64,000 bases of DNA, taken from positions 186,001 to 250,000 of the forward strand of contig NZ_JADHDA010000003.1 of assembly GCF_015277735.1 (NCBI RefSeq), read 5' to 3'. This document shows positions 1-64,000 of the stretch, in pieces. This DNA comes from Psychrobacter sp. NG254 (GTDB taxonomy: Bacteria; Pseudomonadota; Gammaproteobacteria; Pseudomonadales; Moraxellaceae). The translations under genes were made by a program, and so were the position numbers. Position 1 is the stretch's first letter. Every line of letters starts with the position of its first letter. Under the pieces are notes generated by a model that made no database searches, was not told the DNA's origin, and saw only the letters and a program-made list of their open reading frames with translations.

Positions 1-345
1 ATTTTCGACTAACTGACGTAAGCGTGGTAGCTCAAGCGGTTTGTTGACAAAGTCAAAAGCCCCAATTTTTAGAGCTTCTATGGCCAGATCCATACTACCA
101 TGGGCCGTAATGACAGCGATTGGTGTGTTAGAGCTACTGCTAACCTCTTTGACCAATTCCAAACCTGAGCCATCAGGCAGATTTAGATCGGTCAGACAGA
201 AATCATACTCATTATCCTGCCAGTATGATCTTGCCTGTGACAAAGTATAGGCCACATCACTCTTGATGCCCATTTTGGTCAACGTGATTTGCATCAATCT
301 GCACAGATCTACTTCATCGTCGACGACTAGCGCACGTGTTGTCAT
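1..345 (-). CDS. pilR: PilR-type response regulator, N-terminal receiver part (runs off the window)
   Basis: Reading the minus strand from the ATG at 345 gives about 115 residues of a CheY-like receiver domain. It begins MTTRALVVDDEVDLC, has a phospho-acceptor region FCLTDLNLPDGSG, and ends with ITAHGSMDLAIEALKIGAFDFVNKPLELPRL, which is typical of PilR/NtrC-family regulators. The AAA+ and HTH domains expected downstream lie outside the window. The gene follows pilS on the same strand with a 132-base gap, so the two probably form the pilS-pilR operon. In the family PilR activates sigma-54 transcription of the major pilin gene. The receiver is clear; the PilR rather than generic NtrC assignment rests on the PilS neighbour. 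Confidence 0.88.
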   Translation of the reverse strand, partial: MTTRALVVDDEVDLCRLMQITLTKMGIKSDVAYTLSQARSYWQDNEYDFCLTDLNLPDGSGLELVKEVSSSSNTPIAVITAHGSMDLAIEALKIGAFDFVNKPLELPRLRQLVEN

Positions 346-477
346 ACATCATCTCATTATGTTCGATGGTTACAAAATATTGGTACTCAGGGTAGGGCCT
401 GTCATCCATTTACTATAGCAGCACATAATAAAACCCCATCCTGAGTTTTTAAAAATAGCTATATATCAATTAAAAAC

Positions 478-2244
478 TCACTCTGATATTTGAGCGTTGT
501 TTTTAGAGTTGACGGCAGGTACCACTAAACGAAAGCAGGATTTTGGATGTTCAGGGATATAGAGTAAGCGTGCTTGATTGGCCTCACAAAATGCCTGTGA
601 CAAATACAGTCCCAGCCCTGTACCTGCTTTGTCTGTGGTAAAAAATGGGTCAAATAAATAGGGCAGGTCAGCCTCGCTCACACCATGACCATTATCCAAT
701 ACATCGATTATAACATCGTTGTCTGCACAGTAAATGTCCATCTCTACGTAGGCATGAGGATGGGCATAGCTGCTGTAACGCAGTCCATTATTGATGAGAT
801 TGATTAATATCTGTTCTAGTTGATGCGTGTCAAATGATATAGTTGGCTGGGTCTTGACGCGTAGAAAAATATCATGACCTTGGAAATGATTGTCCAAAAA
901 CTCTGGTAGCCACTGCGCCAAAACAATGGACTGCTGAGTGGCGGTTTGCTGGCGCGACAGTTTCAAAATGTCTTCAATAATGCGGTTTACCCGTTTTGTC
1001 TGTGAGAATATCATCTCATAAAGCTCATGATTGCCAGCCAGATCAACAGACATGCTGCTTGCCAATAGACCGTCATCTGTTGTGCTTTGTACATCGGCTT
1101 GTACGATATCTTCCATCAACAGCTGACTGGCTTGAGAGATGGCTGCTAAGGGGTTTCTAATTTCATGAGCGATACTGGCCGTTAACTGTCCCAAAGAGGC
1201 CAGTTTCAGTTGCTGAGCGCTGGCTTGTTCACGGCGCAAATCTTCTAATAGGATTAACTTGCTATCGTCCTTTAGTGGAATAATCTGTACACGTAATTTA
1301 CCGAATATAGAAGCGTTGGCTATCGCAGGCACATCGTAGGTGAAGGTACGCGACTGTCCTGTCGCAACAGACAAACAGGCTTTGAACAGCTGCGAATGTT
1401 GCTGGGTAAGCTGCTGTTCAAAGTGAGATAAAAGCGTGCTTTGCGTGTCGTCTAACACGTCATCTGCATTATTAAACGTACTACGAGTGGCTCGCAGTGG
1501 ACTGAGTGAAATACTGAGTAATTGGTGAGCGGCCAGATTTGCTAAGACGATATGATGTCGATCAATGACAATGACTCCATTGACCATCTGAGTAATGACT
1601 TCTTGATTGATGACATTCAGTCGCTCCACTTCTTTGGCATGGTTGGCCGCGACTTTTTCTAGCTGTACTAAGCGTTGTGAGATCGACCAGCTCAAGCCGC
1701 CAACGGCCAGAAAACTGGCTGACATTAATAAGGCATCACCCAAGTTGTTTAAGCTCATGCTATTGGCAATGGCATAAAAAAACTGCTGATAGATAACAAA
1801 AATGATCGCAAGCAAGGTAATGACAAGCGCTTGTGAGCTATGCAATAACATAAAGCTTGCGGCAACCACCACCATATATAGCATAGTCAGCTGCAAATCG
1901 GGCGCACCTGCTGTATAGAGTAACAAACTTAATATGATGACGTCTAAGACCAGTCCAACTGCTAGCTGACGCCGCATCTGAGTTCTAACCACATAGAACA
2001 GACCGAGCAAAATCAAGCTTAAGAGTACATAAAAGCTCAGAGTCGTCTGCTGCAAAAAACTCGGCAAAGATGCGCTACTATCAGCACGTGCTGCAATGTA
2101 TAGCATGAGCATCGAAAACAGGCTAACGACGAATCGATAACTGCTATAGATGATACCTAGCTTGCGTAATTGCGGCAGCGATAGAGTGTCATCATGATGT
2201 GCATAACGAATAATGGCAGAGACAAGGCTGCTAGCAGGCTTCAT
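478..2244 (-). CDS. pilS: PilS-type membrane sensor histidine kinase
   Basis: A 588-residue sensor kinase. The N-terminal ~190 residues hold several hydrophobic segments (about 36-52, 70-86, 95-112, 118-136, 138-157, 168-188), as in PilS. A PAS-like region follows (about 210-330, with NGVIVIDRHHIVLAN). The HisKA motif SIAHEIRNPLAA carries the phospho-accepting His near residue 360. The HATPase domain shows the N box (NLINNGLRYS) and G boxes (DNGHGVSEADLPYLFDPFF and GTGLGL). It lies upstream of pilR on the same strand. The known role is control of type IV pilin expression. A C-terminal tail of about 20 residues after the ATPase domain is unremarkable. Confidence 0.9.
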   Translation of the reverse strand: MKPASSLVSAIIRYAHHDDTLSLPQLRKLGIIYSSYRFVVSLFSMLMLYIAARADSSASLPSFLQQTTLSFYVLLSLILLGLFYVVRTQMRRQLAVGLVLDVIILSLLLYTAGAPDLQLTMLYMVVVAASFMLLHSSQALVITLLAIIFVIYQQFFYAIANSMSLNNLGDALLMSASFLAVGGLSWSISQRLVQLEKVAANHAKEVERLNVINQEVITQMVNGVIVIDRHHIVLANLAAHQLLSISLSPLRATRSTFNNADDVLDDTQSTLLSHFEQQLTQQHSQLFKACLSVATGQSRTFTYDVPAIANASIFGKLRVQIIPLKDDSKLILLEDLRREQASAQQLKLASLGQLTASIAHEIRNPLAAISQASQLLMEDIVQADVQSTTDDGLLASSMSVDLAGNHELYEMIFSQTKRVNRIIEDILKLSRQQTATQQSIVLAQWLPEFLDNHFQGHDIFLRVKTQPTISFDTHQLEQILINLINNGLRYSSYAHPHAYVEMDIYCADNDVIIDVLDNGHGVSEADLPYLFDPFFTTDKAGTGLGLYLSQAFCEANQARLLYIPEHPKSCFRLVVPAVNSKNNAQISE

Positions 2245-2281
2245 AGATTGACCATAATAATAGGGTGATGACCAAGCCGAT

Positions 2282-2917
2282 TTATGGCTGAATCAAGCCA
2301 TGACGAATGGCCAGATGTGTTAGTTTGACATCACTATCAACCCCGACTTTTTCGTAGATACGGTAGCGATAAGTATTGATGGTTTTCACACTAACGAACA
2401 GCTGATCGGCGATTTGTTGAGGGCTTTGACAGTTGACAACCATCATGGCCACTTGTTTTTCTCTATCGCTTAATAAGTCAAAAGGAGAATTAGCATTATC
2501 AGAGAGTAAGACATCGGCCAGCTGTTCTGCGACATCTTGACTAAAATAACGCCCTCCTTGATAAATCTTGTTGACCGCGCGTATCATCTCATCGAGCGGC
2601 GTGCCCTTAGTGATATAACCATTTACCCCTGCCTTAATCAGCATTGAAGGGTAAGGCTGTGCAGACATGCTACTGACCGCCAAGATCTTAATACCCATAT
2701 CAAGTTGAATCAAACGTTTAGTGGCCTCAAGCCCGCCAATATTAGGCATGTTGACGTCAAGTAATACCACATCAGGACGCAGTTGTTTGGCCATCTTGAT
2801 CGCCATATCGCCACTATCAGCCTCGCCAACTACTTCGATATCAGCACTGTCTGACAGCATACGGCTGATGCCCATTCGCACCAAATCATGATCGTCAACC
2901 ACCAATACTTTAATCAT
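2282..2917 (-). CDS. GacA/UvrY-like LuxR-family response regulator
   Basis: A receiver domain (VLVVDDHDLVRMGISRML, acceptor Asp in LLDVNMP, near residue 54) is followed by a C-terminal LuxR-type HTH (about residues 143-205: LSDREKQVAMMVVNCQSPQQIADQ). This is the length and layout of GacA/UvrY. Two in-frame ATGs exist, at 2923 and 2917. I chose 2917 because an AAGAG ribosome-binding site sits about 7 bases upstream of it and only 1 base from the other. Its usual partner kinase (BarA/GacS) is not in the window, so it is an orphan here. It is transcribed toward pilS with a gap of under 40 bases and could be co-transcribed with it. GacA-type regulators usually act by driving small RNAs that titrate CsrA; that is family knowledge. 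Confidence 0.85.
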   Translation of the reverse strand: MIKVLVVDDHDLVRMGISRMLSDSADIEVVGEADSGDMAIKMAKQLRPDVVLLDVNMPNIGGLEATKRLIQLDMGIKILAVSSMSAQPYPSMLIKAGVNGYITKGTPLDEMIRAVNKIYQGGRYFSQDVAEQLADVLLSDNANSPFDLLSDREKQVAMMVVNCQSPQQIADQLFVSVKTINTYRYRIYEKVGVDSDVKLTHLAIRHGLIQP

Positions 2918-3386
2918 AACCATACTCTTTATTATTGTTTGTCAGAATGAATGTTTTATAACTATTAAATGAAATATAAAAAATGTTTAAGCCATCGCAA
3001 AACTAAGATACTAAGTATTAATGGTCAGTATATCTGCATACATCGCTTGCAGACTATCCATATTCAGTGCGAAACAGAGTCAGTAATACACTTACAATTA
3101 CTTGCGACCAGTGTCCATAACATACCAACAAGCATAGCGTTCAACGTTAATTTATATTGCTACGATGTAAATCAATGTTTCTATAACATCAAGTGGTTGT
3201 AGCAAAGTTTGAACGACACTAAAAAAAACCGTTAAATCAGTTTGATAGATTAAACTTAAATGTAAACCATGATACACTAAAAATACAAAAACTCTATGTG
3301 AGTACTTACAAACACACCTATAAACGCTACGTACGTTCTTGGCGTCAGTCACTGTAACTGGCGTAATAGCGACAGCAGGAGACATT
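2918..3386. promoter_or_regulatory. divergent intergenic region between the GacA-like gene and pbpG
   Basis: This AT-rich stretch of about 470 bases must carry both divergent promoters. I found no convincing inverted repeat or sigma-70 pair to mark. A 77-codon open frame inside it (2969-3202, plus strand) has no ribosome-binding site and no recognisable protein sequence, so I do not call it a gene. Confidence 0.4.
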
Positions 3387-4469
3387 ATGAAGCAACTACC
3401 ATTAACCAAACAGCAATTAATCGCTGCTATGATTTCATTGAGTTTGGGCAGTGTTGCACAAGCGGCACTTACTATTAATGGTAGCGCTGATACAGGCTCT
3501 AGCGCCCGTATGAGTTGGGGCGGTGCTGATAGCTTGTCTGAAGCTCGCAACATCATGTATACGTCCAGCGGCTCTGCTATAAAGAAAGTCGATAATGGCT
3601 TTGGTACGACCAATATCACAAATACGACCAGCTTTGGTAGCAGTAACAATACCAACAGTAATCGCTATAACACGACCTATCGTGGTGCTTTTGGTAGCAG
3701 CGATATGATTCCTATCAGCACGGACTCTCGTAGTGTCGCTGTGATTGATGCGGAAACTGGTGAATCGATCTATGAAAAAGACGCTGATATCGCACGTCCC
3801 ATGGCCAGTATCACCAAAGTAATGACTGCCATGGTCGTGCTTGATGCTGGTCTTGATATGCGCGAAGAGATTACTTTGGATCCAGAAGATTTTGTCGGTC
3901 CTAAGCGTGCCAGCTCGAACCTAAAATCTGGCGATCGCATGAACCGCGCTGAAATTTTATTGATGGCGTTGATGAAGTCTGAAAATCCAGCTGCAAAGAG
4001 CCTAGCGCGTAATTATCCAGGTGGTTATGATGCCTTTATGCGTGCCATGAACCGAAAAGCACGAGACTTGGGCATGAATACGGCATTTTTTGGTGATCCA
4101 ACAGGCTTAGATAAGCGCAACGTTGCCTCATCAAATGACTTGGTAAAAATGGTACGTGCAGCCGGTAACTATGATGTGATTCGTCGTTTTTCGACGACCA
4201 AGAGCTATGACTTCTTTGTTTCAAACTACTCAAGTGGTAACCGTACTTACAAAGCCAACAATACCAGCTCGTTGGTTCGTGATGGCAGTTACCCAATTGG
4301 TATCTCAAAGACTGGTTTTATCAATGAAGCAGGGCGTTGCGTGGTGATGGAGACCCGTGTGAATAACCGTCCAGCAATTATTGTGATTTTAGGCGCAAAC
4401 AGCTCAGCGACACGATGGGGCGATGCCAAAAATATTCTAAACAGTTTGGCCACTCGTCGTACGGTATAA
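3387..4469 (+). CDS. pbpG: D-alanyl-D-alanine endopeptidase, PBP7/DacA-like (peptidase S11)
   Basis: A 360-residue secreted peptidase. The start at 3387 has an AGGAGA ribosome-binding site 4-9 bases upstream and gives a signal peptide (MKQLPLTKQQLIAAMISLSL...VAQA), cleaved after about residue 26. The three serine-transpeptidase motifs are present: SITK (Ser141, Lys144), SEN (198-200) and KTG (308-310). PBP7-type enzymes cut D-Ala-meso-DAP cross-links in periplasmic peptidoglycan. The region of about residues 28-105, before the catalytic domain, is rich in Gly, Ser, Thr and Asn and reads as a flexible linker not found in short PBP7 proteins. A frame extending upstream to 3339 lacks an RBS and would bury the signal peptide. 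It is a single gene followed by a terminator. Confidence 0.88.
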   Translation: MKQLPLTKQQLIAAMISLSLGSVAQAALTINGSADTGSSARMSWGGADSLSEARNIMYTSSGSAIKKVDNGFGTTNITNTTSFGSSNNTNSNRYNTTYRGAFGSSDMIPISTDSRSVAVIDAETGESIYEKDADIARPMASITKVMTAMVVLDAGLDMREEITLDPEDFVGPKRASSNLKSGDRMNRAEILLMALMKSENPAAKSLARNYPGGYDAFMRAMNRKARDLGMNTAFFGDPTGLDKRNVASSNDLVKMVRAAGNYDVIRRFSTTKSYDFFVSNYSSGNRTYKANNTSSLVRDGSYPIGISKTGFINEAGRCVVMETRVNNRPAIIVILGANSSATRWGDAKNILNSLATRRTV

Positions 4470-4507
4470 GTTTGATGCTTTAAATATCTTGCTATTTCGA
4501 ATATATG

Positions 4508-4540
4508 AAAAGCCGTTATATTATATAACGGCTTTTTTAT
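4508..4540 (+). terminator. rho-independent terminator after pbpG
   Basis: A 12-13 bp hairpin (AAGCCGTTATAT and its complement) is followed by a run of T. It lies about 40 bases after the pbpG stop and before thiE. Confidence 0.85.
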
Positions 4541-4572
4541 TGTGTTGAACTTAATAAATCAGGACATACATT

Positions 4573-5241
4573 ATGACTCAGTCACCAATCGCATTTACTG
4601 CACCGAAGCTCTATCTGCTAACCAACGATGACGATTTTGCTGTTTTGTATCAAAAACTGAATACGGCGCTAGCAACCGGACTGATTGCGCTCTTGCAAAT
4701 TCGGCGTAAAAAAACGCTTGCTCTACCAAATGGCGCATCGACGCTTTTTAAGGAAGCAGAGCAAATTACCAAATTGGCCAAAATGTATAATGTGCCAGTG
4801 GTCATCAATGATGATATCGAGCTGGCGGCAAAGCTTGGTGTTGGTGTGCATTTAGGCCAGACGGACGGACAGATAAATGATGCGTTGCAAGTGCTTGCGC
4901 CGCATCAAATCATTGGTCGTACTTGTCATGAGGATGTTGAGCTAATAAGAGCCGCAAAAAACGATGGTGCAAGCTATGCTGCGATGGGCGCTATATTTGC
5001 CTCTACCACCAAACCAAATGCCGATACAATCTCGCGCCAGCAGCTCATCGAAGGATGTCAACAAGGCATACCGATATGTGTGATAGGAGGATTAACGGCA
5101 GAAAACGTCTTAGAGCTGGCAGGCTTACCAATTGCACTGATCGCCGTCGTGGGAGATATTATGGATTTGCCAGTTGAGAAAATAGCTCAGCGCTGTGATG
5201 AATGGCAGCAGGCGTTGTCCAAATGGAATACGCCTGCTTAA
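4573..5241 (+). CDS. thiE: thiamine phosphate synthase
   Basis: A 222-residue TIM-barrel protein. It joins hydroxymethylpyrimidine diphosphate to thiazole phosphate to make thiamine phosphate. Family motifs are KLYLLTND at the N terminus, LLQIRRK, VPVVINDDIELAAKLGVGVHLGQTD (about residues 75-98), IIGRTCH, YAAMGAIFASTTKP (phosphate loop) and VIGGLTAENV, in the right order. The motif HEDVELIRAAKNDGASY is typical of ThiE. An AGGA lies upstream of the ATG. No TPP riboswitch is visible in the 100 bases before it, and no other thi gene is adjacent. The next gene is convergent. Confidence 0.87.
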   Translation: MTQSPIAFTAPKLYLLTNDDDFAVLYQKLNTALATGLIALLQIRRKKTLALPNGASTLFKEAEQITKLAKMYNVPVVINDDIELAAKLGVGVHLGQTDGQINDALQVLAPHQIIGRTCHEDVELIRAAKNDGASYAAMGAIFASTTKPNADTISRQQLIEGCQQGIPICVIGGLTAENVLELAGLPIALIAVVGDIMDLPVEKIAQRCDEWQQALSKWNTPA

Positions 5242-5268
5242 GACGTGCTTTTAAAGGAGGATGACGCT

Positions 5269-5598
5269 TTATTCGGCATGTTCCATACACAAGGTAGCAT
5301 AGGGTAATGCTTCTAGGCGTTGCTCTTCGATTTGCTTGCCGCATACTTCACATTCACCGTAAGTACCACTTTCAAGACGACTCAAAGCATTTTCGACATA
5401 AATTAGACTCTGGCGTGCCTCGGCCATTAAGTTTTTGCGCATGTCATTTTGACGATAAGATATGGCTTGATCTTCCCAGTGCTCATTGAGATCATCTTGT
5501 GGGTTTTGGATGTGATCTTCGATTTTGTCAATACGTGACTCATATTCATCTTTGAGTGTTAATAGGTTTTGCTTAGCAGTGTCTAAATTGATACTCAT
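5269..5598 (-). CDS. TraR/DksA-family zinc-finger protein
   Basis: A 109-residue protein with an N-terminal helical region (residues 1-75, rich in Glu, Asp and Arg) and a C-terminal DksA-type zinc finger (CEVCGKQIEEQRLEALPYATLC). The fourth ligand appears to be His (CMEH) instead of the Cys of the classical CxxC-CxxC finger. It is shorter than DksA (about 150 residues) and resembles the small TraR/YbiI-type relatives that bind the RNA polymerase secondary channel. Its exact role cannot be read from sequence. It converges with thiE (27 bases between the stops). A GGAGA-type RBS precedes the ATG. Confidence 0.8.
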   Translation of the reverse strand: MSINLDTAKQNLLTLKDEYESRIDKIEDHIQNPQDDLNEHWEDQAISYRQNDMRKNLMAEARQSLIYVENALSRLESGTYGECEVCGKQIEEQRLEALPYATLCMEHAE

Positions 5599-6019
5599 TG
5601 TGTTCTCCTAAAGGATTATTTTTATTGTCAACGCATCTATCATAAAGAGCCTGACTGCTGAGTACCACCACGAAATGTTACTGTTTATTGAATCATCGCA
5701 ACGCTTTTAACTATAATCGTTTCATTGAAATCAGGGTCTAGAAATATCGGCTCAATACAGCATTCTTGCTAAAATTTTGGCAGGTTGTTTATGAGCCTGT
5801 GATAGAAAGCTGATAGAATACACCGCCGCTGATTTCTAGTCACTTATTTGATCCAGTAACGTGCGTGGATCATTAGTATGAGAGCACAGTGATAAAAATA
5901 GTAAAAGTGAAGCGTAATAAGCCCAATTGTCAAAATACATATGGTAGATGATCGTTAGGTCATATCAATCATAATAGCAATCGTCAATTAACAGATATAG
6001 TGATGCATAGGAGCAGGTA
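5599..6019. promoter_or_regulatory. divergent promoter region between the DksA-like gene and pgk
   Basis: This AT-rich 421-base region must drive the DksA-like gene leftward and pgk rightward. No gene, strong hairpin or repeat was seen. The only firm signal is the pgk ribosome-binding site (AGGAG, 6009-6013). Confidence 0.4.
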
Positions 6020-7234
6020 ATGAATTTTTTGCGTATGAGTGAGCTGAGCTTGACCGATAAAGTGGTATTAATCAGAGAAGACTTAAACGTACCTATCAAA
6101 AACGGCAAGGTCACGAGCGATGCTCGCCTACAAGCCAGTCTACCTACGATCAAAATGGCACTGGAAAAAGGTGCGGCTGTCATTGTGTGCTCACATCTAG
6201 GACGCCCAACAGAAGGTAATCCTGAAGCCATATACTCATTGGCACCAGTCGCTGATTATTTGACGGACAAATTAGGCTCGCAATTGTCAACACCTGTACG
6301 CCTTAATACTGACTATCTGACGCAAGGTGCCGCTGTAAAATCTGGTGAAGTGGTATTGCTAGAAAACGTACGCTTTAATGATGGTGAAAAGAAAAACGAT
6401 GCGACTTTAGCGAAAAAATATGCTGATTTGTGCGATGTCTTTGTGATGGATGCTTTTGGAACGGCTCACCGTGCGCAGGCTTCGACAGAAGGTGTCACCC
6501 AAGCGATGCGTCAAGCAGATAAGACGGTTTGTGCAGGACCGTTATTGGCCGCTGAGCTTGATGCTTTAAGCCTTGCCCTTGAAACACCCGCACAGCCAAT
6601 GATTGCCATCGTTGGTGGATCGAAAGTGTCTACCAAGTTAGAAGTGTTACATAGCTTGGCTGAAGTCTGTACGCAGATTATCGTTGGTGGCGGTATTGCC
6701 AATACTTTCTTAGCAGCGCAAGGACATAGCGTCGGTGCCTCATTATACGAAGCAGATTTGCTCGATACGGCGCGTGACATCATGACCAAGACTGAAATCT
6801 TATTGCCTGAGTATGTCGTCGTTGCTGATAAAGGTGATATCGATTTTGCTGATTTTACGGGTTCTTTGCAAAAGGCGGCGGCAACGATCAAGTCTGTTGA
6901 TGCGATTGGTGACAATGACATGATATTGGATATTGCACCAGAGAGCGCAACACAGCTTGCTGATGCAATTATCAATGCAAAAACCATCTTGTGGAATGGT
7001 CCAGTGGGTGTTTTTGAGGTCGATGCTTTTGGTCAAGGCACACAAATACTGGCAACTGCTGTCAAAAATAGCGACGGGTTTTCGATCGCTGGTGGCGGTG
7101 ATACGTTGGCGGCTATTGATAAATATCAAGTTGCGGATGGCGTCAGTTATATGTCAACAGGCGGCGGTGCATTTTTAGAGTTCGTTGAAGGTAAAGTACT
7201 CCCTGCAGTCGCAGCTCTGCAAACCAATGCCTAA
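6020..7234 (+). CDS. pgk: phosphoglycerate kinase
   Basis: A 404-residue glycolytic kinase that transfers phosphate between 1,3-bisphosphoglycerate and ADP. N-lobe motifs: [11 protein letters not shown] and [23 protein letters not shown], and VVLLENVRF. Hinge and C-lobe motifs: [37 protein letters not shown]-type, [11 protein letters not shown] and [12 protein letters not shown], ending TGGGAFLEF. The start at 6020 has AGGAG 6 bases upstream. Internal Met6 also matches the usual start of homologs. Together with the aldolase gene about 1 kb downstream it forms a loose glycolysis/gluconeogenesis pair, as in many gammaproteobacteria, here separated by a lipoprotein gene. Confidence 0.95.
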
Positions 7235-7487
7235 ATATCTAACAATATTCAAGATTTTGGTAACATTAGACGTACAACTAACCTTTGGTATCTCAGGTAG
7301 TCTGTGGAAGTAATGTTTTGACTGGCATTTTGCTGAATTTATTTGGTGAGCAAAAAGTGGTGGTCATTGATTATTAAGCGTTAATTATTTGTTTATATAC
7401 TGAAAATTATTATTGCATGTCCTATTCGCACTCTATAAAATAGCGCGACCATGTATTTTGACATGCATTCTTTACGAGAGGTTTATT

Positions 7488-7874
7488 ATGTTAAAACGTC
7501 ATTTATTACTGGCCAGCTTACTTGCTGGTACTTTTGCAATCACTGCATGTAGCCAACAAACAGAAGAAAACACTGAAGCTGCTGTTGAGTCTGCGGGCGA
7601 CGATGCCGCTGCTAACGCTGATGCTGCTGCCGCTGAAACAGACGCCGCTGCTGCTGAAGCTGAAGCTGCTGCTCAAGACGCTGGTGCTGAAATTGCTGAA
7701 GGCGCTGACACTGCTGGTGCTGCTGCAACCGACGCTCTAGCAAACACTGGTGATGCTATTGCTGAAGGCACTAACACTGCCGTTGAAGGCACTGCTTCAG
7801 CCGTTGCTGACGGTGCTGCTGCTGTTGCTGATGGCGCAAATGATGTTGCAGTTGATGCAGAGCAACAGTATTAA
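7488..7874 (+). CDS. small alanine-rich lipoprotein
   Basis: A 128-residue protein with a lipoprotein signal (MLKRHLLLASLLAGTFAITAC; lipobox ITAC), so it is expected to be acylated at Cys21. The mature part is almost entirely low complexity: runs of Ala with regularly spaced Glu and Asp (AAAAETDAAAAEAEAAAQDA), then Gly-Ala-Asp-Thr stretches. It looks helical with short imperfect repeats (AEGADTAG, AEGTNTAVEG, ADGAAAVADG). I do not recognise a functional family; an outer-membrane or periplasmic spacer role would be inference only. The start at 7488 follows a GAGAGG ribosome-binding site. A longer upstream frame lacks one. It sits between pgk and the aldolase gene and has its own terminator. 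Confidence 0.8.
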   Translation: MLKRHLLLASLLAGTFAITACSQQTEENTEAAVESAGDDAAANADAAAAETDAAAAEAEAAAQDAGAEIAEGADTAGAAATDALANTGDAIAEGTNTAVEGTASAVADGAAAVADGANDVAVDAEQQY

Positions 7875-7880
7875 GCTATA

Positions 7881-7951
7881 CAATGACTAAGCACTATAAT
7901 GGCTGATTTATTGGGGCGCTATCGATAGCGTACCTTTACGAGTAGTCATTG
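7881..7951. repeat. nested inverted repeats after the lipoprotein gene
   Basis: Arms CAATGACT (7881-7888) and AGTCATTG (7944-7951) enclose a 14-bp perfect palindrome CGCTATCGATAGCG (7917-7930). This could form a structured 3' untranslated RNA or act as a protein-binding palindrome. It precedes the clear terminator at 7981. Confidence 0.5.
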
Positions 7952-7980
7952 TTAGTGCTTTATAAGCCTCAAAATACTAA

Positions 7981-8010
7981 AAAAGCCTTGGTGATTACCA
8001 AGGCTTTTTG
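7981..8010 (+). terminator. rho-independent terminator
   Basis: AAAGCCTTGGT and its complement form an 11-bp stem with a 4-base loop followed by TTTTT. It ends the lipoprotein transcript. The remaining ~290 bases before the aldolase start are AT-rich and hold no gene; they presumably carry the aldolase promoter. Confidence 0.85.
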
Positions 8011-8301
8011 CGTTATATGTTTTGGTAAAACCAATTAGATAGTCTGTTCGATAAAGACTAATATATAGACTAAATTTGAGCGATAAGACTGTATAGACTG
8101 ACAAATAGTCAGGCAACTGCTACGAAGATCACGTAATATTTGCTATAATTGACACATAATAATTACAACCAAATCAATTCAGCCATCACGAACCTATATA
8201 CCATCAGTATGGCTGGGTAGATGTTGACGTGATTATTATTATTATGTATGCCTTTTAAGCATTTTTTAAATACCATTCAAAATCCAATCAGAGAGCGTTT
8301 T

Positions 8302-9336
8302 ATGGCCTTAATATCATTACGTCAACTTCTAGATCATGCCGCTGAACACAGCTACGGTGTTCCTGCTTATAACGTCAATAACTTAGAGCAAATGCGTGCA
8401 ATCATGATGGCGGCGGATGCTTGTGACTCACCTGTTATTGTTCAAGCCAGTGCAGGAGCGCGTAGTTATGCAGGGTCAGCATTTTTGCGTCACTTGATTA
8501 TTGCTGCTATCGAAGAATGGCCACATATCCCAGTGGTGATGCATCAAGATCATGGTATGTCAGCCGCTATTTGCCAACGCTCAATCCAGCTCGGTTTTTC
8601 ATCAGTGATGATGGATGGCTCACTTGGTGAAGATGGCAAAACACCAATGGATTATGATTACAATGCGAACGTCACTCGTGAAGTGGTCAAGATGGCTCAC
8701 GCTTGCGGCGTGTCTGTCGAAGGTGAGATTGGCTGTTTGGGTAGCCTTGAGACAGGCATGGCAGGCGAAGAAGATGGCTCTGGCGCTGAAGGCGTACTAG
8801 ACCACGAGCAACTATTGACCAGCGCTGATGAAGCTGAGCAGTTCGTAAAAGATACCAATGTTGATGCGCTTGCGATTGCGATTGGTACCAGTCATGGTGC
8901 TTATAAGTTTACGCGTCCACCGACAGGCGACATTTTGTCTATTGAGCGTGTAAAAGAGATCCATGCACGCATTCCTAACACCCATTTGGTGATGCATGGT
9001 TCGTCATCAGTACCGCAAGAGTGGCTAAAAGTCATCAATGAAAATGGCGGCAATATTGGTGAGACCTATGGTGTGCCAGTTGAGCAGATCGTAGAAGCAA
9101 TCAAGCACGGTGTTCGTAAAGTCAATATCGATACGGATCTGCGTCTAGCATCGACAGGCGCTATTCGTAAGTTTCTTGCAGAGAATCCGAGCGAATTTGA
9201 CCCACGTAAATACTTTAAAGCCTCTATGGTCGCGATGTCAGATATCTGTACCAATCGTTTTGAAGCATTCGGTTCGGCAGGTCAAGCGCACAAAATTCGC
9301 CCAATTAGCCTAGAAGGTATGGTGAATTTTTACTAG
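8302..9336 (+). CDS. fba: class II fructose-1,6-bisphosphate aldolase
   Basis: A 344-residue Zn-dependent aldolase of the long type often called CbbA/FbaA. Motifs: [14 protein letters not shown] near the N terminus, the Zn-binding [51 protein letters not shown] and [12 protein letters not shown]. The enzyme cleaves fructose-1,6-bisphosphate to glyceraldehyde-3-phosphate and dihydroxyacetone phosphate in the cytoplasm. The start is set at 8302 because a GAGAG ribosome-binding site precedes it and homologs begin with [15 protein letters not shown]. The longer frame from 8248 has no such support. Confidence 0.94.
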
Positions 9337-9453
9337 CTCGCCACTAATTTAAGCGATATTGATAGTGAAGCTATGCTGATATAGTTCAGTTATATGTCGT
9401 GTAATGGTAGCGAGTGTCATTTTTATAATAATCCCTATAAGAGGTAGCAAGCG

Positions 9454-10077
9454 ATGATTGGATTGATTACTGGGCAGGTGCAGTACTTGATGGCACCGAC
9501 GGCCTGTATCATGACCACCTCTGGCGTAGGGTATGATATCGAGCTACCATTGCCGTCATTTTGCCAACTACAGCTGAACGAGCAGGCGAGTATCTGGACG
9601 CACTTTCATGTGCGTGAAGATGCACAATTGCTTTATGGTTTTATCGACCGTAAAGAGCGCGATGTCTTTCGCCAATTGATCAAGATCAATGGTGTTGGGG
9701 CAAAAATGGCATTGGCTATGCTGTCTGCAATGTCAGCGGCTGAGCTAAAAATGCATGTCGAGCAAGACTCAGAAACGGCATTGACTCGCATACCAGGTAT
9801 TGGTAAAAAAACAGCGCAGCGTTTGCTGATTGAGCTAAAAGATAAGCTAAAAAACATCGAGGTTGATAATAGCTCGCTTGAGCTGACGCCTCAGATGGTA
9901 ACGGTTTCTCATGAAGGCAGTATCATTGCCGAAGTAGAGGGCGCGCTTATCAGCCTGGGCTACAAAGAAAAAGAAGCGCAGCTAGCGATTAAAGCGGCCA
10001 AGAGTAAAGGCGATACTTTCGCTGATACTCAAGGCTTATTAAAAGCCACGTTACAGCAGTTATCAACGTTTAAGTAG
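9454..10077 (+). CDS. ruvA: Holliday junction DNA helicase subunit RuvA
   Basis: A 207-residue protein with the three RuvA parts: an N-terminal OB fold (MIGLITGQVQYL...GVGYDIELPLPSF), a central tandem HhH region (KINGVGAKMALAMLSAMSAAEL and IPGIGKKTAQRLLIELKDKL) and a C-terminal three-helix domain (about 155-207) that contacts RuvB. It binds four-way junctions and loads RuvB. An AGAGG ribosome-binding site lies upstream. Unlike the classical tight ruvAB pair, a terminator-like hairpin separates it from ruvB. ruvC is not in the window. Confidence 0.94.
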   Translation: MIGLITGQVQYLMAPTACIMTTSGVGYDIELPLPSFCQLQLNEQASIWTHFHVREDAQLLYGFIDRKERDVFRQLIKINGVGAKMALAMLSAMSAAELKMHVEQDSETALTRIPGIGKKTAQRLLIELKDKLKNIEVDNSSLELTPQMVTVSHEGSIIAEVEGALISLGYKEKEAQLAIKAAKSKGDTFADTQGLLKATLQQLSTFK

Positions 10078-10124
10078 TTTTGGCTGCTGATGCTATTAAT
10101 AATTGCATCAATACATATCGAACA

Positions 10125-10153
10125 GATAAGCGACATTAAGTGTCGCTTATTTT
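10125..10153 (+). terminator. hairpin terminator between ruvA and ruvB
   Basis: GATAAGCGACA and its near-complement TGTCGCTTAT form a stem with a 5-base loop, followed by a short T-rich stretch. It suggests that ruvB is at least partly transcribed separately from ruvA. Confidence 0.7.
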
Positions 10154-10237
10154 CGTTTTAGCATCTGCTTAATGAGGTTTTGCATGACTTATGCGCAGCG
10201 TTTGGTTATGCTATTTGTTACCTAAACTTTTAATATA

Positions 10238-11233
10238 ATGATAAATTCTATGATGCAAGATCGCTTAATTAACCCGCTAGAAGGCGCAAGTGATGCGCCT
10301 GATGCCAATATTCGACCAGCATTGTTGGCTGAATATATTGGTCAGCCGGTCGTACGTGAGCAGATGGAGGTGTTCATTGGGGCTGCTAGAGGCCGAAATG
10401 AACCGCTGGATCACACGCTGATATTTGGTCCACCAGGACTGGGGAAAACCACACTGGCAAATATCATTGCTCGTGAAATGGGCGGCAATCTGCGCTCGAC
10501 TTCAGGACCTGTGCTTGAACGTCCAGGTGATCTGGCAGCCATGCTGACGAACTTAGAAGAGGGCGATGTACTTTTTATCGATGAAATTCATCGCTTGAGC
10601 TCAGTTATTGAAGAGATTCTTTATCCAGCGATGGAGGATTTCCAATTGGATATTATGATTGGTGAAGGTCCTTCTGCGCGTTCGATCAAGCTTGATTTAC
10701 CGCCATTTACTTTGGTGGCAGCAACGACCAGAGCAGGACTATTGACCTCACCCTTACGTGATCGATTCGGTATCGTGCAGCGCCTTGAGTTTTATAATAT
10801 TGCTGATCTGACGACGATTGTCAGTCGGGCAGCACGCTTGATGCGCGTGCCCATGAGTGAAGATGGTGCGATTGAGATTGCCCGCCGTGCACGTGGTACA
10901 CCAAGGATTGCCAACCGTTTATTGCGCCGTGTGCGTGACTATGCTGAAGTGAGAGGCGACGGTAGCATCAATGGTGCGATTGCAGGTAGTGCACTAGATA
11001 TGTTAGCAGTGGATAGACGAGGGCTTGATCACTTAGACAGACGTTATATCGAGATATTACAAGAGCGCTTCGATGGTGGTCCTGCTGGTGTTGAAGCAGT
11101 GGCAGCGGCAATGGCTGAGGATCGAGGCACGCTTGAAGATGTGATCGAGCCGTATCTGATTCAGCAAGGCTATGTACTGCGTACTGCTCGCGGTCGCGTA
11201 TTGACCCAAATGGCGATTGATCAGATGTTATAG
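10238..11233 (+). CDS. ruvB: Holliday junction DNA helicase subunit RuvB
   Basis: A 331-residue AAA+ motor. Walker A is GPPGLGKTT, Walker B is [11 protein letters not shown], sensor 1 is LVAATTRAG, the arginine finger region is SPLRDRFG, and the C-terminal winged helix ends [15 protein letters not shown]. It drives branch migration with RuvA. Two candidate starts (10238 and 10250) have little SD support; homologs begin close to MMQDRLINP, so 10250 is equally possible. A 7-bp tandem repeat and a strong terminator follow directly. Confidence 0.94.
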
Positions 11234-11261
11234 TATTCAGTATTCAGTATTCAGTATTCAG
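11234..11261. repeat. four perfect tandem copies of TATTCAG
   Basis: The heptamer TATTCAG is repeated four times without a break, starting right after the ruvB stop codon and ending at the terminator. Short tandem arrays like this can change copy number by slippage. Confidence 0.9.
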
Positions 11262-11310
11262 TCAAAAAGAAGCCCCTGCTTTTAATCAAAAGCAGGGGCT
11301 TCTTTTTGAC
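11261..11310. terminator. bidirectional terminator, 23-bp perfect hairpin
   Basis: Two perfectly complementary 23-base arms (core AGCCCCTGCTTTT) flank a 4-base loop (AATC). The arm ends supply A-rich and T-rich tracts on both sides, so it can end ruvB and the convergent ubiB side. It is unusually long for a terminator. Confidence 0.85.
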
Positions 11311-11475
11311 TCTATAGCTTTAATTTTATTTTCGGATACTGGTTGCTATCGTATGATAAGGAAGCCGTTAAAGCTTCAATTGTGAACGACCATAAAAATG
11401 CGCTCAAGCATGTTGATAAGCCTTTAATACAGGCGACTGCTAGGCGTTTAAGCTAACACCTTTAAGCCAACACCT

Positions 11476-13158
11476 TTAAGCCAAAATTCGCCAAACCACA
11501 ACTAAGATAGCTAAAATATAAAAGATAGGTGATAGCCAACCGACGACTTGCGTCGCGATAGCAATGAAAATAGCGAATCCTGCCAATGCTAACCAATCGC
11601 GGCGACGGTCATTTAGCATGTCGGCGCGTATTTGCTGTATTTCGCGCAGTTGACTGTCTTGACGAGAGCCTTGTGAAGCAAGGCTTTGTAGCCCTTGATC
11701 CAGTAGTTTGGGGATATCAGTGGTAGCCAATAGCATTTCAGGTAATTGCTGGCGTAGCTGCTGCAGGTTACGCATAGGATCTAACTGCTCTTTGATCCAA
11801 CTACTCAAAATCGGTTTGGCCAGTGACCAGATATCTAGATCAGGATATAAATCGCGGCCGAGTCCTTCTACATGTACCAAAGTTTTGAGCAAGAGCATCA
11901 GCTGCGGCGGGATACTCATATGATGCCTGCGAGCAATGTCCAAAATTTGCATGAGCACGCCTGCAAAATCAATGTCATTAATTGATTTTTGTAGCATGGG
12001 GCCAACGGTGCGTTTCATATCACGCATCAGAGCATGCTTATCGGCATTGGGTGGTATCCATCCTGCACGGCTCACGATATCGACCACTGCAGTAAAGTTA
12101 TTATTCATCACCGCCAGTAGCATCCGCGCCACGATGAGCTGATCGTCTTTTGATAGTGTGCCCATGATGGCGCAATCAAGCCCGATATAACGTGGCTCAT
12201 GACCCAAATCAACCGCTGCCATACCTGCATGCAGTGTTTGCACAGGTGGCGTCTCTATGAACACGTTACCCGGATGCATATCGGCATGAAAAAAGTTATC
12301 ACGAAAGACTTGGGTAAAAAATATCGTTAAGCCTTTTTTTGCAAGTGCTGCACGGTCATAACCTAACTGATCAAACATCTCAACTTGAGAGATAGGCAAA
12401 CCTTGGATGCGCTCCATGACCATCACATTTTTGGCCGCATCATAGACTTCAGGCACATACATCAATGCCGAACCTAAGAAGTTATTACGCATCTGCGTCG
12501 TGTTGTCAGCTTCAAGCGTCAAATCCAGCTCATTAAGCATGACTTGGCGATAGTCTTCGACAATATCGATAATATGCACAGCACGCGCCGCTTCAATACG
12601 CGCGGATGCCCAGCTTGCCAATTCGCGTAGCAGCTCAAAATCAGCCACAATCACAGTACGGATATCAGGACGAACCACTTTTACGACCACTTCACGTCCG
12701 TCATGCAAGGCTGCGGTATGTACCTGTGCAATAGACGCAGCTGCTAGTGGTTTGATATCGAATCGAGCAAACAATGTGTCGATAGACTGACCGAGACCAT
12801 GTTTAGGGTGCTGAATCTGAGCGACAGCGATATCAGCGTCAAAAGGCTTTACTTTGTCTTGTAATTGAACCAACTGAGCGATAATCTCAGGCGGTACCAA
12901 GTCGCGACGCGTTGAGAGGAGTTGGCCTAATTTTAAAAACAGTGTGCCCATATCTTCAAGTGCGTACTTGATGGCATTTGGTTGGTGTTTCTTACCCCAT
13001 GCTGCAGGATGCGACCGAATCAAACGCGCTAAAGGTTGTAGCTGCGGTGCTTCTTCGACAGAAAAATGGGTATCAATACGATACGTCGCGGCAATACGCC
13101 AAAGTTCAAGTAGACGGGCACGGTGGGATAGTAGCATGAGATTAGGTACTCTGGACAA
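11476..13158 (-). CDS. ubiB: ubiquinone biosynthesis protein UbiB (ABC1/ADCK atypical kinase)
   Basis: A 560-residue ABC1-family protein. The diagnostic N-terminal KxGQ segment is present (FLKLGQLLSTRRDLVP, about residues 75-90), followed by the Ala-rich nucleotide loop (AAASIAQVH), the catalytic Lys region (VVVKVVRP), NELDLTLEADN, and the metal/catalytic stretch HADMHPGN. The last ~45 residues form two hydrophobic helices that anchor it in the inner membrane. It is needed for aerobic ubiquinone synthesis, probably as an ATPase that extracts lipid intermediates. It lies downstream of ubiJ and ubiE on the same strand, the conserved ubiE-ubiJ-ubiB order. A GAGCC-containing AT-rich stretch separates its 3' end from the terminator at 11310. 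Confidence 0.92.
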   Translation of the reverse strand: MSRVPNLMLLSHRARLLELWRIAATYRIDTHFSVEEAPQLQPLARLIRSHPAAWGKKHQPNAIKYALEDMGTLFLKLGQLLSTRRDLVPPEIIAQLVQLQDKVKPFDADIAVAQIQHPKHGLGQSIDTLFARFDIKPLAAASIAQVHTAALHDGREVVVKVVRPDIRTVIVADFELLRELASWASARIEAARAVHIIDIVEDYRQVMLNELDLTLEADNTTQMRNNFLGSALMYVPEVYDAAKNVMVMERIQGLPISQVEMFDQLGYDRAALAKKGLTIFFTQVFRDNFFHADMHPGNVFIETPPVQTLHAGMAAVDLGHEPRYIGLDCAIMGTLSKDDQLIVARMLLAVMNNNFTAVVDIVSRAGWIPPNADKHALMRDMKRTVGPMLQKSINDIDFAGVLMQILDIARRHHMSIPPQLMLLLKTLVHVEGLGRDLYPDLDIWSLAKPILSSWIKEQLDPMRNLQQLRQQLPEMLLATTDIPKLLDQGLQSLASQGSRQDSQLREIQQIRADMLNDRRRDWLALAGFAIFIAIATQVVGWLSPIFYILAILVVVWRILA

Positions 13159-13255
13159 AAACGAAAATAGGGTAGACGCTGTGTTTAAGCATAGGTAGCA
13201 CTATCAGTAATAGTGTTTGCCTATGATTAATCAAATACGCTACTAATAAAGCAGA

Positions 13256-13960
13256 TTACTGATGAAACGCATTGTTGAGAAAACGGGCCTGCTCTTCTTT
13301 GATAGCAGAAAGCTTGGCTTCTTCACGTTCAACATCAGCACGCAGTTTTAGGAGTTGCTGTTTGAGGTCATTTACTTCAGCGACTTCAGTAGGATCAGGT
13401 GTGCTGTTACCTGCCACATCATTGGCCCAATCACTGACATCATCAAAAGCACGTTTGGCACTATGACGCCAACTGCCTTTGAGATGCGAGATGAGCAGAT
13501 GCAACTGGCTAGCCATTGGTTTGCCAATAAAAGGCTCAAGTTGACCTGCCACATCAGGGTCAAAGCCTGCCACCAGCTGTTTTAGCTGCATCAGTACTTT
13601 GTAATCACCCTCGATTGGCAAATTACCCTCCGCGCCGCGCATCAGGTTGAGCAGTTGAGCGGGATTGTCTACGGTGATGGTACAGTCCGGACGGCTATGA
13701 CCCAAGCGGGCGCGCTCCATACTGGCTTTTTGGCGTTCATTCATCTGGCCACTTGGCTCAAACACGCTCTCCGTTGTAACGGGTTCAAAGCGTAAACGCT
13801 CGTGAGTGAATAGTACATCTAAATGAATATCAGGCAGTCCCATATTGAGACGCAACACTTTACCCGCCAGCGGTGCAAGGCCCACTTTGGTAATCTCATC
13901 ACTAGCAATGGCAATGTTAATCAGCTTTTCGGCACTAGCCAATAGTAAGACAGTCAGCAT
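13256..13960 (-). CDS. ubiJ: ubiquinone biosynthesis accessory factor UbiJ (SCP2 domain)
   Basis: A 234-residue protein with an N-terminal SCP2-like lipid-binding region (about residues 5-120; includes GKVLRLNMGLPDIHLDVLF and NPAQLLNLMRGAEGNLPIEGD) and a C-terminal coiled coil (DLKQQLLKLRADVEREEAKL). This is the UbiJ layout; UbiJ pairs with UbiK and scaffolds the soluble Ubi complex. It lies between ubiE and ubiB on the same strand, which strongly supports the call. The segment FIGKPMASQLHLLISHLKGS is well conserved in the family. Confidence 0.86.
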   Translation of the reverse strand: MLTVLLLASAEKLINIAIASDEITKVGLAPLAGKVLRLNMGLPDIHLDVLFTHERLRFEPVTTESVFEPSGQMNERQKASMERARLGHSRPDCTITVDNPAQLLNLMRGAEGNLPIEGDYKVLMQLKQLVAGFDPDVAGQLEPFIGKPMASQLHLLISHLKGSWRHSAKRAFDDVSDWANDVAGNSTPDPTEVAEVNDLKQQLLKLRADVEREEAKLSAIKEEQARFLNNAFHQ

Positions 13961-14062
13961 AAAGCTCTCGCATCGTAAAATGAGCGCCTCTGCATTAGCA
14001 GCATCAGCGCATGGGTTATGAGGTATTAAGGTTAGGTCTAATATGGCCTTGCTAATGATGCA

Positions 14063-15157
14063 TTATGCTTTAAAGCCACGATGTACAGCGACGATACCAG
14101 CAGTTAAGTTATGATAATCACAGTTCTCAAAACCTGCTTGTTGCATCATCTGTTTGAGCGTCTGTTGATCAGGGTGCATACGAATCGACTCCGCCAAGTA
14201 TTGATAACTTTCAGAATCATTGGCAATCAGTTTACCCATCACTGGCAACGCGGTAAATGAATACAAGTCATAGGCTTTAGATAGTGGCTCAAATATCGGC
14301 TTTGAGAATTCTAAAATCAATAGACGGCCACCTGGCTTTAGGACGCGGTACATGGATTTGAGCGCCGCATCTTTGTCCGTGACATTACGCAGACCAAAGC
14401 TAATGGTGACCAAATCAAAGCTGTTATCGTCAAATGGTGCCAATGTCTCAGCATTCGCCAATACAAAATCGACGTTGTTACAGCCTGCATTGATCAGGCG
14501 CTCACGGCCCACTTCTAGCATGGCTGCATTGATATCGGATAATACTACATGACCATTTCTACCGACTTCGCGGCTAAACACTTTGGCCAAATCACCTGTA
14601 CCACCAGCGATATCGAGTACATGCTGTCCTGCACGCACACCTGACAGGCTAATGGCATAGCGCTTCCACAGACGATGAATACCAAATGACATCAAGTCGT
14701 TCATGATGTCGTATTTCTTAGCAACAGAAGTAAAGACATCGGCCACACGAGCTTGTTTTTCGGCTTTATTGACCGTTTTATAGCCAAAATGCGTTTCTTC
14801 GGCACCATCAGTTTCTAGCGTATGGGGATTATTGATGTCATCACGCTGGTTAAATAGCGCTTGTTTGATGTTTTGCGCAGCACTATTAGTAGAAGTATTG
14901 TTTTCACTGCTGTTTGGCATAGTGGTCTGTTGGCCTTGCGGCGTTCCGGTTGGTAGGTCTTGAACTTTGGTAAAGTCGTTGTTGCTAGTAGATTGACCAT
15001 CATCTGTATGAGATGCCGCTGTCTGAGCACGTAATATTTGCGCGCTGATTTGCTGATTGTGGGCGATACTGTCTTTGACCAGCTTGTCTTGCAGATGGCC
15101 ATTGGTCGTCACTGAATGTTCAGAGTTAGCAGTGTTGTTACTTGAAGTGTCGGTCAT
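14063..15157 (-). CDS. ubiE: UbiE C-methyltransferase with a long N-terminal extension
   Basis: Residues ~120-364 match the ordinary ~250-residue Ubi[40 protein letters not shown], the SAM motif [38 protein letters not shown], and [18 protein letters not shown]. It methylates the benzoquinol (and menaquinol) ring using SAM. The first ~118 residues are a low-complexity extension rich in Asn, Ser, Thr and Gln with no recognised domain. There is no ATG between residue 80 and residue ~140, so the extension cannot simply be an over-called start; at the least it begins at Met80. First gene of the ubiE-ubiJ-ubiB run. Confidence 0.9.
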
Positions 15158-15253
15158 TGCATTGTCCTAGAATTTGTTTTTTATGATTGTCTGTATCAGG
15201 TGGTGTGCAAGCTGTTTTATCAGCCGAGCAAACCATAGTATAAGGTATTGACC

Positions 15254-15967
15254 CTATGATACATCAAACACTACTGGCTTACTGCCATTATCCGTATCAT
15301 GAACTTGGTCAATAATCATCAGCTCACGCTCACAAAACGGTTCGATGAAATCGCTGACACTTTTGAGCGGCTTCATGGCCTTAAAGCCTGCATCCATAAA
15401 ATCATAAAGTGGCTGATAGCCATGACGGTAGGCCGTGCTCTTCGCTAATGCAAAGGCTTTTTTGAGCATAAACGAGTTTAAGTGTTTGTCCGTGCGATAG
15501 CAGACATCCTTTAGATTGGCAATTTGTACTCGGCGCTCTTTTTTTTCATTGACCGCACGGTAGGCAGCTAGCATGTTGTCTTCATCTACTGGCAAGTTTT
15601 GGTCAAGTAGCCACTGCGCCAAATGCAGATCCAACTCAATCGCATAAATCGCTGCTTGTATACCCATGCTTCCCGCCTCTAACGCAGACTCTTTGGCAAG
15701 ACGTTCTAGCTTTTTGGCTTTTGGGAGAATACGTGCCAATTGCTCGGCCAACAGTTTGAACTCTTCACCACCATATAATTGTGTGAGAAAATATTCTGCC
15801 ATCAGCTGATTTTTTGGTTGTTCAAATAAGGCACGATGCGTTTTTTTAAGTCGTGCTTGTTGCCATGATTGTACGTCTTTGAGCTTGGTGTTTAGCTCGT
15901 CATCTTGATGATGTGGCAAGGCCCAAAAACGAGTCAAATGCTGTTGTAAATCAGCTAAAGCAGTCAT
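15254..15967 (-). CDS. FFLEELY-motif protein (conserved, function unknown)
   Basis: A 237-residue, mostly helical protein. The stretch YFLTQLYGGEEF (about residues 59-70) is the variant here of the FFLEELY signature that names this gammaproteobacterial family; it has no established function. Charged and Leu-rich throughout, with no signal peptide or membrane segment. It lies just upstream of ubiE on the same strand (97-base gap) and may be co-transcribed with the ubi genes. The family name is from recall; the motif is seen directly. Confidence 0.7.
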   Translation of the reverse strand: MTALADLQQHLTRFWALPHHQDDELNTKLKDVQSWQQARLKKTHRALFEQPKNQLMAEYFLTQLYGGEEFKLLAEQLARILPKAKKLERLAKESALEAGSMGIQAAIYAIELDLHLAQWLLDQNLPVDEDNMLAAYRAVNEKKERRVQIANLKDVCYRTDKHLNSFMLKKAFALAKSTAYRHGYQPLYDFMDAGFKAMKPLKSVSDFIEPFCERELMIIDQVHDTDNGSKPVVFDVS

Positions 15968-16244
15968 GGCAGTAAATCCTATAGAAGTAGATTATTTTTT
16001 GAATTAAAGGGTAATTGGCTAAAGTCACTTGATGTACTGGACAGTGTAATAGATTTTTGATTATCTATCCTAATAAGTGTGCAAAATGGTGTTCACCATA
16101 AAAGAAAATAAATAAGAATACAAATGCCAAACTGTTACATAGCACTATTATTTACTCGATTGGCTCAGTGCTATGATTAAACGATAGCCAAACAGCTCCA
16201 TAACCGCTGTTAACTCAACAACAATTACTATGGTGAGTGCAATT

Positions 16245-17966
16245 ATGTCTCAAAAAAATGATACTACTGAACCAAAGGTACCACAAGGGGTGAGTGCACA
16301 ATTTAGTGAGCAAGTCGTTGAGCGGCGTTTAGTGCCCAATCCGCTCAGTCAGTTTTCGATGGATGAGAACGCCCTAAGACTGGCACTGGTCACCGCACAG
16401 TATGCCCTTCGAGCCACTCGCCAACAAACCCCAACAGCCACGCCAAAGACACTAAACAAGCCAACAGGGCTTCTCGTGCTCGTCAATGGTATGGAGCAGG
16501 CGGGTAAGGGTATGGCGGTTAAGCAGCTGAGGGAATGGGTCGATCCGAGACTGCTTAAAGTTGAGGCAACCATTGGCCATTCACCGCTAAGTTATCAGCC
16601 TATTTGGCAAACCCATACCAGTGAGTTGCCGCGTCACGGTGAGGTAATGGTGTACTTTGGCAATTGGTATGCGGACTTGCTATACAATGTCATGCGACTA
16701 GCAACGTCGGATAATAAAAAAGCCAAGAATCAGCCAAAAAATAACAAACAGGTTGATGCGTCCGCATTGCCTAGTGTCAAATGGCAGGACTATCTGCATC
16801 AGCAATTAAATGAGCTAAAAGCGTTTGAGAAAGACCTTGCAGCCAATCAAACAAAACTACTGAAATGCTGGTTCCATGTCGATATAGAGATGTTGTGCCG
16901 CCGTCTAAAAGACACTGAAGCAGACCCACAGTTTTTGTATCAAATTGACTGGAACAACAAGCAAGTGATTGAAACCTTTAACGAAGTGGCTGCAACACTG
17001 CTACAGACGCAGGATGATTGGGTTATCATTGATGGCGACGATAAGTCAACGGCAGCGGATAACTTTTGTCACGAGGTTTTATATGCAATGCAAACAGCAT
17101 TGGCAAGCAGTGAAATAGCAGCTCATGACACTACAAAAAATCATGCTAAGTCTAAAAATAAGAACAAGCGTAAAGGTAAGTTCAAAGCTGAAAAGTCTGA
17201 ATCACAATCACAAAAAGACGTGTTTGAGCCTGTACCGATACCTAAGCAACTAACCTCTATTGATGACGCTAAAATAAGTAAGTCCGACTATCGCAAAGCG
17301 CTAGCAGAGAAACAAGCGCACCTCGCTGAGCTGTTACGTGCACGTGACGGCCATCATGTGGTCTTTGCTTTTGAGGGCATGGATGCCGCTGGCAAAGGTG
17401 GCGCAATCAAAAGGTTGGTGGCGCCGCTCGATCCACGCGAGTATCAGATTTACAATATTGGTGCCCCCATGTTATATGAGACGCAGCATCCTTATCTATG
17501 GCGCTTTTGGACAAAGTTGCCTGATGAGCAAACGAATCATATCAGCCGTATCGCTATTTTTGATCGTACGTGGTATGGGCGAGTGCTGGTTGAGCGTGTT
17601 GAAGGGTTTGCAACTGATGATGAATGGCAACGCGCTTATGCTGAGATCAATCGTTTTGAAGCAGACTTGGCTGATGCAGGGACAATCGTCATAAAATACT
17701 GGCTGGCTATTGATAAAAAAGAACAACTCAAACGCTTTAAATCTCGACAAGCGACACCGCACAAACAATTTAAATTGACTGATGATGATTGGCGCAACCG
17801 TGACAAATGGTCGGACTATGTGCAATCTGCCGCTGACATGCTCGCACGTACAGACACAAAGACAGCGCCATGGTGTATAATTGCGACCAACGAAAAATAC
17901 CAAGCACGCTTGGATGTTTTGGATCATGCTATTGAGCAGCTATCGTTATTGTCTAAAACGATTTGA
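16245..17966 (+). CDS. pap: polyphosphate:AMP phosphotransferase (tandem PPK2, class II)
   Basis: About 573 residues with two PPK2 domains. Domain 1 (about 65-290) has a P-loop-like NGMEQAGKGMAVKQL and WFHVDIEML. Domain 2 (about 335-565) has the full set: FEGMDAAGKGGAIKRL (Walker A), IYNIGAPMLYE, WRFWTKLP, IFDRTWYGRVLVERVEGF (Walker B and lid) and KYWLAIDKKEQLKRFKSR. A Lys-rich linker (about 290-320) joins them. In tandem-domain PPK2 proteins the C-terminal domain is usually the active one; they convert AMP to ADP using polyphosphate. I chose 16245 over 16230 because GGTGAG lies about 8 bases upstream. A PiT phosphate transporter follows about 0.5 kb downstream. Confidence 0.88.
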   Translation: MSQKNDTTEPKVPQGVSAQFSEQVVERRLVPNPLSQFSMDENALRLALVTAQYALRATRQQTPTATPKTLNKPTGLLVLVNGMEQAGKGMAVKQLREWVDPRLLKVEATIGHSPLSYQPIWQTHTSELPRHGEVMVYFGNWYADLLYNVMRLATSDNKKAKNQPKNNKQVDASALPSVKWQDYLHQQLNELKAFEKDLAANQTKLLKCWFHVDIEMLCRRLKDTEADPQFLYQIDWNNKQVIETFNEVAATLLQTQDDWVIIDGDDKSTAADNFCHEVLYAMQTALASSEIAAHDTTKNHAKSKNKNKRKGKFKAEKSESQSQKDVFEPVPIPKQLTSIDDAKISKSDYRKALAEKQAHLAELLRARDGHHVVFAFEGMDAAGKGGAIKRLVAPLDPREYQIYNIGAPMLYETQHPYLWRFWTKLPDEQTNHISRIAIFDRTWYGRVLVERVEGFATDDEWQRAYAEINRFEADLADAGTIVIKYWLAIDKKEQLKRFKSRQATPHKQFKLTDDDWRNRDKWSDYVQSAADMLARTDTKTAPWCIIATNEKYQARLDVLDHAIEQLSLLSKTI

Positions 17967-18493
17967 TTTGCTTCATCAAACGAATAGGATGAGCAACATA
18001 AACGTGCGGTTACAAATTTTGTAATATCATCATGCATTGTGTGCTTATATTTAATATAATAGGCGCATCGTGGTCTTTTGACGCAACCGATTATCCTAAC
18101 AGATAGCGGTTGTATTGTTTGATGCAGAAGTATATAAAAATATTGCTGTGTAGACCAATACTAGCAACCTGAAATAATCGTAACACCATAAAGTCGTGAA
18201 GCCGCAAGATGCTGTAATCAGATGATTTGGCAATATGACTTGCGGCTTTGTGATATGTGAAATGACGTATTTTAGTAAAGAGCATATATCGACAGCTTAA
18301 ATCAAACGTCAAATAGTGACGCTTGACTGTGGATACGATAGCAAACAAACATTAAAAGCTCCATTGTTTAAGAAGCATGTTGCGCATTTATATAGTGTTA
18401 TTTCAGTGTGAGATGTCGACATCCATATTGATAACTGCGCAATGTCATCAATCGCCTATAATTTCAATCAGCTTACGCAGGACGTATTAACGT
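17967..18493 (+). other. 527-base intergenic region with a long-loop inverted repeat
   Basis: No gene recognised. AAGCCGCAAG (18199-18208) and CTTGCGGCTT (18239-18248) form a 10-bp stem with a 30-base loop. It could be a terminator-like or small RNA structure but no T-run follows. The rest is AT-rich and must contain the PiT promoter. An 85-codon open frame on the minus strand (18091-18348) has no coding character. Confidence 0.35.
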
Positions 18494-20101
18494 ATGGGTA
18501 TTAGCAGCAGTTCTACAGAGCCAACCAAATCAGTCGGCTCTATGAGAATAAATCTATTTTTTGCCATTTTATTGATTGCGATGACCAGCTACTTTTTGTG
18601 GTGGGGTCTAGATTACACCATGCGTCAGCAAACGACGCTGTTTATTGTAGCGACCGCTTTTGGTGTCTTTATGGCATTCAATATCGGTGGTAACGATGTC
18701 GCCAACTCCTTTGGTACGTCAGTGGGTGCAGGGACGTTGACTATTCCGCAAGCATTGGGTATCGCCGCGATATTTGAAGTGTCAGGTGCTGTGCTGGCAG
18801 GTGGTGAAGTAACCGATACTATCCGAAGCGGCATTGTCGATCTAGATGGCCTCTCAGTCGAGCCCAATCAGTTTATTTATGTCATGCTCTCAGCACTCAT
18901 TGCTGCTGCATTTTGGCTGTTATTTGCCACCAAAAAAGGTCTGCCGGTTTCGACCACACACGCGATTATCGGTGGCGTGGTTGGTAGCTCCATTGTATTA
19001 GGTATCACCTTAGGTGGTACTGAAATGGCGCTATCAACTGTGAATTGGGGTAAGATTGGCACTATCGCCATCTCTTGGGTTCTATCACCGCTACTAGGCG
19101 GCGTCTTGTCCTATTTGCTATATGGACAGATTAAGAAAAATATCATTGAGTATAATGATAAAACAGAAGCGCACATTGCCACGCTAAAAGACAATAAAAA
19201 GACGCTAAAACACTCGCATAAAGAGTATCTAGACGCTCTAACTGAGTCTGAGCAGTTGTCTTATACATCAGCGATGTTACGCGACCAAGAAATTTACAAA
19301 GATGATGATTGTGTTGTTGAAGATTTAGAGACTGACTATTACAAAGAGCTGTATGAGATTGAGAACGAACGCAGCAATCTCGATACTCTAAAAGCACTGA
19401 AGCAATGGGTGCCTATGATTGCAGCTATGGGCGGTGCCGTCATGGCCTCTCTGGTTGTCTTTAAAGGTCTAAAAAACGTCAATAATGGTATGACGACGCT
19501 GCAAGGCTTCTTAATCATGGGGATGATTGCAGCGCTAGTATGGCTGGCAACCTATATTTATACTAAGAGTATCCGCGGCAAGCATAAAGAAGATTTGACC
19601 AAAGCCACCTTTATTATGTTTAGCTGGATGCAGGTCTTTACGGCATCAGCGTTTGCTTTTAGTCATGGCTCGAACGATATTGCCAATGCGGTTGGTCCTT
19701 TTGCAGCAATTATGGATGTTATTCGTACCAATAGCATCTCGACCGAAGCAGCAGTACCACCTGCGGTCATGTTGACCTTTGGCGTCGCATTGATTGTGGG
19801 TCTTTGGTTCATCGGTAAAGAAGTGATTCAGACCGTTGGTACCAATCTGGCGAAAATGCATCCAGCTTCTGGATTCTCGGCTGAGCTGGCTGCTGCGGCT
19901 GTCGTGATGGGCGCATCAACGATGGGTCTGCCTGTATCAAGCACACATACTTTGGTAGGTGCAGTACTGGGCATTGGTATCGTCAATAGAGATACTAACT
20001 GGAAGCTTATGAAACCAATTGGTCTAGCATGGGTTATTACCCTTCCTGCGGCAGCCTCAATGTCTGCAATTAGCTATCTGATATTGGTAAATATTTTTTA
20101 A
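18494..20101 (+). CDS. pitA: PiT-family inorganic phosphate transporter
   Basis: A 535-residue membrane protein with about ten hydrophobic segments in two homologous halves. The PiT signature occurs in each half: FNIGGNDVANSFGTSVGAG (about residue 60-80) and SHGSNDIANAVGPFAA (about 400). Also present are GLPVSTTHAIIGGVVG and its counterpart GLPVSSTHTLVGAVLG. A hydrophilic cytoplasmic loop of about 90 residues (DKTEAHIATLKDNKKTLKHS onwards) separates the halves. It takes up phosphate (often as metal phosphate) with H+ or Na+. An AGGA ribosome-binding site precedes the ATG. No Pho box was identified by eye. The upstream polyphosphate enzyme makes a phosphate-storage theme plausible. Confidence 0.9.
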   Translation: MGISSSSTEPTKSVGSMRINLFFAILLIAMTSYFLWWGLDYTMRQQTTLFIVATAFGVFMAFNIGGNDVANSFGTSVGAGTLTIPQALGIAAIFEVSGAVLAGGEVTDTIRSGIVDLDGLSVEPNQFIYVMLSALIAAAFWLLFATKKGLPVSTTHAIIGGVVGSSIVLGITLGGTEMALSTVNWGKIGTIAISWVLSPLLGGVLSYLLYGQIKKNIIEYNDKTEAHIATLKDNKKTLKHSHKEYLDALTESEQLSYTSAMLRDQEIYKDDDCVVEDLETDYYKELYEIENERSNLDTLKALKQWVPMIAAMGGAVMASLVVFKGLKNVNNGMTTLQGFLIMGMIAALVWLATYIYTKSIRGKHKEDLTKATFIMFSWMQVFTASAFAFSHGSNDIANAVGPFAAIMDVIRTNSISTEAAVPPAVMLTFGVALIVGLWFIGKEVIQTVGTNLAKMHPASGFSAELAAAAVVMGASTMGLPVSSTHTLVGAVLGIGIVNRDTNWKLMKPIGLAWVITLPAAASMSAISYLILVNIF

Positions 20102-20139
20102 GCTATAGACTCCATTAATAAAGCTTATCTTAGCATCAT

Positions 20140-20178
20140 AAAAAACGCTTATCAGCATCATGCCGATAAGCGTTTTTT
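20140..20178. terminator. bidirectional terminator between pitA and alaA
   Basis: A 14-base arm (AAAAAACGCTTATC) and its complement flank an 11-base loop. The A and T tracts on either side suit both converging genes. Confidence 0.88.
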
Positions 20179-20194
20179 AATGACGTATGACGAT

Positions 20195-21835
20195 TTATTC
20201 GGTACCAAACTGCTTACGTTTTTTCGCAAAAAATCTGTCCAATCTATCCATCGCATTTTCTAGGTCAAGCAAGTTAGGAAGAAAGACCAAACGAAAATGA
20301 TCGGGTTTGTCCCAGTTAAACCCTGTGCCTTGTACCATCAATACGTTTTCATCAATCAGTAAATCCATCATAAAGTCCATATCATCGGTGATAGGATAAA
20401 CGGCTGGATCCATCTTTGGGAAACAATAAAACGCACCTTGAGGCATGGTACAAGAAATACCTTTGATAGCATTAAGGCGTGAGACTGCCATTTCGCGCTG
20501 CTTGTATAGACGACCTGTTTCGGAGGTTAAGTCTTGCATACTCTGATGCCCACCCATCGCTGTTTGGATAGCATACTGTCCTTGCACGTTAGAGCAAAGA
20601 CGCATAGAGGCGAGCATATCCAAGCCTTCGATAAAGTCAGCGGCATGCTGTTTGCGACCAGATACCATCATCCAACCTGAGCGAAACCCTGCGATACGGT
20701 GTGACTTTGACAAGCCATTGTAAGAGAGCACCAGCACCTCATCAGTCAAGGTACTCATCGGTGTATGTACATTATCATCATAGAGAATACGGTCGTAAAT
20801 TTCATCAGCCATGATGATTAAGTCGTGCTCTTTCGCGACTTCAATGATTTGTTTTAGTAATTCATCACTATAAAGCGAGCCTGTCGGGTTATTGGGATTG
20901 ATAACCACGATGCCCTTTGTTTTGCTCGTAATTTTAGATTTGATGTCTTCGATATCAGGGTGCCAGTTGTCTTCTTCATTGCATCGATAATGCACAGCAG
21001 TACCGCCCGCGAGATTGGCCGCAGCCGTCCAAAGTGGATAGTCTGGCATCGGAATCAGCACTTCATCACCATCATTCATCAGTGCCTGCATCGTCATGAC
21101 AATCAGCTCAGAGACACCATTGCCCAAATAGACGTCACGTACATCAACAGCCGACAGTAACCCCTTTGACTGGTAATACTGCAAAATGGCTTTGCGCGCC
21201 GAAAAAATCCCCTGCGAGTCCGAATATCCAGTCGCTTCAGATAAGTTCATAGCCACATCACGCAAGATCTCATGAGGCGCTTCTAAACCAAAAGGCGCTG
21301 GATTGCCTACGTTCAATTTCAGTATACGTTTGCCCTCTGCTTCCATTTTATTGGCAGTCTGCAATAGGGGGCCACGAATGTCATAGCAGACGTTTTGCAA
21401 CTTGTCAGATTTTTTTATGGTCTTCATAGTGTCACTACTTATCGGGTTGTGTTGGGTGTTTTTGCCAGTATCATTGAGGTTTATTGATGGTGTTTTGGCC
21501 TGATTTTCTGATTGTTCGGCTACGGTTGTGGCTGTAGCACCTCGCTGGTCTTTATCTTGAGATAAAAAGCTAGGCTTAGATGATATGTCATCAGAGTTTT
21601 CATTCTGTAGCTCACCTCGCAGCAAATAGCCTTCGCTACAGCCCAAAATACGAGCAAGCGTTGGTAATTTAGATGAGACAATACCATTGGTACCACGCTC
21701 CCAGTTCGAGATTGCACCGCGGCTGACCTTTGCACCTGCTGCGGTCATTGCTTGTGCTAACTGCTCAGCAGTCAGTCCTTTTTTACGGCGTAACTGTACC
21801 AGCCGTTCTGCTTGAGTGCTGCTGTCATCAGCCAT
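20195..21835 (-). CDS. alaA: XRE-family HTH fused to an AlaA-type alanine aminotransferase
   Basis: A 546-residue fusion. Residues ~8-75 are an XRE/Cro HTH (RLVQLRRKKGLTAEQLAQAM, then GAISNWERGTNG and LPTLARILGCSEGYLLRG). Residues ~76-136 are a low-complexity linker. From Met137 (MKTIKKSDKLQNVCYDIRGP) the protein follows E. coli AlaA closely: LKLNVGNPAPFG, YLGNGVSELIVMTMQALMNDGDEVL, VINPNNPTGSLYS, ADEIYDRILYDD, and the PLP Lys in YNGLSKSHRIAGFRSGW. AlaA converts pyruvate and glutamate to alanine and 2-oxoglutarate. An internal start at Met137 (base 21427) would give a normal ~410-residue enzyme but has no good ribosome-binding site. The HTH may allow autoregulation; that is inference. Confidence 0.9.
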   Translation of the reverse strand: MADDSSTQAERLVQLRRKKGLTAEQLAQAMTAAGAKVSRGAISNWERGTNGIVSSKLPTLARILGCSEGYLLRGELQNENSDDISSKPSFLSQDKDQRGATATTVAEQSENQAKTPSINLNDTGKNTQHNPISSDTMKTIKKSDKLQNVCYDIRGPLLQTANKMEAEGKRILKLNVGNPAPFGLEAPHEILRDVAMNLSEATGYSDSQGIFSARKAILQYYQSKGLLSAVDVRDVYLGNGVSELIVMTMQALMNDGDEVLIPMPDYPLWTAAANLAGGTAVHYRCNEEDNWHPDIEDIKSKITSKTKGIVVINPNNPTGSLYSDELLKQIIEVAKEHDLIIMADEIYDRILYDDNVHTPMSTLTDEVLVLSYNGLSKSHRIAGFRSGWMMVSGRKQHAADFIEGLDMLASMRLCSNVQGQYAIQTAMGGHQSMQDLTSETGRLYKQREMAVSRLNAIKGISCTMPQGAFYCFPKMDPAVYPITDDMDFMMDLLIDENVLMVQGTGFNWDKPDHFRLVFLPNLLDLENAMDRLDRFFAKKRKQFGTE

Positions 21836-22297
21836 GATTGTTCAAGCCTTTGTTAAAAAGTGGATTTGCGAAAGAAAAAATATAAACCAGCACTATTTTT
21901 ATGGAATGGTAATGCAAGATATTATTGCATTATTAGTATGATTACAAGTGGGTATAAAATTATTTATATTCGTGAAAGCAAGGATAACTTGCATTATTGT
22001 TGGTTTTAACCATTACTCCCTCTATATTGGGTTTTCGTGATGATAATTGTTATCTAAATACATGTTTACCTACCAAAATTACATCTTTACCCATTCTGTT
22101 TTTGAGATAATTTGATATATTTTATGCAGATGAAATTCTATTTAACGACATGCTTATTCCAAAATACAGGCAGCATTACACTCATATGCCTTGAATAGTG
22201 CGCTAGTAATCAACAGATAGGGCACGTCGTTTTCATAATAGTGTGGCGATAAACAGTGACAGAGATTAGATAATAAATACTCGAATAAGGATAAACC
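21836..22297. promoter_or_regulatory. divergent region between alaA and msrB
   Basis: 462 very AT-rich bases that must contain both divergent promoters. No open reading frame or convincing operator was found. If the HTH of the AlaA fusion is a DNA binder, this is where its site should be looked for. Confidence 0.35.
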
Positions 22298-22723
22298 ATG
22301 CAAGACAATCAACTAAGTAAAGAAGAGATTAGCCAGTTAACAGAAGCTGATTGGAAAGAGCGATTGAGTGCTGACGAATACCATGTACTGCGTGAGAAGG
22401 GCACAGAGCGCCCGTTCACTGGTGTTTATAACGATGCGACTGATGATGGTGTATACCGCTGTAAAGGTTGCGGCGCTAGCTTGTTTGACTCGAGCAATAA
22501 ATTTGATGCTAGCTGTGGTTGGCCGAGCTTCGACCAAGGTATCGATAATAGCGCAATCGAAGAGCATGTCGATAACTCGCTAGGCATGACACGCACAGAA
22601 GTGACCTGCAGTAACTGCGGTGCGCATTTGGGTCATGTATTCCCTGATGGGCCAAGTGAAACGACTGGCATGCGCTATTGCATCAACTCAGTATCTATTG
22701 ATTTAGATAAAACTGAGAAGTAA
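22298..22723 (+). CDS. msrB: peptide-methionine (R)-S-oxide reductase
   Basis: A 141-residue SelR-fold enzyme that reduces methionine R-sulfoxide in proteins. The zinc-binding pairs CKGCG and [16 protein letters not shown], the substrate segment CGWPSFDQG and the catalytic Cys in [10 protein letters not shown] are all present. The N-terminal region ([24 protein letters not shown], in part) is typical. The start at 22298 has an AAGGA site. It is cytoplasmic (no signal peptide) and next to a peroxidase gene, an oxidative-stress pair. Confidence 0.93.
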
Positions 22724-22753
22724 GTGGTTTAGGTAGTATTATAAGTATGAGAG

Positions 22754-22778
22754 GGAAGTACAAAGTGCTTCCTTTTCA
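22754..22778 (+). terminator. weak hairpin terminator after msrB
   Basis: GGAAGTAC pairs with GTGCTTCC (one G-T wobble), followed by TTTT. Small stem, so moderate confidence. Confidence 0.55.
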
Positions 22779-22860
22779 ATAGTGTTTATTATGTATATGA
22801 TTAAAAAAAAGTATTGCACAAAAACCTAAAACAATAAAAACCTCAATTTAAGGATAAATA

Positions 22861-23346
22861 ATGAGTACTATCTACGATTTTACCGCTGAGCGCATGGATG
22901 GCAGTTCGCAAGCATTTTCAGATTACCAAGATAAAGTATTATTAATCGTTAATACCGCAAGTAAATGTGGGTTTACACCGCAGTTTGAAGGCTTAGAGTC
23001 ACTATATGAACAGTATAAGGATCAAGGACTGGTAGTTGTCGGTTTTCCTTGTAACCAATTTGGTAGCCAAGACCCAGGTAGCAATGACGAGATTGGTGCG
23101 TTTTGCCAAAAGAACTATGGTGTCAGCTTTCCGATGATGGCAAAGACTGATGTCAATGGTGCGAATGCTCATCCTATCTACGAATGGCTCAAAGAGCAAA
23201 AGGGTGGCGTGCTGACAGATGGTATCAAATGGAATTTCACCAAGTTCCTAGTCGACAGCAAAGGCCAGGTCATCGACCGTTATGCACCAACGACTAAGCC
23301 GGAAGCCATTAAAAGTGATATCGAGCAAGCGCTAGCCAATAAATGA
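22861..23346 (+). CDS. glutathione peroxidase family thiol peroxidase
   Basis: A 161-residue thioredoxin-fold peroxidase. Motifs: VNTASKCGFTPQFEGLESLY with the peroxidatic Cys in SKCGFT, VVGFPCNQFGSQDPGSN with a second Cys, and IKWNFTKFLVDSKG carrying the Trp-Asn of the active site. The catalytic residue is Cys, not selenocysteine (codon TGT). Bacterial members of this family reduce hydroperoxides, usually with thioredoxin rather than glutathione. A AAGGA site precedes the ATG. It follows msrB after about 140 bases. Confidence 0.9.
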   Translation: MSTIYDFTAERMDGSSQAFSDYQDKVLLIVNTASKCGFTPQFEGLESLYEQYKDQGLVVVGFPCNQFGSQDPGSNDEIGAFCQKNYGVSFPMMAKTDVNGANAHPIYEWLKEQKGGVLTDGIKWNFTKFLVDSKGQVIDRYAPTTKPEAIKSDIEQALANK

Positions 23347-23451
23347 GCATGAAGTCTAAAGATAGTGAATATTTCTAAAAATATAAAATCAATAAAAACA
23401 TATGCTTGTCATAATAGTGAATAAAATATTAAAGAAAGTGGTAAATACTGT

Positions 23452-23479
23452 TTGACACGCATCTGTAAACCTATATAAT
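23452..23479 (+). promoter_or_regulatory. strong sigma-70 promoter for the tRNA-Val/tRNA-Asp transcript
   Basis: TTGACA (23452-23457) and TATAAT (23474-23479), both consensus, are separated by 16 bases and lie about 80 bases upstream of the first tRNA. Confidence 0.8.
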
Positions 23480-23559
23480 ACACACCCACAGCAGCAGAGC
23501 TTAGTGACAAACCTAAGAGCTCAGTTGATGTTGAATAAATTGCCTAGCAATTGTTCGAA

Positions 23560-23635
23560 GGGTGATTAGCTCAGTTGGTAGAGCGTCTGCCTTACACGCA
23601 GAATGTCGGCGGTTCGAATCCGTCATCACCCACCA
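23560..23635 (+). tRNA. tRNA-Val (anticodon TAC)
   Basis: 76 bases with a complete cloverleaf: acceptor stem GGGTGAT/ATCACCC, D arm TAGCTCAGTTGGTAGAGC, anticodon loop CTTACAC with anticodon TAC, TTCGAATCC in the T loop, and an encoded CCA end. Confidence 0.97.
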
Positions 23636-23672
23636 CTTCTTAGCAAGTGGCTAAACAAGCTAAGAGACCTAA

Positions 23673-23749
23673 GCAGCGGTAGTTCAGTTGGTTAGAATAC
23701 CGGCCTGTCACGCCGGGGGTCGCGGGTTCGAGTCCCGTCCGCTGCGCCA
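23673..23749 (+). tRNA. tRNA-Asp (anticodon GTC)
   Basis: 77 bases: acceptor stem GCAGCGG/CCGCTGC, anticodon stem-loop CCGGCCTGTCACGCCGG with anticodon GTC, T loop TTCGAGTCC and encoded CCA. It is transcribed with the preceding tRNA-Val. Confidence 0.97.
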
Positions 23750-23791
23750 TATTTAAAACGAATTTAGACTTTCGAGTCTAAGCAAGTTTCG

Positions 23792-23826
23792 CCTCAAACA
23801 TTAGATTGTTTGGGGTTTTTTTGTGT
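23792..23826 (+). terminator. terminator of the tRNA operon
   Basis: CCTCAAACA pairs with TGTTTGGGG (one wobble) across a short loop and is followed by a run of seven or more T. Confidence 0.8.
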
Positions 23827-23932
23827 TTGCTTATTTTTCATACGATTGTCTAAGACTTGTATCGCTTAGCCTCAGGACCTTTGCTTTATAAATAGTCCTA
23901 ATTATTTTAGTGCTAAGTGTTGAATTATTTTT

Positions 23933-23956
23933 ATATGTCTATATTATTAGACATAT
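23933..23956. promoter_or_regulatory. probable ArsR operator palindrome
   Basis: A perfect 9-bp inverted repeat, ATATGTCTA and TAGACATAT, with a 6-base spacer. It ends inside the chosen arsR start codon. A protein bound there would block arsR transcription or initiation, as expected for ArsR-family autoregulation. Binding by this ArsR is inference. Confidence 0.65.
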
Positions 23957-24317
23957 GGAAATAATTAATGCTATCGCAAGCTTTGCTGCGCTCTCTCAAG
24001 ATACTCGTCTAAAGGCTTTCAAACTGCTAGTCAGCCATGAGCCTGAAGGCCTACCTGCGGGCGAAATAGCTCGTCAGCTCTCTGTCCCTCATAACACAAT
24101 GTCAGCCCATCTATCGGTGCTGTCACGGGCAGGGTGGGTGGTCTCACAGCGTCATAGCCGACAGATTATCTATCGTGCTTCGCTCTCACATATGGATAAC
24201 GTCATTCAGTTCCTGCTGCAAGATTGCTGTGCGGGACATCCAGAATTGTGTGCGTCACTCATGGATAGCCTGAGCGGCTGCGAAGTAAATGAGTCTGCTG
24301 AGCAAGGTAATGGTTAA
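23955..24317 (+). CDS. arsR: ArsR-family metalloregulator
   Basis: A 120-residue winged-helix repressor: MEIINAIASFAALSQDTRLKAF, then GEIARQLSVPHNTMSAHLSVLSRAG (recognition helix) and SRQIIYRA (wing). Near the C terminus QDCCAGHPELC holds a Cys pair and a further Cys that could bind As(III). These are not in the classical helix-3 ELCVCDL position, so the metal site resembles the C-terminal-Cys type of ArsR. First gene of an arsR-arsC-arsH-arsB operon. The start at 23955 gives the usual ArsR N terminus; the longer frame from 23910 would run through the operator. Confidence 0.88.
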   Translation: MEIINAIASFAALSQDTRLKAFKLLVSHEPEGLPAGEIARQLSVPHNTMSAHLSVLSRAGWVVSQRHSRQIIYRASLSHMDNVIQFLLQDCCAGHPELCASLMDSLSGCEVNESAEQGNG

Positions 24318-24361
24318 ACCAATTATCAATTCAATAAATACATAAAATAGGTATAAATACT

Positions 24362-24769
24362 ATGAAGCCATTAATCTTTCATAATCCTAAATGCGGTACA
24401 TCTCGCAACACACTTGCTATTATTAAAGCATCAGGTGAAGAGCCAGAAGTGGTGGAATACCTGAAAAATCCACCAACCCGCGATCGTTTAGTTGAGCTAT
24501 TGGCACAAATGCAGATTTCGCCTAGAGAGCTATTAAGAAGCAAAGAAGCTATCAACGATGAGCTTGGTCTGGATAATCCTGAAATTTCTGACGATCAAAT
24601 TATCGATGCCATGATTGCGCATCCTATTTTAATCAATCGTCCTATCGTGGTGACGGACAAAGGCGCTGCTCTATGCCGTCCGTCAGAGCGTGTGTTTGAA
24701 CTACTAGCAAATCCAGTAAGTAGCTTCACCAAAGAAGACGGCGAGGTTATTACTCATGACAAACACTGA
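24362..24769 (+). CDS. arsC: arsenate reductase, glutaredoxin-dependent type
   Basis: A 135-residue ArsC. The catalytic Cys lies in [16 protein letters not shown] (about residue 12). [11 protein letters not shown] and the arsenate-binding Arg segment [21 protein letters not shown] are conserved. It reduces As(V) to As(III) with glutathione and glutaredoxin. It overlaps the next gene by 14 bases, a sign of translational coupling. Confidence 0.93.
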
Positions 24770-25529
24770 GGTTGACCAAGCGTTGGTAGTTGAGCCATCT
24801 GCTTTACTTTCACCTGACTTCGATGATTTGCCCAATATTGATATAGATAATCTCCAGCCTATCGATATTGAGTCTTTGGTTGCGCCAAATGACTCACGTC
24901 ATCCGCCGAAAATATTAGTGCTATACGGTTCTGTCCGTGCGCGCTCGTTTTCTAGATTGGCCGCTGAAGAGTCGAGCCGGTTGCTACGTTGGTATGGTTG
25001 TGAAGTAAAAATGTTTGATCCATCCGGTTTGCCGTTGCCTGACGATGTAGACTCAGAACATCCCAAAGTACAAGAATTGAGGGAGCTGGCACAGTGGTCA
25101 GAAGGCATGCTGTGGGTGAGTCCAGAGCGTCACGGCAGTATCACCAGTATCATGAAAGCGCAAATCGACTGGATACCGCTTTCACTAGGTGGCGTGCGTC
25201 CAACTCAAGGTAAGACACTAGCGCTGATGCAAGTCAGCGGCGGTAGTCAGAGCTTTAATACGGTTAATCAGATGCGTATTCTTGGGCGTTGGATGCGGAT
25301 GATTACTATCCCTAATCAATCTTCGATACCCAAAGCGTTCTTAGAGTTCAACGACGACAATCGCATGGATATGTCTCCGTTGTATCTGCGCCTTGTCGAT
25401 GTCTGTGAGGAGCTAGTGAAGTTTACTTGGCTCACACGCGGACGTTCAGACTATCTCACTGATCGCTATTCAGAACGCGTTGAGAGTGCTGAAGAAGTAT
25501 CGAGCCGCGTCAATAAAAAATCGATCTAA
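24756..25529 (+). CDS. arsH: ArsH, NADPH-dependent FMN reductase
   Basis: A 257-residue flavodoxin-like protein. Motifs: [19 protein letters not shown] (FMN phosphate loop), [28 protein letters not shown], and [16 protein letters not shown]. ArsH confers resistance to trivalent organoarsenicals by oxidation and also reduces quinones or metals. The N-terminal ~45 residues are acidic and variable. That an organoarsenical-detoxifying gene exists here fits a genome that also methylates arsenic (arsM at 59.3 kb). Confidence 0.92.
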
Positions 25530-25596
25530 CCCTCTAATCGATCTAATTCCCTATATTAAATCGGCTGAATAAAGTCAGCTTAAGTAAGGTTGTACA

Positions 25597-26904
25597 ATGC
25601 TTGCATTTGCTATTTTTGTGGTCACTTTAGTCTTAGTTATATGGCAACCTAAAGGATTGGGCATCGGTTGGAGCGCCATGGGGGGCGCCTTAATCGCGTT
25701 AGCGCTTGGCGTCGTGCAGCTGTCAGATGTGGGTATCGTTTGGGATATTGTCTGGGATGCGACCTTTACTTTTGTGGCGCTGATCATCATCTCTCTTATC
25801 TTAGATAGGGCAGGTTTTTTCGGCTGGGCAGCATTGCATGTGGCACGCCTTGGCAATGGGCAAGGCCGTCTACTATTTCCAATGATTGTCGTGCTCGGCG
25901 CCTTTATTTCTGCATTTTTTGCCAATGATGGCGCTGCACTACTATTGACCCCAATTGTCATCGCTATCTTGCTGCGTCTGAATTTTTCGCCACCATCAGC
26001 TCTAGCGTTTATCATAGCGACTGGTTTTATCGCTGATACGGCAAGCCTGCCATTAGTCACCTCAAATTTAGTCAACATTGTCAGTGCCAATTATTTCGAT
26101 ATTGGCTTTGGTCGTTATGCGGCGGTGATGGTACCAGTCAATATCGTGTCTGTCTTAGCGACGCTATTGGTGTTGTGGATTGTCTATGCACGTCATATTC
26201 CAAAAACCTACTCGACTAGCGAGCTAAGCGCTCCAGAGTCTGCTATTACCGATCCATTAGTCTTTCGAGCTGCTTTTCCACTATTAGGCTTGCTACTGGT
26301 CGCCTATTTTGCAACAGAGCCGTTAGGACTACCTATTTCACTGGTCACGGGCATCGCTGCTGTTGTACTAATGGCAATCGCTGGTCGTATATGGCAAGGC
26401 GGTCGTGGTGCGGTGGTCTCGGTAAGTGACGTAGTACGTAAAGCACCTTGGCAAATCGTCCTGTTTTCAATCGGGATGTATTTGGTGGTTTATGGTTTGG
26501 GCAATGCAGGTCTCACCGACTATAGCGCGCAAGTACTTAACTGGTTGGGTCAACAAGGCGCTGTCATTGCTACCGTCGGAACTGGGTTCTTGTCCGCTAT
26601 AGTCGCTTCTGTTATGAATAATATGCCAGCGACTTTAGTCGGCGCGCTTGCTATTGATCAAGCACAAGTGCCTACTGCAACGCGAGAGCTGATGATTTAT
26701 GCCAATGTCATTGGTAATGACTTGGGACCTAAGTTTACGCCGATTGGTAGTCTGGCTACTTTACTATGGCTACATGTGTTGGCAGAGAAGGACTACAAAA
26801 TTAGCTGGGGGCAGTATATTAAGATTGGATTAGTGATTACACCGCCAGTGTTGTTAGTGACCTTATTAGCATTGGTGTTCTGGTTGCCACTGTTGCCAAG
26901 TTAA
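25597..26904 (+). CDS. arsB: arsenite efflux permease ArsB
   Basis: A 435-residue integral membrane protein with about 11-12 hydrophobic segments of the ArsB/NhaD ion-transporter fold. Signatures: [54 protein letters not shown] and [20 protein letters not shown]. It extrudes As(III)/Sb(III), coupled to proton motive force; no ArsA ATPase gene is present. Last gene of the operon, followed by a 16-bp perfect hairpin. Confidence 0.92.
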
Positions 26905-26936
26905 CTGATGAAAAACTTACTACAGTAATATTCTAT

Positions 26937-26974
26937 GGTGACAATGATATTTACTTTTAAATATCATTGTCACC
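26937..26974 (+). terminator. perfect 16-bp hairpin after arsB
   Basis: GGTGACAATGATATTT and its exact complement flank a 6-base loop, about 32 bases past the arsB stop. There is no T-run, so it may act as an RNA-stabilising or rho-assisted 3' end. Confidence 0.6.
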
Positions 26975-27050
26975 ATCAAGTATGAGACAAAATAGTTGTA
27001 AGCGTTTATCAAAATGGCAACGGTAATAAATAATATTAAATGAGACACAT

Positions 27051-27082
27051 AAAAAAACCCCCATCAAAGTGATGAGGGTTTT
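27051..27082 (-). terminator. terminator of the tRNA-Asn transcript
   Basis: On the minus strand, ACCCTCATC pairs with GATGGGGGT (one mismatch), followed by seven T. It lies about 55 bases beyond the tRNA-Asn 3' end. Confidence 0.75.
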
Positions 27083-27135
27083 GGCAAATGCCATAATTGA
27101 ATTAATCATAATTCAAAAAATTTACTACTAAAATG

Positions 27136-27211
27136 TGGCTCTCCAACCTGGGCTCGAACCAGGGACACACGGATTAACAGTCCGTTGCTCTACCAACTGA
27201 GCTATTGGAGA
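27136..27211 (-). tRNA. tRNA-Asn (anticodon GTT)
   Basis: 76 bases on the minus strand: acceptor stem TCTCCAA/TTGGAGA, D arm TAGCTCAGTTGGTAGAGC, anticodon loop CTGTTAA with anticodon GTT, T loop GTTCGAGCCC and encoded CCA. Confidence 0.96.
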
Positions 27212-27375
27212 ATAAGCTATAAGTACTTGAGACCTTACAACGAGCCTTAACAGTCTCTAACGAGTTCTTGCTAAGTGGGGCGTATTCTAACAAAGATAAA
27301 AAATACGTCAAGCCTTTTTTTTGGGTTTTACGCATTTTTTGTGAAAAAAACAGGTAAGTGCTTGTTTTATTAAGC

Positions 27376-27409
27376 ACAAAAAAGACGCCTCATTTAAGGC
27401 GTCTTTTGT
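27376..27409. terminator. terminator between aspartate aminotransferase and tRNA-Asn
   Basis: ACAAAAAAGACGCCT and its complement AGGCGTCTTTTGT form a stem, T-rich on both sides. It ends the minus-strand aminotransferase gene. Confidence 0.85.
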
Positions 27410-27451
27410 TAATAGCATCAGATGAGGACACGCCCTAATACAGTTTATACG

Positions 27452-28654
27452 TTATTCAGCCACGTCTAACTCAGCAACTGCTTGCTCGATACGTGACAAG
27501 GCATCTTTTAGGGTAGCTTCATCGGTCGCGTAAGAGATCCGCATATAGCCGCCAAGACCAAAGGCATCACCCGGTACAACGGCAACGCCTACTTTATCTA
27601 ACAACCATTCTGAAAACTCAGTACAGGATGATAAACCAGCGGCTTTGATCAGTGGCACAATGTTTGGATACACATAGAATGCGCCATCTGGACGCAAGCA
27701 AGTGATGCCTTTGATTGCATTTAAGCCATCGACTACAAGATCACAACGCTTCTCGAAAGCTTCTACCATTGGCTCTAGGATGCTTTGGTCACCGCTAATG
27801 GCTGCTTCTGCTGCCACTTGGCTGATAGAGGTTGGGCATGAGGTTGACTGTGATTGTACTTTTTTCATCGCGCCGATTAGCTTAGCAGGGCCGCCCGCAT
27901 AGCCGATGCGCCAGCCTGTCATCGCATACGCTTTAGACACTCCGTTTAAGATGATGGCGCGATCTTTTAGCTCAGGAGCAGCATTCAAGATATTGTAGAA
28001 CTTATCACCCGTCCAGCGAATGTGCTCATACATATCGTCTGAGGCTACATACACGTGTGGATGCTTTTTGAGTACTTTAGCCAGTGCTTTTAGCTCATCT
28101 AAGGTATAAATCATACCCGTTGGGTTAGAGGGACTGTTTAACACCAGCATTTTGGTTTTGTCAGTAATGGCGGCTTCTAACTGCTCAGGAGTGATTTTGA
28201 AGTCTTGCTCAGCTGGGCATTTGACGATGACTGGCACGCCTTCTGCGATGATAACCATGTCAGGATAGCTGACCCAGTAGGGGGCTGGAATGATGACTTC
28301 ATCACCAGGATTGATAAAGGCTTGGGCAAGATTAAAGAAAGACTGTTTGCCACCGACCGATACGAGAATCTCATTTGGCTCATAGCTGATATTGTTGTCA
28401 CGCTTGAACTTCTCAATGATGGCGGCTTTTAGCTCTGGTGTACCATCGACAGCGGTGTATTTTGTGAATCCGTTATTAATAGCATCGATGGCGGCTTTTT
28501 TGATATGTTCTGGGGTGTCAAAATCAGGTTCGCCAGCGCCCAAACCAATAATATCTTTACCAGCCGCTTTTAGCTCTTTTGCTTTATTAGTAATGGCTAG
28601 AGTCGGTGATGGCTTGATGTTATTAACGCGGTCAGATAATTGCAACTCGCTCAT
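27452..28654 (-). CDS. class I aspartate aminotransferase (type I-gamma)
   Basis: A 400-residue PLP enzyme: SDRVNNIKPSPTLAITNKAK, IIGLGAGEPDFDTPEHIK, VSVGGKQSFFNLAQAF, LNSPSNPTGMIYT, ASDDMYEHIRW and the PLP-Lys motif LNGVSKAYAMTGWRIGYAGG. This pattern belongs to the Rhizobium/Thermus-like aspartate (or aspartate/prephenate) aminotransferases, distinct from E. coli AspC. It transfers the amino group between aspartate and 2-oxoglutarate. An AGGAG ribosome-binding site precedes the ATG. Monocistronic by appearance. Confidence 0.9.
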   Translation of the reverse strand: MSELQLSDRVNNIKPSPTLAITNKAKELKAAGKDIIGLGAGEPDFDTPEHIKKAAIDAINNGFTKYTAVDGTPELKAAIIEKFKRDNNISYEPNEILVSVGGKQSFFNLAQAFINPGDEVIIPAPYWVSYPDMVIIAEGVPVIVKCPAEQDFKITPEQLEAAITDKTKMLVLNSPSNPTGMIYTLDELKALAKVLKKHPHVYVASDDMYEHIRWTGDKFYNILNAAPELKDRAIILNGVSKAYAMTGWRIGYAGGPAKLIGAMKKVQSQSTSCPTSISQVAAEAAISGDQSILEPMVEAFEKRCDLVVDGLNAIKGITCLRPDGAFYVYPNIVPLIKAAGLSSCTEFSEWLLDKVGVAVVPGDAFGLGGYMRISYATDEATLKDALSRIEQAVAELDVAE

Positions 28655-28712
28655 GAGAGCTCCTTTTTATATGGGAGAGGGGATATAAAATGTCTACTAT
28701 TCATTGTATAAC

Positions 28713-28819
28713 TATAGTCAATCCTCTATAAAAGAGTTACAGCGTTAACCTCACTTGAGGTATCACATATACATCTGCGCTCGGTTGCCTTGTCTCTCTT
28801 TTAAACTGAATCAACTATA
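28713..28819. mobile_element. MITE-like element, copy A
   Basis: A 107-base element with imperfect terminal inverted repeats: left TATAGTCAATCCTCTATAAA, right (reversed) TATAGTTGATTCAGTTTAAA. Its interior (AGCGTTAACCTCACTTGAGG, TATCACATATACATCTGCGC) closely resembles the element at 53.8 kb, and its right end matches the one at 58.4 kb. It has no coding capacity. It lies upstream of the aspartate aminotransferase start, in an intergenic region of 640 bases. Confidence 0.65.
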
Positions 28820-29030
28820 TTAACGGTATCACGTCTTGACGGTCATCAGTGCACACTGCAGATAGCACGAAAACAAACAGCCATTTATGGGTATCAAAGC
28901 CATTTTATGACCAATGATGCGCTGTTAACGGTTTGTGTGACTGATTTTTCATTGTAGCATGTGCTTAGTGGACTGTCTTATGGTGCAAGCCACCAAAATG
29001 GAAACATAAGCGGTGTGAGTGTCCATTTAA

Positions 29031-29186
29031 GCAAAAGCGTGGAAGGTTGCAGAATTTGATATCGTTAATAAATACGGCCAATTGCGAAGTCACAACAATA
29101 AACCTGTCACCGACCACTATAATTATTTAGATTTGTTAAATAAAATGGCTTATCGCTTAATGAAATACGACCAATGGTATCTGTAA
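29031..29186 (+). pseudogene. possible decayed gene fragment
   Basis: An open frame of 51 codons without a usable start, reading AKAWKVAEFDIVNKYGQLRS...LNKMAYRLMKYDQWYL and stop. Its composition is protein-like (clustered aromatics and charged residues) but no family is recognised. It could be the remnant 3' end of a lost gene; chance is possible in AT-rich DNA. The rest of 28820-29294 shows nothing. Confidence 0.3.
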
Positions 29187-29294
29187 AAAATAACAATAAT
29201 AAATAGTTGCTATCAAAGGTCTAAGGTTTCACTAAGCGCTCAGTTTAAGACCATTCATTCTATATTATAACAATACTCAAAAAGGATATTTACA

Positions 29295-30032
29295 ATGACA
29301 GACTCATCTAAGAAGCAACATATTCTCATTACGGGTGCAACATCTGGTATCGGTAACCAATTAGCAAAAGATTATTTGCTGGCAGAGCATCATGTATATG
29401 CTGTCGGCCGTGATGATGAGGCATTGGCTGAACTCAAATCGCTAGGTGCAGAAACAATTGATTTGGACTTAATGGATCGAGACAAGGTCATTGCAGCTTT
29501 TGAGACATTAGAACATGTTGATTTGGCAATTTGCGGGGCTGGTATGTGCGAGTATTTAGACATGCCGAATTTTGATAGCAGTGCGTTTATGAAAGTGATG
29601 TCCGTCAATATGGGCACATTATCGCACGCCATCGAAGGGGTATTACCAAAGTTAATCGCCTCAAAAGGTCGTTTGGTTGGTATCGGATCAGCTTCTGCTT
29701 ATGTGCCTTTTGCTCGTGCTGAGGCTTATGGCAGCTCAAAAGCGGCGATTCATTACTTGATGAAGACCTTACAGATTAGCCTTGCTCCGCACGATGTGTC
29801 AGTTAGCTTAGTCGTGCCGGGTTTTGTCGAAACGCCAATGACCAAACAGAATGACTTCCCTATGCCATTTATCCAGACGACAGCGCAGGCAAGCCAAGCC
29901 ATACGTGATGGTATTGAGAGTGGTCATGACGTGATCGAATTCCCTAAAAAGCTGACTGTGCCATTAAAGGCGTTGGGGGCGTTGCCTGATCTGGTCTGGC
30001 AGCAAGTCAGCGAAAAGCTCAATAAAAAATAA
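29295..30032 (+). CDS. short-chain dehydrogenase/reductase
   Basis: A 245-residue SDR: cofactor loop ILITGATSGIGNQLAKDY (about 10-27), NAG-like segment LAICGAGMCEY, catalytic Ser region GIGSASAYVPF and the YGSSK active site (Tyr and Lys), then VVPGFVETPMT. It reduces or oxidises a carbonyl/alcohol with NAD(P)(H); substrate unknown. An AAGGA site precedes the ATG. It is the first of four same-direction genes (SDR, FAD amine oxidase, DUF1365, Cfa-like methyltransferase), a set conserved in many proteobacteria and tied to modification of unsaturated fatty acids in membrane lipids. Confidence 0.85.
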   Translation: MTDSSKKQHILITGATSGIGNQLAKDYLLAEHHVYAVGRDDEALAELKSLGAETIDLDLMDRDKVIAAFETLEHVDLAICGAGMCEYLDMPNFDSSAFMKVMSVNMGTLSHAIEGVLPKLIASKGRLVGIGSASAYVPFARAEAYGSSKAAIHYLMKTLQISLAPHDVSVSLVVPGFVETPMTKQNDFPMPFIQTTAQASQAIRDGIESGHDVIEFPKKLTVPLKALGALPDLVWQQVSEKLNKK

Positions 30033-30089
30033 TTTATCAGCATTAATAGACCTGTCATTTATCATAAAAATACCAAAGGAAATGCTTTT

Positions 30090-31829
30090 ATGCCGTTTAC
30101 TCGTTTCAAGCGTGCAAACCGTCAAACGACTGCCAATAATGAGATTACCAATAGTGAGACTGCGATAGACTACAAGCAAACCACAGACCAAAAGCGTATC
30201 GCCATCATTGGCTCAGGTGTTTCAGGATTAACCTGTGCGCATTATTTAGGCGCGCAGCATGAGGTAACGGTTTTTGAAGCGGACGATTATATCGGTGGGC
30301 ATGTAAACACGATTGATGTGACCTTACAAGACGGCAAAAAAGCCAAGAGTGGCAAGACAGAAGGCAGTGCGATAGATACAGGATTTATTGTTTTTAACGA
30401 ACGTACTTATCCTAACTTTTTCCGGTTGCTGCATGAGTTGCAAGTGCCGTTTCAGGCAACGGATATGAGCTTTTCTGTGAAAAATACTGCCCGTAAGTTT
30501 GAATATAATGGTCATACGCTCAACACGTTGTTGTCTCAGCGCAAAAACGTGCTATACCCAAGATTTTGGCGATTTCTCAAAGATGTATTGCAGTTTAACA
30601 AGCACATCAAGCAGCTGCGCCAAGACTATGATATAGCACGGGCAGAAGGACAAGACGTCAGTGGGTTTACTGAGCAGACCTTAGGTGACTATCTCACACA
30701 GCAGAAGTACGGTCAGCTGTTCACCGATAACTATCTGCTGCCGATGGTGTCGGCCATTTGGTCAACCAGTCTCGATGAAGTGCAAGATTTTCCATTGGTA
30801 TTTTTTGCACAGTTCTTTGACAATCATGGCCTGCTCGATGTGGTCAATCGTCCGCAGTGGTTTACGATCAAAGGCGGCTCAAAACAGTATGTCAATAGAC
30901 TGATTCCGCGCTTTATCAAAGCGGGCGGTAAGGTGCGAGTCAACAGCCATGTACAATCTGTGGTTCGTGATGGCAAGCAAGTGATTTTGACAGTGCAAGA
31001 CAAAGATAGTGCTGGCAATCGTGTTGAGACGCTTGTGTTTGACGAAGTGGTTTTTGCGTGTCATGCAGACACGGCGCTCAAAATTTTAGCAGATGCCAGT
31101 ACTGAAGAGTCTGAGGTACTCAGTCATTTCCGCTTCACCAAAAACACAGCCGTACTGCATACTGATACCAGCGTGCTACCCAAAAAACCATTGGCATGGG
31201 CAAGCTGGAATTATCTGATAGATGAATCGGACTCAGGCAGTGTTAAGGGTAAGGAACAAGCAGCTGGAAACAGACAGATACCTGCAAAGCCAGTGCTGAC
31301 TTATCATATGAATATTCTGCAACGCTTGACCAAAAAGCACAATTATTTGGTGACACTGAATCCAGCTGTAGACAATAAAGGCGTTGATGATAAACAGATA
31401 GTTAAAAGTATCGATTATAGTCATCCAGTGTTTGATCTAGCGATGATTGACGCTCAAACAAAATGGGCGAGTATCTCCGGCAACGGTTTGCATACGCATT
31501 TCTGCGGGGCTTATTGGTTCAATGGTTTTCATGAAGATGGCGTACGGAGCGGTCTACGAGTGTGTCAGGCGCTCGGACATGACATTGCGATAAAGGACGA
31601 AGTGGATCCGGCGCATCTGCCTGATGCCGATAGCGCGCATACGCCATTTCGCTATAAGGACTTACCAATAAAAGCCGATACAAAATCGCGTCAACTCAAT
31701 AACCGTCAAGTGACGATGGCAATGACCAACCAAGAGCTCGTTGAGTATGCTGAGCGCTTGCAGAATACGGCTATCGATACCAATCAAAAGAAAAAACGCA
31801 GTTTGTTCGGTCGTCGTCATGCCAAATAA
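30090..31829 (+). CDS. FAD-dependent amine-oxidase-family protein of the DUF1365/Cfa cluster
   Basis: A 579-residue flavoprotein. After a polar ~35-residue leader the dinucleotide motif IAIIGSGVSGLTCAHYLG begins (about residue 37), followed by VFEADDYIGGHVNT, IDTGFIVFNERTYPNFFRLL, MSFSV, and at the C terminus HFCGAYWFNGFHEDGVRSG. This is the cyclopropane-cluster amine oxidase family (related to phytoene desaturase-type oxidoreductases). The stretch after residue ~530 is a variable tail. Spacing to the SDR gene is 57 bases; its 3' end overlaps the DUF1365 gene by 11 bases. Exact substrate is not established from sequence. Confidence 0.86.
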   Translation: MPFTRFKRANRQTTANNEITNSETAIDYKQTTDQKRIAIIGSGVSGLTCAHYLGAQHEVTVFEADDYIGGHVNTIDVTLQDGKKAKSGKTEGSAIDTGFIVFNERTYPNFFRLLHELQVPFQATDMSFSVKNTARKFEYNGHTLNTLLSQRKNVLYPRFWRFLKDVLQFNKHIKQLRQDYDIARAEGQDVSGFTEQTLGDYLTQQKYGQLFTDNYLLPMVSAIWSTSLDEVQDFPLVFFAQFFDNHGLLDVVNRPQWFTIKGGSKQYVNRLIPRFIKAGGKVRVNSHVQSVVRDGKQVILTVQDKDSAGNRVETLVFDEVVFACHADTALKILADASTEESEVLSHFRFTKNTAVLHTDTSVLPKKPLAWASWNYLIDESDSGSVKGKEQAAGNRQIPAKPVLTYHMNILQRLTKKHNYLVTLNPAVDNKGVDDKQIVKSIDYSHPVFDLAMIDAQTKWASISGNGLHTHFCGAYWFNGFHEDGVRSGLRVCQALGHDIAIKDEVDPAHLPDADSAHTPFRYKDLPIKADTKSRQLNNRQVTMAMTNQELVEYAERLQNTAIDTNQKKKRSLFGRRHAK

Positions 31830-32838
31830 AACAGCGGCTCAATCCTCTAGTCCTATGCCGAATCATGAGCTCGCTGACGAAGCTGTATTGTCACATCAGT
31901 TATTTGAGGGCACGACGTGGCACAGTCGGCTACTGCCTAGCGTGAACAAGTTTGTTTACCCTTATCGTTATTGGGGTGTCAACATCAGCGCATTGGCTGC
32001 AGGACAGGCGCTGCCCGAAATAACTACCACAGCCTTGGGCGAGAGCAGCGTCATAAAAAAATGGTCATTGAAAAATATACTACCAAAGACGCTGTTAGTG
32101 AAAGGCTTGCCGCTGTTTTCGGTAAAGAAAAAGGCATTGCAACGATTTTGTCCTGATGACTATTTGCAAGGAATACGCCTGGATAAATCAAATAGCCTAA
32201 GCGATGACGGTGGTATAAAGATTGATGTGACTCAGAGCGATTTGCCGTCTGTTCAGGCATTGAACCATCGCCTTAAACAAGCATTTAACCAACATGCAGG
32301 TAGTGTGCCGACAGGGGATATGTTGGGTCTACTCGTATGCCGTAATATTGGTGTGTACTTCAGCCCAGTCAATTTCTACTTAGGATTTGACGAGCAGCAG
32401 ACACCCACTCATTTATTGGCTGAGGTGTCCAATACGCCATGGGACAAACGTCATTATTATGGGTTTTTGCTAGATGGCGCTGAGACGGAATTTTGTCATG
32501 ACAAAGACTTTCATGTGTCGCCTTTTAATCCTATTGACCAGCTATATCGCTGGCAAGTTAAGGTTAGTCAACAATCAGATAACTGTTTGAAAGTTCGTAT
32601 TGCCATTAACATCAGTGATGAGCGCGGCGAAGTGCTAAAAACGGGCATCAAGATATCAGGCGTGCCGATGACTGATACTACTGTGCGCAAAAGCTTGCGT
32701 CAGAATCCACTGATGAACATGACATCTGTGACTCGTATCTATTGGCATGCTTTTAAACTCTACGCCATCAAAAAAGTTCCTTATATCAATTACGATGAAA
32801 AGCTGGCCGACAGTCAGCAGAAAAATACCGATGCGTAA
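31819..32838 (+). CDS. DUF1365 protein
   Basis: A 339-residue DUF1365 member: HSRLLPSVNKFVYPYRYW near the N terminus, GDMLGLLVCRNIGVYFSPVNFYLGFD in the middle, VSNTPWDKRHYYGF and DKDFHVSPFNPIDQLYRW. Family members are usually ~260 residues; the extra length is an N-terminal polar leader and an insert around residues 60-130. The start at 31819 overlaps the amine oxidase end by 11 bases, indicating translational coupling. The biochemical function of DUF1365 is undefined; constant linkage to the flavoprotein and the methyltransferase suggests one pathway. Confidence 0.85.
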   Translation: MPNKTAAQSSSPMPNHELADEAVLSHQLFEGTTWHSRLLPSVNKFVYPYRYWGVNISALAAGQALPEITTTALGESSVIKKWSLKNILPKTLLVKGLPLFSVKKKALQRFCPDDYLQGIRLDKSNSLSDDGGIKIDVTQSDLPSVQALNHRLKQAFNQHAGSVPTGDMLGLLVCRNIGVYFSPVNFYLGFDEQQTPTHLLAEVSNTPWDKRHYYGFLLDGAETEFCHDKDFHVSPFNPIDQLYRWQVKVSQQSDNCLKVRIAINISDERGEVLKTGIKISGVPMTDTTVRKSLRQNPLMNMTSVTRIYWHAFKLYAIKKVPYINYDEKLADSQQKNTDA

Positions 32839-32972
32839 CAAGCTAGTGTTTGATCATTGAGAATACAGAACTAAAAATGTAAACCCAGAAATAGAAATAC
32901 ATAAATAACAAGTTGCCAGAATTTTTATCTTTCACCCAAAATATAAAGCACTTAGACAAGGACAATCATACG

Positions 32973-34355
32973 ATGTCAGCAAGACCGACCGACCGAGCAC
33001 CCGTCACCACATTAGCAAAGCTAACCGCCCGCGTGAGTAAAGCTGTGAATCAAAGCACTGTATTGCAGCCAGTGAGCAATAGTGCGAGCCATGTGGCTAG
33101 AAAACTGATATTTCGGGCGTTACATCACATTCAATTTGGTAGTCTTACGCTAATTGAAACATTTGGCAAGCAAGCTCCTAAGACCAGTAGCTTTGGTCCT
33201 GTGGCGGATAGTGTCATCAGTAGCTCGGCTGTGGGTCGCCATTCGCTACATGTGACGTTGCAGATTCACGATAGCGCTGTCTATCGCCAACTATTACTTG
33301 GTGGCTCTATCGCGCTTGCTGACAGTTATATCAATGGCGAATGGGATACGGATGATCTGACAGGGCTGATTCGACTGGCAGCTCGTAACTTAGCAGTATT
33401 GAATAAGTTAGAGAACCGTTTTGCTGGCGTGAGCAAAGCCTTTGAAAAAGCCAAGCATCAGCTGCGTAGTAATGATAAATCTGGCTCAAAATCAAACATC
33501 CTAGCGCATTATGATCTCGGCAATGAGATGTACGAGCGCTTTTTAGATGAAACGATGATGTACTCTTCTGCAGTGTACAAGACACCTGATGTGACCTTGA
33601 GTGACGCGCAGCAGCACAAACTGTCGCTGATATGCCAACGACTACAGCTCAGTGCTGAGGATAACGTAATTGAGATTGGCACAGGTTGGGGCGGTTTTGC
33701 GATTTATGCAGCCAAGCATTATGGCTGTCATGTCACCACGACCACCATCTCTGATGCGCAGTATGATGAGGCGCAGCGCCGAGTCGAAGCAGCTGGACTG
33801 TCTGACAAGATTACGCTGCTCAAGCAAGATTACCGTGAGCTGACAGGGCAGTACGATAAACTGGTCAGTATTGAGATGATTGAAGCCGTTGGTCATGAGT
33901 ATCTACCGACATTCTTTGCTAAGTGTAATAGCTTACTCAAGCCAACAGGGCTGATGGTATTACAAGCAATCACCTTCAACGACCAAAACTATCAAGACTA
34001 TGTAGGGTCGGTCGATTTTATCCAAACCCATATATTCCCAGGTGGTTGTCTTCTCTCAAACCAAGAGCTGACCACACAATTTACCGAACAGACAGACATG
34101 GTCGTCAAGCAGTTGCATGACTATGGTTTTGATTATGCCTACACACTGCGTGATTGGCGCACCGCTTTTATGAAGCAGCGCACTGAGATTAAAGACCTTG
34201 GCTACGATGAGGCCTTTGTCCGCTTATGGGAGTTTTACTTTTGCTACTGTGAAGGGGGATTCTTGGAGCGTACCATTGGCGTGGTACAAGTGACCGCAGT
34301 GAAGCCTGATAACATCGATACGCTACATTTTTCTGATTTGCCAGCGGCTGTCTAA
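32973..34355 (+). CDS. cfa: Cfa-like SAM-dependent fatty-acyl-phospholipid methyltransferase
   Basis: A 460-residue protein. The C-terminal two-thirds is the cyclopropane-fatty-acid synthase fold: LAHYDLGNEMYERFLDETMMYSSAVY, SAM motif VIEIGTGWGGFAIYAAKHYG, VSIEMIEAVGHEYL, HIFPGGCLLS, YTLRDWRTAFM and FYFCYCEGGFLERTIGVVQV. It methylates the double bond of unsaturated acyl chains in phospholipids; in this cluster type the product may be a methylated or further-oxidised chain rather than a simple cyclopropane. The start at 32973 has AAGGA upstream; the longer frame from 32913 lacks a site. Last gene of the cluster. Confidence 0.87.
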   Translation: MSARPTDRAPVTTLAKLTARVSKAVNQSTVLQPVSNSASHVARKLIFRALHHIQFGSLTLIETFGKQAPKTSSFGPVADSVISSSAVGRHSLHVTLQIHDSAVYRQLLLGGSIALADSYINGEWDTDDLTGLIRLAARNLAVLNKLENRFAGVSKAFEKAKHQLRSNDKSGSKSNILAHYDLGNEMYERFLDETMMYSSAVYKTPDVTLSDAQQHKLSLICQRLQLSAEDNVIEIGTGWGGFAIYAAKHYGCHVTTTTISDAQYDEAQRRVEAAGLSDKITLLKQDYRELTGQYDKLVSIEMIEAVGHEYLPTFFAKCNSLLKPTGLMVLQAITFNDQNYQDYVGSVDFIQTHIFPGGCLLSNQELTTQFTEQTDMVVKQLHDYGFDYAYTLRDWRTAFMKQRTEIKDLGYDEAFVRLWEFYFCYCEGGFLERTIGVVQVTAVKPDNIDTLHFSDLPAAV

Positions 34356-34514
34356 CTATTAGGCCGTTTAGATCATTGATTTTATGTCAATAAGCAGAGC
34401 AGGGCGAGACGACTGCTCTGTTGGCATCTGGGTTTTCGATGCTCGTATATCAGTGGCTGTATATTTAGTACTACTATATTCACGGTCTCTATTTTTAACA
34501 CTTGTTTTCAGTAA

Positions 34515-35702
34515 TTATGCTTGGTTAGCCGCTATTTGATGTGCTGCACGTTTGTCTAACATACCTGAATAACGCGTAACGACGAGTGCCAATAGACAGA
34601 TAACAGCACCTATCCACGCGGTGTCTTGCAGTGACATGTTTTCAACCACGCTGCCACCGATGATAGAACCCAATGCGATACCGATATTAAATGCAGCAAT
34701 GTTTAGACCAGAGGCGACGTCGACGGCGTTTGGGGTATATTTTTCAGCTTGCTTGACCACGTAGATTTGTAGGCCAGGTACGTTACCAAAGGCAAATGCA
34801 CCCCAGACCAGAATCGTCAGCACTGCGGTAACTTTGGATTGCATGGTAAAGGTAAAGATTAGCAAAACAATGCTCAGCGCGCTAAAGATAATGCTAAGCG
34901 CACTAATAGGGCCGCGTTTATCTGCAAGTTTGCCACCCCAGATATTGCCGATAGCAACGGATACGCCATATACCATCATGATAAGGGCAACAGCAGACGG
35001 TGCAAATTTGGTTTGCTGCTCTAGAATAGGCGCAAGGTAAGTAAATGCGGTAAAAGTACCACCATAGCCAAGGATAGTCATGAGATAAACCAGTAGTAAT
35101 TGTGGTTTTACAATGACCTGTAATTGCTCTTTGAACGATGCAGGTATAGATTGTTTGAGGTTTTTTGGTACCAATAGTGCGCTGCCAATCAAAGCGATTA
35201 AACCCAAGACCGACACGACTAAAAACGTAGCGCGCCAACCGAAATGCTGTCCAATCCACGTGCCAAGGGGTACACCAGTGACAAGTGCAACGGTAAGTCC
35301 GGTAAACATAATGGCAATTGCGCTGGCTTCTTTTTCTTTACTGACAAGACTAGTGGCAATCATGGAACCAATAGAGAAAAATACGCCGTGTGCCAGACCG
35401 GTTAAAATACGCGCCAGTATTAAGGTTTCATAACTGGGTGCTTGCCATGCTACCAAATTACCGATAACGAACAGACCCATCAGGCTCATGAGTACGGCTT
35501 TGCGATTCCAGCGGCCAGTGAGTGCTGTGAGTACGGGTGCACCAATGGCCACACCCAGAGCATAAAGACTGACTAGCAGCCCAGCTGACGGCAAGCTCAC
35601 GCCCAAATCGGTGGCAATGGTTGGCACCAGTCCAACAATGACAAATTCGGTTGTCCCGATTGCAAATGCGCTTAAGGTAAGCGCCCATAAAGCGAGTGGC
35701 AT
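34515..35702 (-). CDS. MFS transporter of the AraJ/sugar-efflux type
   Basis: A 395-residue, 12-helix major facilitator: LALWALTLSAFAIGTTEFVIVGLVPTIA at the N terminus, the motif A-like GRWNRKAVLM loop, ILARILTGLAHGVFFSIGSMIA and GVPLGTWIGQHFGWRATF. These features belong to the DHA1 AraJ/YdhP/sugar-efflux subgroup. I set the start at 35702 (MPLALWAL) because the upstream 39 codons would be hydrophilic and would overlap the divergent regulator. A LysR gene starts about 105 bases away on the opposite strand and probably regulates it. Substrate not predictable. Confidence 0.87.
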   Translation of the reverse strand: MPLALWALTLSAFAIGTTEFVIVGLVPTIATDLGVSLPSAGLLVSLYALGVAIGAPVLTALTGRWNRKAVLMSLMGLFVIGNLVAWQAPSYETLILARILTGLAHGVFFSIGSMIATSLVSKEKEASAIAIMFTGLTVALVTGVPLGTWIGQHFGWRATFLVVSVLGLIALIGSALLVPKNLKQSIPASFKEQLQVIVKPQLLLVYLMTILGYGGTFTAFTYLAPILEQQTKFAPSAVALIMMVYGVSVAIGNIWGGKLADKRGPISALSIIFSALSIVLLIFTFTMQSKVTAVLTILVWGAFAFGNVPGLQIYVVKQAEKYTPNAVDVASGLNIAAFNIGIALGSIIGGSVVENMSLQDTAWIGAVICLLALVVTRYSGMLDKRAAHQIAANQA

Positions 35703-35807
35703 AATGACATCCTGATAATTAAATGATGTGCGCAGTTTGACGGATTTATAGTTTGCAAAAAACAGCATAAATGACAAAATATATTTGTCGATTTTGTAAA
35801 GGTTAAG

Positions 35808-36695
35808 ATGATGGGGCATGCTAAAACAGAAGATATAGAGATATTTTTGACCGTGGTAGACACGGGTAGCTTTACGGGCGCTGCCAATTTATTGAATCAG
35901 CAGGTTGCCAAAGTCTCTCGTGCTGTATCTAGGCTCGAAGACACGCTGCAATGTACGCTGCTCAATAGAACGACACGGCGATTGGAGTTGACGGAGGAAG
36001 GGCATGTTTTTATTAGATATGCGCGTGAAAGTTTAAATACCTTATATACGGGTGAAGAGGCGATCAAGCTGCTAAAACAAGCGCCGAGCGGGCACCTACG
36101 TATTGATGCTGCCAGCCCGTTTGTGTTGCATCAACTGACGCCCTTGGTCGGCGAGTTTTTGTCGCACTATCCACACATTACACTTGACCTAACCTCTCAT
36201 GACAATATCATCGATTTGCTTGAGCACAAGACCGATCTGGCCATTAGGATTGGCGACTTAAAAGACTCAAACCTGCACGCGCGTTTGTTGGGACAAAGTA
36301 AGCTGCGATTGGTCGCCAGTCCTGATTATTTGTCGCGATATGAGGTTTTAACTCAGATAGAGGGTTTAGCCACTCACAAATTGATTGGTTTTAACGATGC
36401 CTCCAAGTTGAATAAGTGGCCTTTGATAAAGTCTGTCATGCTTGATTTCCACATGACAGCCAGTAGCGGCGAGACTTTGCGTCAGCTCTGTTTGTCTCAC
36501 CAAGGTATTGCCTTGCTCTCGCATTTTATGATTGGTGCTGATTTGGCATCAGGAGGACTCATTGAAGTGTTGCCTGAAGCAATTGTCAGACCGAACCATC
36601 GTGAATCGATACAGGCGGTATATTACAAAAACAGTGCCATATCATCACGCATTCTGGCATTTTTGGACTTTATTCAACCACGCCTGACGCTATAA
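35808..36695 (+). CDS. LysR-family transcriptional regulator
   Basis: A 295-residue LTTR: N-terminal HTH (IEIFLTVVDTGSFTGAANLL, VAKVSRAVSRLEDTLQCTLL, TRRLELTEEG) and a substrate-binding domain with GHLRIDAASPFVLHQL, DLAIRIGDLKDSNLHARLL and ASSGETLRQLCLSHQGIALL. This is the CrgA/DsdC-type subgroup often divergent from an efflux gene. Its neighbour is the AraJ-like transporter, with a 105-base shared promoter region between them. The effector is unknown. Confidence 0.88.
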   Translation: MMGHAKTEDIEIFLTVVDTGSFTGAANLLNQQVAKVSRAVSRLEDTLQCTLLNRTTRRLELTEEGHVFIRYARESLNTLYTGEEAIKLLKQAPSGHLRIDAASPFVLHQLTPLVGEFLSHYPHITLDLTSHDNIIDLLEHKTDLAIRIGDLKDSNLHARLLGQSKLRLVASPDYLSRYEVLTQIEGLATHKLIGFNDASKLNKWPLIKSVMLDFHMTASSGETLRQLCLSHQGIALLSHFMIGADLASGGLIEVLPEAIVRPNHRESIQAVYYKNSAISSRILAFLDFIQPRLTL

Positions 36696-36733
36696 CTTTT
36701 ACTCATTGCGCTTATTTTATTAAGGATATCATT

Positions 36734-37144
36734 ATGGGTTACGTTTTTATTTATCTCGCCGCTGTGGTTATCTTTTTGGGTGTCGATGCCGTTTGGCTGA
36801 CGACCATGAAAGGAGCCTTTTATGAGTCACGTATCGGGCATCTATTGGCTGATGAGCCAAATATGATGGCTGCCGGCGTGTTCTATATGTTTTACATATT
36901 GGCACTCTGCATATTGATTTTATATCCACAAATCAAAGCAGGCGCATCTGTTGGTCATATTTTCTTGCTTGGTGGTTTGATTGGACTGATGGCATATGGA
37001 ACGTATGACTTTACTAACTTGGCACTGTATAAAGGCTTTACCTTAGATACGGCGTTGGTAGATTTTGTTTGGGGCGGTGTTTTGACAGGTTCAGTGAGCG
37101 CGATTGTCGCATGGTTGGCTTATCGTTTTCACTGGTTGAGTTAA
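36734..37144 (+). CDS. DUF2177 membrane protein
   Basis: A 136-residue protein with four hydrophobic segments (about 4-22, 45-63, 73-92, 105-127). Conserved family pieces: FLGVDAVWLTTMKGAFY, VFYMFYILALCILI and GTYDFTNLALYKGFTLDTALVDFVWGG. Function unknown. An AAGGA site precedes the ATG, and it follows the LysR gene by 38 bases in the same direction, so they may be co-transcribed. Confidence 0.82.
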   Translation: MGYVFIYLAAVVIFLGVDAVWLTTMKGAFYESRIGHLLADEPNMMAAGVFYMFYILALCILILYPQIKAGASVGHIFLLGGLIGLMAYGTYDFTNLALYKGFTLDTALVDFVWGGVLTGSVSAIVAWLAYRFHWLS

Positions 37145-37341
37145 AATGATATGGCAGGTATAAAGCGCTTCAATTTATACTGTATTCCCTTAAGCGTCTC
37201 TTATTTGTATAGCCTTGATTACACAACCTAGACTATTTACTGACAGAGGTCTGTTTGTGCTATCCCATTACCTGCTGTATAAATGACATATATCATTAAA
37301 AGTCTTAAGACCCAATAAGCCCAAACCATCAAGGGATCGTT

Positions 37342-37902
37342 ATGCCGCAATACAATACCAGCTCATCCGCTCAAAAAGCTCCTTTAAACAGTGAGCTATA
37401 TATGTCAATACTCATGACGCCCGATATGGCAAACTTCATTGGCAATGTGCATGGTGGTGATTTGCTTAAGATGCTTGATCAGGTTGCTTATGCCTGTGCC
37501 AGCCGGTATAGCGGTAACTATGTGGTGACACTGTCTGTCGACCAAGTGATGTTTCGAGAGCCTATTTATGTGGGAGAGCTAGTGACCTTTGCTGCCAGTG
37601 TCAACTATGTGGGAAATACGTCTATGGAGATTGGCATTCGTGTTGAAGCAGAAGACGTTCGTGCTCGCACAGTGCGCCATACCAATAGCTGCTACTTTAC
37701 GATGGTCGCTATCGATGATAAGGGCAAGCCAACAGCAGTGCCACCACTTGAGATTAAAAATGATCTGCAACAGTGCCGTGCTGATGCTGCGCTAGAGCGC
37801 AAAAACTTGCGTATGCAAAGCTCACATCGTCCAAGCTGCGACTTTGGCGGCATGATTAACGATATAGATAAAAAGGAAGATGCTGAACAAAAAAGTCAGT
37901 AG
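37342..37902 (+). CDS. acyl-CoA thioesterase, hotdog fold (YciA-like)
   Basis: A 186-residue hotdog-fold enzyme. The first part contains LYMSILMTPDMANFIGNVHGGDLLKMLDQVAYACASRYSG in separate matching blocks (catalytic GNVHGGDLLKMLDQ), then VTLSVDQVMFREPIYVGELVTF and NTSMEIGIRVEAED, the pattern of hexameric YciA/BACH-type acyl-CoA thioesterases. It hydrolyses acyl-CoA to free acid. The C-terminal ~45 residues are polar and variable. An AGGGA site precedes the ATG. Confidence 0.85.
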   Translation: MPQYNTSSSAQKAPLNSELYMSILMTPDMANFIGNVHGGDLLKMLDQVAYACASRYSGNYVVTLSVDQVMFREPIYVGELVTFAASVNYVGNTSMEIGIRVEAEDVRARTVRHTNSCYFTMVAIDDKGKPTAVPPLEIKNDLQQCRADAALERKNLRMQSSHRPSCDFGGMINDIDKKEDAEQKSQ

Positions 37903-38008
37903 TCTAATTACAGTTGCTATCAATGGCACTATGTAAGGCCTGACTAAAATAAGGCTGAGCCAACATAGAGCATATCTGAGAGCATTTATTTACAGTCAAC
38001 CTATGTCA

Positions 38009-38135
38009 TATAGTCAGTCTAATATTAAAAAGAGACAGCGAAACTGGGATACATTTTTTGCGTCTGCGTAGGCAAAGCACACTGCGGTCGCTTGTCTTTA
38101 TCCAATGTACCTGTTTTATTTGAAATTGACTGTAT
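38009..38135. mobile_element. MITE-like element, copy D (divergent subtype)
   Basis: A 127-base intergenic element with left end TATAGTCAGTCTAATATTAA and right end (reversed) ATACAGTCAATTTCAAATAA. The left end shares TATAGTCA, then an AAAAGAG block and ACAGCG, with copy A at 28.7 kb, though the interior differs. A second outward TACAGTCAA at 37991-37999 hints at a nested or truncated second copy. The element ends inside the DNA just before the CDF gene start. Confidence 0.55.
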
Positions 38136-38161
38136 GCACCTGTTCCTTTAGTGAGTCTGGT

Positions 38162-39250
38162 ATGAGCTTAAAACCATCGATTGCCAATCCGCAGCATCAT
38201 CTAACGCCCTCCCATGGCACCTCCGCGCCTCGTGCGCGTGGGGCTGGCCAGACTGATAGTAGTAGCTCTGTTCTTACTCATGGACCTGACCAAGACCAAA
38301 AAAATAGTGACGACGACCATTCAGGTTCGCTTGTTACCGTGCTCATTGCGGTTGGTGCCAATTTTATCATCGCGATTGCCAAGACGGTCGCTGCCTTTAT
38401 GACCGGTTCGGCCTCTATGATTGCTGAAGCAGCACACTCATGGGCGGACACAGGCAATGGTACCTTGCTGATTGTCGCAGAAAAAAAATCTATCAAACCT
38501 GCTGATAAAAGTCACCCGCTAGGCTACGGTAAAGAGTCTTATGTTTGGTCAATGATTGCTGCTTTTGGTGTATTTACCGCCGGCTCCATTGTGTCCATTT
38601 ATACGGGTATTAAAGAATGGAATGCTGCTGAATCTGAGACCAATTACACGATTGGTTTTATTGTCTTAGCAGTGGCATTTGTGCTCGAAGGGTTTTCGTT
38701 GATCCAAGCGTATAGACAGAGCAAAAAACATGGTGAAGCGCTTGATATTAGCGCGCTTGGGTATGTTATGGACACTTCCAACCCGACACTGCGAGGTGTG
38801 TTTTTTGAAGATTTGGCCGCTGTTATTGGCTTGGTGATTGCGGCCATGGCAATGGGCATGCATGCTTATACAGGAGAGCCGTATTGGGATGCGCTTGGCT
38901 CGATTATTGTCGGCTTGCTACTTGGTGTGGTCGCGATATTTTTGATCAGTCGCAACCGAGATTTTTTGATAGGATATCGGGTAACTGAGCGCATGCATAA
39001 TTATGTCTTGGAGGAGCTGCTCAATCACCCAGATATCGATAGTGTGTCCTATCTACATCTAGAATGGGTGGGCCCCAAAAAGATATTTATGGTGGCGGCA
39101 GTAGATATTGCTGGTAATCAAAAAGAGGCACATATTGCTCAAAAATTTGAAGAGATAGAGAATCTGTTTCGTAGTAACCCCACGTTTCAAGAAGCCATTT
39201 TGACACTGTCTGTACCCAATGCGGATATTTTGACTTTGTCAGATGTCTAA
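38162..39250 (+). CDS. cation diffusion facilitator family transporter
   Basis: A 362-residue CDF protein. A polar, Ser/Asp/His-rich N-terminal region (about 1-58, with HGPDQDQKNSDDDHS) precedes six helices: VLIAVGANFIIAIAKTVAAF, then SASMIAEAAHSWADTGNGTLLIVAEKK (metal site H-x3-D), and FFEDLAAVIGLVIAAMAMGM. The C-terminal cytoplasmic domain (about 280-362) is the usual ferredoxin-like metal sensor. It probably exports Zn, Fe or Mn. I chose 38162 because the upstream frame from 38105 runs through the MITE-like repeat. Confidence 0.85.
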   Translation: MSLKPSIANPQHHLTPSHGTSAPRARGAGQTDSSSSVLTHGPDQDQKNSDDDHSGSLVTVLIAVGANFIIAIAKTVAAFMTGSASMIAEAAHSWADTGNGTLLIVAEKKSIKPADKSHPLGYGKESYVWSMIAAFGVFTAGSIVSIYTGIKEWNAAESETNYTIGFIVLAVAFVLEGFSLIQAYRQSKKHGEALDISALGYVMDTSNPTLRGVFFEDLAAVIGLVIAAMAMGMHAYTGEPYWDALGSIIVGLLLGVVAIFLISRNRDFLIGYRVTERMHNYVLEELLNHPDIDSVSYLHLEWVGPKKIFMVAAVDIAGNQKEAHIAQKFEEIENLFRSNPTFQEAILTLSVPNADILTLSDV

Positions 39251-39346
39251 ATGAAGTAATGGTTAATCAGAAAATCCAAAAACGCGGTCAAGGCAGTTTG
39301 CTATTCAGCATAGTGTTGCCTGTCAATGCTTCCTAATCCAAAGCAC

Positions 39347-39377
39347 AAAAAAGCCGTCAATAATGACGGCTTTTTTT
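39347..39377. terminator. bidirectional terminator between CDF gene and dps
   Basis: AAAAAAGCCGTCA and TGACGGCTTTTTTT flank a 4-base loop, with A and T tracts serving both converging genes. Confidence 0.88.
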
Positions 39378-39419
39378 ATGTCATCCTACTATCTGAGGAT
39401 GCATCATCTTGTACTACTA

Positions 39420-39902
39420 TTATTTACTTGGGGCGTTAGCACCGATGAACCATGCATCTTTGTCAATGATACGGCTAGCTTCCGTAAATAAATCAGCAGT
39501 ATCTTCATCACCTGCATCGCCAGCAGAAGCGATTGCTTCGCGCAACGTTTCAGCTACTTTCTTGTAACGGCTGGTCAACTCGCGGACGTGTTGATCGACT
39601 TCAGTGATATCTGTTGGATAATCGTCTAGGATAGACTCTTTTACCACACGACTGGCTAGACCATTCGGCTGACCGCCCAAAATGACAATACGTTCGGCAA
39701 TAGTATCTGACACTTCAAGGATTCGATCTGACGTGTCATCTAATAACTGATGTACACCGATGAAACCAGTACCTTGCAAGTTCCAATGACACTGCTTACC
39801 ATCTAAGGTTAAATCAATCACATTTGCCAAATTCGCATTTAACAGGTCAATCATTTTTTTGGCGATGTCGTCTGAAATTCCACTTGCGTAACGTTCTCTC
39901 AT
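39420..39902 (-). CDS. dps: Dps DNA-binding ferritin-like protein
   Basis: A 160-residue Dps: LLNANLANVIDLTLDGKQCHWNL with the ferroxidase His in KQCHWNLQG, then IGVHQLLDDTSDRILEVSDTIAERIVILGG carrying the conserved Asp/Glu ligands. It forms a dodecamer that oxidises Fe(II) with peroxide and protects DNA. The N terminus is short and has few Lys residues (MRERYASGISDDIAKKM). The 390 bases upstream contain no gene; no OxyR or Fur site was recognised. Confidence 0.9.
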   Translation of the reverse strand: MRERYASGISDDIAKKMIDLLNANLANVIDLTLDGKQCHWNLQGTGFIGVHQLLDDTSDRILEVSDTIAERIVILGGQPNGLASRVVKESILDDYPTDITEVDQHVRELTSRYKKVAETLREAIASAGDAGDEDTADLFTEASRIIDKDAWFIGANAPSK

Positions 39903-40292
39903 ATCTTACTCCATTTTCTATTATTGAATATTTGATTTGTTCTTATTTGACATTCTATATATGAACTACTTGTTGATTCGTTATGAATGATAGCAGCTTA
40001 AATCACTGTTGAAACCCTTGAGTGTTAGGCTTTATGAGGTGGTCGTGTAAAGAGTTTGTTAACCATGAAAAGCTTTGTAAATATAGCCAAAATCCTGTGA
40101 GTTTTTTATAACTGTCTTAGACTTTTTGCCAAAACAGGCGTATACAATATCGGTCTTATGCACCTCTATATAAGCTAAAACTGGTACCCGTTAGCATCGT
40201 ATCCAGCTCATGATTGTCCTTTAAAAACCATCATTCAGACCCCATATTGTTTTAAACCTTACCTCATTATAAGAATTAGGAAGAAAGCCATT
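39903..40292. promoter_or_regulatory. divergent promoter region between dps and uvrB
   Basis: 390 AT-rich bases. I see no ORF, repeat or clear operator. The two genes start on opposite strands and must be controlled from here. No LexA-like CTG-N10-CAG site was identified by eye near uvrB. Confidence 0.35.
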
Positions 40293-42404
40293 ATGCGTAT
40301 GCCTGAACCGCGCTCATCGCGTCAGTTAAATCAATTGGCCACTCAGCTCCAAGGCGAAGCTGAAATTAGTGGTGTCAACGCGTCAGGGACGCAAATATCG
40401 AGTCGTGCCTTTGAGATGGTCACAGATTTTGAGCCAGCAGGCGATCAGCCGCAAGCGATCAAAAAACTGGTCAACGGTATCAATTCTGGTATGGATGAGC
40501 AGTTGCTCTTGGGTGTGACCGGTTCTGGTAAGACGTATACCATGGCGAAGGTCATCGCTGAAACTCAGCGCCCAACAATTATCATGGCGCATAACAAAAC
40601 GCTTGCCGCGCAGCTATACGGTGAGTTCAAATCATTCTTCCCTAACAACGCGGTTGAATACTTTGTCAGTTATTATGATTATTACCAGCCTGAGGCTTAC
40701 GTTGCAGCGAGTGATACTTTTATTGAAAAAGACAGCGCCATCAACGATCATATCGATCAGATGCGTCTCTCAGCCACGCGTGCCTTACTAGAGCGTCGTG
40801 ATGCGATTATCGTGGCGTCAGTATCTTGTATCTATGGTTTGGGTGATCCTGAAAGCTATTTAAAAATGCTATTGCATGTGGTCGTAGGCGATAAAATAGA
40901 TCGTACGGCGACGATTAAGCGCCTAGTTGAAATGCAGTATATGCGTAACGAGTTGGATTTTGGCCGTGGTACGTATCGTTTGCGTGGTGAGCTGCTAGAT
41001 ATCTATCCGGCTGAGTCTGAGCAATTGGCCGTACGTGTGCATTTATTTGACAATGAAGTGGAGAAGATCACTTGGTTCGATCCATTAACGGGTAAGACCG
41101 TGCGTAGCGTGCCACGTATTACCATTTATCCAAAATCGCACTATGTGACGCCGCGTAATAAGCTAGAAGCGGCCAGTCACACCATTCGTGCGGAGCTAGA
41201 GCCACGATTGGAATATTTCCGCGAGAATAACAAGCTGATTGAAGCACAGCGCCTCAAAGAGCGTACTCAATATGATCTTGAGATGATTCAGCAGCTCGGC
41301 TACTGTAACGGTATCGAAAACTACTCACAGCATCTGTCTGGTCGCCCGTCAGGGGAAGCGCCACCGACCTTGTTCGATTATATTCCAGAGGACGCTTTGC
41401 TGTTCCTTGATGAGTCGCACGTGACCGTCTCGCAGATTGGCGCGATGTATAAAGGCGATAGATCACGTAAAGAAAACTTAGTCAATTACGGTTTCCGCCT
41501 ACCAAGCGCAATGAACAACCGCCCGATGAAGTTTGAAGAGTGGGAGCGTATCAAACCAAAAACCATTTATGTGAGTGCCACGCCAGCCTTATATGAATTA
41601 GAGCATAGCGAGCAAGTCGTTGAGCAGGTTGTACGTCCGACTGGTTTGATTGATCCTGAAATTGAGATACGTCCCGTATTGACGCAAGTCGATGATGTGT
41701 TATCGGAGATTACCAAACGCCGCGAAAAAGATGAGCGTGTATTGATTACCACGTTGACCAAGCGCATGTCAGAAGATTTGACCAGCTACCTAAAAGAATA
41801 CGATGTCAAAGTGGCATATTTGCATTCTGATATCGATACTGTCGAGCGTATGCAAATCATTCACGAGCTACGAACTGGCGTGCATGATGTACTGGTCGGT
41901 ATTAACTTGCTGCGTGAGGGTTTGGATATGCCTGAGGTGTCGTTGGTTGCGATATTTGATGCCGATAAAGAGGGTTTCTTGCGTTCTGAGCGTGCTTTGA
42001 TTCAGACCATTGGACGCGCCGCGCGTCATATCAATGGTAAAGCCATACTATATGCAGATCGCATCACCAACAGTATGCAAAAAGCGATAGACGAGACGGA
42101 CCGTCGCCGTGAAAAACAAGTGGCGTTTAACCTTGAGCACAATATTACGCCGAAAGGTGCGCGCCGTAGTATCACGGATAAAATCGATACGGGTGACGAT
42201 CAGAATGCCAATGACAATCAAGTGATTCCAATCAAGAGTAATCTGCCTGATGTCGATATTAGCATCTTACGTAGTCCTGATTTGCTTGCCAAAGAAATCA
42301 GCCGTCTTGAGAAGCTCATGAAACAGATGTCTCGTGACTTGAAGTTTGAAGATGCAGCTAAGACGCGTGACAAAGTATTAGAGTTAAAAGCGCATTTAAT
42401 CTAA
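40293..42404 (+). CDS. uvrB: excinuclease ABC subunit B
   Basis: A 703-residue UvrB. Walker [17 protein letters not shown] (about residue 73-88), [16 protein letters not shown], the damage-wedging hairpin region [10 protein letters not shown], the DEAD-like FLDESHVT, helicase motifs [30 protein letters not shown] and QTIGRAARH, and a C-terminal UVR domain ([20 protein letters not shown]). It verifies lesions after UvrA loading and recruits UvrC. An N-terminal ~40-residue polar leader precedes the normal start region ([17 protein letters not shown]), so the real start could be slightly downstream. Confidence 0.95.
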
Positions 42405-42438
42405 GGTATGATTTGGCTTTTATTCGATGTTAGAAAAG

Positions 42439-42470
42439 ATGAGTTACATATTCTGTAGCTCATTTTTTTG
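42439..42470 (+). terminator. rho-independent terminator after uvrB
   Basis: ATGAGTTACA pairs with TGTAGCTCAT (one wobble), followed by TTTTTTT. The remaining ~235 bases to the next gene hold no feature. Confidence 0.8.
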
Positions 42471-42706
42471 TGCGTCATTTGATATCAGAATCCTTGTAAT
42501 AATGATCGATGCCACTTACCATATCAGCACTTATGAAAATGAGTCTCTCCATCCATAAATCATATCATTCCAAATAACGAGAGCAGTGATAAACAGTCGT
42601 AAGAACTTTCAGTCAAAAGCACTTTGTCTAATAAACTTGGCAAGTCTAACACTGACACTGCGAATTCAATATTTGGTATGGGTACTAACTAGGCGTATTA
42701 TTCACT

Positions 42707-43759
42707 GTGCTTACCAATAATTTAATAGAATTAAACTCTAACGAAAACTCACTGGGCATGGCAAAATCTGCCAAGCAAGCAGTCATAGAGTCTTTAGACA
42801 TCGGTTTTCGTTATCCAGATGACCAGCGTGCAGCGCTGATTACCAAAGTTGCGGATATAAACGGCGTGACAGAGAACCAAATTTCACTAGTCAGTGGCTC
42901 TAGTGAAAACATCCGTACGGTCATTCAGATGCTACAAAACCAAGCATTAATATCAGGTAAAAAGTTCCAAGTCATCGTGCCGCATCCAACCTTTGCTTAT
43001 ACTGAGTTGTATGCCACCTCCATCGATGTACCTGTGGTAAAAGTACCGCTAACAGATGAGAGCTATGCCTTTGACTTGCAAAGTATGCAAAAAGTAGCTG
43101 CTGACTTCGATGGTATTAGCTTGCTTTATTTCTGCAACCCAAATAACCCAACGGCGACGATTACTGATACCAAGATATTGAAAGACTGGGTAGAGCGCGC
43201 GCCAGACAATCACTATTTCTTACTAGATGAAGCTTATTCAGAGTACGTGACAGACCCGAGCTTTGAGAGTGGTGTTACTTGGATAAAAAAGCCGCATTCA
43301 GGCAATATCGTTGTGGTGCGGACATTTTCAAAATTGTGCGCCCTCGCTGGCATGCGTGTCGGTTATGCAGTCGCTAGCCCTAAAATGATTGCTAAACTAG
43401 AGGCATTTATATCAATTGATAATATCAATTTGTCGGGTGCTGTGGCAGCGTTAGCGACCTTAGATGATGAAGATTTTTTGGCATTGAGCTTGAAAACTGC
43501 CAACCAGTCCCGCCAGATGGTCGAGCAGACATTAGATGAGCTTGGTCTACGTTACTTACCATCGCAGGCTAGCTTTATATTCCATGAGATAAAAGGCGAT
43601 GTGCAGACCTATATCGATAGAATGCGTGAGCATGGTATTGCGGTCGGTCGTGAGTTTGCGCCTATTACTGGTTTCAATCGCTTGACGCTTGGCAGACCTG
43701 ATGAAATGGCAGTATTCGTTGAGGTACTCAAGTCATTTCGTGAGAAAGGCTGGGTTTAA
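42707..43759 (+). CDS. HisC-like PLP-dependent aminotransferase
   Basis: A 350-residue fold-type I aminotransferase of the histidinol-phosphate aminotransferase family: LIELNSNENSLGMAKSA, LVSGSSENIRTVIQML (cofactor region), YFCNPNNPTATITDT, LLDEAYSEYV, and PLP-Lys in VRTFSKLCALAGMRVGYA, ending FNRLTLGRPDEMAVF. The start is a GTG (42707); no in-frame ATG with an RBS is upstream. It has no his-operon neighbour, so it may be an orphan HisC or a related enzyme acting on another phosphate or aromatic substrate. Confidence 0.8.
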   Translation: MLTNNLIELNSNENSLGMAKSAKQAVIESLDIGFRYPDDQRAALITKVADINGVTENQISLVSGSSENIRTVIQMLQNQALISGKKFQVIVPHPTFAYTELYATSIDVPVVKVPLTDESYAFDLQSMQKVAADFDGISLLYFCNPNNPTATITDTKILKDWVERAPDNHYFLLDEAYSEYVTDPSFESGVTWIKKPHSGNIVVVRTFSKLCALAGMRVGYAVASPKMIAKLEAFISIDNINLSGAVAALATLDDEDFLALSLKTANQSRQMVEQTLDELGLRYLPSQASFIFHEIKGDVQTYIDRMREHGIAVGREFAPITGFNRLTLGRPDEMAVFVEVLKSFREKGWV

Positions 43760-43791
43760 TCAAGCTAGATAAGACGGTTCGATAATATAAA

Positions 43792-43823
43792 GGGGAAGTT
43801 GCTGATTGGCAGCTTCCTTTTTT
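43792..43823 (+). terminator. rho-independent terminator
   Basis: GGGGAAGTTGC pairs with GCAGCTTCC across a 6-base loop, followed by TTTTTT. Confidence 0.8.
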
Positions 43824-44032
43824 AATCACTTGCGTTTGAGGTCTCATGTTAGCCTGTCATTTTTACCAACACTAAACGCAGTTTTACATATCGTACCTTA
43901 AAAAATCTATTCCTATCTTATAGGATACGTGAACAAAACAAGCATCATTACGCACGCAAAAAAGTACTGAACAATAATCATAAAATTAAGCGTGCTAACG
44001 TATCTCATAATTCTAAAGCTAGGGAAGTAACT

Positions 44033-44410
44033 ATGTTCGACATCAAATCATTTTTTAAACGAGAAGTAGAAAAAAAGCTCATCAATGTCGATGACTATAT
44101 TTTTATGCCGGAGCGCATAGAGATGGAGCTTGAAGGTGGTTTATTGAACTGTGTGTTAAATAGCGATGGGCGCGTGGATATTTTTTATAGTAAGCAAGGT
44201 GTGACTGAAGTCGGTTCAGCTTCTCGTAAGCATCCATTTACTGCATTTGAGACAGAGTTATATCATGGTGTATACGATGATGTGATCAATGACTTGACCA
44301 AAGAAGTAGATAAAATCATTGATAGCTCTTCTAAGTATTTTCGCCGAGGTAGAGTGTTACCTGTTACAGCGGCCTTATCTTCATCGCCATCTGGTACGGG
44401 TAAGTTATAA
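44033..44410 (+). CDS. hypothetical protein
   Basis: A 125-residue protein with no recognised family, signal peptide or membrane segment. It is mixed alpha/beta in look: FDIKSFFKREVEKKLINVDDY, LLNCVLNSDGRVDIFYS, ETELYHGVYDDVINDLTKEVD, and a basic FRRGRVLP tail followed by a Ser-rich end. A GGGAAGT ribosome-binding site lies about 7 bases before the ATG and a strong terminator follows, so a real gene is likely. The 270 bases upstream are intergenic and AT-rich. Confidence 0.6.
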   Translation: MFDIKSFFKREVEKKLINVDDYIFMPERIEMELEGGLLNCVLNSDGRVDIFYSKQGVTEVGSASRKHPFTAFETELYHGVYDDVINDLTKEVDKIIDSSSKYFRRGRVLPVTAALSSSPSGTGKL

Positions 44411-44504
44411 ATCAGTCTGCCCAACCAAATTTATTAAATGACAGAGGCCAATATCTGGCGATAAAAATTTTGGCAATAATTGGCAATAGAAAGTAAGCCA
44501 ATAG

Positions 44505-44537
44505 AAAGGGTGCGTTATCTATAACGCACCCTTTTTA
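44505..44537. terminator. terminator between two small genes
   Basis: AAAGGGTGCGTTAT and its exact complement form a 14-bp arm hairpin ending in TTTTT. It can serve the plus-strand gene and the convergent lipoprotein gene. Confidence 0.85.
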
Positions 44538-44572
44538 TTGGTTTACTGATTCTGTTTAGATAACAACTGAAT

Positions 44573-44971
44573 CTATTTGGCAAAACTTGTATAGCAACTC
44601 TGGATAGATTTTGCGACGACTTGCGCCACCAATTGGGTGCGGTAGCTTGAGTCAATCGCAGCATTACCTAATTCGACGAGAGTGACCTGCTGAGGTGCTT
44701 GCTCACTGACACAACCGCAAACGTTGGTTTTGACAGATTCTTGCTGTGTTTCAGTCATCGCCACACTAGCAACACGCCAAGCAGTTTGTTTTTCGATTTC
44801 GCTACGACATTGGTTGTCGATCGCAGCTTTAAATACGTTCATACCGATACCACTTGCGGTCGTTATAGCTGTATTAGCGCTAGTACCAGCAGTCGTACCA
44901 GTACCTGTTGATGTACAGCCAGCGAGCGCAAGAGTGGCAAGCATAGCAGTCGAAACGAGAAGTTTTTTCAT
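44573..44971 (-). CDS. hypothetical lipoprotein
   Basis: A 132-residue protein with a textbook lipoprotein signal MKKLLVSTAMLATLALAGC (lipobox LAGC, Cys19). The mature part opens with a Thr/Gly/Ser-rich linker (STGTGTTAGTSANTAITTAS) and then a small domain with five Cys residues (NQCRSEI, TNVCGCVSEQAP, IQSCYTSF), two of them in a CGC motif, suggesting disulfides. No family recognised; the segment AWRVASVAMTETQQESVKTNVCGC looks similar in style to small DUF-type lipoproteins. An AGGA ribosome-binding site precedes the ATG. Confidence 0.7.
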   Translation of the reverse strand: MKKLLVSTAMLATLALAGCTSTGTGTTAGTSANTAITTASGIGMNVFKAAIDNQCRSEIEKQTAWRVASVAMTETQQESVKTNVCGCVSEQAPQQVTLVELGNAAIDSSYRTQLVAQVVAKSIQSCYTSFAK

Positions 44972-45077
44972 GTATTAGTCCTTTAATGGGTTATCGGCTC
45001 TGCATTTTATCAGTAAAACATATCAATAACACCACTAACCAACACGCTACTTTTCTATTCAAAGGGCGGTCCATAAA

Positions 45078-45112
45078 AAGAGCTGACCAAAACAGCGTCT
45101 TGGCCAGCTCTT
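45078..45112 (-). terminator. terminator of the minus-strand hypothetical gene
   Basis: AAAGAGCTG and CAGCTCTTT close a stem with an inner CCAA/TTGG pair; on the minus strand a run of T follows. Confidence 0.75.
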
Positions 45113-45135
45113 TGCGTGTGTATCTGCTTATTTTT

Positions 45136-45651
45136 CTAAACGTTTTTGCCGTGTTCTTTTTGCTGAATATTTTTTGCGAGTTTATAGCATTCATTGATAT
45201 GGTCAGTGGCAATTTTCTTAAAAATCGTGTAACCCATGGTTGCTGCGACCAGTTGACCACCCAATGGAATGAACTTTGTCACTTGCTTGGCTGCGATACG
45301 ACCACCAAAGCCTTGAATGGTTTTTTTAACAATACCACGTGTCGCCATTAGACCCGCAAAATCGACAGTACGGTCTTTAACAGCACTCCAATGAACTTCA
45401 CGTGATTCTAGATTGATGGCAGACTGGCGGTCTTCAATCAAACCAAATCGTTCACTAATCTCAGGAATCAATTGAGTCAACATGCCAGCATCAACCGCCA
45501 CATCAAAGAAAGGTACAGGAATGATAGCAACACCAGCAGATACTCTGGCACGTTTTTTTACCATTCCAAGGCATTCTTTTCGGACTTGCTCAAGATCTAA
45601 GCTAGGATCGATAGTGTTTGGTAGTTTTTCAGCAGCTGGTGTGGTTTTCAT
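45136..45651 (-). CDS. hypothetical protein with two amphipathic/membrane-like segments
   Basis: A 171-residue protein I cannot name with certainty. The segment KKRARVSAGVAIIPVPFFDVAVDAGMLTQLIPEISERFGL resembles the region of DUF697/EcsC-like proteins often linked to small GTPases, with Pro-Phe-Phe-Asp and Leu-Ile-Pro-Glu-Ile turns. A second hydrophobic stretch is KFIPLGGQLVAATMGYTIFKKIA. It has a clear terminator downstream and an AAGGA site upstream. No adjacent GTPase gene is present. Confidence 0.5.
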   Translation of the reverse strand: MKTTPAAEKLPNTIDPSLDLEQVRKECLGMVKKRARVSAGVAIIPVPFFDVAVDAGMLTQLIPEISERFGLIEDRQSAINLESREVHWSAVKDRTVDFAGLMATRGIVKKTIQGFGGRIAAKQVTKFIPLGGQLVAATMGYTIFKKIATDHINECYKLAKNIQQKEHGKNV

Positions 45652-45967
45652 AAAGAATCCTTATAAATAATTAACATGTAAACAATGAAAAGTTCAATAA
45701 ATAGCAAGTCTCTCAGTTGCCTACTATTTTATGGATTTCTGAGAGCCATACAATCATTGCTTTGTAGCAAAATGCAGAAAATTAGGGTACCTATGCATCC
45801 TTTTTGTAAATAAAGGGCTGTATGCAATAGGTATGTACTAAGGGCGTTATTCATTAAAGGTGCTTATTAAACTAAGGATTCTTCAGAATGAATACAACAT
45901 GGAATGATGTACAGAGATGTTATAGATTGCCGTTGTGGCACTCAGTTAAAGCCAGTAGAATACACCC
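45652..45967. other. divergent intergenic region upstream of recJ
   Basis: 316 AT-rich bases between the hypothetical gene and recJ. No hairpin, repeat or convincing ORF is visible. Confidence 0.35.
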
Positions 45968-47809
45968 ATGCTAAATTTAACCCCCCGTTATACCAGCACT
46001 CGCATCGACGAGTTGCCTACCGCGTTGCAACCACTTGCCGCCCAATCATTGACCCTCGCTCGCCTATACGCGGGGCGAGGTATCACTGTGCCTGATGAGC
46101 TTGAGACCAGTCTATCGGGTCTATTACCGGCTGAGGCGCTGCACGGTGTCACAGAAGCAGTGCGTCTATTGGACGTCGCTATCGATGAAGGGCAGCGTAT
46201 TCTGATCGTTGGCGACTTTGACTGTGACGGTGCAACCAGTACCGCACTGATGATGCGTGCACTCACAAAAATGGGGGCGGTCGTTAACTTCCTAGTGCCA
46301 GACCGCTTTAAGTACGGTTATGGTCTGACACCAGAGATTGTAGAGTTAGGCATTAAAACCTATCAACCGGATATGATAGTGACGGTAGATAATGGTATCT
46401 CAAGTCATGAAGGTGTGGCTCGCGCCCAAGCGGATGGTATCACTGTGATCATCACTGATCATCATCTCACAACCAAAGAGACGCCACCTGCGGAAGCCGT
46501 GGTTAATCCGAATCAACTCGCTTGCGATTTTGCTAGTAAGGCACTGGTTGGAGTAGGAGTGGCGTTCTACGTGCTTGGACGTCTAGCCAAGCTACGCCGA
46601 GAGGCTGGTAAGTCTACTGTACAAGTCAGCCAATATTTAGATCTAGTGGCGCTTGGAACCATTGCCGATGTCGGGGTATTGGATAAGAACAACCGCATTT
46701 TAGTCCATCATGGGCTGTCGGCAATTCGTCAAGGCCGCTGCTGCATGGGGATATTGGCGCTGCTTGAGCAAGCAGGTCGCGATCCTAAGCAGTTGCATGC
46801 ACAGGATTTTGGTTTTGTTTTAGGGCCACGTATCAATGCTGCTGGGCGTATGGACAATATGCGTATTGGTATTGAGTGCTTGTTGACAGAAGACTGGAGC
46901 ACGGCACAGCGATTGGCCCAAGAGCTTGAGCAGCTCAATCGTACACGCCGTCAGGTAGAAGGCGAGATGCGGACGCAAGCAGACAGCATTGTGGCCGCGT
47001 TGGCAGCGGGGACGGATAATGATACAGATGAGAGTAGCGATATCATTATTCAAAGTAAGCCTGAAAATAAGGCTGTTAATGGTGCTGATGCTAATAGTGC
47101 CAAGCCCAGTGTTGCTAAAAGAAGCATTATTTTGTATCAGGATGACTGGCATCAGGGTGTCATCGGCATCGTCGCTGGTCGATTAAAAGAAAGCCACTAT
47201 TTGCCTAGCATCGTTTTTGCACCAGCAGATACTGAGCGCACCGATGAAGATAGTGCCATTAAAGGCTCTGCACGTTCTATCGCTGGCGTGCATATTCGTG
47301 ATGCGATTGAACAAGTGGCCGAGCGTTATCCTGAGTTGATTACTCACTTTGGTGGACATGCGATGGCAGCAGGTTTAACGATTAAGCGTGGTAACTTTGA
47401 GAGGTTTGTCACGGCATTTAATGAAGTCATGGCGCAGATGGATGATGAGGTATTTGCTGAGCAGAAATTCACAGATGGGCATTTGCAAGCGAGTGACTTT
47501 AGCTTATGGTTCGCTGAACACTTGGCGGATGCCAGTATCTGGGGTCATGGTTTTGCACCGCCGATATTTGATGGTGTCTTTGAAGTATTAAGTTTTAAAG
47601 TATTAAAGGATAAACACCTGAAACTCTCGCTGCGTTATCCCGATGTTCAGTATCCGATTGAGGCAATTTGCTTTAACTTTGACAATGATGCATGGGATTA
47701 CCGTGCCAAAAAAGTGCATGTACTGTTTCAGCTAGATATCAATGAATGGAACGGTAAGCAAAGCTTACAGCTAATGGTAAAAGACTTAGCTGTGGTAGAG
47801 CAAGGATAA
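45968..47809 (+). CDS. recJ: single-stranded-DNA-specific exonuclease RecJ
   Basis: A 613-residue DHH/DHHA1 phosphoesterase: ILIVGDFDCDGATSTALMM, VTVDNGISSHEG, VIITDHHLTT, DLVALGTIADV, FVLGPRINAAGRMDNM, then DDWHQGVIGIVAGRLKE, KGSARSIAGVHIRDAIEQVA and HFGGHAMAAGLTI, and a C-terminal OB-like domain. It degrades 5' ended single strands in recombination and mismatch repair. An insert of about 40 low-complexity residues (about 350-390, IIIQSKPENKAVNG) lies between the DHH and DHHA1 parts. No good ribosome-binding site is seen at 45968. Confidence 0.93.
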   Translation: MLNLTPRYTSTRIDELPTALQPLAAQSLTLARLYAGRGITVPDELETSLSGLLPAEALHGVTEAVRLLDVAIDEGQRILIVGDFDCDGATSTALMMRALTKMGAVVNFLVPDRFKYGYGLTPEIVELGIKTYQPDMIVTVDNGISSHEGVARAQADGITVIITDHHLTTKETPPAEAVVNPNQLACDFASKALVGVGVAFYVLGRLAKLRREAGKSTVQVSQYLDLVALGTIADVGVLDKNNRILVHHGLSAIRQGRCCMGILALLEQAGRDPKQLHAQDFGFVLGPRINAAGRMDNMRIGIECLLTEDWSTAQRLAQELEQLNRTRRQVEGEMRTQADSIVAALAAGTDNDTDESSDIIIQSKPENKAVNGADANSAKPSVAKRSIILYQDDWHQGVIGIVAGRLKESHYLPSIVFAPADTERTDEDSAIKGSARSIAGVHIRDAIEQVAERYPELITHFGGHAMAAGLTIKRGNFERFVTAFNEVMAQMDDEVFAEQKFTDGHLQASDFSLWFAEHLADASIWGHGFAPPIFDGVFEVLSFKVLKDKHLKLSLRYPDVQYPIEAICFNFDNDAWDYRAKKVHVLFQLDINEWNGKQSLQLMVKDLAVVEQG

Positions 47810-47917
47810 ACAATAGAGTTGAGAAAGCAGAGTTAAGAAAGTAGGACTAAAAGTGAGCAGGCTCAGTGCGTGCAAACTTGAGCGCACTGATATTGATGAC
47901 TCGTCCTAGATTTACGC

Positions 47918-48583
47918 TCAGTATTTCCACTCAAGCGTCGGGAACTGCCAGTCATAGCGAATAGCGAGCATACGCAACGTAAAGATCGTCGCCATCGTGG
48001 ATATATCTGCAATCCAGTCTGTCACGCCTAAATTGGTCAGCGCAAAGTAGAGAATACCACCAGTTAGTGCTGCTGTGATATAAATTTCCTGCTGTAGGAC
48101 TAATGGAATCTCATTGCAAATCATGTCTCGAATGATACCACCAACGATGATGGTAATCACACCAAGCAATAAAGCCACGGGTACATTGGCACCCATGCTA
48201 TCAGCGACTTTAATACCGATTAACGTAAAGGCAGATAGGCCAATAGTATCTGATAGTTTGAGAAACTTATCAACGCGTCTAGAGTTGGGATGAAAGAATA
48301 TCTGCATGACCAATGATGACAGGGTAATAACTGTCAAATAGCTCATATCGACCATCCAAAATAGTGGATGACGATCTAAAATCACATCGCGTACCGTCCC
48401 GCCACCGATGGCAGTCACGATAGACACGAGTAGGCAGCCAAACACATCAAAGTTTTTGTGTTTGGCTAATATCGTGCCTGACACACTACAAGCGATGATA
48501 CCAATCATGTCAAAAACGTATATCAAAGAGCGTGGGTCAAACGTAGTAATCAGTACTGTAGGATCCACAGAGAGGGCCAACAT
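47918..48583 (-). CDS. TRIC-type/UPF0126 membrane protein, copy 1
   Basis: A 221-residue protein with seven hydrophobic segments and two homologous halves. Motifs: IACSVSGTILAKHKNFDVFGCLL, AIGGGTVRDVILDRHPLFWMVD and VGGIIRDMICNEIPLVLQQEIY. This is the prokaryotic TRIC (trimeric intracellular cation channel) family; the physiological ion is uncertain. It lies downstream of and in the same direction as a close paralog, a tandem duplication. Confidence 0.85.
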   Translation of the reverse strand: MLALSVDPTVLITTFDPRSLIYVFDMIGIIACSVSGTILAKHKNFDVFGCLLVSIVTAIGGGTVRDVILDRHPLFWMVDMSYLTVITLSSLVMQIFFHPNSRRVDKFLKLSDTIGLSAFTLIGIKVADSMGANVPVALLLGVITIIVGGIIRDMICNEIPLVLQQEIYITAALTGGILYFALTNLGVTDWIADISTMATIFTLRMLAIRYDWQFPTLEWKY

Positions 48584-48673
48584 GACAAAGTCTCACAAAT
48601 TTTCAATGGTTATCAATTGATAAGGTAAGGGCTAATACAAAACCTAAAAATTCGATTAGCCATGATTTCTATC

Positions 48674-49309
48674 TTAAGCAACTAAGCGGATAGAAGGCAA
48701 GTGCCAGTCGAATCTAAGGGCTAGCATACGCACGAAAAAGATAACAAAGAGCATAATAAACTCATTGACCCCAGCACTTACCCCAAAGTACTGTAACACC
48801 AGATAAGTGACTGATCCTGCAACGCTGGCCGTGATGTAAATCTCTCGCTGTAGCACCAGTGGTATCTCATTACAGATGATATCCCGTAGCAGCCCACCAA
48901 GAATTGCAGTCCATACGCCCATCATCACAGCGATAAGGGGTGCCATGTCTTGTGTCAACGCAATTTTAAAACCAATCACACTAAATGCCGCGAGGCCAAT
49001 GGCATCAAAGAGTTTGAGCGCATTATCGATCTTATGATACAGATGAAAAAATATTTGTAAAATAAGGGATGTCACAGTGATGACAATCACATAATTGAGG
49101 TCGGTCATCCAAAATAATGGATGACGATCCAGCGCCATATCTCGTAGTGTACCGCCGCCAATCGCATTGACCATCGCCACTAAGATACAGCCCGAAATAT
49201 CGAAGCCTTTATGTTGAGCAAGTAGCGTACCTGCTATCGCGCACGCAATTACGCCCACCATATCTAACAAGTACAATAAAATATCAGGAAAAATTAAAGC
49301 ATGAGCCAT
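48674..49309 (-). CDS. TRIC-type/UPF0126 membrane protein, copy 2
   Basis: A 211-residue paralog of the downstream gene: IACAIAGTLLAQHKGFDISGCIL, AIGGGTLRDMALDRHPLFWMTD, LGGLLRDIICNEIPLVLQREIYI. The two share the same motifs in the same order and the shared phrase DRHPLFWM, so they arose by tandem duplication; divergence is moderate. The separation is 90 bases. Such tandem TRIC pairs may form hetero-trimers, which is inference. Confidence 0.85.
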   Translation of the reverse strand: MAHALIFPDILLYLLDMVGVIACAIAGTLLAQHKGFDISGCILVAMVNAIGGGTLRDMALDRHPLFWMTDLNYVIVITVTSLILQIFFHLYHKIDNALKLFDAIGLAAFSVIGFKIALTQDMAPLIAVMMGVWTAILGGLLRDIICNEIPLVLQREIYITASVAGSVTYLVLQYFGVSAGVNEFIMLFVIFFVRMLALRFDWHLPSIRLVA

Positions 49310-49399
49310 GGTTGTATTACCAAATCTAAATCATCAAAAATAGTAGAATGTTAAATAGCTGAATATAAAACCGCTGGTCATCAAATAGCGGGACATACC

Positions 49400-50545
49400 C
49401 TAACCGTCTTTTGCAAATAGGATCAACCCTACAATAATCAGACCAATACCGAACAATCCCATCGCTGATGGTAGGGTGTTATTGAGCAGTATCATACCGC
49501 CAATCAAAGCAAAGATTACCTCACTGGCTTGCGTGGCATCGACACCAGCGACTTCGCTTGAGGTTTCTGCCTTTTCACGGGCATATAAGAAAATACTAGT
49601 GGCTGCCACACCTGCCAATAAAGCAACCAGCAGCGTATTAAATACTTGCTTCGTCTCGGGCAATTCAGGATGAACGATCAAACCCAACACTAGCCAAAAC
49701 GGCACACTGCCCAATGTCATGAGCCATACCTTGTTAAAGGCATTTTGCAGTAAGGTGGTTTGGATAGCGGGAATTTTTGCAATTAAGCCTTGCAGTAGAG
49801 AAGGGGTTGGTGCGGCTAAGACAGCATCTGTCGTATGAGCAATACTGATGGAGTCGGCCGGATAGTGAGTATCAATAGCGGATAAAGGCGGCAGCTCAGT
49901 TTCCGCCATCTGGCCAGTTGCTTGAGAGGTCGCTTGCGTCGGCGCAGGTGATTCAGTACTTTTCTGCTTGGCATTATAAGAGACCTGCCAAACCAATTGG
50001 TTACCAATGGGGTAGCTAAAGGCTGCTACCAACGCAGGCAAAGCACCGTAAAGCAGCATGTCTTTCATAGGGACGGCATCAGCACCCAATACAGAGGCGG
50101 CATGTATACCTTCACTAATATTAACCAGCACCACACCGAAAAACACCAATAGTGCATAAGCGATGAATTTCTTATCAAACCGCTGGCCAAATACTATTAA
50201 GACGAGCAGACTTGCGACAACGGTAAACATAAAGGTAGCCGCAACGACCCAGCCCGCAGCATGATCAGCCGCGTAGCATATGCCTGTATAGAAAACACCA
50301 AAGCCAATACTACCGGTAATGCACCAGAACCCCCAATGTTGACGAAAGATAGTGAGCAGCTCTCTAATACGTCCAAAGCCATGTTGCATAACGATAATGG
50401 CGGTGAGAATCAACCACATAAATAAATAGCGAAGGCTGGCTGACCAAAACCAATGTCCACCAGCCGCACTCATCAGCTCATTTAGGATAAACGTCGAGCT
50501 AAAAAATGCGCCCGATAATAACCCTAATAAAATGAGTTTGATCAT
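49400..50545 (-). CDS. EmrE/DMT-family multidrug-type efflux transporter
   Basis: A 381-residue membrane protein with about ten helices. GLLSGAFFSSTFILNELMSAAGGHWFWSASLRYLFM is typical of the Pfam multidrug resistance efflux transporter (EmrE, PF13536) family; FALIGGMILLNNTLPSAMGLFGIGLIIVGLILFAKDG forms the C-terminal helices. Between the two halves is a hydrophilic insert (about residues 195-255, with SPAPTQATSQATGQMAET), unusually long and Thr/Ala/Gln-rich. Substrate unknown. Confidence 0.75.
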   Translation of the reverse strand: MIKLILLGLLSGAFFSSTFILNELMSAAGGHWFWSASLRYLFMWLILTAIIVMQHGFGRIRELLTIFRQHWGFWCITGSIGFGVFYTGICYAADHAAGWVVAATFMFTVVASLLVLIVFGQRFDKKFIAYALLVFFGVVLVNISEGIHAASVLGADAVPMKDMLLYGALPALVAAFSYPIGNQLVWQVSYNAKQKSTESPAPTQATSQATGQMAETELPPLSAIDTHYPADSISIAHTTDAVLAAPTPSLLQGLIAKIPAIQTTLLQNAFNKVWLMTLGSVPFWLVLGLIVHPELPETKQVFNTLLVALLAGVAATSIFLYAREKAETSSEVAGVDATQASEVIFALIGGMILLNNTLPSAMGLFGIGLIIVGLILFAKDG

Positions 50546-50606
50546 AACTCTATCCTTACACTTGCTTCGCTAGTTATTTAAAGTGTCTATTTACACTTTT
50601 ATATTG

Positions 50607-51353
50607 CTATTTGCCCTTGGCATCCGCCCAAATAATTTTGTGCAACTGTAATTGGAAGCGTACAGGTAGCGCATCCACCAACATCCACTCTGCAAGCTCA
50701 CGTGCTAGTACCGGTACTTCAGGGCTAGGTAAGTTTTTACTAGCATCTTCACTGATGTCATCTGCGACGTTGAACATCGGAGAAAACCATACCGTACCAA
50801 CTAACTCGTGTAGCTTATGTTTGGTTAACATAGCTTTTGCCCAGTCATAATCAGCGCGGTTCATGATGACAAACTTGATTTGATCGTGCTGAGTCAAATA
50901 GTCAAGATTTGACCATAGGTTTTTGTCGACTTCACCTGAGCTTGGTGTTTTGAGATCCATCACCTTACTGACGGCTGGCGGTACATTTTCTACCGTGAGC
51001 GCCCCTGCAGTTTCAAGCGAGATTTCATAATCATCGCTTAGCAGTCGCTTCATTAGTTCAATGGCATTTGGCTGGGCTAACGGTTCACCGCCAGTCAGAC
51101 AAATGCGCTTGCACGGGTGGCTTTTGATGGTGGTGATAATAGCCTCGAGCGACAGGCGCTCACCACCTGTGAATGCGTATTCAGTATCGCAATACACGCA
51201 GCGTAACGGGCAACCGGTCAGGCGCACAAATATCGTTGGCAAGCCTGAGGTGATGGCTTCCCCTTGCAAGGAGTAAAAAATCTCTGTCAGGCGTAGACCC
51301 GCTTCAGGATCAGTGACAGGGATGGCGGCTGTGCGTAATAGTGATTCACTCAT
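50607..51353 (-). CDS. queE: 7-carboxy-7-deazaguanine synthase QueE
   Basis: A 248-residue radical SAM enzyme: RLTEIFYSLQGEAITSGLPTIFVRLTGCPLRCVYCDTEYAF, where the cluster ligands are C-x3-C-x2-C (CPLRCVYC), and ICLTGGEPLAQPNAIELM, then LETAG and MDLKTPSSGE. It converts carboxytetrahydropterin to CDG in queuosine/7-deazaguanine synthesis. No other que gene is in the window, and no preQ1 riboswitch was recognised upstream. Confidence 0.93.
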   Translation of the reverse strand: MSESLLRTAAIPVTDPEAGLRLTEIFYSLQGEAITSGLPTIFVRLTGCPLRCVYCDTEYAFTGGERLSLEAIITTIKSHPCKRICLTGGEPLAQPNAIELMKRLLSDDYEISLETAGALTVENVPPAVSKVMDLKTPSSGEVDKNLWSNLDYLTQHDQIKFVIMNRADYDWAKAMLTKHKLHELVGTVWFSPMFNVADDISEDASKNLPSPEVPVLARELAEWMLVDALPVRFQLQLHKIIWADAKGK

Positions 51354-51503
51354 AATATGTCAAATACAGTTAAAGATTGATAAGGCGATTAGGCATCTAT
51401 CAATCGTAATAAAAAGGCGGGTTCTGATATGGGGATTTTGCGTTTGGATAAAGCCAAACCAAAAAAAGGGATTATAACGCACCACCCTCTATTAAGCTGT
51501 AAA

Positions 51504-51533
51504 AAAGACGCTGAAGTTTTCTTCAGCGTCTTT
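51504..51533 (-). terminator. terminator of dapD
   Basis: AAAGACGCTGAAG and its exact complement with a 4-base loop. It lies about 60 bases beyond the dapD stop on the minus strand. Confidence 0.85.
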
Positions 51534-51594
51534 AATAAAGAGGATCTGTCGCTGTCCGTACTGTTTGGGTACGAGACTATAAGTATTAGAAATA

Positions 51595-52416
51595 CTAGGC
51601 TAAGCGTAATAGTTCATTTACTGATGTTTTTGCACGAGTTTGCGCATCTACTTTTTTCACGATGATAGCAGCATACAAGCTGTGTGTGCCATCTTCTGAC
51701 GGTAAGCTACCTGGTACGACTACTGAGCCAGCTGGTACACGGCCACGATGAATCTCGCCAGTTTCGCGATCATAAATGCGGGTAGATTGACCGATGAACA
51801 CACCCATAGAGATGACAGAACCTTCTTCAACGATTACGCCTTCAACGATTTCAGAGCGCGCACCGATGAAGCAGTTGTCTTCGATGATGGTCGGGTTGGC
51901 TTGCAATGGCTCTAATACACCGCCGATACCAACGCCGCCTGATAGATGGACGTTTTTACCGATTTGGGCACATGACCCAACGGTCGCCCATGTATCAACC
52001 ATAGCGCCTTGATCAACGTAAGCACCGATATTGACATACGATGGCATCAATACCGCACCAGCTGCGATGAACGAGCCTTTACGAGCAACGGCTGGTGGTA
52101 CAACGCGTACGCCAGCTTCTTTAAACTGCGCTTCTGTCCAATCAGCAAATTTAGTTGGCACTTTGTCATAGAACTGCACATGCTCACCAGCGGCTTGAAC
52201 ATAGTTGTCGTTCAGACGGAAAGATAGTAAGACTGCCTTTTTCGCCCATTGGTTGACGACCCACTCGCCATCTTTCTTTTCAGCAACACGTAGGCTACCG
52301 TTATCTAGTTGCTCAAGCACCTGCTCGACAGCATCACGTACGTCTTGCGGCATAGTGCTTGGGCTATATTCGTTACGGTTTTCAAAAGCTTGTTCGATGG
52401 TTTGTTGTAATGACAT
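51595..52416 (-). CDS. dapD: tetrahydrodipicolinate N-succinyltransferase
   Basis: A 273-residue left-handed beta-helix acyltransferase: QNRNEYSP-type helical N domain, then [44 protein letters not shown] and [43 protein letters not shown] hexapeptide repeats. It succinylates tetrahydrodipicolinate in the lysine/meso-diaminopimelate pathway. Monocistronic; an AGGA-like site is only weak upstream of the ATG at 52416. Confidence 0.95.
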
Positions 52417-52638
52417 AAAAAATCCTAACGTTAGTTAAAGGTAATTAAAAAATAAATCGTACTTATAGTTAAATGTTTGCTTAGTTTCAGTTAAATACTT
52501 GCTTAAATTTGGACTGAAAAATTACTTGCCGTATTGTCGCTAATTTGACCGCTTTTAGCAAATAAGTTCAGTGTCTCATTATGTCTGTATTATAAAAAAT
52601 ATGAATAGGACTGCTTAAAATGACTCATGCATCGTGGT

Positions 52639-53583
52639 CTAAGCGTCCGGCGTCGTACTTTTTATCCATGCTAACAGGTCTTGATAGACAACTTTATGGT
52701 CTGTTTCATGCAGTACTTCGTGACGCATATTGAGATAAAGCTGAATATCGACTCGGCTAAATTTTTGCTTGTTCAAGCGCGAGACAATCTTACGGATGCC
52801 TTTACCCATTTCACCAATCGGATCCTCCTCTCCGCTCACGAATAGCATCGGAAAATCTTTGGCAATCGTTGTCGCCCAGCCCTTGTTTAGCCCTGTATTC
52901 ATTAAGGTAAATAATGTCATAAAGCCATTGTTAGTAAAGTCAAAGCCCGTTTTTGGGTCGGCTTCATAAGCTGTAATATTGGCCGTGTTTTCACTTAACC
53001 AAGCAAACTGTGATGAGGAATCTCGGTCAGACAGCTGACTATTAAGCACTTTATTCATTACGTTGGAAAACACCGTATTTGGCTGTCTTGGCGCCACTTT
53101 TGCTAGCAACTTATTAATAGGCAATAAAACCTTGGTTAACGGGTTTGCATCCGCAGTACCCATCAATATCGCCCCTGAAAAATTACGCGCGTGATGCTTG
53201 AGCACATTGCGTACGATGAAAGAGCCCATAGAGTGTCCCAGCACAAAGTGCGGTACATTAGGATGACGCGATTTTAGGCTATCGGCCATGACGATCACGT
53301 CTTTTAGCAATGACTGTACAGGATGCTCATCTCCAAAAAACCCCAGATCAGCCTCAGTCTTTACGGTTTGCCCATGACCCAAATGATCATAAGTTGCCAC
53401 CGCGATGCCGTTGTCTGCCAAAAACTGTGCAAAGTCGCTATAGCGCCCACTATGCTCTGCCATGCCATGTACAATCAATAACGTGGCACTGATATCAACG
53501 CCTGCATCGCTTGGTTCAAAAAATTTATGGTGCAAGTAGTGAGTATTGTCGGAGGAGAGAATATGGTCGTTACTGGTACTCAT
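52639..53583 (-). CDS. alpha/beta hydrolase (monoacylglycerol lipase/lysophospholipase type)
   Basis: A 314-residue hydrolase: TLLIVHGMAEHSGRYSDFAQFL, VATYDHLGHGQTVKTEADLGFFGD, nucleophile elbow FVLGHSMGSFI (Ser in GHSMG), catalytic acid in LFVSGEEDPIGEMGKG and His in LNMRHEVLHETDH. These are serine hydrolase_4 features, as in PldB-like lysophospholipases. No signal peptide. It probably acts on monoacyl lipids. A GGAAT region precedes the ATG. Confidence 0.87.
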   Translation of the reverse strand: MSTSNDHILSSDNTHYLHHKFFEPSDAGVDISATLLIVHGMAEHSGRYSDFAQFLADNGIAVATYDHLGHGQTVKTEADLGFFGDEHPVQSLLKDVIVMADSLKSRHPNVPHFVLGHSMGSFIVRNVLKHHARNFSGAILMGTADANPLTKVLLPINKLLAKVAPRQPNTVFSNVMNKVLNSQLSDRDSSSQFAWLSENTANITAYEADPKTGFDFTNNGFMTLFTLMNTGLNKGWATTIAKDFPMLFVSGEEDPIGEMGKGIRKIVSRLNKQKFSRVDIQLYLNMRHEVLHETDHKVVYQDLLAWIKSTTPDA

Positions 53584-53801
53584 GTAGTATTCCTTGACGG
53601 GTTTTCAGTCGTTATAATTTTGATGAATAAAATCTGATGAATAAAAAGACAGTGTATCTGAAACATGCTAATAGCCACTATAAATGATATGTCAAAAAAT
53701 TAAATAATTATAGGGCTTCAAAGAGTCTATTTCATTGAACATGAGTGCATTTTACCTGCTTTTGCTAGGTTAGGTGACCCACACAGGCAGATTATTTTTA
53801 A

Positions 53802-54222
53802 TGGTATAGTCAGTCTTCTATAAAAGAGTTACCACGTTGACCTCGCTTGCAGTATCACTTGTACCTCTGAGCTTAGTTGCATTGAGTTGCATTGACGCTC
53901 CTTTAAACTGAATAATCTGTCTAAAAGATTAAGCGATTTTTAGACAGTTAATTTTAGATGGCTAGAGGTATGTAGATGCTAATAGACAACATGCCTGCTT
54001 TAATACCGTAAATAGTATCGAGACTGAGCAATTAAGTGGCATTGTTTGCGCTATTAATGCTGTCAGCGCACGTTTACAACAGAGCAATCTTAAAGCTGTT
54101 TCATTTGTATGGTATTTTTCTATAGAACACCAAAGCGCGGCTTTAATCGTTTAAGTGATTAAAGCCGCGCTTATCTATAAAAACCAGCACAGCTTCTTTT
54201 CTATATTAAACTGACTATACCA
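53802..54222. mobile_element. 421-base terminal-inverted-repeat element containing MITE-like copy B
   Basis: The ends are a perfect 13-bp inverted repeat: TGGTATAGTCAGT at 53802-53814 and its complement at 54210-54222, with partial similarity extending inward. The left 120 bases (53805-53925) resemble copy A at 28.7 kb, including the ...TGCAGTATCAC...GTACCTCTG... interior and a duplicated TTGCATTGA block. A 62-codon frame without a start (53966-54154) and a 16-bp hairpin (54133-54172) lie inside. It has no transposase and no clear target duplication. It sits directly upstream of the arsenosugar cluster. Confidence 0.6.
54133..54172 (+). terminator. 16-bp perfect hairpin inside the element
   Basis: AAGCGCGGCTTTAATC and its exact complement flank an 8-base loop. 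It is terminator-like but no annotated gene precedes it, so it may have been carried in by the element or be the end of a lost gene. Confidence 0.55.
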
Positions 54223-54243
54223 CTGACTGATACAAGATAACCT

Positions 54244-55416
54244 ATGAAACGTATGTCGAAAAAAACACTATTATTAGCAGGAGCAGGGCATGCTCATATC
54301 GGACTGCTGCGCCGACTCAGTGCTGATCGCTCAAAAAACAACGCATCGAATGCATTGATAGATACGGACATTCATCTAATTAGTGAGCAACCTCACACGC
54401 TTTATTCTGGAATGCTGCCTGGCTGGATGGCAGGGCATTATCAGCTTGATGAAATCAGTATCGACACAAAGTCGCTGTGCTTGCGAGCTGGCGTGCGTTT
54501 CATCCAGCAGTCAATTATCAATATAACGGCCGCATCGAATACTGTAGAGACAAGCGGCAATGAGCGTTTTGATTATGATGTGCTGTCCCTAAATACGGGT
54601 GCCGATACAGACTTACGCGGGTTAAGCCAAGCATATGATGACATGAGCAACGATACCCGTGATGACATGAGCAATGACGTCATTGCTATCCGGCCATTAT
54701 CGACATTTACTCTGCAATGGCAGCAGATTTTAGCTGATGCTCGCCAGTCTGAGCAGTATCGACTGGCTGTCGTTGGGGCAGGTGCTGCCGCTACTGAATT
54801 GGTGATGGCGGCACAGGTTGCCTTACAGAAAATCAATAACAATCATCAAGTGACACTGGTCTGCGGTGAGAATCTGCTATCAGGGTTTGTGCCGAGTTTT
54901 CGGCAGCGAGTGATCAAGCAGTTGCACCGCCACAGCATTACTATCATTGAGGCACGCGCGACAGCATATCGTGATGGTAAGTTGTCAACCTCTAATGACT
55001 CGTTTCCGGTGGATGCGGTTATCGCCGCCACTGGCGTGAGGGGCGCGGCATGGACAGTGTCAACGGATTTAGAAACGGTAGATAATGGGTTTGTCGCGGT
55101 TAATAGCCAGCAGCAGAGTGTCTCGCACCCCAATGTATTTGCAGTAGGGGATGTGGCAACACGAGTAGACCAATATGTCGCTCACTCAGGTGTCCATGCG
55201 GTGCATGGCGGCGCGATAGAAGCAGGTAATATACTGGCTTACCTCCAAAGTAAGATGCTGACAGAGTATCAACCAAAAACACATACGCTGTATTTATTAT
55301 CTTGCGGTGATAAGTATGCCATTGGCAGCTGGGGGAGTGTGAGCCTACAAGGGCGCTGGGTGTGGTATCTCAAACGTCAAATCGACAAGCGTTTTGTAAC
55401 ATCTTGCGCAGCATAA
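54244..55416 (+). CDS. FAD/NAD(P) oxidoreductase of the SelD N-terminal-type family
   Basis: A 390-residue two-dinucleotide-binding flavoprotein: LLLAGAGHAHIGLLRRLS (FAD loop, GAGHAH typical of the family found fused N-terminal to selenide-water dikinase), PHTLYSGMLPGWMAGHY, LSLNTGADTDLRG, LAVVGAGAAATELVMA (second Rossmann), and FAVGDVATRVDQYVAHSGVHAVHGG. Here it is not fused to SelD. A small duplication (DDMSND twice) sits at about residues 136-149. Its electron acceptor is unknown; quinone or an arsenical intermediate would be inference. First of the same-direction arsenosugar cluster. Confidence 0.85.
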   Translation: MKRMSKKTLLLAGAGHAHIGLLRRLSADRSKNNASNALIDTDIHLISEQPHTLYSGMLPGWMAGHYQLDEISIDTKSLCLRAGVRFIQQSIINITAASNTVETSGNERFDYDVLSLNTGADTDLRGLSQAYDDMSNDTRDDMSNDVIAIRPLSTFTLQWQQILADARQSEQYRLAVVGAGAAATELVMAAQVALQKINNNHQVTLVCGENLLSGFVPSFRQRVIKQLHRHSITIIEARATAYRDGKLSTSNDSFPVDAVIAATGVRGAAWTVSTDLETVDNGFVAVNSQQQSVSHPNVFAVGDVATRVDQYVAHSGVHAVHGGAIEAGNILAYLQSKMLTEYQPKTHTLYLLSCGDKYAIGSWGSVSLQGRWVWYLKRQIDKRFVTSCAA

Positions 55417-55659
55417 TGTTTAATTTTCATAATTATAAAATGCCCAATATTTTATTTGTCACTGTTCATTCACAATCAGGTAGTATTAGTTAGATAATAT
55501 GTAAAGTTAAGAATTTTGAAGTATGATACTTTAAGTGACCTAACAGTAAAAAAGCCATTGCTTACGTTGAAGCGTTTACATTGCAATAATGCTTATCTAC
55601 ACGCTGTCTCTACATTGTTATTTTTTTTAGCTGTACAACTAAAAGGATTTTGTACCACT

Positions 55660-56655
55660 ATGAAATCGACTATCGAACTACTTGAGCATACGGACTTTCC
55701 TGCTATTAAACGCCAACAATTGACCATATTGCAGGTCAATATGGGTTACTTGTGCAATATGTCGTGCGTACACTGTCATGTGGCGGCCAGTCCTTATCGA
55801 ACTGAAATGATGTCACGAGAGTTGGTTGAGCTGATACCTAAAGTGCTACAAGCGCAAAATATCGACACGCTTGACCTGACGGGTGGCGCACCTGAGATGC
55901 ATGAGGACTTTAAGTATTTAGTAAAAGCGGCTCGCGCACTTGGCGTCACAGTAATCGATCGCTGCAATCTGACCATTCTCATGGAGGAGGGTTATGAGGA
56001 CATGGCGCAGTTTTTGGCAGACAATCAAGTAGAGGTGGTGGCCTCTTTGCCATGCTATTCGCTAGAAAATGTAGACAAACAGCGTGGCAAAGGCGCGTTC
56101 GATGACAGTATATTGGGATTGCAAAAGCTCAATAGCTTGGGCTATGGTAAGCCTGACTCAAGCCTGACACTGAACTTGGTCTTCAACCCGCAAGGTGCCA
56201 CACTGCCGCCCAATCAGCAGCAGTTGGAAGCCGATTATAAGCGGGAGCTAAAAGAGCATTTCGACGTCGAGTTTAATCAACTGTTTGCACTGACTAATAT
56301 GCCGATTCAGCGTTTTGGTGCGGTGTTACTAGCCAAAGATCAATTCCATCCTTATATGACACTGCTCAAGGACAACTATGTCGCTGCCAATGTAGCTGGG
56401 GTTATGTGCCGATCAACCATTAGCGTCAATTGGTTGGGTGAGCTATTTGACTGTGATTTTAATCAGCAGCTTGAGATACCTGTACCCAATAAGTCGCGTC
56501 GACATCTAAGCGATCTGTTGACCCAGAACCCTTCTGGCGATGATATTGCTATTGCTGATCATTGTTATGGCTGCACCGCAGGACAGGGCAGTAGCTGCGG
56601 TGGCGCGTTAGAGGACGAGAAGGTAGAACACCTAGCAGAAGATACGGTTGTCTAA
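55660..56655 (+). CDS. arsS: arsenosugar biosynthesis radical SAM protein ArsS
   Basis: A 331-residue radical SAM protein. The [4Fe-4S] ligands are CNMSCVHC (Cys32, 36, 39); LDLTGGAPEMHEDFKYLV is the GGE-like SAM contact. The C-terminal Cys-rich motif ADHCYGCTAGQGSSCGGALE is the ArsS signature; in selenoprotein forms one of these Cys positions is Sec, but here the codon is TGC. ArsS adds the 5'-deoxyadenosyl group to dimethylarsinite, giving a 5'-dimethylarsinoyl adenosine precursor of arsenosugars (known for the family). The start at 55660 has AAAAGGA about 8 bases upstream; the 48-codon upstream frame is unsupported. Confidence 0.9.
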   Translation: MKSTIELLEHTDFPAIKRQQLTILQVNMGYLCNMSCVHCHVAASPYRTEMMSRELVELIPKVLQAQNIDTLDLTGGAPEMHEDFKYLVKAARALGVTVIDRCNLTILMEEGYEDMAQFLADNQVEVVASLPCYSLENVDKQRGKGAFDDSILGLQKLNSLGYGKPDSSLTLNLVFNPQGATLPPNQQQLEADYKRELKEHFDVEFNQLFALTNMPIQRFGAVLLAKDQFHPYMTLLKDNYVAANVAGVMCRSTISVNWLGELFDCDFNQQLEIPVPNKSRRHLSDLLTQNPSGDDIAIADHCYGCTAGQGSSCGGALEDEKVEHLAEDTVV

Positions 56656-56780
56656 TCATTTATCTCAAATTATCAGACATCCAACATTAGCGACAAATAA
56701 ACAGTTTTCGCCAGTAAGTACTATGAAAGCCAACAAAAACGAAATAGCCAAACATCATCGATTCAAATGGAGCCAATCTT

Positions 56781-57602
56781 ATGCCAGTGTCTAACTTTTC
56801 AGTCAAAAACTTAGTGGTACAGCCAGTACTCGCAACAGCAATTCTATTATCCAGTGTGGCCGCTTATGCTGATTTTAACCATCAAAGCTGGGACAGTTTG
56901 CTTAACAAGCACGTCACCATGACCAATGGCGGCAAAGCCTCAGTGGTCAACTATGCTGGCATGAAAGCAGATAGTAGCAAGCTCACAAGCTATTTGGACG
57001 CCACGAGCAAGGTGTCTCAGTCTGAATTTAATCGTTGGAACAAAAACGAGCAGTTGGCATTTTTAATCAATGTCTACAATGCGGGTACCGTTGATCTGGT
57101 ATTGACTAAATATCCTAATATCAAATCTATCAAAGACATTGGTGGGACATTCGGCTCACCATGGAAGCAAAAGTTTATTCCGTTATTGGGCAAGACTCGT
57201 TCATTAGATGAGATCGAGCACACCTTAATTCGTGGCTCTAAGCGTTACAACGATCCGCGCATTCACTTCGCCGTTAACTGCGCCAGTATTGGCTGCCCTG
57301 CATTACAAGATGATGCTTTCACTGGCAAAGGTTTGGACGGGCAATTAGAGCAAGCCACCTCGAAATTTTTGGCAGACAGTAGCCGTAATCGTCTAAAAGG
57401 TAATACGCTGAGTGTATCGCCAATCTTCAAATGGTACAAAGAAGACTTTGCGACCAATTGGCGTAGTACCAACGATTTAGAAGGATTTTTAGGTCGTTAC
57501 TCTTCATCATTGGGATTGAGCAAAGCCCAAACCGCTGACTTGAAGCAAGGCAAAATCAAAATCAGTTATACCGATTACAATTGGAACTTAAATAAAAAGT
57601 AA
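56781..57602 (+). CDS. DUF547 protein, secreted, arsenosugar-cluster associate
   Basis: A 273-residue DUF547 protein with a signal peptide (VQPVLATAILLSSVAAYA, cleaved near residue 31). Family markers: FLINVYNAGTVDLVL, FGSPWKQKFIPLLG, LDEIEHTLIR, and IHFAVNCASIGCPALQDD with two conserved Cys in CASIGC. DUF547 proteins occur next to ArsS-type genes in other bacteria; no reaction is known. The Cys pair may bind metal or thiol. Its export to the periplasm is unexpected for a step in a cytoplasmic pathway and suggests a transport or capture role. It has no strong own promoter evident. Confidence 0.83.
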   Translation: MPVSNFSVKNLVVQPVLATAILLSSVAAYADFNHQSWDSLLNKHVTMTNGGKASVVNYAGMKADSSKLTSYLDATSKVSQSEFNRWNKNEQLAFLINVYNAGTVDLVLTKYPNIKSIKDIGGTFGSPWKQKFIPLLGKTRSLDEIEHTLIRGSKRYNDPRIHFAVNCASIGCPALQDDAFTGKGLDGQLEQATSKFLADSSRNRLKGNTLSVSPIFKWYKEDFATNWRSTNDLEGFLGRYSSSLGLSKAQTADLKQGKIKISYTDYNWNLNKK

Positions 57603-57672
57603 ATCTAGAATTTGGTCGATACAGGTGCTGGTCTTTATCAAAGACAGGCGAAAATGATGATGACTCATCACA

Positions 57673-58392
57673 ATGGTGCATTTATTGAACATCTCTATCA
57701 TCATTCCATTGCTAAATGAAGCGGACAATATATCGCAGCTCATTGCTCATATTAACAGTCACCATCCACCACCGTTGCAGGTGATAATGGTGGATGGTGG
57801 CTCGACGGATGATTCAGTTGGTATTGCTAGACGTTTATTAAACGATTTATCAAGTGTGGCGCAGACTGCTATAGATTGGCATGTTATAGAATCCATAGCT
57901 GGGCGTGCACGGCAAATGAATGCAGGTGCCATGTTAGCAACAGGTGATGTTCTATTGTTTTTACATGCCGATACCCAGTTGCCAATTGATGCGATAGATA
58001 ACATTCAGCAGGCAATGATTCAGTATGACTGGGGACGTTTCGATGTGCGTCTGAATAGCCGTGATCCATTATTAAAAATCGTTGGGCTAATGATAAATCA
58101 GCGCTCACGTCTAGTAAGTATAGCCACTGGCGATCAAGCAATTTTTATCAAAAAATCTGTGTTCGGACAGCTTGGCGGTTATGCCGACCAGCCATTGATG
58201 GAAGATGTTGAGCTCTGTAAGCGGCTCAAGCGAATTGCCCGACCTGCTTGCTTAAAGAGTAAAGTAACAACATCAGCTCGGCGTTGGCAGCAACATGGTA
58301 CGTGGCGGACGATTTTCTTGATGTGGTATTTGCGCTTTGATTATTGGCGTGGCGTATCCCCTGAAGTATTAAGGCAGCGCTACTATCGTTGA
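57673..58392 (+). CDS. TIGR04283-type arsenosugar biosynthesis glycosyltransferase
   Basis: A 239-residue GT2-fold protein: ISIIIPLLNEADNISQLI, QVIMVDGGSTDDSVGIAR (DxD-like nucleotide-sugar loop), GRARQMNAGAMLATGDVLLFLHADTQLP, GDQAIFIKKSVF and QPLMEDVELCKRLKR, the signature of the family formerly called rSAM/selenodomain-associated transferase 2. It would attach a sugar or transfer a glycosyl unit to the arsenoribose. No ATG with a strong RBS; the chosen ATG is the first in frame. The gene's last codons and stop coincide with the left end of a MITE-like repeat. Confidence 0.83.
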   Translation: MVHLLNISIIIPLLNEADNISQLIAHINSHHPPPLQVIMVDGGSTDDSVGIARRLLNDLSSVAQTAIDWHVIESIAGRARQMNAGAMLATGDVLLFLHADTQLPIDAIDNIQQAMIQYDWGRFDVRLNSRDPLLKIVGLMINQRSRLVSIATGDQAIFIKKSVFGQLGGYADQPLMEDVELCKRLKRIARPACLKSKVTTSARRWQQHGTWRTIFLMWYLRFDYWRGVSPEVLRQRYYR

Positions 58393-58464
58393 ATCCAAAT
58401 GACTTCGATACTATACATTTGCACTCGGTTTTCTTGACTCTTGTTTAAACTGAATCAACTATAT
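58384..58464. mobile_element. MITE-like element, copy C (short)
   Basis: About 80 bases from TATCGTTGAATC to ACTGAATCAACTATA. The right end (GTTTAAACTGAATCAACTAT) matches copy A, and GCACTCGGTT matches GCGCTCGGTT in A. The left end is a weak inverted copy (TATCGTTGAATC against TATAGTTGATTC) that overlaps the glycosyltransferase stop codon. Confidence 0.45.
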
Positions 58465-58491
58465 AAACATTAATACCCCTTTAGATTAAGG

Positions 58492-59172
58492 ATGCGCCCT
58501 AGCATGACTGAGCATTCAAGTCCTCACACAACCCGTACGATAACTAATGCACAACACCCAGACACCTGTGTCATTTTGTTTGCCAAATATCCAGCGCGTG
58601 ATATGGCAAAAACTCGCTTGCAACCAGCCCTAGGCGTAGAGGGTGCTGCGATTATGGCAAGGCAATTGCTGTTGCATAGTGTCGAGCAAGCCGTCGCTAC
58701 GGATTTTGTCGTTGAGCTATGTGTCAGTCCAGCAGCGACAGAGCATTGCTGGCAAACCCTTAATTTGCCTGACTCACTGCAGTGGTCGACTCAAGCGGAT
58801 GGCGACTTGGGCACGCGTTTAATCACAGCAAGTCAAGATGCCCTGAAAAGATACCAAAGAGTCGTATTGATAGGGTCTGACTGTCCCAGTCTGACGGCAG
58901 AGCGTATTCAAACTGCGGTACAGCAGCTCGATAACTATGATGCGGTTATGATTCCAGCGACTGATGGTGGCTATGTGCTACTCGGGTTTAAGCAAGTTGA
59001 TGGCAGTCTGTTTTCGGATATTATTTGGAGTACAGCTAGCGTGGCCGCTGTGACCCAGCAGCGTGTGGCGGATTTGGGCTGGACATTGGCATTGTTAGCA
59101 CCGTTACATGACATTGATGAGCCTCAGGATTTAGAGCATCTACCATCAGATTGGCTTAAGTTTTATCAATAG
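58492..59172 (+). CDS. TIGR04282-type arsenosugar biosynthesis glycosyltransferase
   Basis: A 226-residue protein of the family formerly named rSAM/selenodomain-associated transferase 1 (CofC-like nucleotidyl/glycosyl fold): VILFAKYPARDMAKTRLQPALG, QADGDLGTRLITASQDAL, VVLIGSDCPSLTAERIQTAV, and IPATDGGYVLLGF. An ATG at 58492 (MRPSMTEH) or the internal Met (58504) could start it; neither has a clear RBS. Always found with the TIGR04283 partner and ArsS. Confidence 0.83.
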   Translation: MRPSMTEHSSPHTTRTITNAQHPDTCVILFAKYPARDMAKTRLQPALGVEGAAIMARQLLLHSVEQAVATDFVVELCVSPAATEHCWQTLNLPDSLQWSTQADGDLGTRLITASQDALKRYQRVVLIGSDCPSLTAERIQTAVQQLDNYDAVMIPATDGGYVLLGFKQVDGSLFSDIIWSTASVAAVTQQRVADLGWTLALLAPLHDIDEPQDLEHLPSDWLKFYQ

Positions 59173-59321
59173 TTATGACATACGAACGACTAGATGACAG
59201 TACGAATGATTAGGTGATAGTCAGCACATGCTTATCATGGATGTATTTATACCGTATCGCTTTATTTTTATGATGTTTACTCAGATTTTAACCAGGTTTT
59301 ACTCTCAATAAGGATATTGTT

Positions 59322-60365
59322 ATGCATGACGTTGTGCAAAATTACTATGGTAAAGAGTTACAAGGTACTGCCGACCTAAAAACCTCAGCGTGTTGTGATG
59401 TGAGCAATATGCCAGAGTGGCTCAAACCATTATTGGCCAATATTCACGATGAAGTATTGAGTCGCTATTATGGCTGCGGGTTAGTATGTCCTGCACTGCT
59501 TGAGGGTTGTAGGATTTTGGACTTGGGCAGTGGTTCAGGCCGTGATGTCTATGCATTGGCGCAATTGGTGGGCGAGAGTGGGCATGTGGTCGGTGTCGAT
59601 ATGACCGATGAGCAGCTGGCCGTAGCCAAAGAGCATCAGCAATATCACATCGATAAGTTTGGTTATGACAATGTGACTTTTTTGCATGGCTATATCGAAA
59701 AGCTAGATGAGCTGGATCTTGAAGATGGCAGTTTTGATATTATTGTCTCAAACTGCGTCATCAATCTCTCACCTGACAAAGCAGCAGTCATGGCCAGTGT
59801 GCAGCGTTTGCTTAAGCCTGGTGGCGAGTTTTATTTTTCTGATGTGTATGCTGATCGCCGTATTCCGCAACATCTGATAGATGATCCGGTCCTGTATGGC
59901 GAGTGCTTGAGTGGCGCATTGTACTGGAAAGATTTTACCCGTTTGTCACGAGATGCAGGGTTTTTAGACGTACGTTTGGTTGAGGATCGTCCGCTTGAGA
60001 TTACTGATCCTGCTTTGGCGGCAAAAATTGGCGATATCCAGTTTTTCTCTGCCACTTATCGTTTGTTTAAGATTGCAGCGCTCGAAGATGCTTGCGAAGA
60101 TCATGGTCAAGCGGTTATATACAAAGGCTCTATTGCACAGTCACCGCATCGTTTTGATCTCGATAAGCATCATGCTATTGAGGCTGGTCGAGTATTTCCA
60201 GTCTGTGGCAACACGTTTAGGATGCTAAAAGAATCTCGCTTTGCACCACATTTTGAGTTCATCGGTGATGACAGTCGTCACTATGGTATTTTTGCCGGCT
60301 GCGGTGAGCTGATGCCATTTAACAAGTCTGTGATACCAACCTCTGGATTAGGCGGTTGTTGTTAA
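59322..60365 (+). CDS. arsM: arsenite S-adenosylmethionine methyltransferase ArsM
   Basis: A 347-residue methyltransferase. SAM motif RILDLGSGSGRDVYALA (about 65-80) and VVGVDMTDEQL. The three Cys expected of ArsM are in place: YYGCGLVCP (Cys53), IVSNCVINLSPDK (Cys146) and YGECLSGALYW (Cys196). A C-terminal domain carries FPVCGNTFRML and ends GLGGCC. It methylates As(III) to mono-, di- and trimethyl forms. An AAGGA site precedes the ATG. ArsM is the first chemical step of arsenosugar synthesis although its gene is last in this run; a terminator follows. Confidence 0.92.
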   Translation: MHDVVQNYYGKELQGTADLKTSACCDVSNMPEWLKPLLANIHDEVLSRYYGCGLVCPALLEGCRILDLGSGSGRDVYALAQLVGESGHVVGVDMTDEQLAVAKEHQQYHIDKFGYDNVTFLHGYIEKLDELDLEDGSFDIIVSNCVINLSPDKAAVMASVQRLLKPGGEFYFSDVYADRRIPQHLIDDPVLYGECLSGALYWKDFTRLSRDAGFLDVRLVEDRPLEITDPALAAKIGDIQFFSATYRLFKIAALEDACEDHGQAVIYKGSIAQSPHRFDLDKHHAIEAGRVFPVCGNTFRMLKESRFAPHFEFIGDDSRHYGIFAGCGELMPFNKSVIPTSGLGGCC

Positions 60366-60416
60366 AACTAGAGGTAGATAATGGGTTTGCATTCAAGATA
60401 TAGAGATTAAAATCAG

Positions 60417-60449
60417 AAAAGGCCATTAATTCACTTAATGGCCTTTTTT
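60417..60449. terminator. terminator after arsM
   Basis: AAAAGGCCATTAA pairs exactly with TTAATGGCCTTTT and TTTTTT follows. It can also end the convergent phosphorylase gene. Confidence 0.88.
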
Positions 60450-60538
60450 ATGAGTCATTCGTTGTTGATGTTTGTATATTGGCAGACGCTATAGAAATAG
60501 CATTTTACTGTTTAATAGATTGATTTTCGGTTAAATAC

Positions 60539-61441
60539 TCATTTATCGACATGTTTAGGAAGTAATGCCGCCAATCGAGTTTTGGTTGCGTCATCCATCA
60601 TATCTACCGATGTCACCAGTGCCTGAGCAAGCGCATCATGTGCAATTGAGTCAGGTGATTCAGCGGCAATCAAAGCGACCGCTTCCTTAATCACTTTTTG
60701 AGCATTGTCTGCATTTTTCATAAGATTTTTTATCGCATAGTCTGCACTGACGGCTTCTTCAGTCGGATGCCAACAATCAAAATCTGTCACCAGTGCTAAG
60801 GTCGCATAGGCAATACTGGCTTCACGTGCCAATTTGGCTTCTGGCATATTGGTCATACCGATGATGTCTGCCTGCATCTGACGATACCACTGGGACTCTG
60901 CACGGGTTGAGAACTGTGGCCCTTCAATACAGACATAGGTCGCTTTTGGGTGACTGGTGCCTTCTGCAATATCTGCATTGTCATAGGCACGCGTCAAGAT
61001 TTCTGCGAGGGCAGGACAAAGCGGGTCGGCCATTGATACATGAGCGACTGCGCCCGCGCCAAAGAAAGTACTCACTCGCTGCTTGGTCATATCAATCATT
61101 TGATCTGGAATGACCATATCTAGTGGCTTAAGCGATTCTCGTAGAGAGCCTACTGCTGACACGGACACGATGTAGCGCACCCCAAGCGTTTTTAACGCAT
61201 AAATATTGGCACGATAAGGCACTTCAGACGGCGTCAGTCTATGACCTTGACCATGCCGCGTCAAAAAAGCAACAGTCACACCTGCTAACTCACCAAGGAC
61301 AATATCATCAGAGGGGCTGCCAAAGGGCGTGTCAATAGTAATATGACGCTTGTTGATGAGCGCATCCATTTGATACAACCCGCTGCCGCCAATGATGGCG
61401 ATATCCGCAGAGAGTGATGCTTGTTTTGTAGGGGTTGTCAT
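60539..61441 (-). CDS. mtnP: S-methyl-5'-thioadenosine phosphorylase
   Basis: A 300-residue nucleoside phosphorylase: IAIIGGSGLYQMDAL, phosphate-binding FLTRHGQGHRLTPSEVPYRANIYALK, VSAVGSLRESLKPLDMVIPDQMIDMT, YVCIEGPQFSTRAES, IIGMTNMPEAKLARE and the adenine-selecting TDFDCWH (two Asp). The Asp pair marks a 6-aminopurine (MTAP) rather than inosine-type enzyme. It normally releases adenine from 5'-methylthioadenosine. It converges with the arsenosugar genes; its C-terminal part is otherwise ordinary. Confidence 0.9.
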   Translation of the reverse strand: MTTPTKQASLSADIAIIGGSGLYQMDALINKRHITIDTPFGSPSDDIVLGELAGVTVAFLTRHGQGHRLTPSEVPYRANIYALKTLGVRYIVSVSAVGSLRESLKPLDMVIPDQMIDMTKQRVSTFFGAGAVAHVSMADPLCPALAEILTRAYDNADIAEGTSHPKATYVCIEGPQFSTRAESQWYRQMQADIIGMTNMPEAKLAREASIAYATLALVTDFDCWHPTEEAVSADYAIKNLMKNADNAQKVIKEAVALIAAESPDSIAHDALAQALVTSVDMMDDATKTRLAALLPKHVDK

Positions 61442-61974
61442 GAGTGTTATCCAATTTTAGTCGTCAGAGACAACCTTGCTAATATAGAAGAACTTTTTTT
61501 TATTGAAGCTGATAAAGGCATAAAGAAAATATCTTAAAATCATACCTCAGACAAAATATAGCAGAAGTTGAGTGATAATAGAAAGCAATCAAAAATAAGT
61601 ATTTGGTCAGGTTTCATACATTATCTATAACGATATTTTGTCAAAGTAAAAATAGACGCTGCATCAAACATGCAAGATGTGTAATAGATGTTTGTTGTGA
61701 TAAAGGTTTACAACCCCTTCAAACTCTGCTTAAATAATTAATAATCGAAACTAAGTTCCACTTGGCGGAACTCTATATATATTCAATTATCAGTAATAAA
61801 ACGTTGGTATGTCCTTAAACGGCTTTGGATATAAGGTATTGAAAGTAAAAGAGAAACCAGTCTACGGTTTATTTTTTGCAAAAATTGCTATATTATTACT
61901 CGTCTGTAACGTATTTATGTATAAATACGAATATTATTAAATGTATTAAATCGATTACTTCAAGGATGAATTCA
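61442..61974. promoter_or_regulatory. 533-base divergent region between mtnP and the TAXI gene
   Basis: AT-rich, with no ORF or hairpin recognised. It must contain promoters for both divergent genes. The AAGGA ribosome-binding site of the binding-protein gene lies at its end. Confidence 0.35.
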
Positions 61975-63009
61975 ATGATCAGTTCTTTAAAATCCCCATT
62001 ACTTTTGTCAGCGATGCTGAGTGTCACACTAGGCCTTACCGCATGCTCGTCACCAAGCTCAGAGAGTAGCGATGCCGCTGCTACAGATAGTACTGCAACG
62101 GATAGCGCAGCGACTGACACTGCTGCTGATAAGCTAGATACCAAATTTCTTACCATCGCGACCGGCGGTGCATCAGGCCCTTACAACATCATCGGTACGT
62201 CATTGTCTGAAGTCTATGTCAAAACCTTTGGGGTTAACTCAAAGACGCAAACCACGGGTGCTTCAGTTGAAAACGTCAATCTATTGACCCAAGGCAAAGT
62301 GGACATGGTATTGGCGCTTAGTGACGTGGTCACAGATGCTGTTGAAGGCAAAAACAACTTTGAGAAGCCAATCACTAACATTCAACAGATTGCTGTTCTG
62401 TACCCTAATGTCGTGCAAATCGTAACGACGAAAAAATCTGGCATCAAAAATATTGAAGATTTAAAAGGCAAGCGTATTGCTGTTGGTGATCAAGGCTCTG
62501 GAACAGAGGTAAATGCTCGTACCTTGCTAGAAGGGTTCGGCATTACATATGATGATGTGACAGTCGATTACCTAGGCTTTGCAGAAGCGGCAGATGGCAT
62601 GAAAGCGGGTAAAATTGAAGCAGCATTCTTTAGTAGTGGCCTACCAAATTCATCTTTGATGGAGTTAGAGCAAGGCTTAGATTTACAGATTGTCACGATC
62701 AACCAAGACAAGCTAAAAGAAATCATCGCGACCAAGCCTTATTTCAAAACTTTTGAGATTCCTGTTGGCACCTATGGTAACGAAGCTGCTATTCCAACTG
62801 CTGCAATCATGAATGCGCTATTGGTCAGCTCTGACTTGTCTGAAGCTGATGGTTACAAATTAACCAAAGCGTTATTTGATAATTTAGAGGGTCTAAAAAC
62901 CGCTCACCAAGCAGCCAACGACATCAGCCTAGCAACCGCTCGTGAAGGCATGGTCGCTCCAATCCATCCTGGTGCTAAAAAATACTATGACGAACAAGCA
63001 GCCAAGTAA
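61975..63009 (+). CDS. TAXI-family TRAP transporter solute-binding lipoprotein
   Basis: A 344-residue lipoprotein: signal ISSLKSPLLLSAMLSVTLGL then lipobox LTAC; a Ser/Asp/Ala/Thr linker (DAAATDSTATDSAATDTAAD); then the TAXI domain beginning FLTIATGGASGPYNIIGTSLSEV, with AVLYPNVVQIVT, GKRIAVGDQGSGTEVNARTLL and AAFFSSGLPNSSLMEL. It binds a substrate (often glutamate or another dicarboxylate-type anion; unknown here) for the downstream permease. The start at 61975 gives an 8-base SD spacing (AAGGA); 61966 is an alternative. Its last 23 bases overlap the DUF1850 gene. Confidence 0.88.
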   Translation: MISSLKSPLLLSAMLSVTLGLTACSSPSSESSDAAATDSTATDSAATDTAADKLDTKFLTIATGGASGPYNIIGTSLSEVYVKTFGVNSKTQTTGASVENVNLLTQGKVDMVLALSDVVTDAVEGKNNFEKPITNIQQIAVLYPNVVQIVTTKKSGIKNIEDLKGKRIAVGDQGSGTEVNARTLLEGFGITYDDVTVDYLGFAEAADGMKAGKIEAAFFSSGLPNSSLMELEQGLDLQIVTINQDKLKEIIATKPYFKTFEIPVGTYGNEAAIPTAAIMNALLVSSDLSEADGYKLTKALFDNLEGLKTAHQAANDISLATAREGMVAPIHPGAKKYYDEQAAK

Positions 63010-63547
63010 TTCATTAGGGCTAACAGCTGGCGCGGCATTGATTGCCGCGCTGGTTTTTTTTACGTTATGGATGGGCACCGCTTATCAATCTGTTGTCGAA
63101 GTACGAGTTGTGGGTTTAGAAGGAGACGATAAGGTATGCTACTTTGTCGAACCTGACTTTCAACTGCGCTGGATACATTCTGTAGAAAAGCAGTGGTGGG
63201 AGGAGCAGTACCAGCGTATTGACGAAAGCGGTACGGAAAAAGGTACATTGCTACTGACCACCACGTATTTTGAAGCATTTGGTGCAGGTACTCCTTCTAC
63301 CGAAACGCTTGCCCCTATACAAAAGCCTGGCTATTTGGGCTATCAAATTAACGAAAAATTGCCAAATCTCAACTGGGTTGTCTCTCGACTGACCAAAGGT
63401 GAGATTGATTATGGCAACCATCGTTTTTTGATTCACCAGTGGGTGCCAGACTATTCTGAAGTAATAATCATGCCGAAAATGTATGGTTTCATTGATAGAT
63501 TTAACAAGGACTTTTGTCATGACCTCCCAAGTGACGGATCACGGTAG
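62987..63547 (+). CDS. DUF1850 TRAP-associated protein
   Basis: A 186-residue protein with an N-terminal hydrophobic anchor (AGAALIAALVFFTLWMG) and a DUF1850 domain: FQLRWIHSVEKQWWEEQYQ, TTTYFEAFGAGTPS. DUF1850 proteins sit between TAXI binding proteins and fused permeases and are thought to be periplasmic accessory parts. It overlaps the gene on each side (23 and 29 bases), a sign of translational coupling. The start at 62987 is the first suitable ATG after the upstream stop context. Confidence 0.82.
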   Translation: MTNKQPSNSLGLTAGAALIAALVFFTLWMGTAYQSVVEVRVVGLEGDDKVCYFVEPDFQLRWIHSVEKQWWEEQYQRIDESGTEKGTLLLTTTYFEAFGAGTPSTETLAPIQKPGYLGYQINEKLPNLNWVVSRLTKGEIDYGNHRFLIHQWVPDYSEVIIMPKMYGFIDRFNKDFCHDLPSDGSR

Positions 63548-64000
63548 CGTAACTACCATGCCAGACGCTCATGTTGATACAGACGCTGAAGCGGCGGCGA
63601 ACAACAAAGCGGTATTGGAAAAATATGACCGAGAGTCAATCACGCGTCATATTACCCAAGGACCAGTGAAATATTTGATTGCTGGGGTTTGTATACTCTA
63701 TTCGCTATTTCACCTTTATATCACCTTTAATCCAATGCCAGCATTGCTACAACGCTCTGTACACGTGGGCGTTGGTTTCGCATTGATATTCTTGATCTTC
63801 CCTGCTAGCAAAAAAAGTAGCCGAAAAAGTGTGGCATGGTATGACTGGATTTGGTTTGCGCTGTCGCTATCTGGCATGGGCTATCTGATTTATGAATATC
63901 AAGATATTGTGACCTCACGTGGCGGCATGGCAAATCAAGTCGATGTGATATTTTCACTGATTACTGTGGTCTGCGTGTTAGAGGGCAGTCGCCGTATCAC
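63519..64000 (+). CDS. TRAP transporter permease (TAXI type), partial
   Basis: The frame runs open from the ATG at 63519 to the end of the window (160 codons). The N terminus is polar and Ala/Asp-rich (about 1-45, VDTDAEAAANNKAVLEKYDRES), then hydrophobic segments: YLIAGVCILYSLFHLYITF, VGVGFALIFLIFPASKK, WYDWIWFALSLSGMGYLIYEY, and the start of a further one. This resembles the fused small/large permease of TAXI TRAP systems. It overlaps the DUF1850 gene by 29 bases. The rest lies beyond the window. Confidence 0.85.
   Translation, partial: MTSQVTDHGSVTTMPDAHVDTDAEAAANNKAVLEKYDRESITRHITQGPVKYLIAGVCILYSLFHLYITFNPMPALLQRSVHVGVGFALIFLIFPASKKSSRKSVAWYDWIWFALSLSGMGYLIYEYQDIVTSRGGMANQVDVIFSLITVVCVLEGSRRI

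Follow-up and report, generated by a model that had tools for sequence, protein, structure and literature searches.

A candidate seven-gene arsenosugar biosynthesis cluster in Psychrobacter with an MTAP-family phosphorylase proposed to act after ArsS

The window, a 64,000-nucleotide stretch of the genome of the cold-loving bacterium Psychrobacter sp. NG254, carries what is best read as a Moraxellaceae-type arsenosugar biosynthesis cluster in which seven genes, not six, are relevant (Table 1). By a slight preference over its alternatives, and judging from sequence comparisons, we propose that the seventh gene encodes an MTAP-family enzyme that phosphorolyses dimethylarsinoyl-deoxyadenosine between ArsS and the TIGR04282 and TIGR04283 proteins. 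A DNA search found the whole cluster once in its own genome. All six same-direction genes described in an earlier, sequence-only reading were recovered as plus-strand open reading frames, with intergenic gaps of 70 to 243 bp if ArsS is taken to start at ATG 55660. Family matches bore out the arsenosugar-type ArsM/ArsS cluster of that reading, including its stand-alone TIGR03169-like flavoprotein and its DUF547 protein, whose N terminus looks signal-like by eye. Its description of the cluster as complete is doubtful, because the MTAP gene falls outside the segment that it covered (54244-60365), and its view that the operon had not been described was overstated, since ArsS, TIGR04282, and TIGR04283 bear arsenosugar names in NCBIfam. 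As the window proteins exceed the cutoffs of these three families, this kind of cluster is already known.

Table 1. Features of the proposed cluster (positions in the window)
Feature	Position	Strand	Basis
FAD/NAD(P)H oxidoreductase, stand-alone, TIGR03169-like, without SelD fusion	54244..55416	+	ORF, profile matches, relatives
ArsS, radical SAM + DUF3641	55660..56655 (ORF listing: from TTG 55516)	+	profiles, homologue alignment
DUF547 protein, N terminus signal-like by eye	56781..57602	+	PF04784 match
TIGR04283 GT2-family glycosyltransferase	57673..58392	+	profile match
Dispersed repeat copy, between both GT genes	58411..58466	+	own-genome DNA search
TIGR04282 / DUF2064, CofC-related protein, proposed nucleotidylyltransferase	58492..59172	+	profile matches
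ArsM-like arsenite methyltransferase	59322..60365	+	ORF, profile matches
Terminator-like hairpin, separates convergent arsM and MTAP genes	60417..60447	.	listed on -
MTAP-family phosphorylase, proposed dimethylarsinoyl-deoxyadenosine phosphorylase	60539..61441	-	TIGR01694 match, survey of relatives

ArsS scored 466 bits against TIGR04167 (curated cutoff, 300). Its start is most likely ATG 55660, giving a predicted protein of 331 amino acids; this start is preferred because AAAGGA lies upstream (by eye) and homologues align from it. An alignment of 157 sequences revealed the CX3CX2C motif and the C-terminal cysteines, with C32, C36, C39, C132, C250, C265, C302, C305, and C313 being Cys in 155 to 157 of the sequences and a tenth, C102, in 130. 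The cysteine motifs of ArsM (ACC, YYGCG, NCV, and ECL) were all found by eye in its translation. ArsM matched a methyltransferase domain in profile searches and scored below the cutoffs of both the arsenite methyltransferase model NF008823 (177 versus 263 bits) and the arsenosugar ArsM model NF038099 (105 versus 400 bits); by these scores, it is an ArsM-like protein outside NCBI subfamily NF038099. The dispersed repeat probably has no part in the pathway, and the hairpin is flanked by T-runs on either strand (by eye). An Rfam scan of positions 53000 to 62000 gave a single match at E ≤ 0.1, which was far under its gathering score and was judged to be due to chance, and no Acr3 match was detected in the genome.

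In the pathway that we propose, ArsM would form dimethylarsenic and ArsS would attach a 5'-deoxyadenosyl group to it, both steps having been reported for homologues, to give what we take to be 5'-dimethylarsinoyl-5'-deoxyadenosine. We infer all of the steps following ArsS. The MTAP-family enzyme would swap adenine for phosphate, releasing 5-dimethylarsinoyl-5-deoxyribose 1-phosphate; the TIGR04282 protein, a relative of CofC-type nucleotidylyltransferases, would activate this sugar phosphate; and the TIGR04283 (GT2) protein would transfer the activated arsenical sugar to glycerol or glycerol phosphate. Both GT-family proteins exceed their family cutoffs (266 versus 182 bits for TIGR04283 and 197 versus 134 bits for TIGR04282), and their genes lie near ArsS in 42/42 Psychrobacter loci, which is beyond chance. 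Among solved structures, the TIGR04282 profile matches 3cgx, a putative nucleotide-diphospho-sugar transferase (8e-45), and also the guanylyltransferases 6bwg and 7p97 (1e-4 to 5e-4). The literature covered, in part only, assigns no enzyme to the steps after ArsS, and a search of similarly partial coverage found no paper linking MTAP or DUF547 with arsenosugars. Arsenosugars are the main form of arsenic in seaweeds, according to excerpts of PMC5478658. The adenine-release step now has an MTAP-family candidate with a crystallized close relative, so that it could be tested in one assay.

Two further genes of the cluster might contribute in ways at which we can only guess: the flavoprotein by providing the reducing equivalents needed for a step such as the reduction of As(V) to As(III), and the DUF547 protein by working in the periplasm after export. 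The flavoprotein has a Pyr_redox_2 domain, and a search with its alignment placed NADH dehydrogenase-like proteins and FSP1 among the nearest relatives of solved structure. The earlier label "SelD-type" holds for the family name and goes too far as a description of the protein, which scored 286 bits against TIGR03169 (Nterm_to_SelD; cutoff, 310) and has no SelD domain detectable by profile search. Four relatives that were scanned scored 324 to 501 bits, and two of them, at L061 and L075, are fused to SelD, while the other two are not. The DUF547 protein scored 92 bits against PF04784 (gathering score, 27), and its H162, C167, and C172 are invariant. Its predicted model (pLDDT, 87) gave no Foldseek matches at E ≤ 0.001 and a top VIA-align Z of 4.6 against 414 aligned chains, and its sequence had no PDB match at E ≤ 5; the protein may nevertheless adopt a known fold, and we claim no catalytic class for it. 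Both genes had been suggested to be constant partners of ArsS. The survey of ArsS neighborhoods, a check that the earlier reading had itself put forward as a possible refutation, contradicts this, since the flavoprotein is near ArsS in 24/42 Psychrobacter, 16/38 other, and 1/76 phylum-sample loci and DUF547 in 38/42, 13/38, and 2/76, respectively; neither is a fixed partner, and DUF547 is a close to constant neighbor in Psychrobacter alone. These counts exclude matches of <100 bits (<600 bits for the VTT/reductase fusion) or >10 kb from ArsS, such as a flavoprotein fragment at L084 and a contig-end ArsM stub at L080 (84 bits each).

The MTAP gene product scored 324 bits against TIGR01694 (cutoff, 274.85). 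By the same counting rules, MTAP is near ArsS in 41/42 Psychrobacter loci and 17/38 other loci. Across 61 Moraxellaceae genomes, MTAP occurs in 10, every one of which is ArsS positive and has the two genes ≤10 kb apart; MTAP is thus present in 10/13 ArsS-positive and 0/48 ArsS-negative genomes (Fisher P = 3.2e-9, uncorrected for relatedness). The ArsS-positive genomes lacking MTAP are G289, G291 (86% complete), and G301. In three genera (g1, g2, and g157), ArsS and MTAP are jointly present or jointly absent in every sampled member. The MTAP copies fall into two clades. The gene is convergent and downstream in Psychrobacter, and on the same strand directly upstream of ArsS in Massilia; at L062 and L075, a metallophosphoesterase-like protein (by model) immediately precedes it. 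Broader samples weigh against the proposed role. In 370 genomes of the class, MTAP-family matches occur in 266 and ArsS in 193, which was not informative about an association, and among the matches listed, the two lie ≤10 kb apart only in the window's own genome (by eye). In the phylum sample, 141/249 genomes have an MTAP-family match, including 64/77 ArsS-positive and 77/172 ArsS-negative genomes (P = 8e-9); this association is confounded by lineage and was set aside, and MTAP is near ArsS in just 2/76 loci.

Since MTAP is the sole PF01048 match in its genome, it might just recycle methylthioadenosine or 5'-deoxyadenosine. On such an account, the enzyme would serve salvage only, clearing by-products in ArsS-positive strains, and the arsenical nucleoside would be cleaved elsewhere or not at all. 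The TIGR01694 score and the frequency of MTAP-family genes in the phylum and class samples are consistent with this account. Nevertheless, we regard it as unlikely, given that none of the 48 ArsS-negative Moraxellaceae genomes has MTAP even though their need for salvage is presumably equal and that residues of the 5' pocket are changed in the linked gammaproteobacterial copies. The methylthio-ribose bound by human MTAP is in hydrophobic contact with V233 and V236 (PMC5738077, in part). Both equivalents are Ala in 57/57 ArsS-linked gammaproteobacterial copies, a total that counts the window's gene twice and includes near-identical Psychrobacter copies (those of L059, L185, and L200 look identical), versus 0/15 Burkholderiales-linked and 0/49 unlinked copies, 5 of the latter having gaps at both positions. 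"Linked" here means within the same fetched locus or, for L195 to L204, in Moraxellaceae genomes surveyed for ArsS and MTAP. A233 alone occurs in 3/15 Burkholderiales-linked and 1/49 unlinked copies and, according to the same excerpts of PMC5738077, in Leishmania and Trypanosoma MTAPs; its presence in such ordinary MTAPs slightly lowers our confidence in the proposed role. Because the linked gammaproteobacterial copies form a single clade, the Ala pair could reflect shared ancestry.

Relatives of the cluster that lack arsM raise separate questions about where the dimethylarsenic comes from. ArsM was not detected genome-wide in 15/15 tested Psychrobacter genomes without adjacent arsM (of 16 loci; L025 is cut by a contig end) or in 19/27 tested non-Psychrobacter genomes without local arsM (of 30 loci; L068, L074, and L080 were left out, a 55-residue fragment at L081 was counted apart, and a 40%-identical match at L082 was counted as present). 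Unexpectedly, the sampled genes of the Psychrobacter cluster are under purifying selection although no ArsM was detected, with a median ArsS dN/dS of 0.046 at six arsM-less loci (sample of 6/15 arsM-less and 6/26 arsM-plus Psychrobacter loci; pairs with measurable dS only). Such clusters might use dimethylarsenic imported from other organisms, arsM being an optional module and some clusters adding a PhnDE(C)-like importer. We entertain this explanation tentatively: PhnD/PhnE-like genes occur at 10/38 non-Psychrobacter loci, none of which has arsM, and 8/9 tested genomes with such genes near ArsS have no detectable ArsM. However, the mutual exclusion of PhnD and arsM at the locus is not significant (P = 0.08), PhnD/PhnE-like genes are absent from all Psychrobacter loci, and the window itself has arsM. 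Moreover, many of the genomes are draft assemblies or metagenome bins, contig ends cut some loci, and a distant methyltransferase could substitute, generic methyltransferases having been proposed as possible ArsM (PMC10138600, in part). This explanation concerns the arsM-less relatives and is compatible with that given for MTAP in the window. It is improbable that ArsS has a different substrate in arsM-less lineages, such as inorganic arsenite or an element like selenium, so that the cluster would not always be an arsenosugar pathway. Conserved ArsS cysteines in genomes without detectable ArsM and the SelD-fused flavoproteins near ArsS at L061 and L075 would fit such a change; on the other hand, the window flavoprotein has no SelD domain, and the identity of the 15 arsM-less Psychrobacter loci to the window (ArsS, 86 to 90%; MTAP, 80 to 83%; GTs, 59 to 70%) does not suggest one. 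Combining import with the favored MTAP step, many bacteria might take up the methylated arsenic of others, adenosylate it via ArsS, and release the sugar by a dedicated MTAP-family phosphorolysis without an arsenite methyltransferase, a generalization that we consider rather doubtful. If true, arsenosugar synthesis would be a scavenging trade besides a means of self-detoxification. ArsS clusters without detectable ArsM call into question the view that inorganic arsenic is the starting point of arsenosugar makers.

Among proteins of solved structure, the window MTAP is most closely related to RSFP (PDB 4GLF/4GLJ), which it matches at 541 bits across 285 aligned residues. RSFP is an MTAP recovered from the metagenome of an Antarctic soil and has the identical Ala pair; as far as the excerpts of PMC3561333 go, it was the subject of rhodamine B binding work, with enzyme activity deferred to later work. 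The window proteins resemble the NCBIfam arsenosugar families TIGR04282 and TIGR04283 in scoring above both cutoffs, although NCBI names TIGR04282 a glycosyltransferase and the solved structures that its profile matches include guanylyltransferases. The arsinothricin cluster arsQML likewise pairs ArsM with a radical SAM enzyme that makes a C-As bond but differs in its radical SAM protein (ArsL), its product, and its neighbors (PMC8552651, in part). A parallel at the level of pathway steps is with Synechocystis, where ArsS works together with ArsM in the first steps (PMC8552651, in part) of an arsenosugar pathway (PMC8552651 and PMC12159101, both in part); the window shares ArsM and ArsS as opening steps, and in it the genes for both are clustered with those for the flavoprotein, the DUF547 protein, MTAP, and the two GT-family proteins.

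An ORF listing of the window recovered six genes exactly where a sequence-only reading had placed a complete arsenosugar-type cluster, and profile searches matched all six to the families it had named, with reservations on two labels. The flavoprotein is TIGR03169-like but scores below the TIGR03169 cut-off, and ArsM scores below the cut-offs of NF038099 (arsenosugar ArsM) and NF008823 (general arsenite methyltransferase), with the methyltransferase domain and, by eye, the cysteine motifs being there. The cluster is single copy by DNA search of the strain's own genome (GCF_015277735.1). That reading was right in outline, but it misjudged which partners are constant and ended the cluster one gene before the most informative one, an MTAP-family phosphorylase gene (TIGR01694, 324 bits) that lies past arsM and is convergent to it.

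Coordinates of features in the window and in ArsS loci fetched from other genomes (L-handles)
Feature	Location	Coordinates	Strand
Flavoprotein	window	54244-55416	+
ArsS (preferred start, ATG 55660)	window	55660-56655	+
DUF547 protein	window	56781-57602	+
TIGR04283 glycosyltransferase-family (GT) protein	window	57673-58392	+
Repeat	window	58411-58466	
TIGR04282 GT-family protein	window	58492-59172	+
ArsM	window	59322-60365	+
MTAP-family phosphorylase	window	60539-61441	-
Likely TAXI-type TRAP substrate-binding protein and small protein	window	61876-63547	
Metallophosphoesterase-like protein	L062 (Hydrogenophaga)	13673-14695	
Metallophosphoesterase-like protein	L075 (Limnohabitans)	12351-13361	
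Metallophosphoesterase-like protein	L126	11777-12748	
Flavoprotein with SelD domain	L061	15526-17928	
Flavoprotein with SelD domain	L075	7471-9930	
Amidohydrolase	L029	5489-7279	
HAD-family phosphatase-like gene	L041	14101-14685	
Cluster with convergent MTAP	L050	10001-18316	

The MTAP gene is the sole PF01048 match in the genome. Among 61 Moraxellaceae genomes, MTAP was found in 10 and ArsS in 13; all 10 MTAP-positive genomes carried ArsS, and MTAP was found in none of the 48 ArsS-negative genomes (Fisher P = 3.2e-9, uncorrected for relatedness). Measured between low ends, the ArsS and MTAP matches were separated by 1.2 to 5.0 kb in nine genomes and by 9.6 kb in the tenth. Every sampled genome of three genera (g1, g2, and g157) had both genes or neither; in a fourth (g3), MTAP was missing from two ArsS-positive genomes. 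Massilia-type loci have ArsS and MTAP in the same orientation, with MTAP just upstream.

For homologues, ArsM and ArsS have been reported as the first steps, with the radical SAM enzyme adenosylating (work cited in PMC8552651 and PMC12159101). Phosphorolysis, the step proposed for the MTAP-family enzyme, would then give 5-dimethylarsinoyl-5-deoxyribose 1-phosphate, which TIGR04282 would activate and TIGR04283 would transfer. The TIGR04282 profile gave a strong match to 3cgx and weak matches to the guanylyltransferases 6bwg and 7p97. MTAP-family matches are common more widely (141/249 genomes of a phylum sample and 266/370 of a class sample), and MTAP was near ArsS in only 2 of 76 phylum-sample loci; there, a general MTAP copy could serve the step, or another enzyme could do it. 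The flavoprotein alignment matched NADH dehydrogenase-like and FSP1 structures and contained no invariant cysteine. DUF547 has a signal-like N terminus (by eye), with H162, C167, and C172 invariant among 20 sequences; its model is confident, yet structure searches found no solved relative.

The sequence-only reading had taken the flavoprotein and DUF547 as partners that supply pathway steps and would be expected to co-occur with ArsS. We surveyed the 80 of 267 loci most similar to the window ArsS, a choice that favors close relatives (42 Psychrobacter, 38 other), and 76 loci from the phylum sample of 249 genomes, of which 77, our own included, exceeded the ArsS cut-off. Profiles made from the loci were run over locus ORFs, and matches within 10 kb of ArsS were counted. 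In Psychrobacter, other, and phylum-sample loci, respectively, TIGR04283 was present in 42, 26, and 7; TIGR04282 in 42, 25, and 8; MTAP in 41, 17, and 2; DUF547 in 38, 13, and 2; ArsM in 26, 8, and 24; the flavoprotein in 24, 16, and 1; and a fusion of a VTT-domain protein to a disulfide reductase in 2, 22, and 8. None of the seven was found in 44 of the 76 phylum-sample loci. Some loci were cut by contig ends, and the picture was similar when only loci having 8 kb of sequence on each side of ArsS were counted (36, 24, and 43). Given these counts, the GT pair is the steadiest companion of ArsS in these gammaproteobacterial and Burkholderiales clusters, whereas the flavoprotein and DUF547 are both lineage restricted.

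Other features of these loci were also recorded. The fusion, whose reductase is MerA/lipoamide dehydrogenase-like, follows ArsS in many clusters (L041, L043, L050, L053, and others) and is absent from the window cluster. Two loci encode flavoprotein and SelD domain in one protein near ArsS. An amidohydrolase (PF07969) occurs in 14/42 Psychrobacter loci, of which 12 have no local arsM, and a DUF3047 protein in 9/38 non-Psychrobacter and 4/76 phylum-sample loci (L132, L059, L060, and others). One Psychrobacter cluster has a HAD-family gene (PF12710) between DUF547 and TIGR04283. In L062 and L075, MTAP directly follows a protein whose model (pLDDT 76) matched metallophosphoesterases (Foldseek E = 1.8e-10, TMq 0.50); this family, metallophosphoesterase-like by model, occurs in 10/38 non-Psychrobacter loci, and its three scanned members had no Pfam match. 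The genes beyond MTAP in the window, named by eye, have homologues in 35 fetched Psychrobacter loci. The repeat between the GT genes (~50 to 56 bp) has 24 matches in the genome, itself included, and seven other inspected copies overlapped no ORF of at least 100 aa. L050 lies on a 333-kb Acinetobacter portensis plasmid, pJNE5-X3_NDM-1, and ArsS was found in 51 plasmid records (E ≤ 1e-60), 46 of them Burkholderia.

Searches of 15 Psychrobacter genomes lacking arsM beside ArsS found no ArsM homologue in any of them; the best matches were partial, covered the methyltransferase core, and were no stronger than E = 2.6e-9. One of these (L040) is a complete chromosome, and its locus has broken reading frames. 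The 27 other tested loci without local arsM had ArsM elsewhere in 7 genomes (one only 40% identical), a 55-residue fragment in 1, and none in 19, many arsM-less genomes being drafts or metagenome bins; L050 served as positive control in one of the searches. In sampled Psychrobacter loci, ArsS had a median dN/dS of 0.046 among arsM-less pairs and 0.025 among arsM-plus pairs; the corresponding medians of DUF547, the two GTs, and MTAP ranged from 0.068 to 0.153 and from 0.060 to 0.141. All these values are rough because dS was near saturation. Since these medians are low, the remaining genes of the sampled arsM-less loci are not decaying. PhnD/PhnE-like transporter genes occurred in 10/38 non-Psychrobacter loci, none of the 10 with arsM at the locus (P = 0.08), and in none of the 42 Psychrobacter loci. 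The simplest reading would be that arsM-less clusters take up methylated arsenic.

In the MTAP tree, copies linked to ArsS formed two clades, gammaproteobacterial and Burkholderiales. V233 and V236 of human MTAP are described as making hydrophobic contacts to the methylthio-ribose (PMC5738077). Aligned to the human enzyme, the window MTAP has Ala at both positions, as do 57/57 linked gammaproteobacterial copies (many near-identical), 0/49 unlinked copies (5 gapped there), and 0/15 Burkholderiales-linked copies; the last have Phe at 237 in 15/15. Because the Ala pair is clade specific and A233 alone occurs in Leishmania and Trypanosoma MTAPs (PMC5738077), we regard it as support rather than proof: relative to the human pocket, it would fit a bulkier 5′ group in the linked gammaproteobacterial enzymes.
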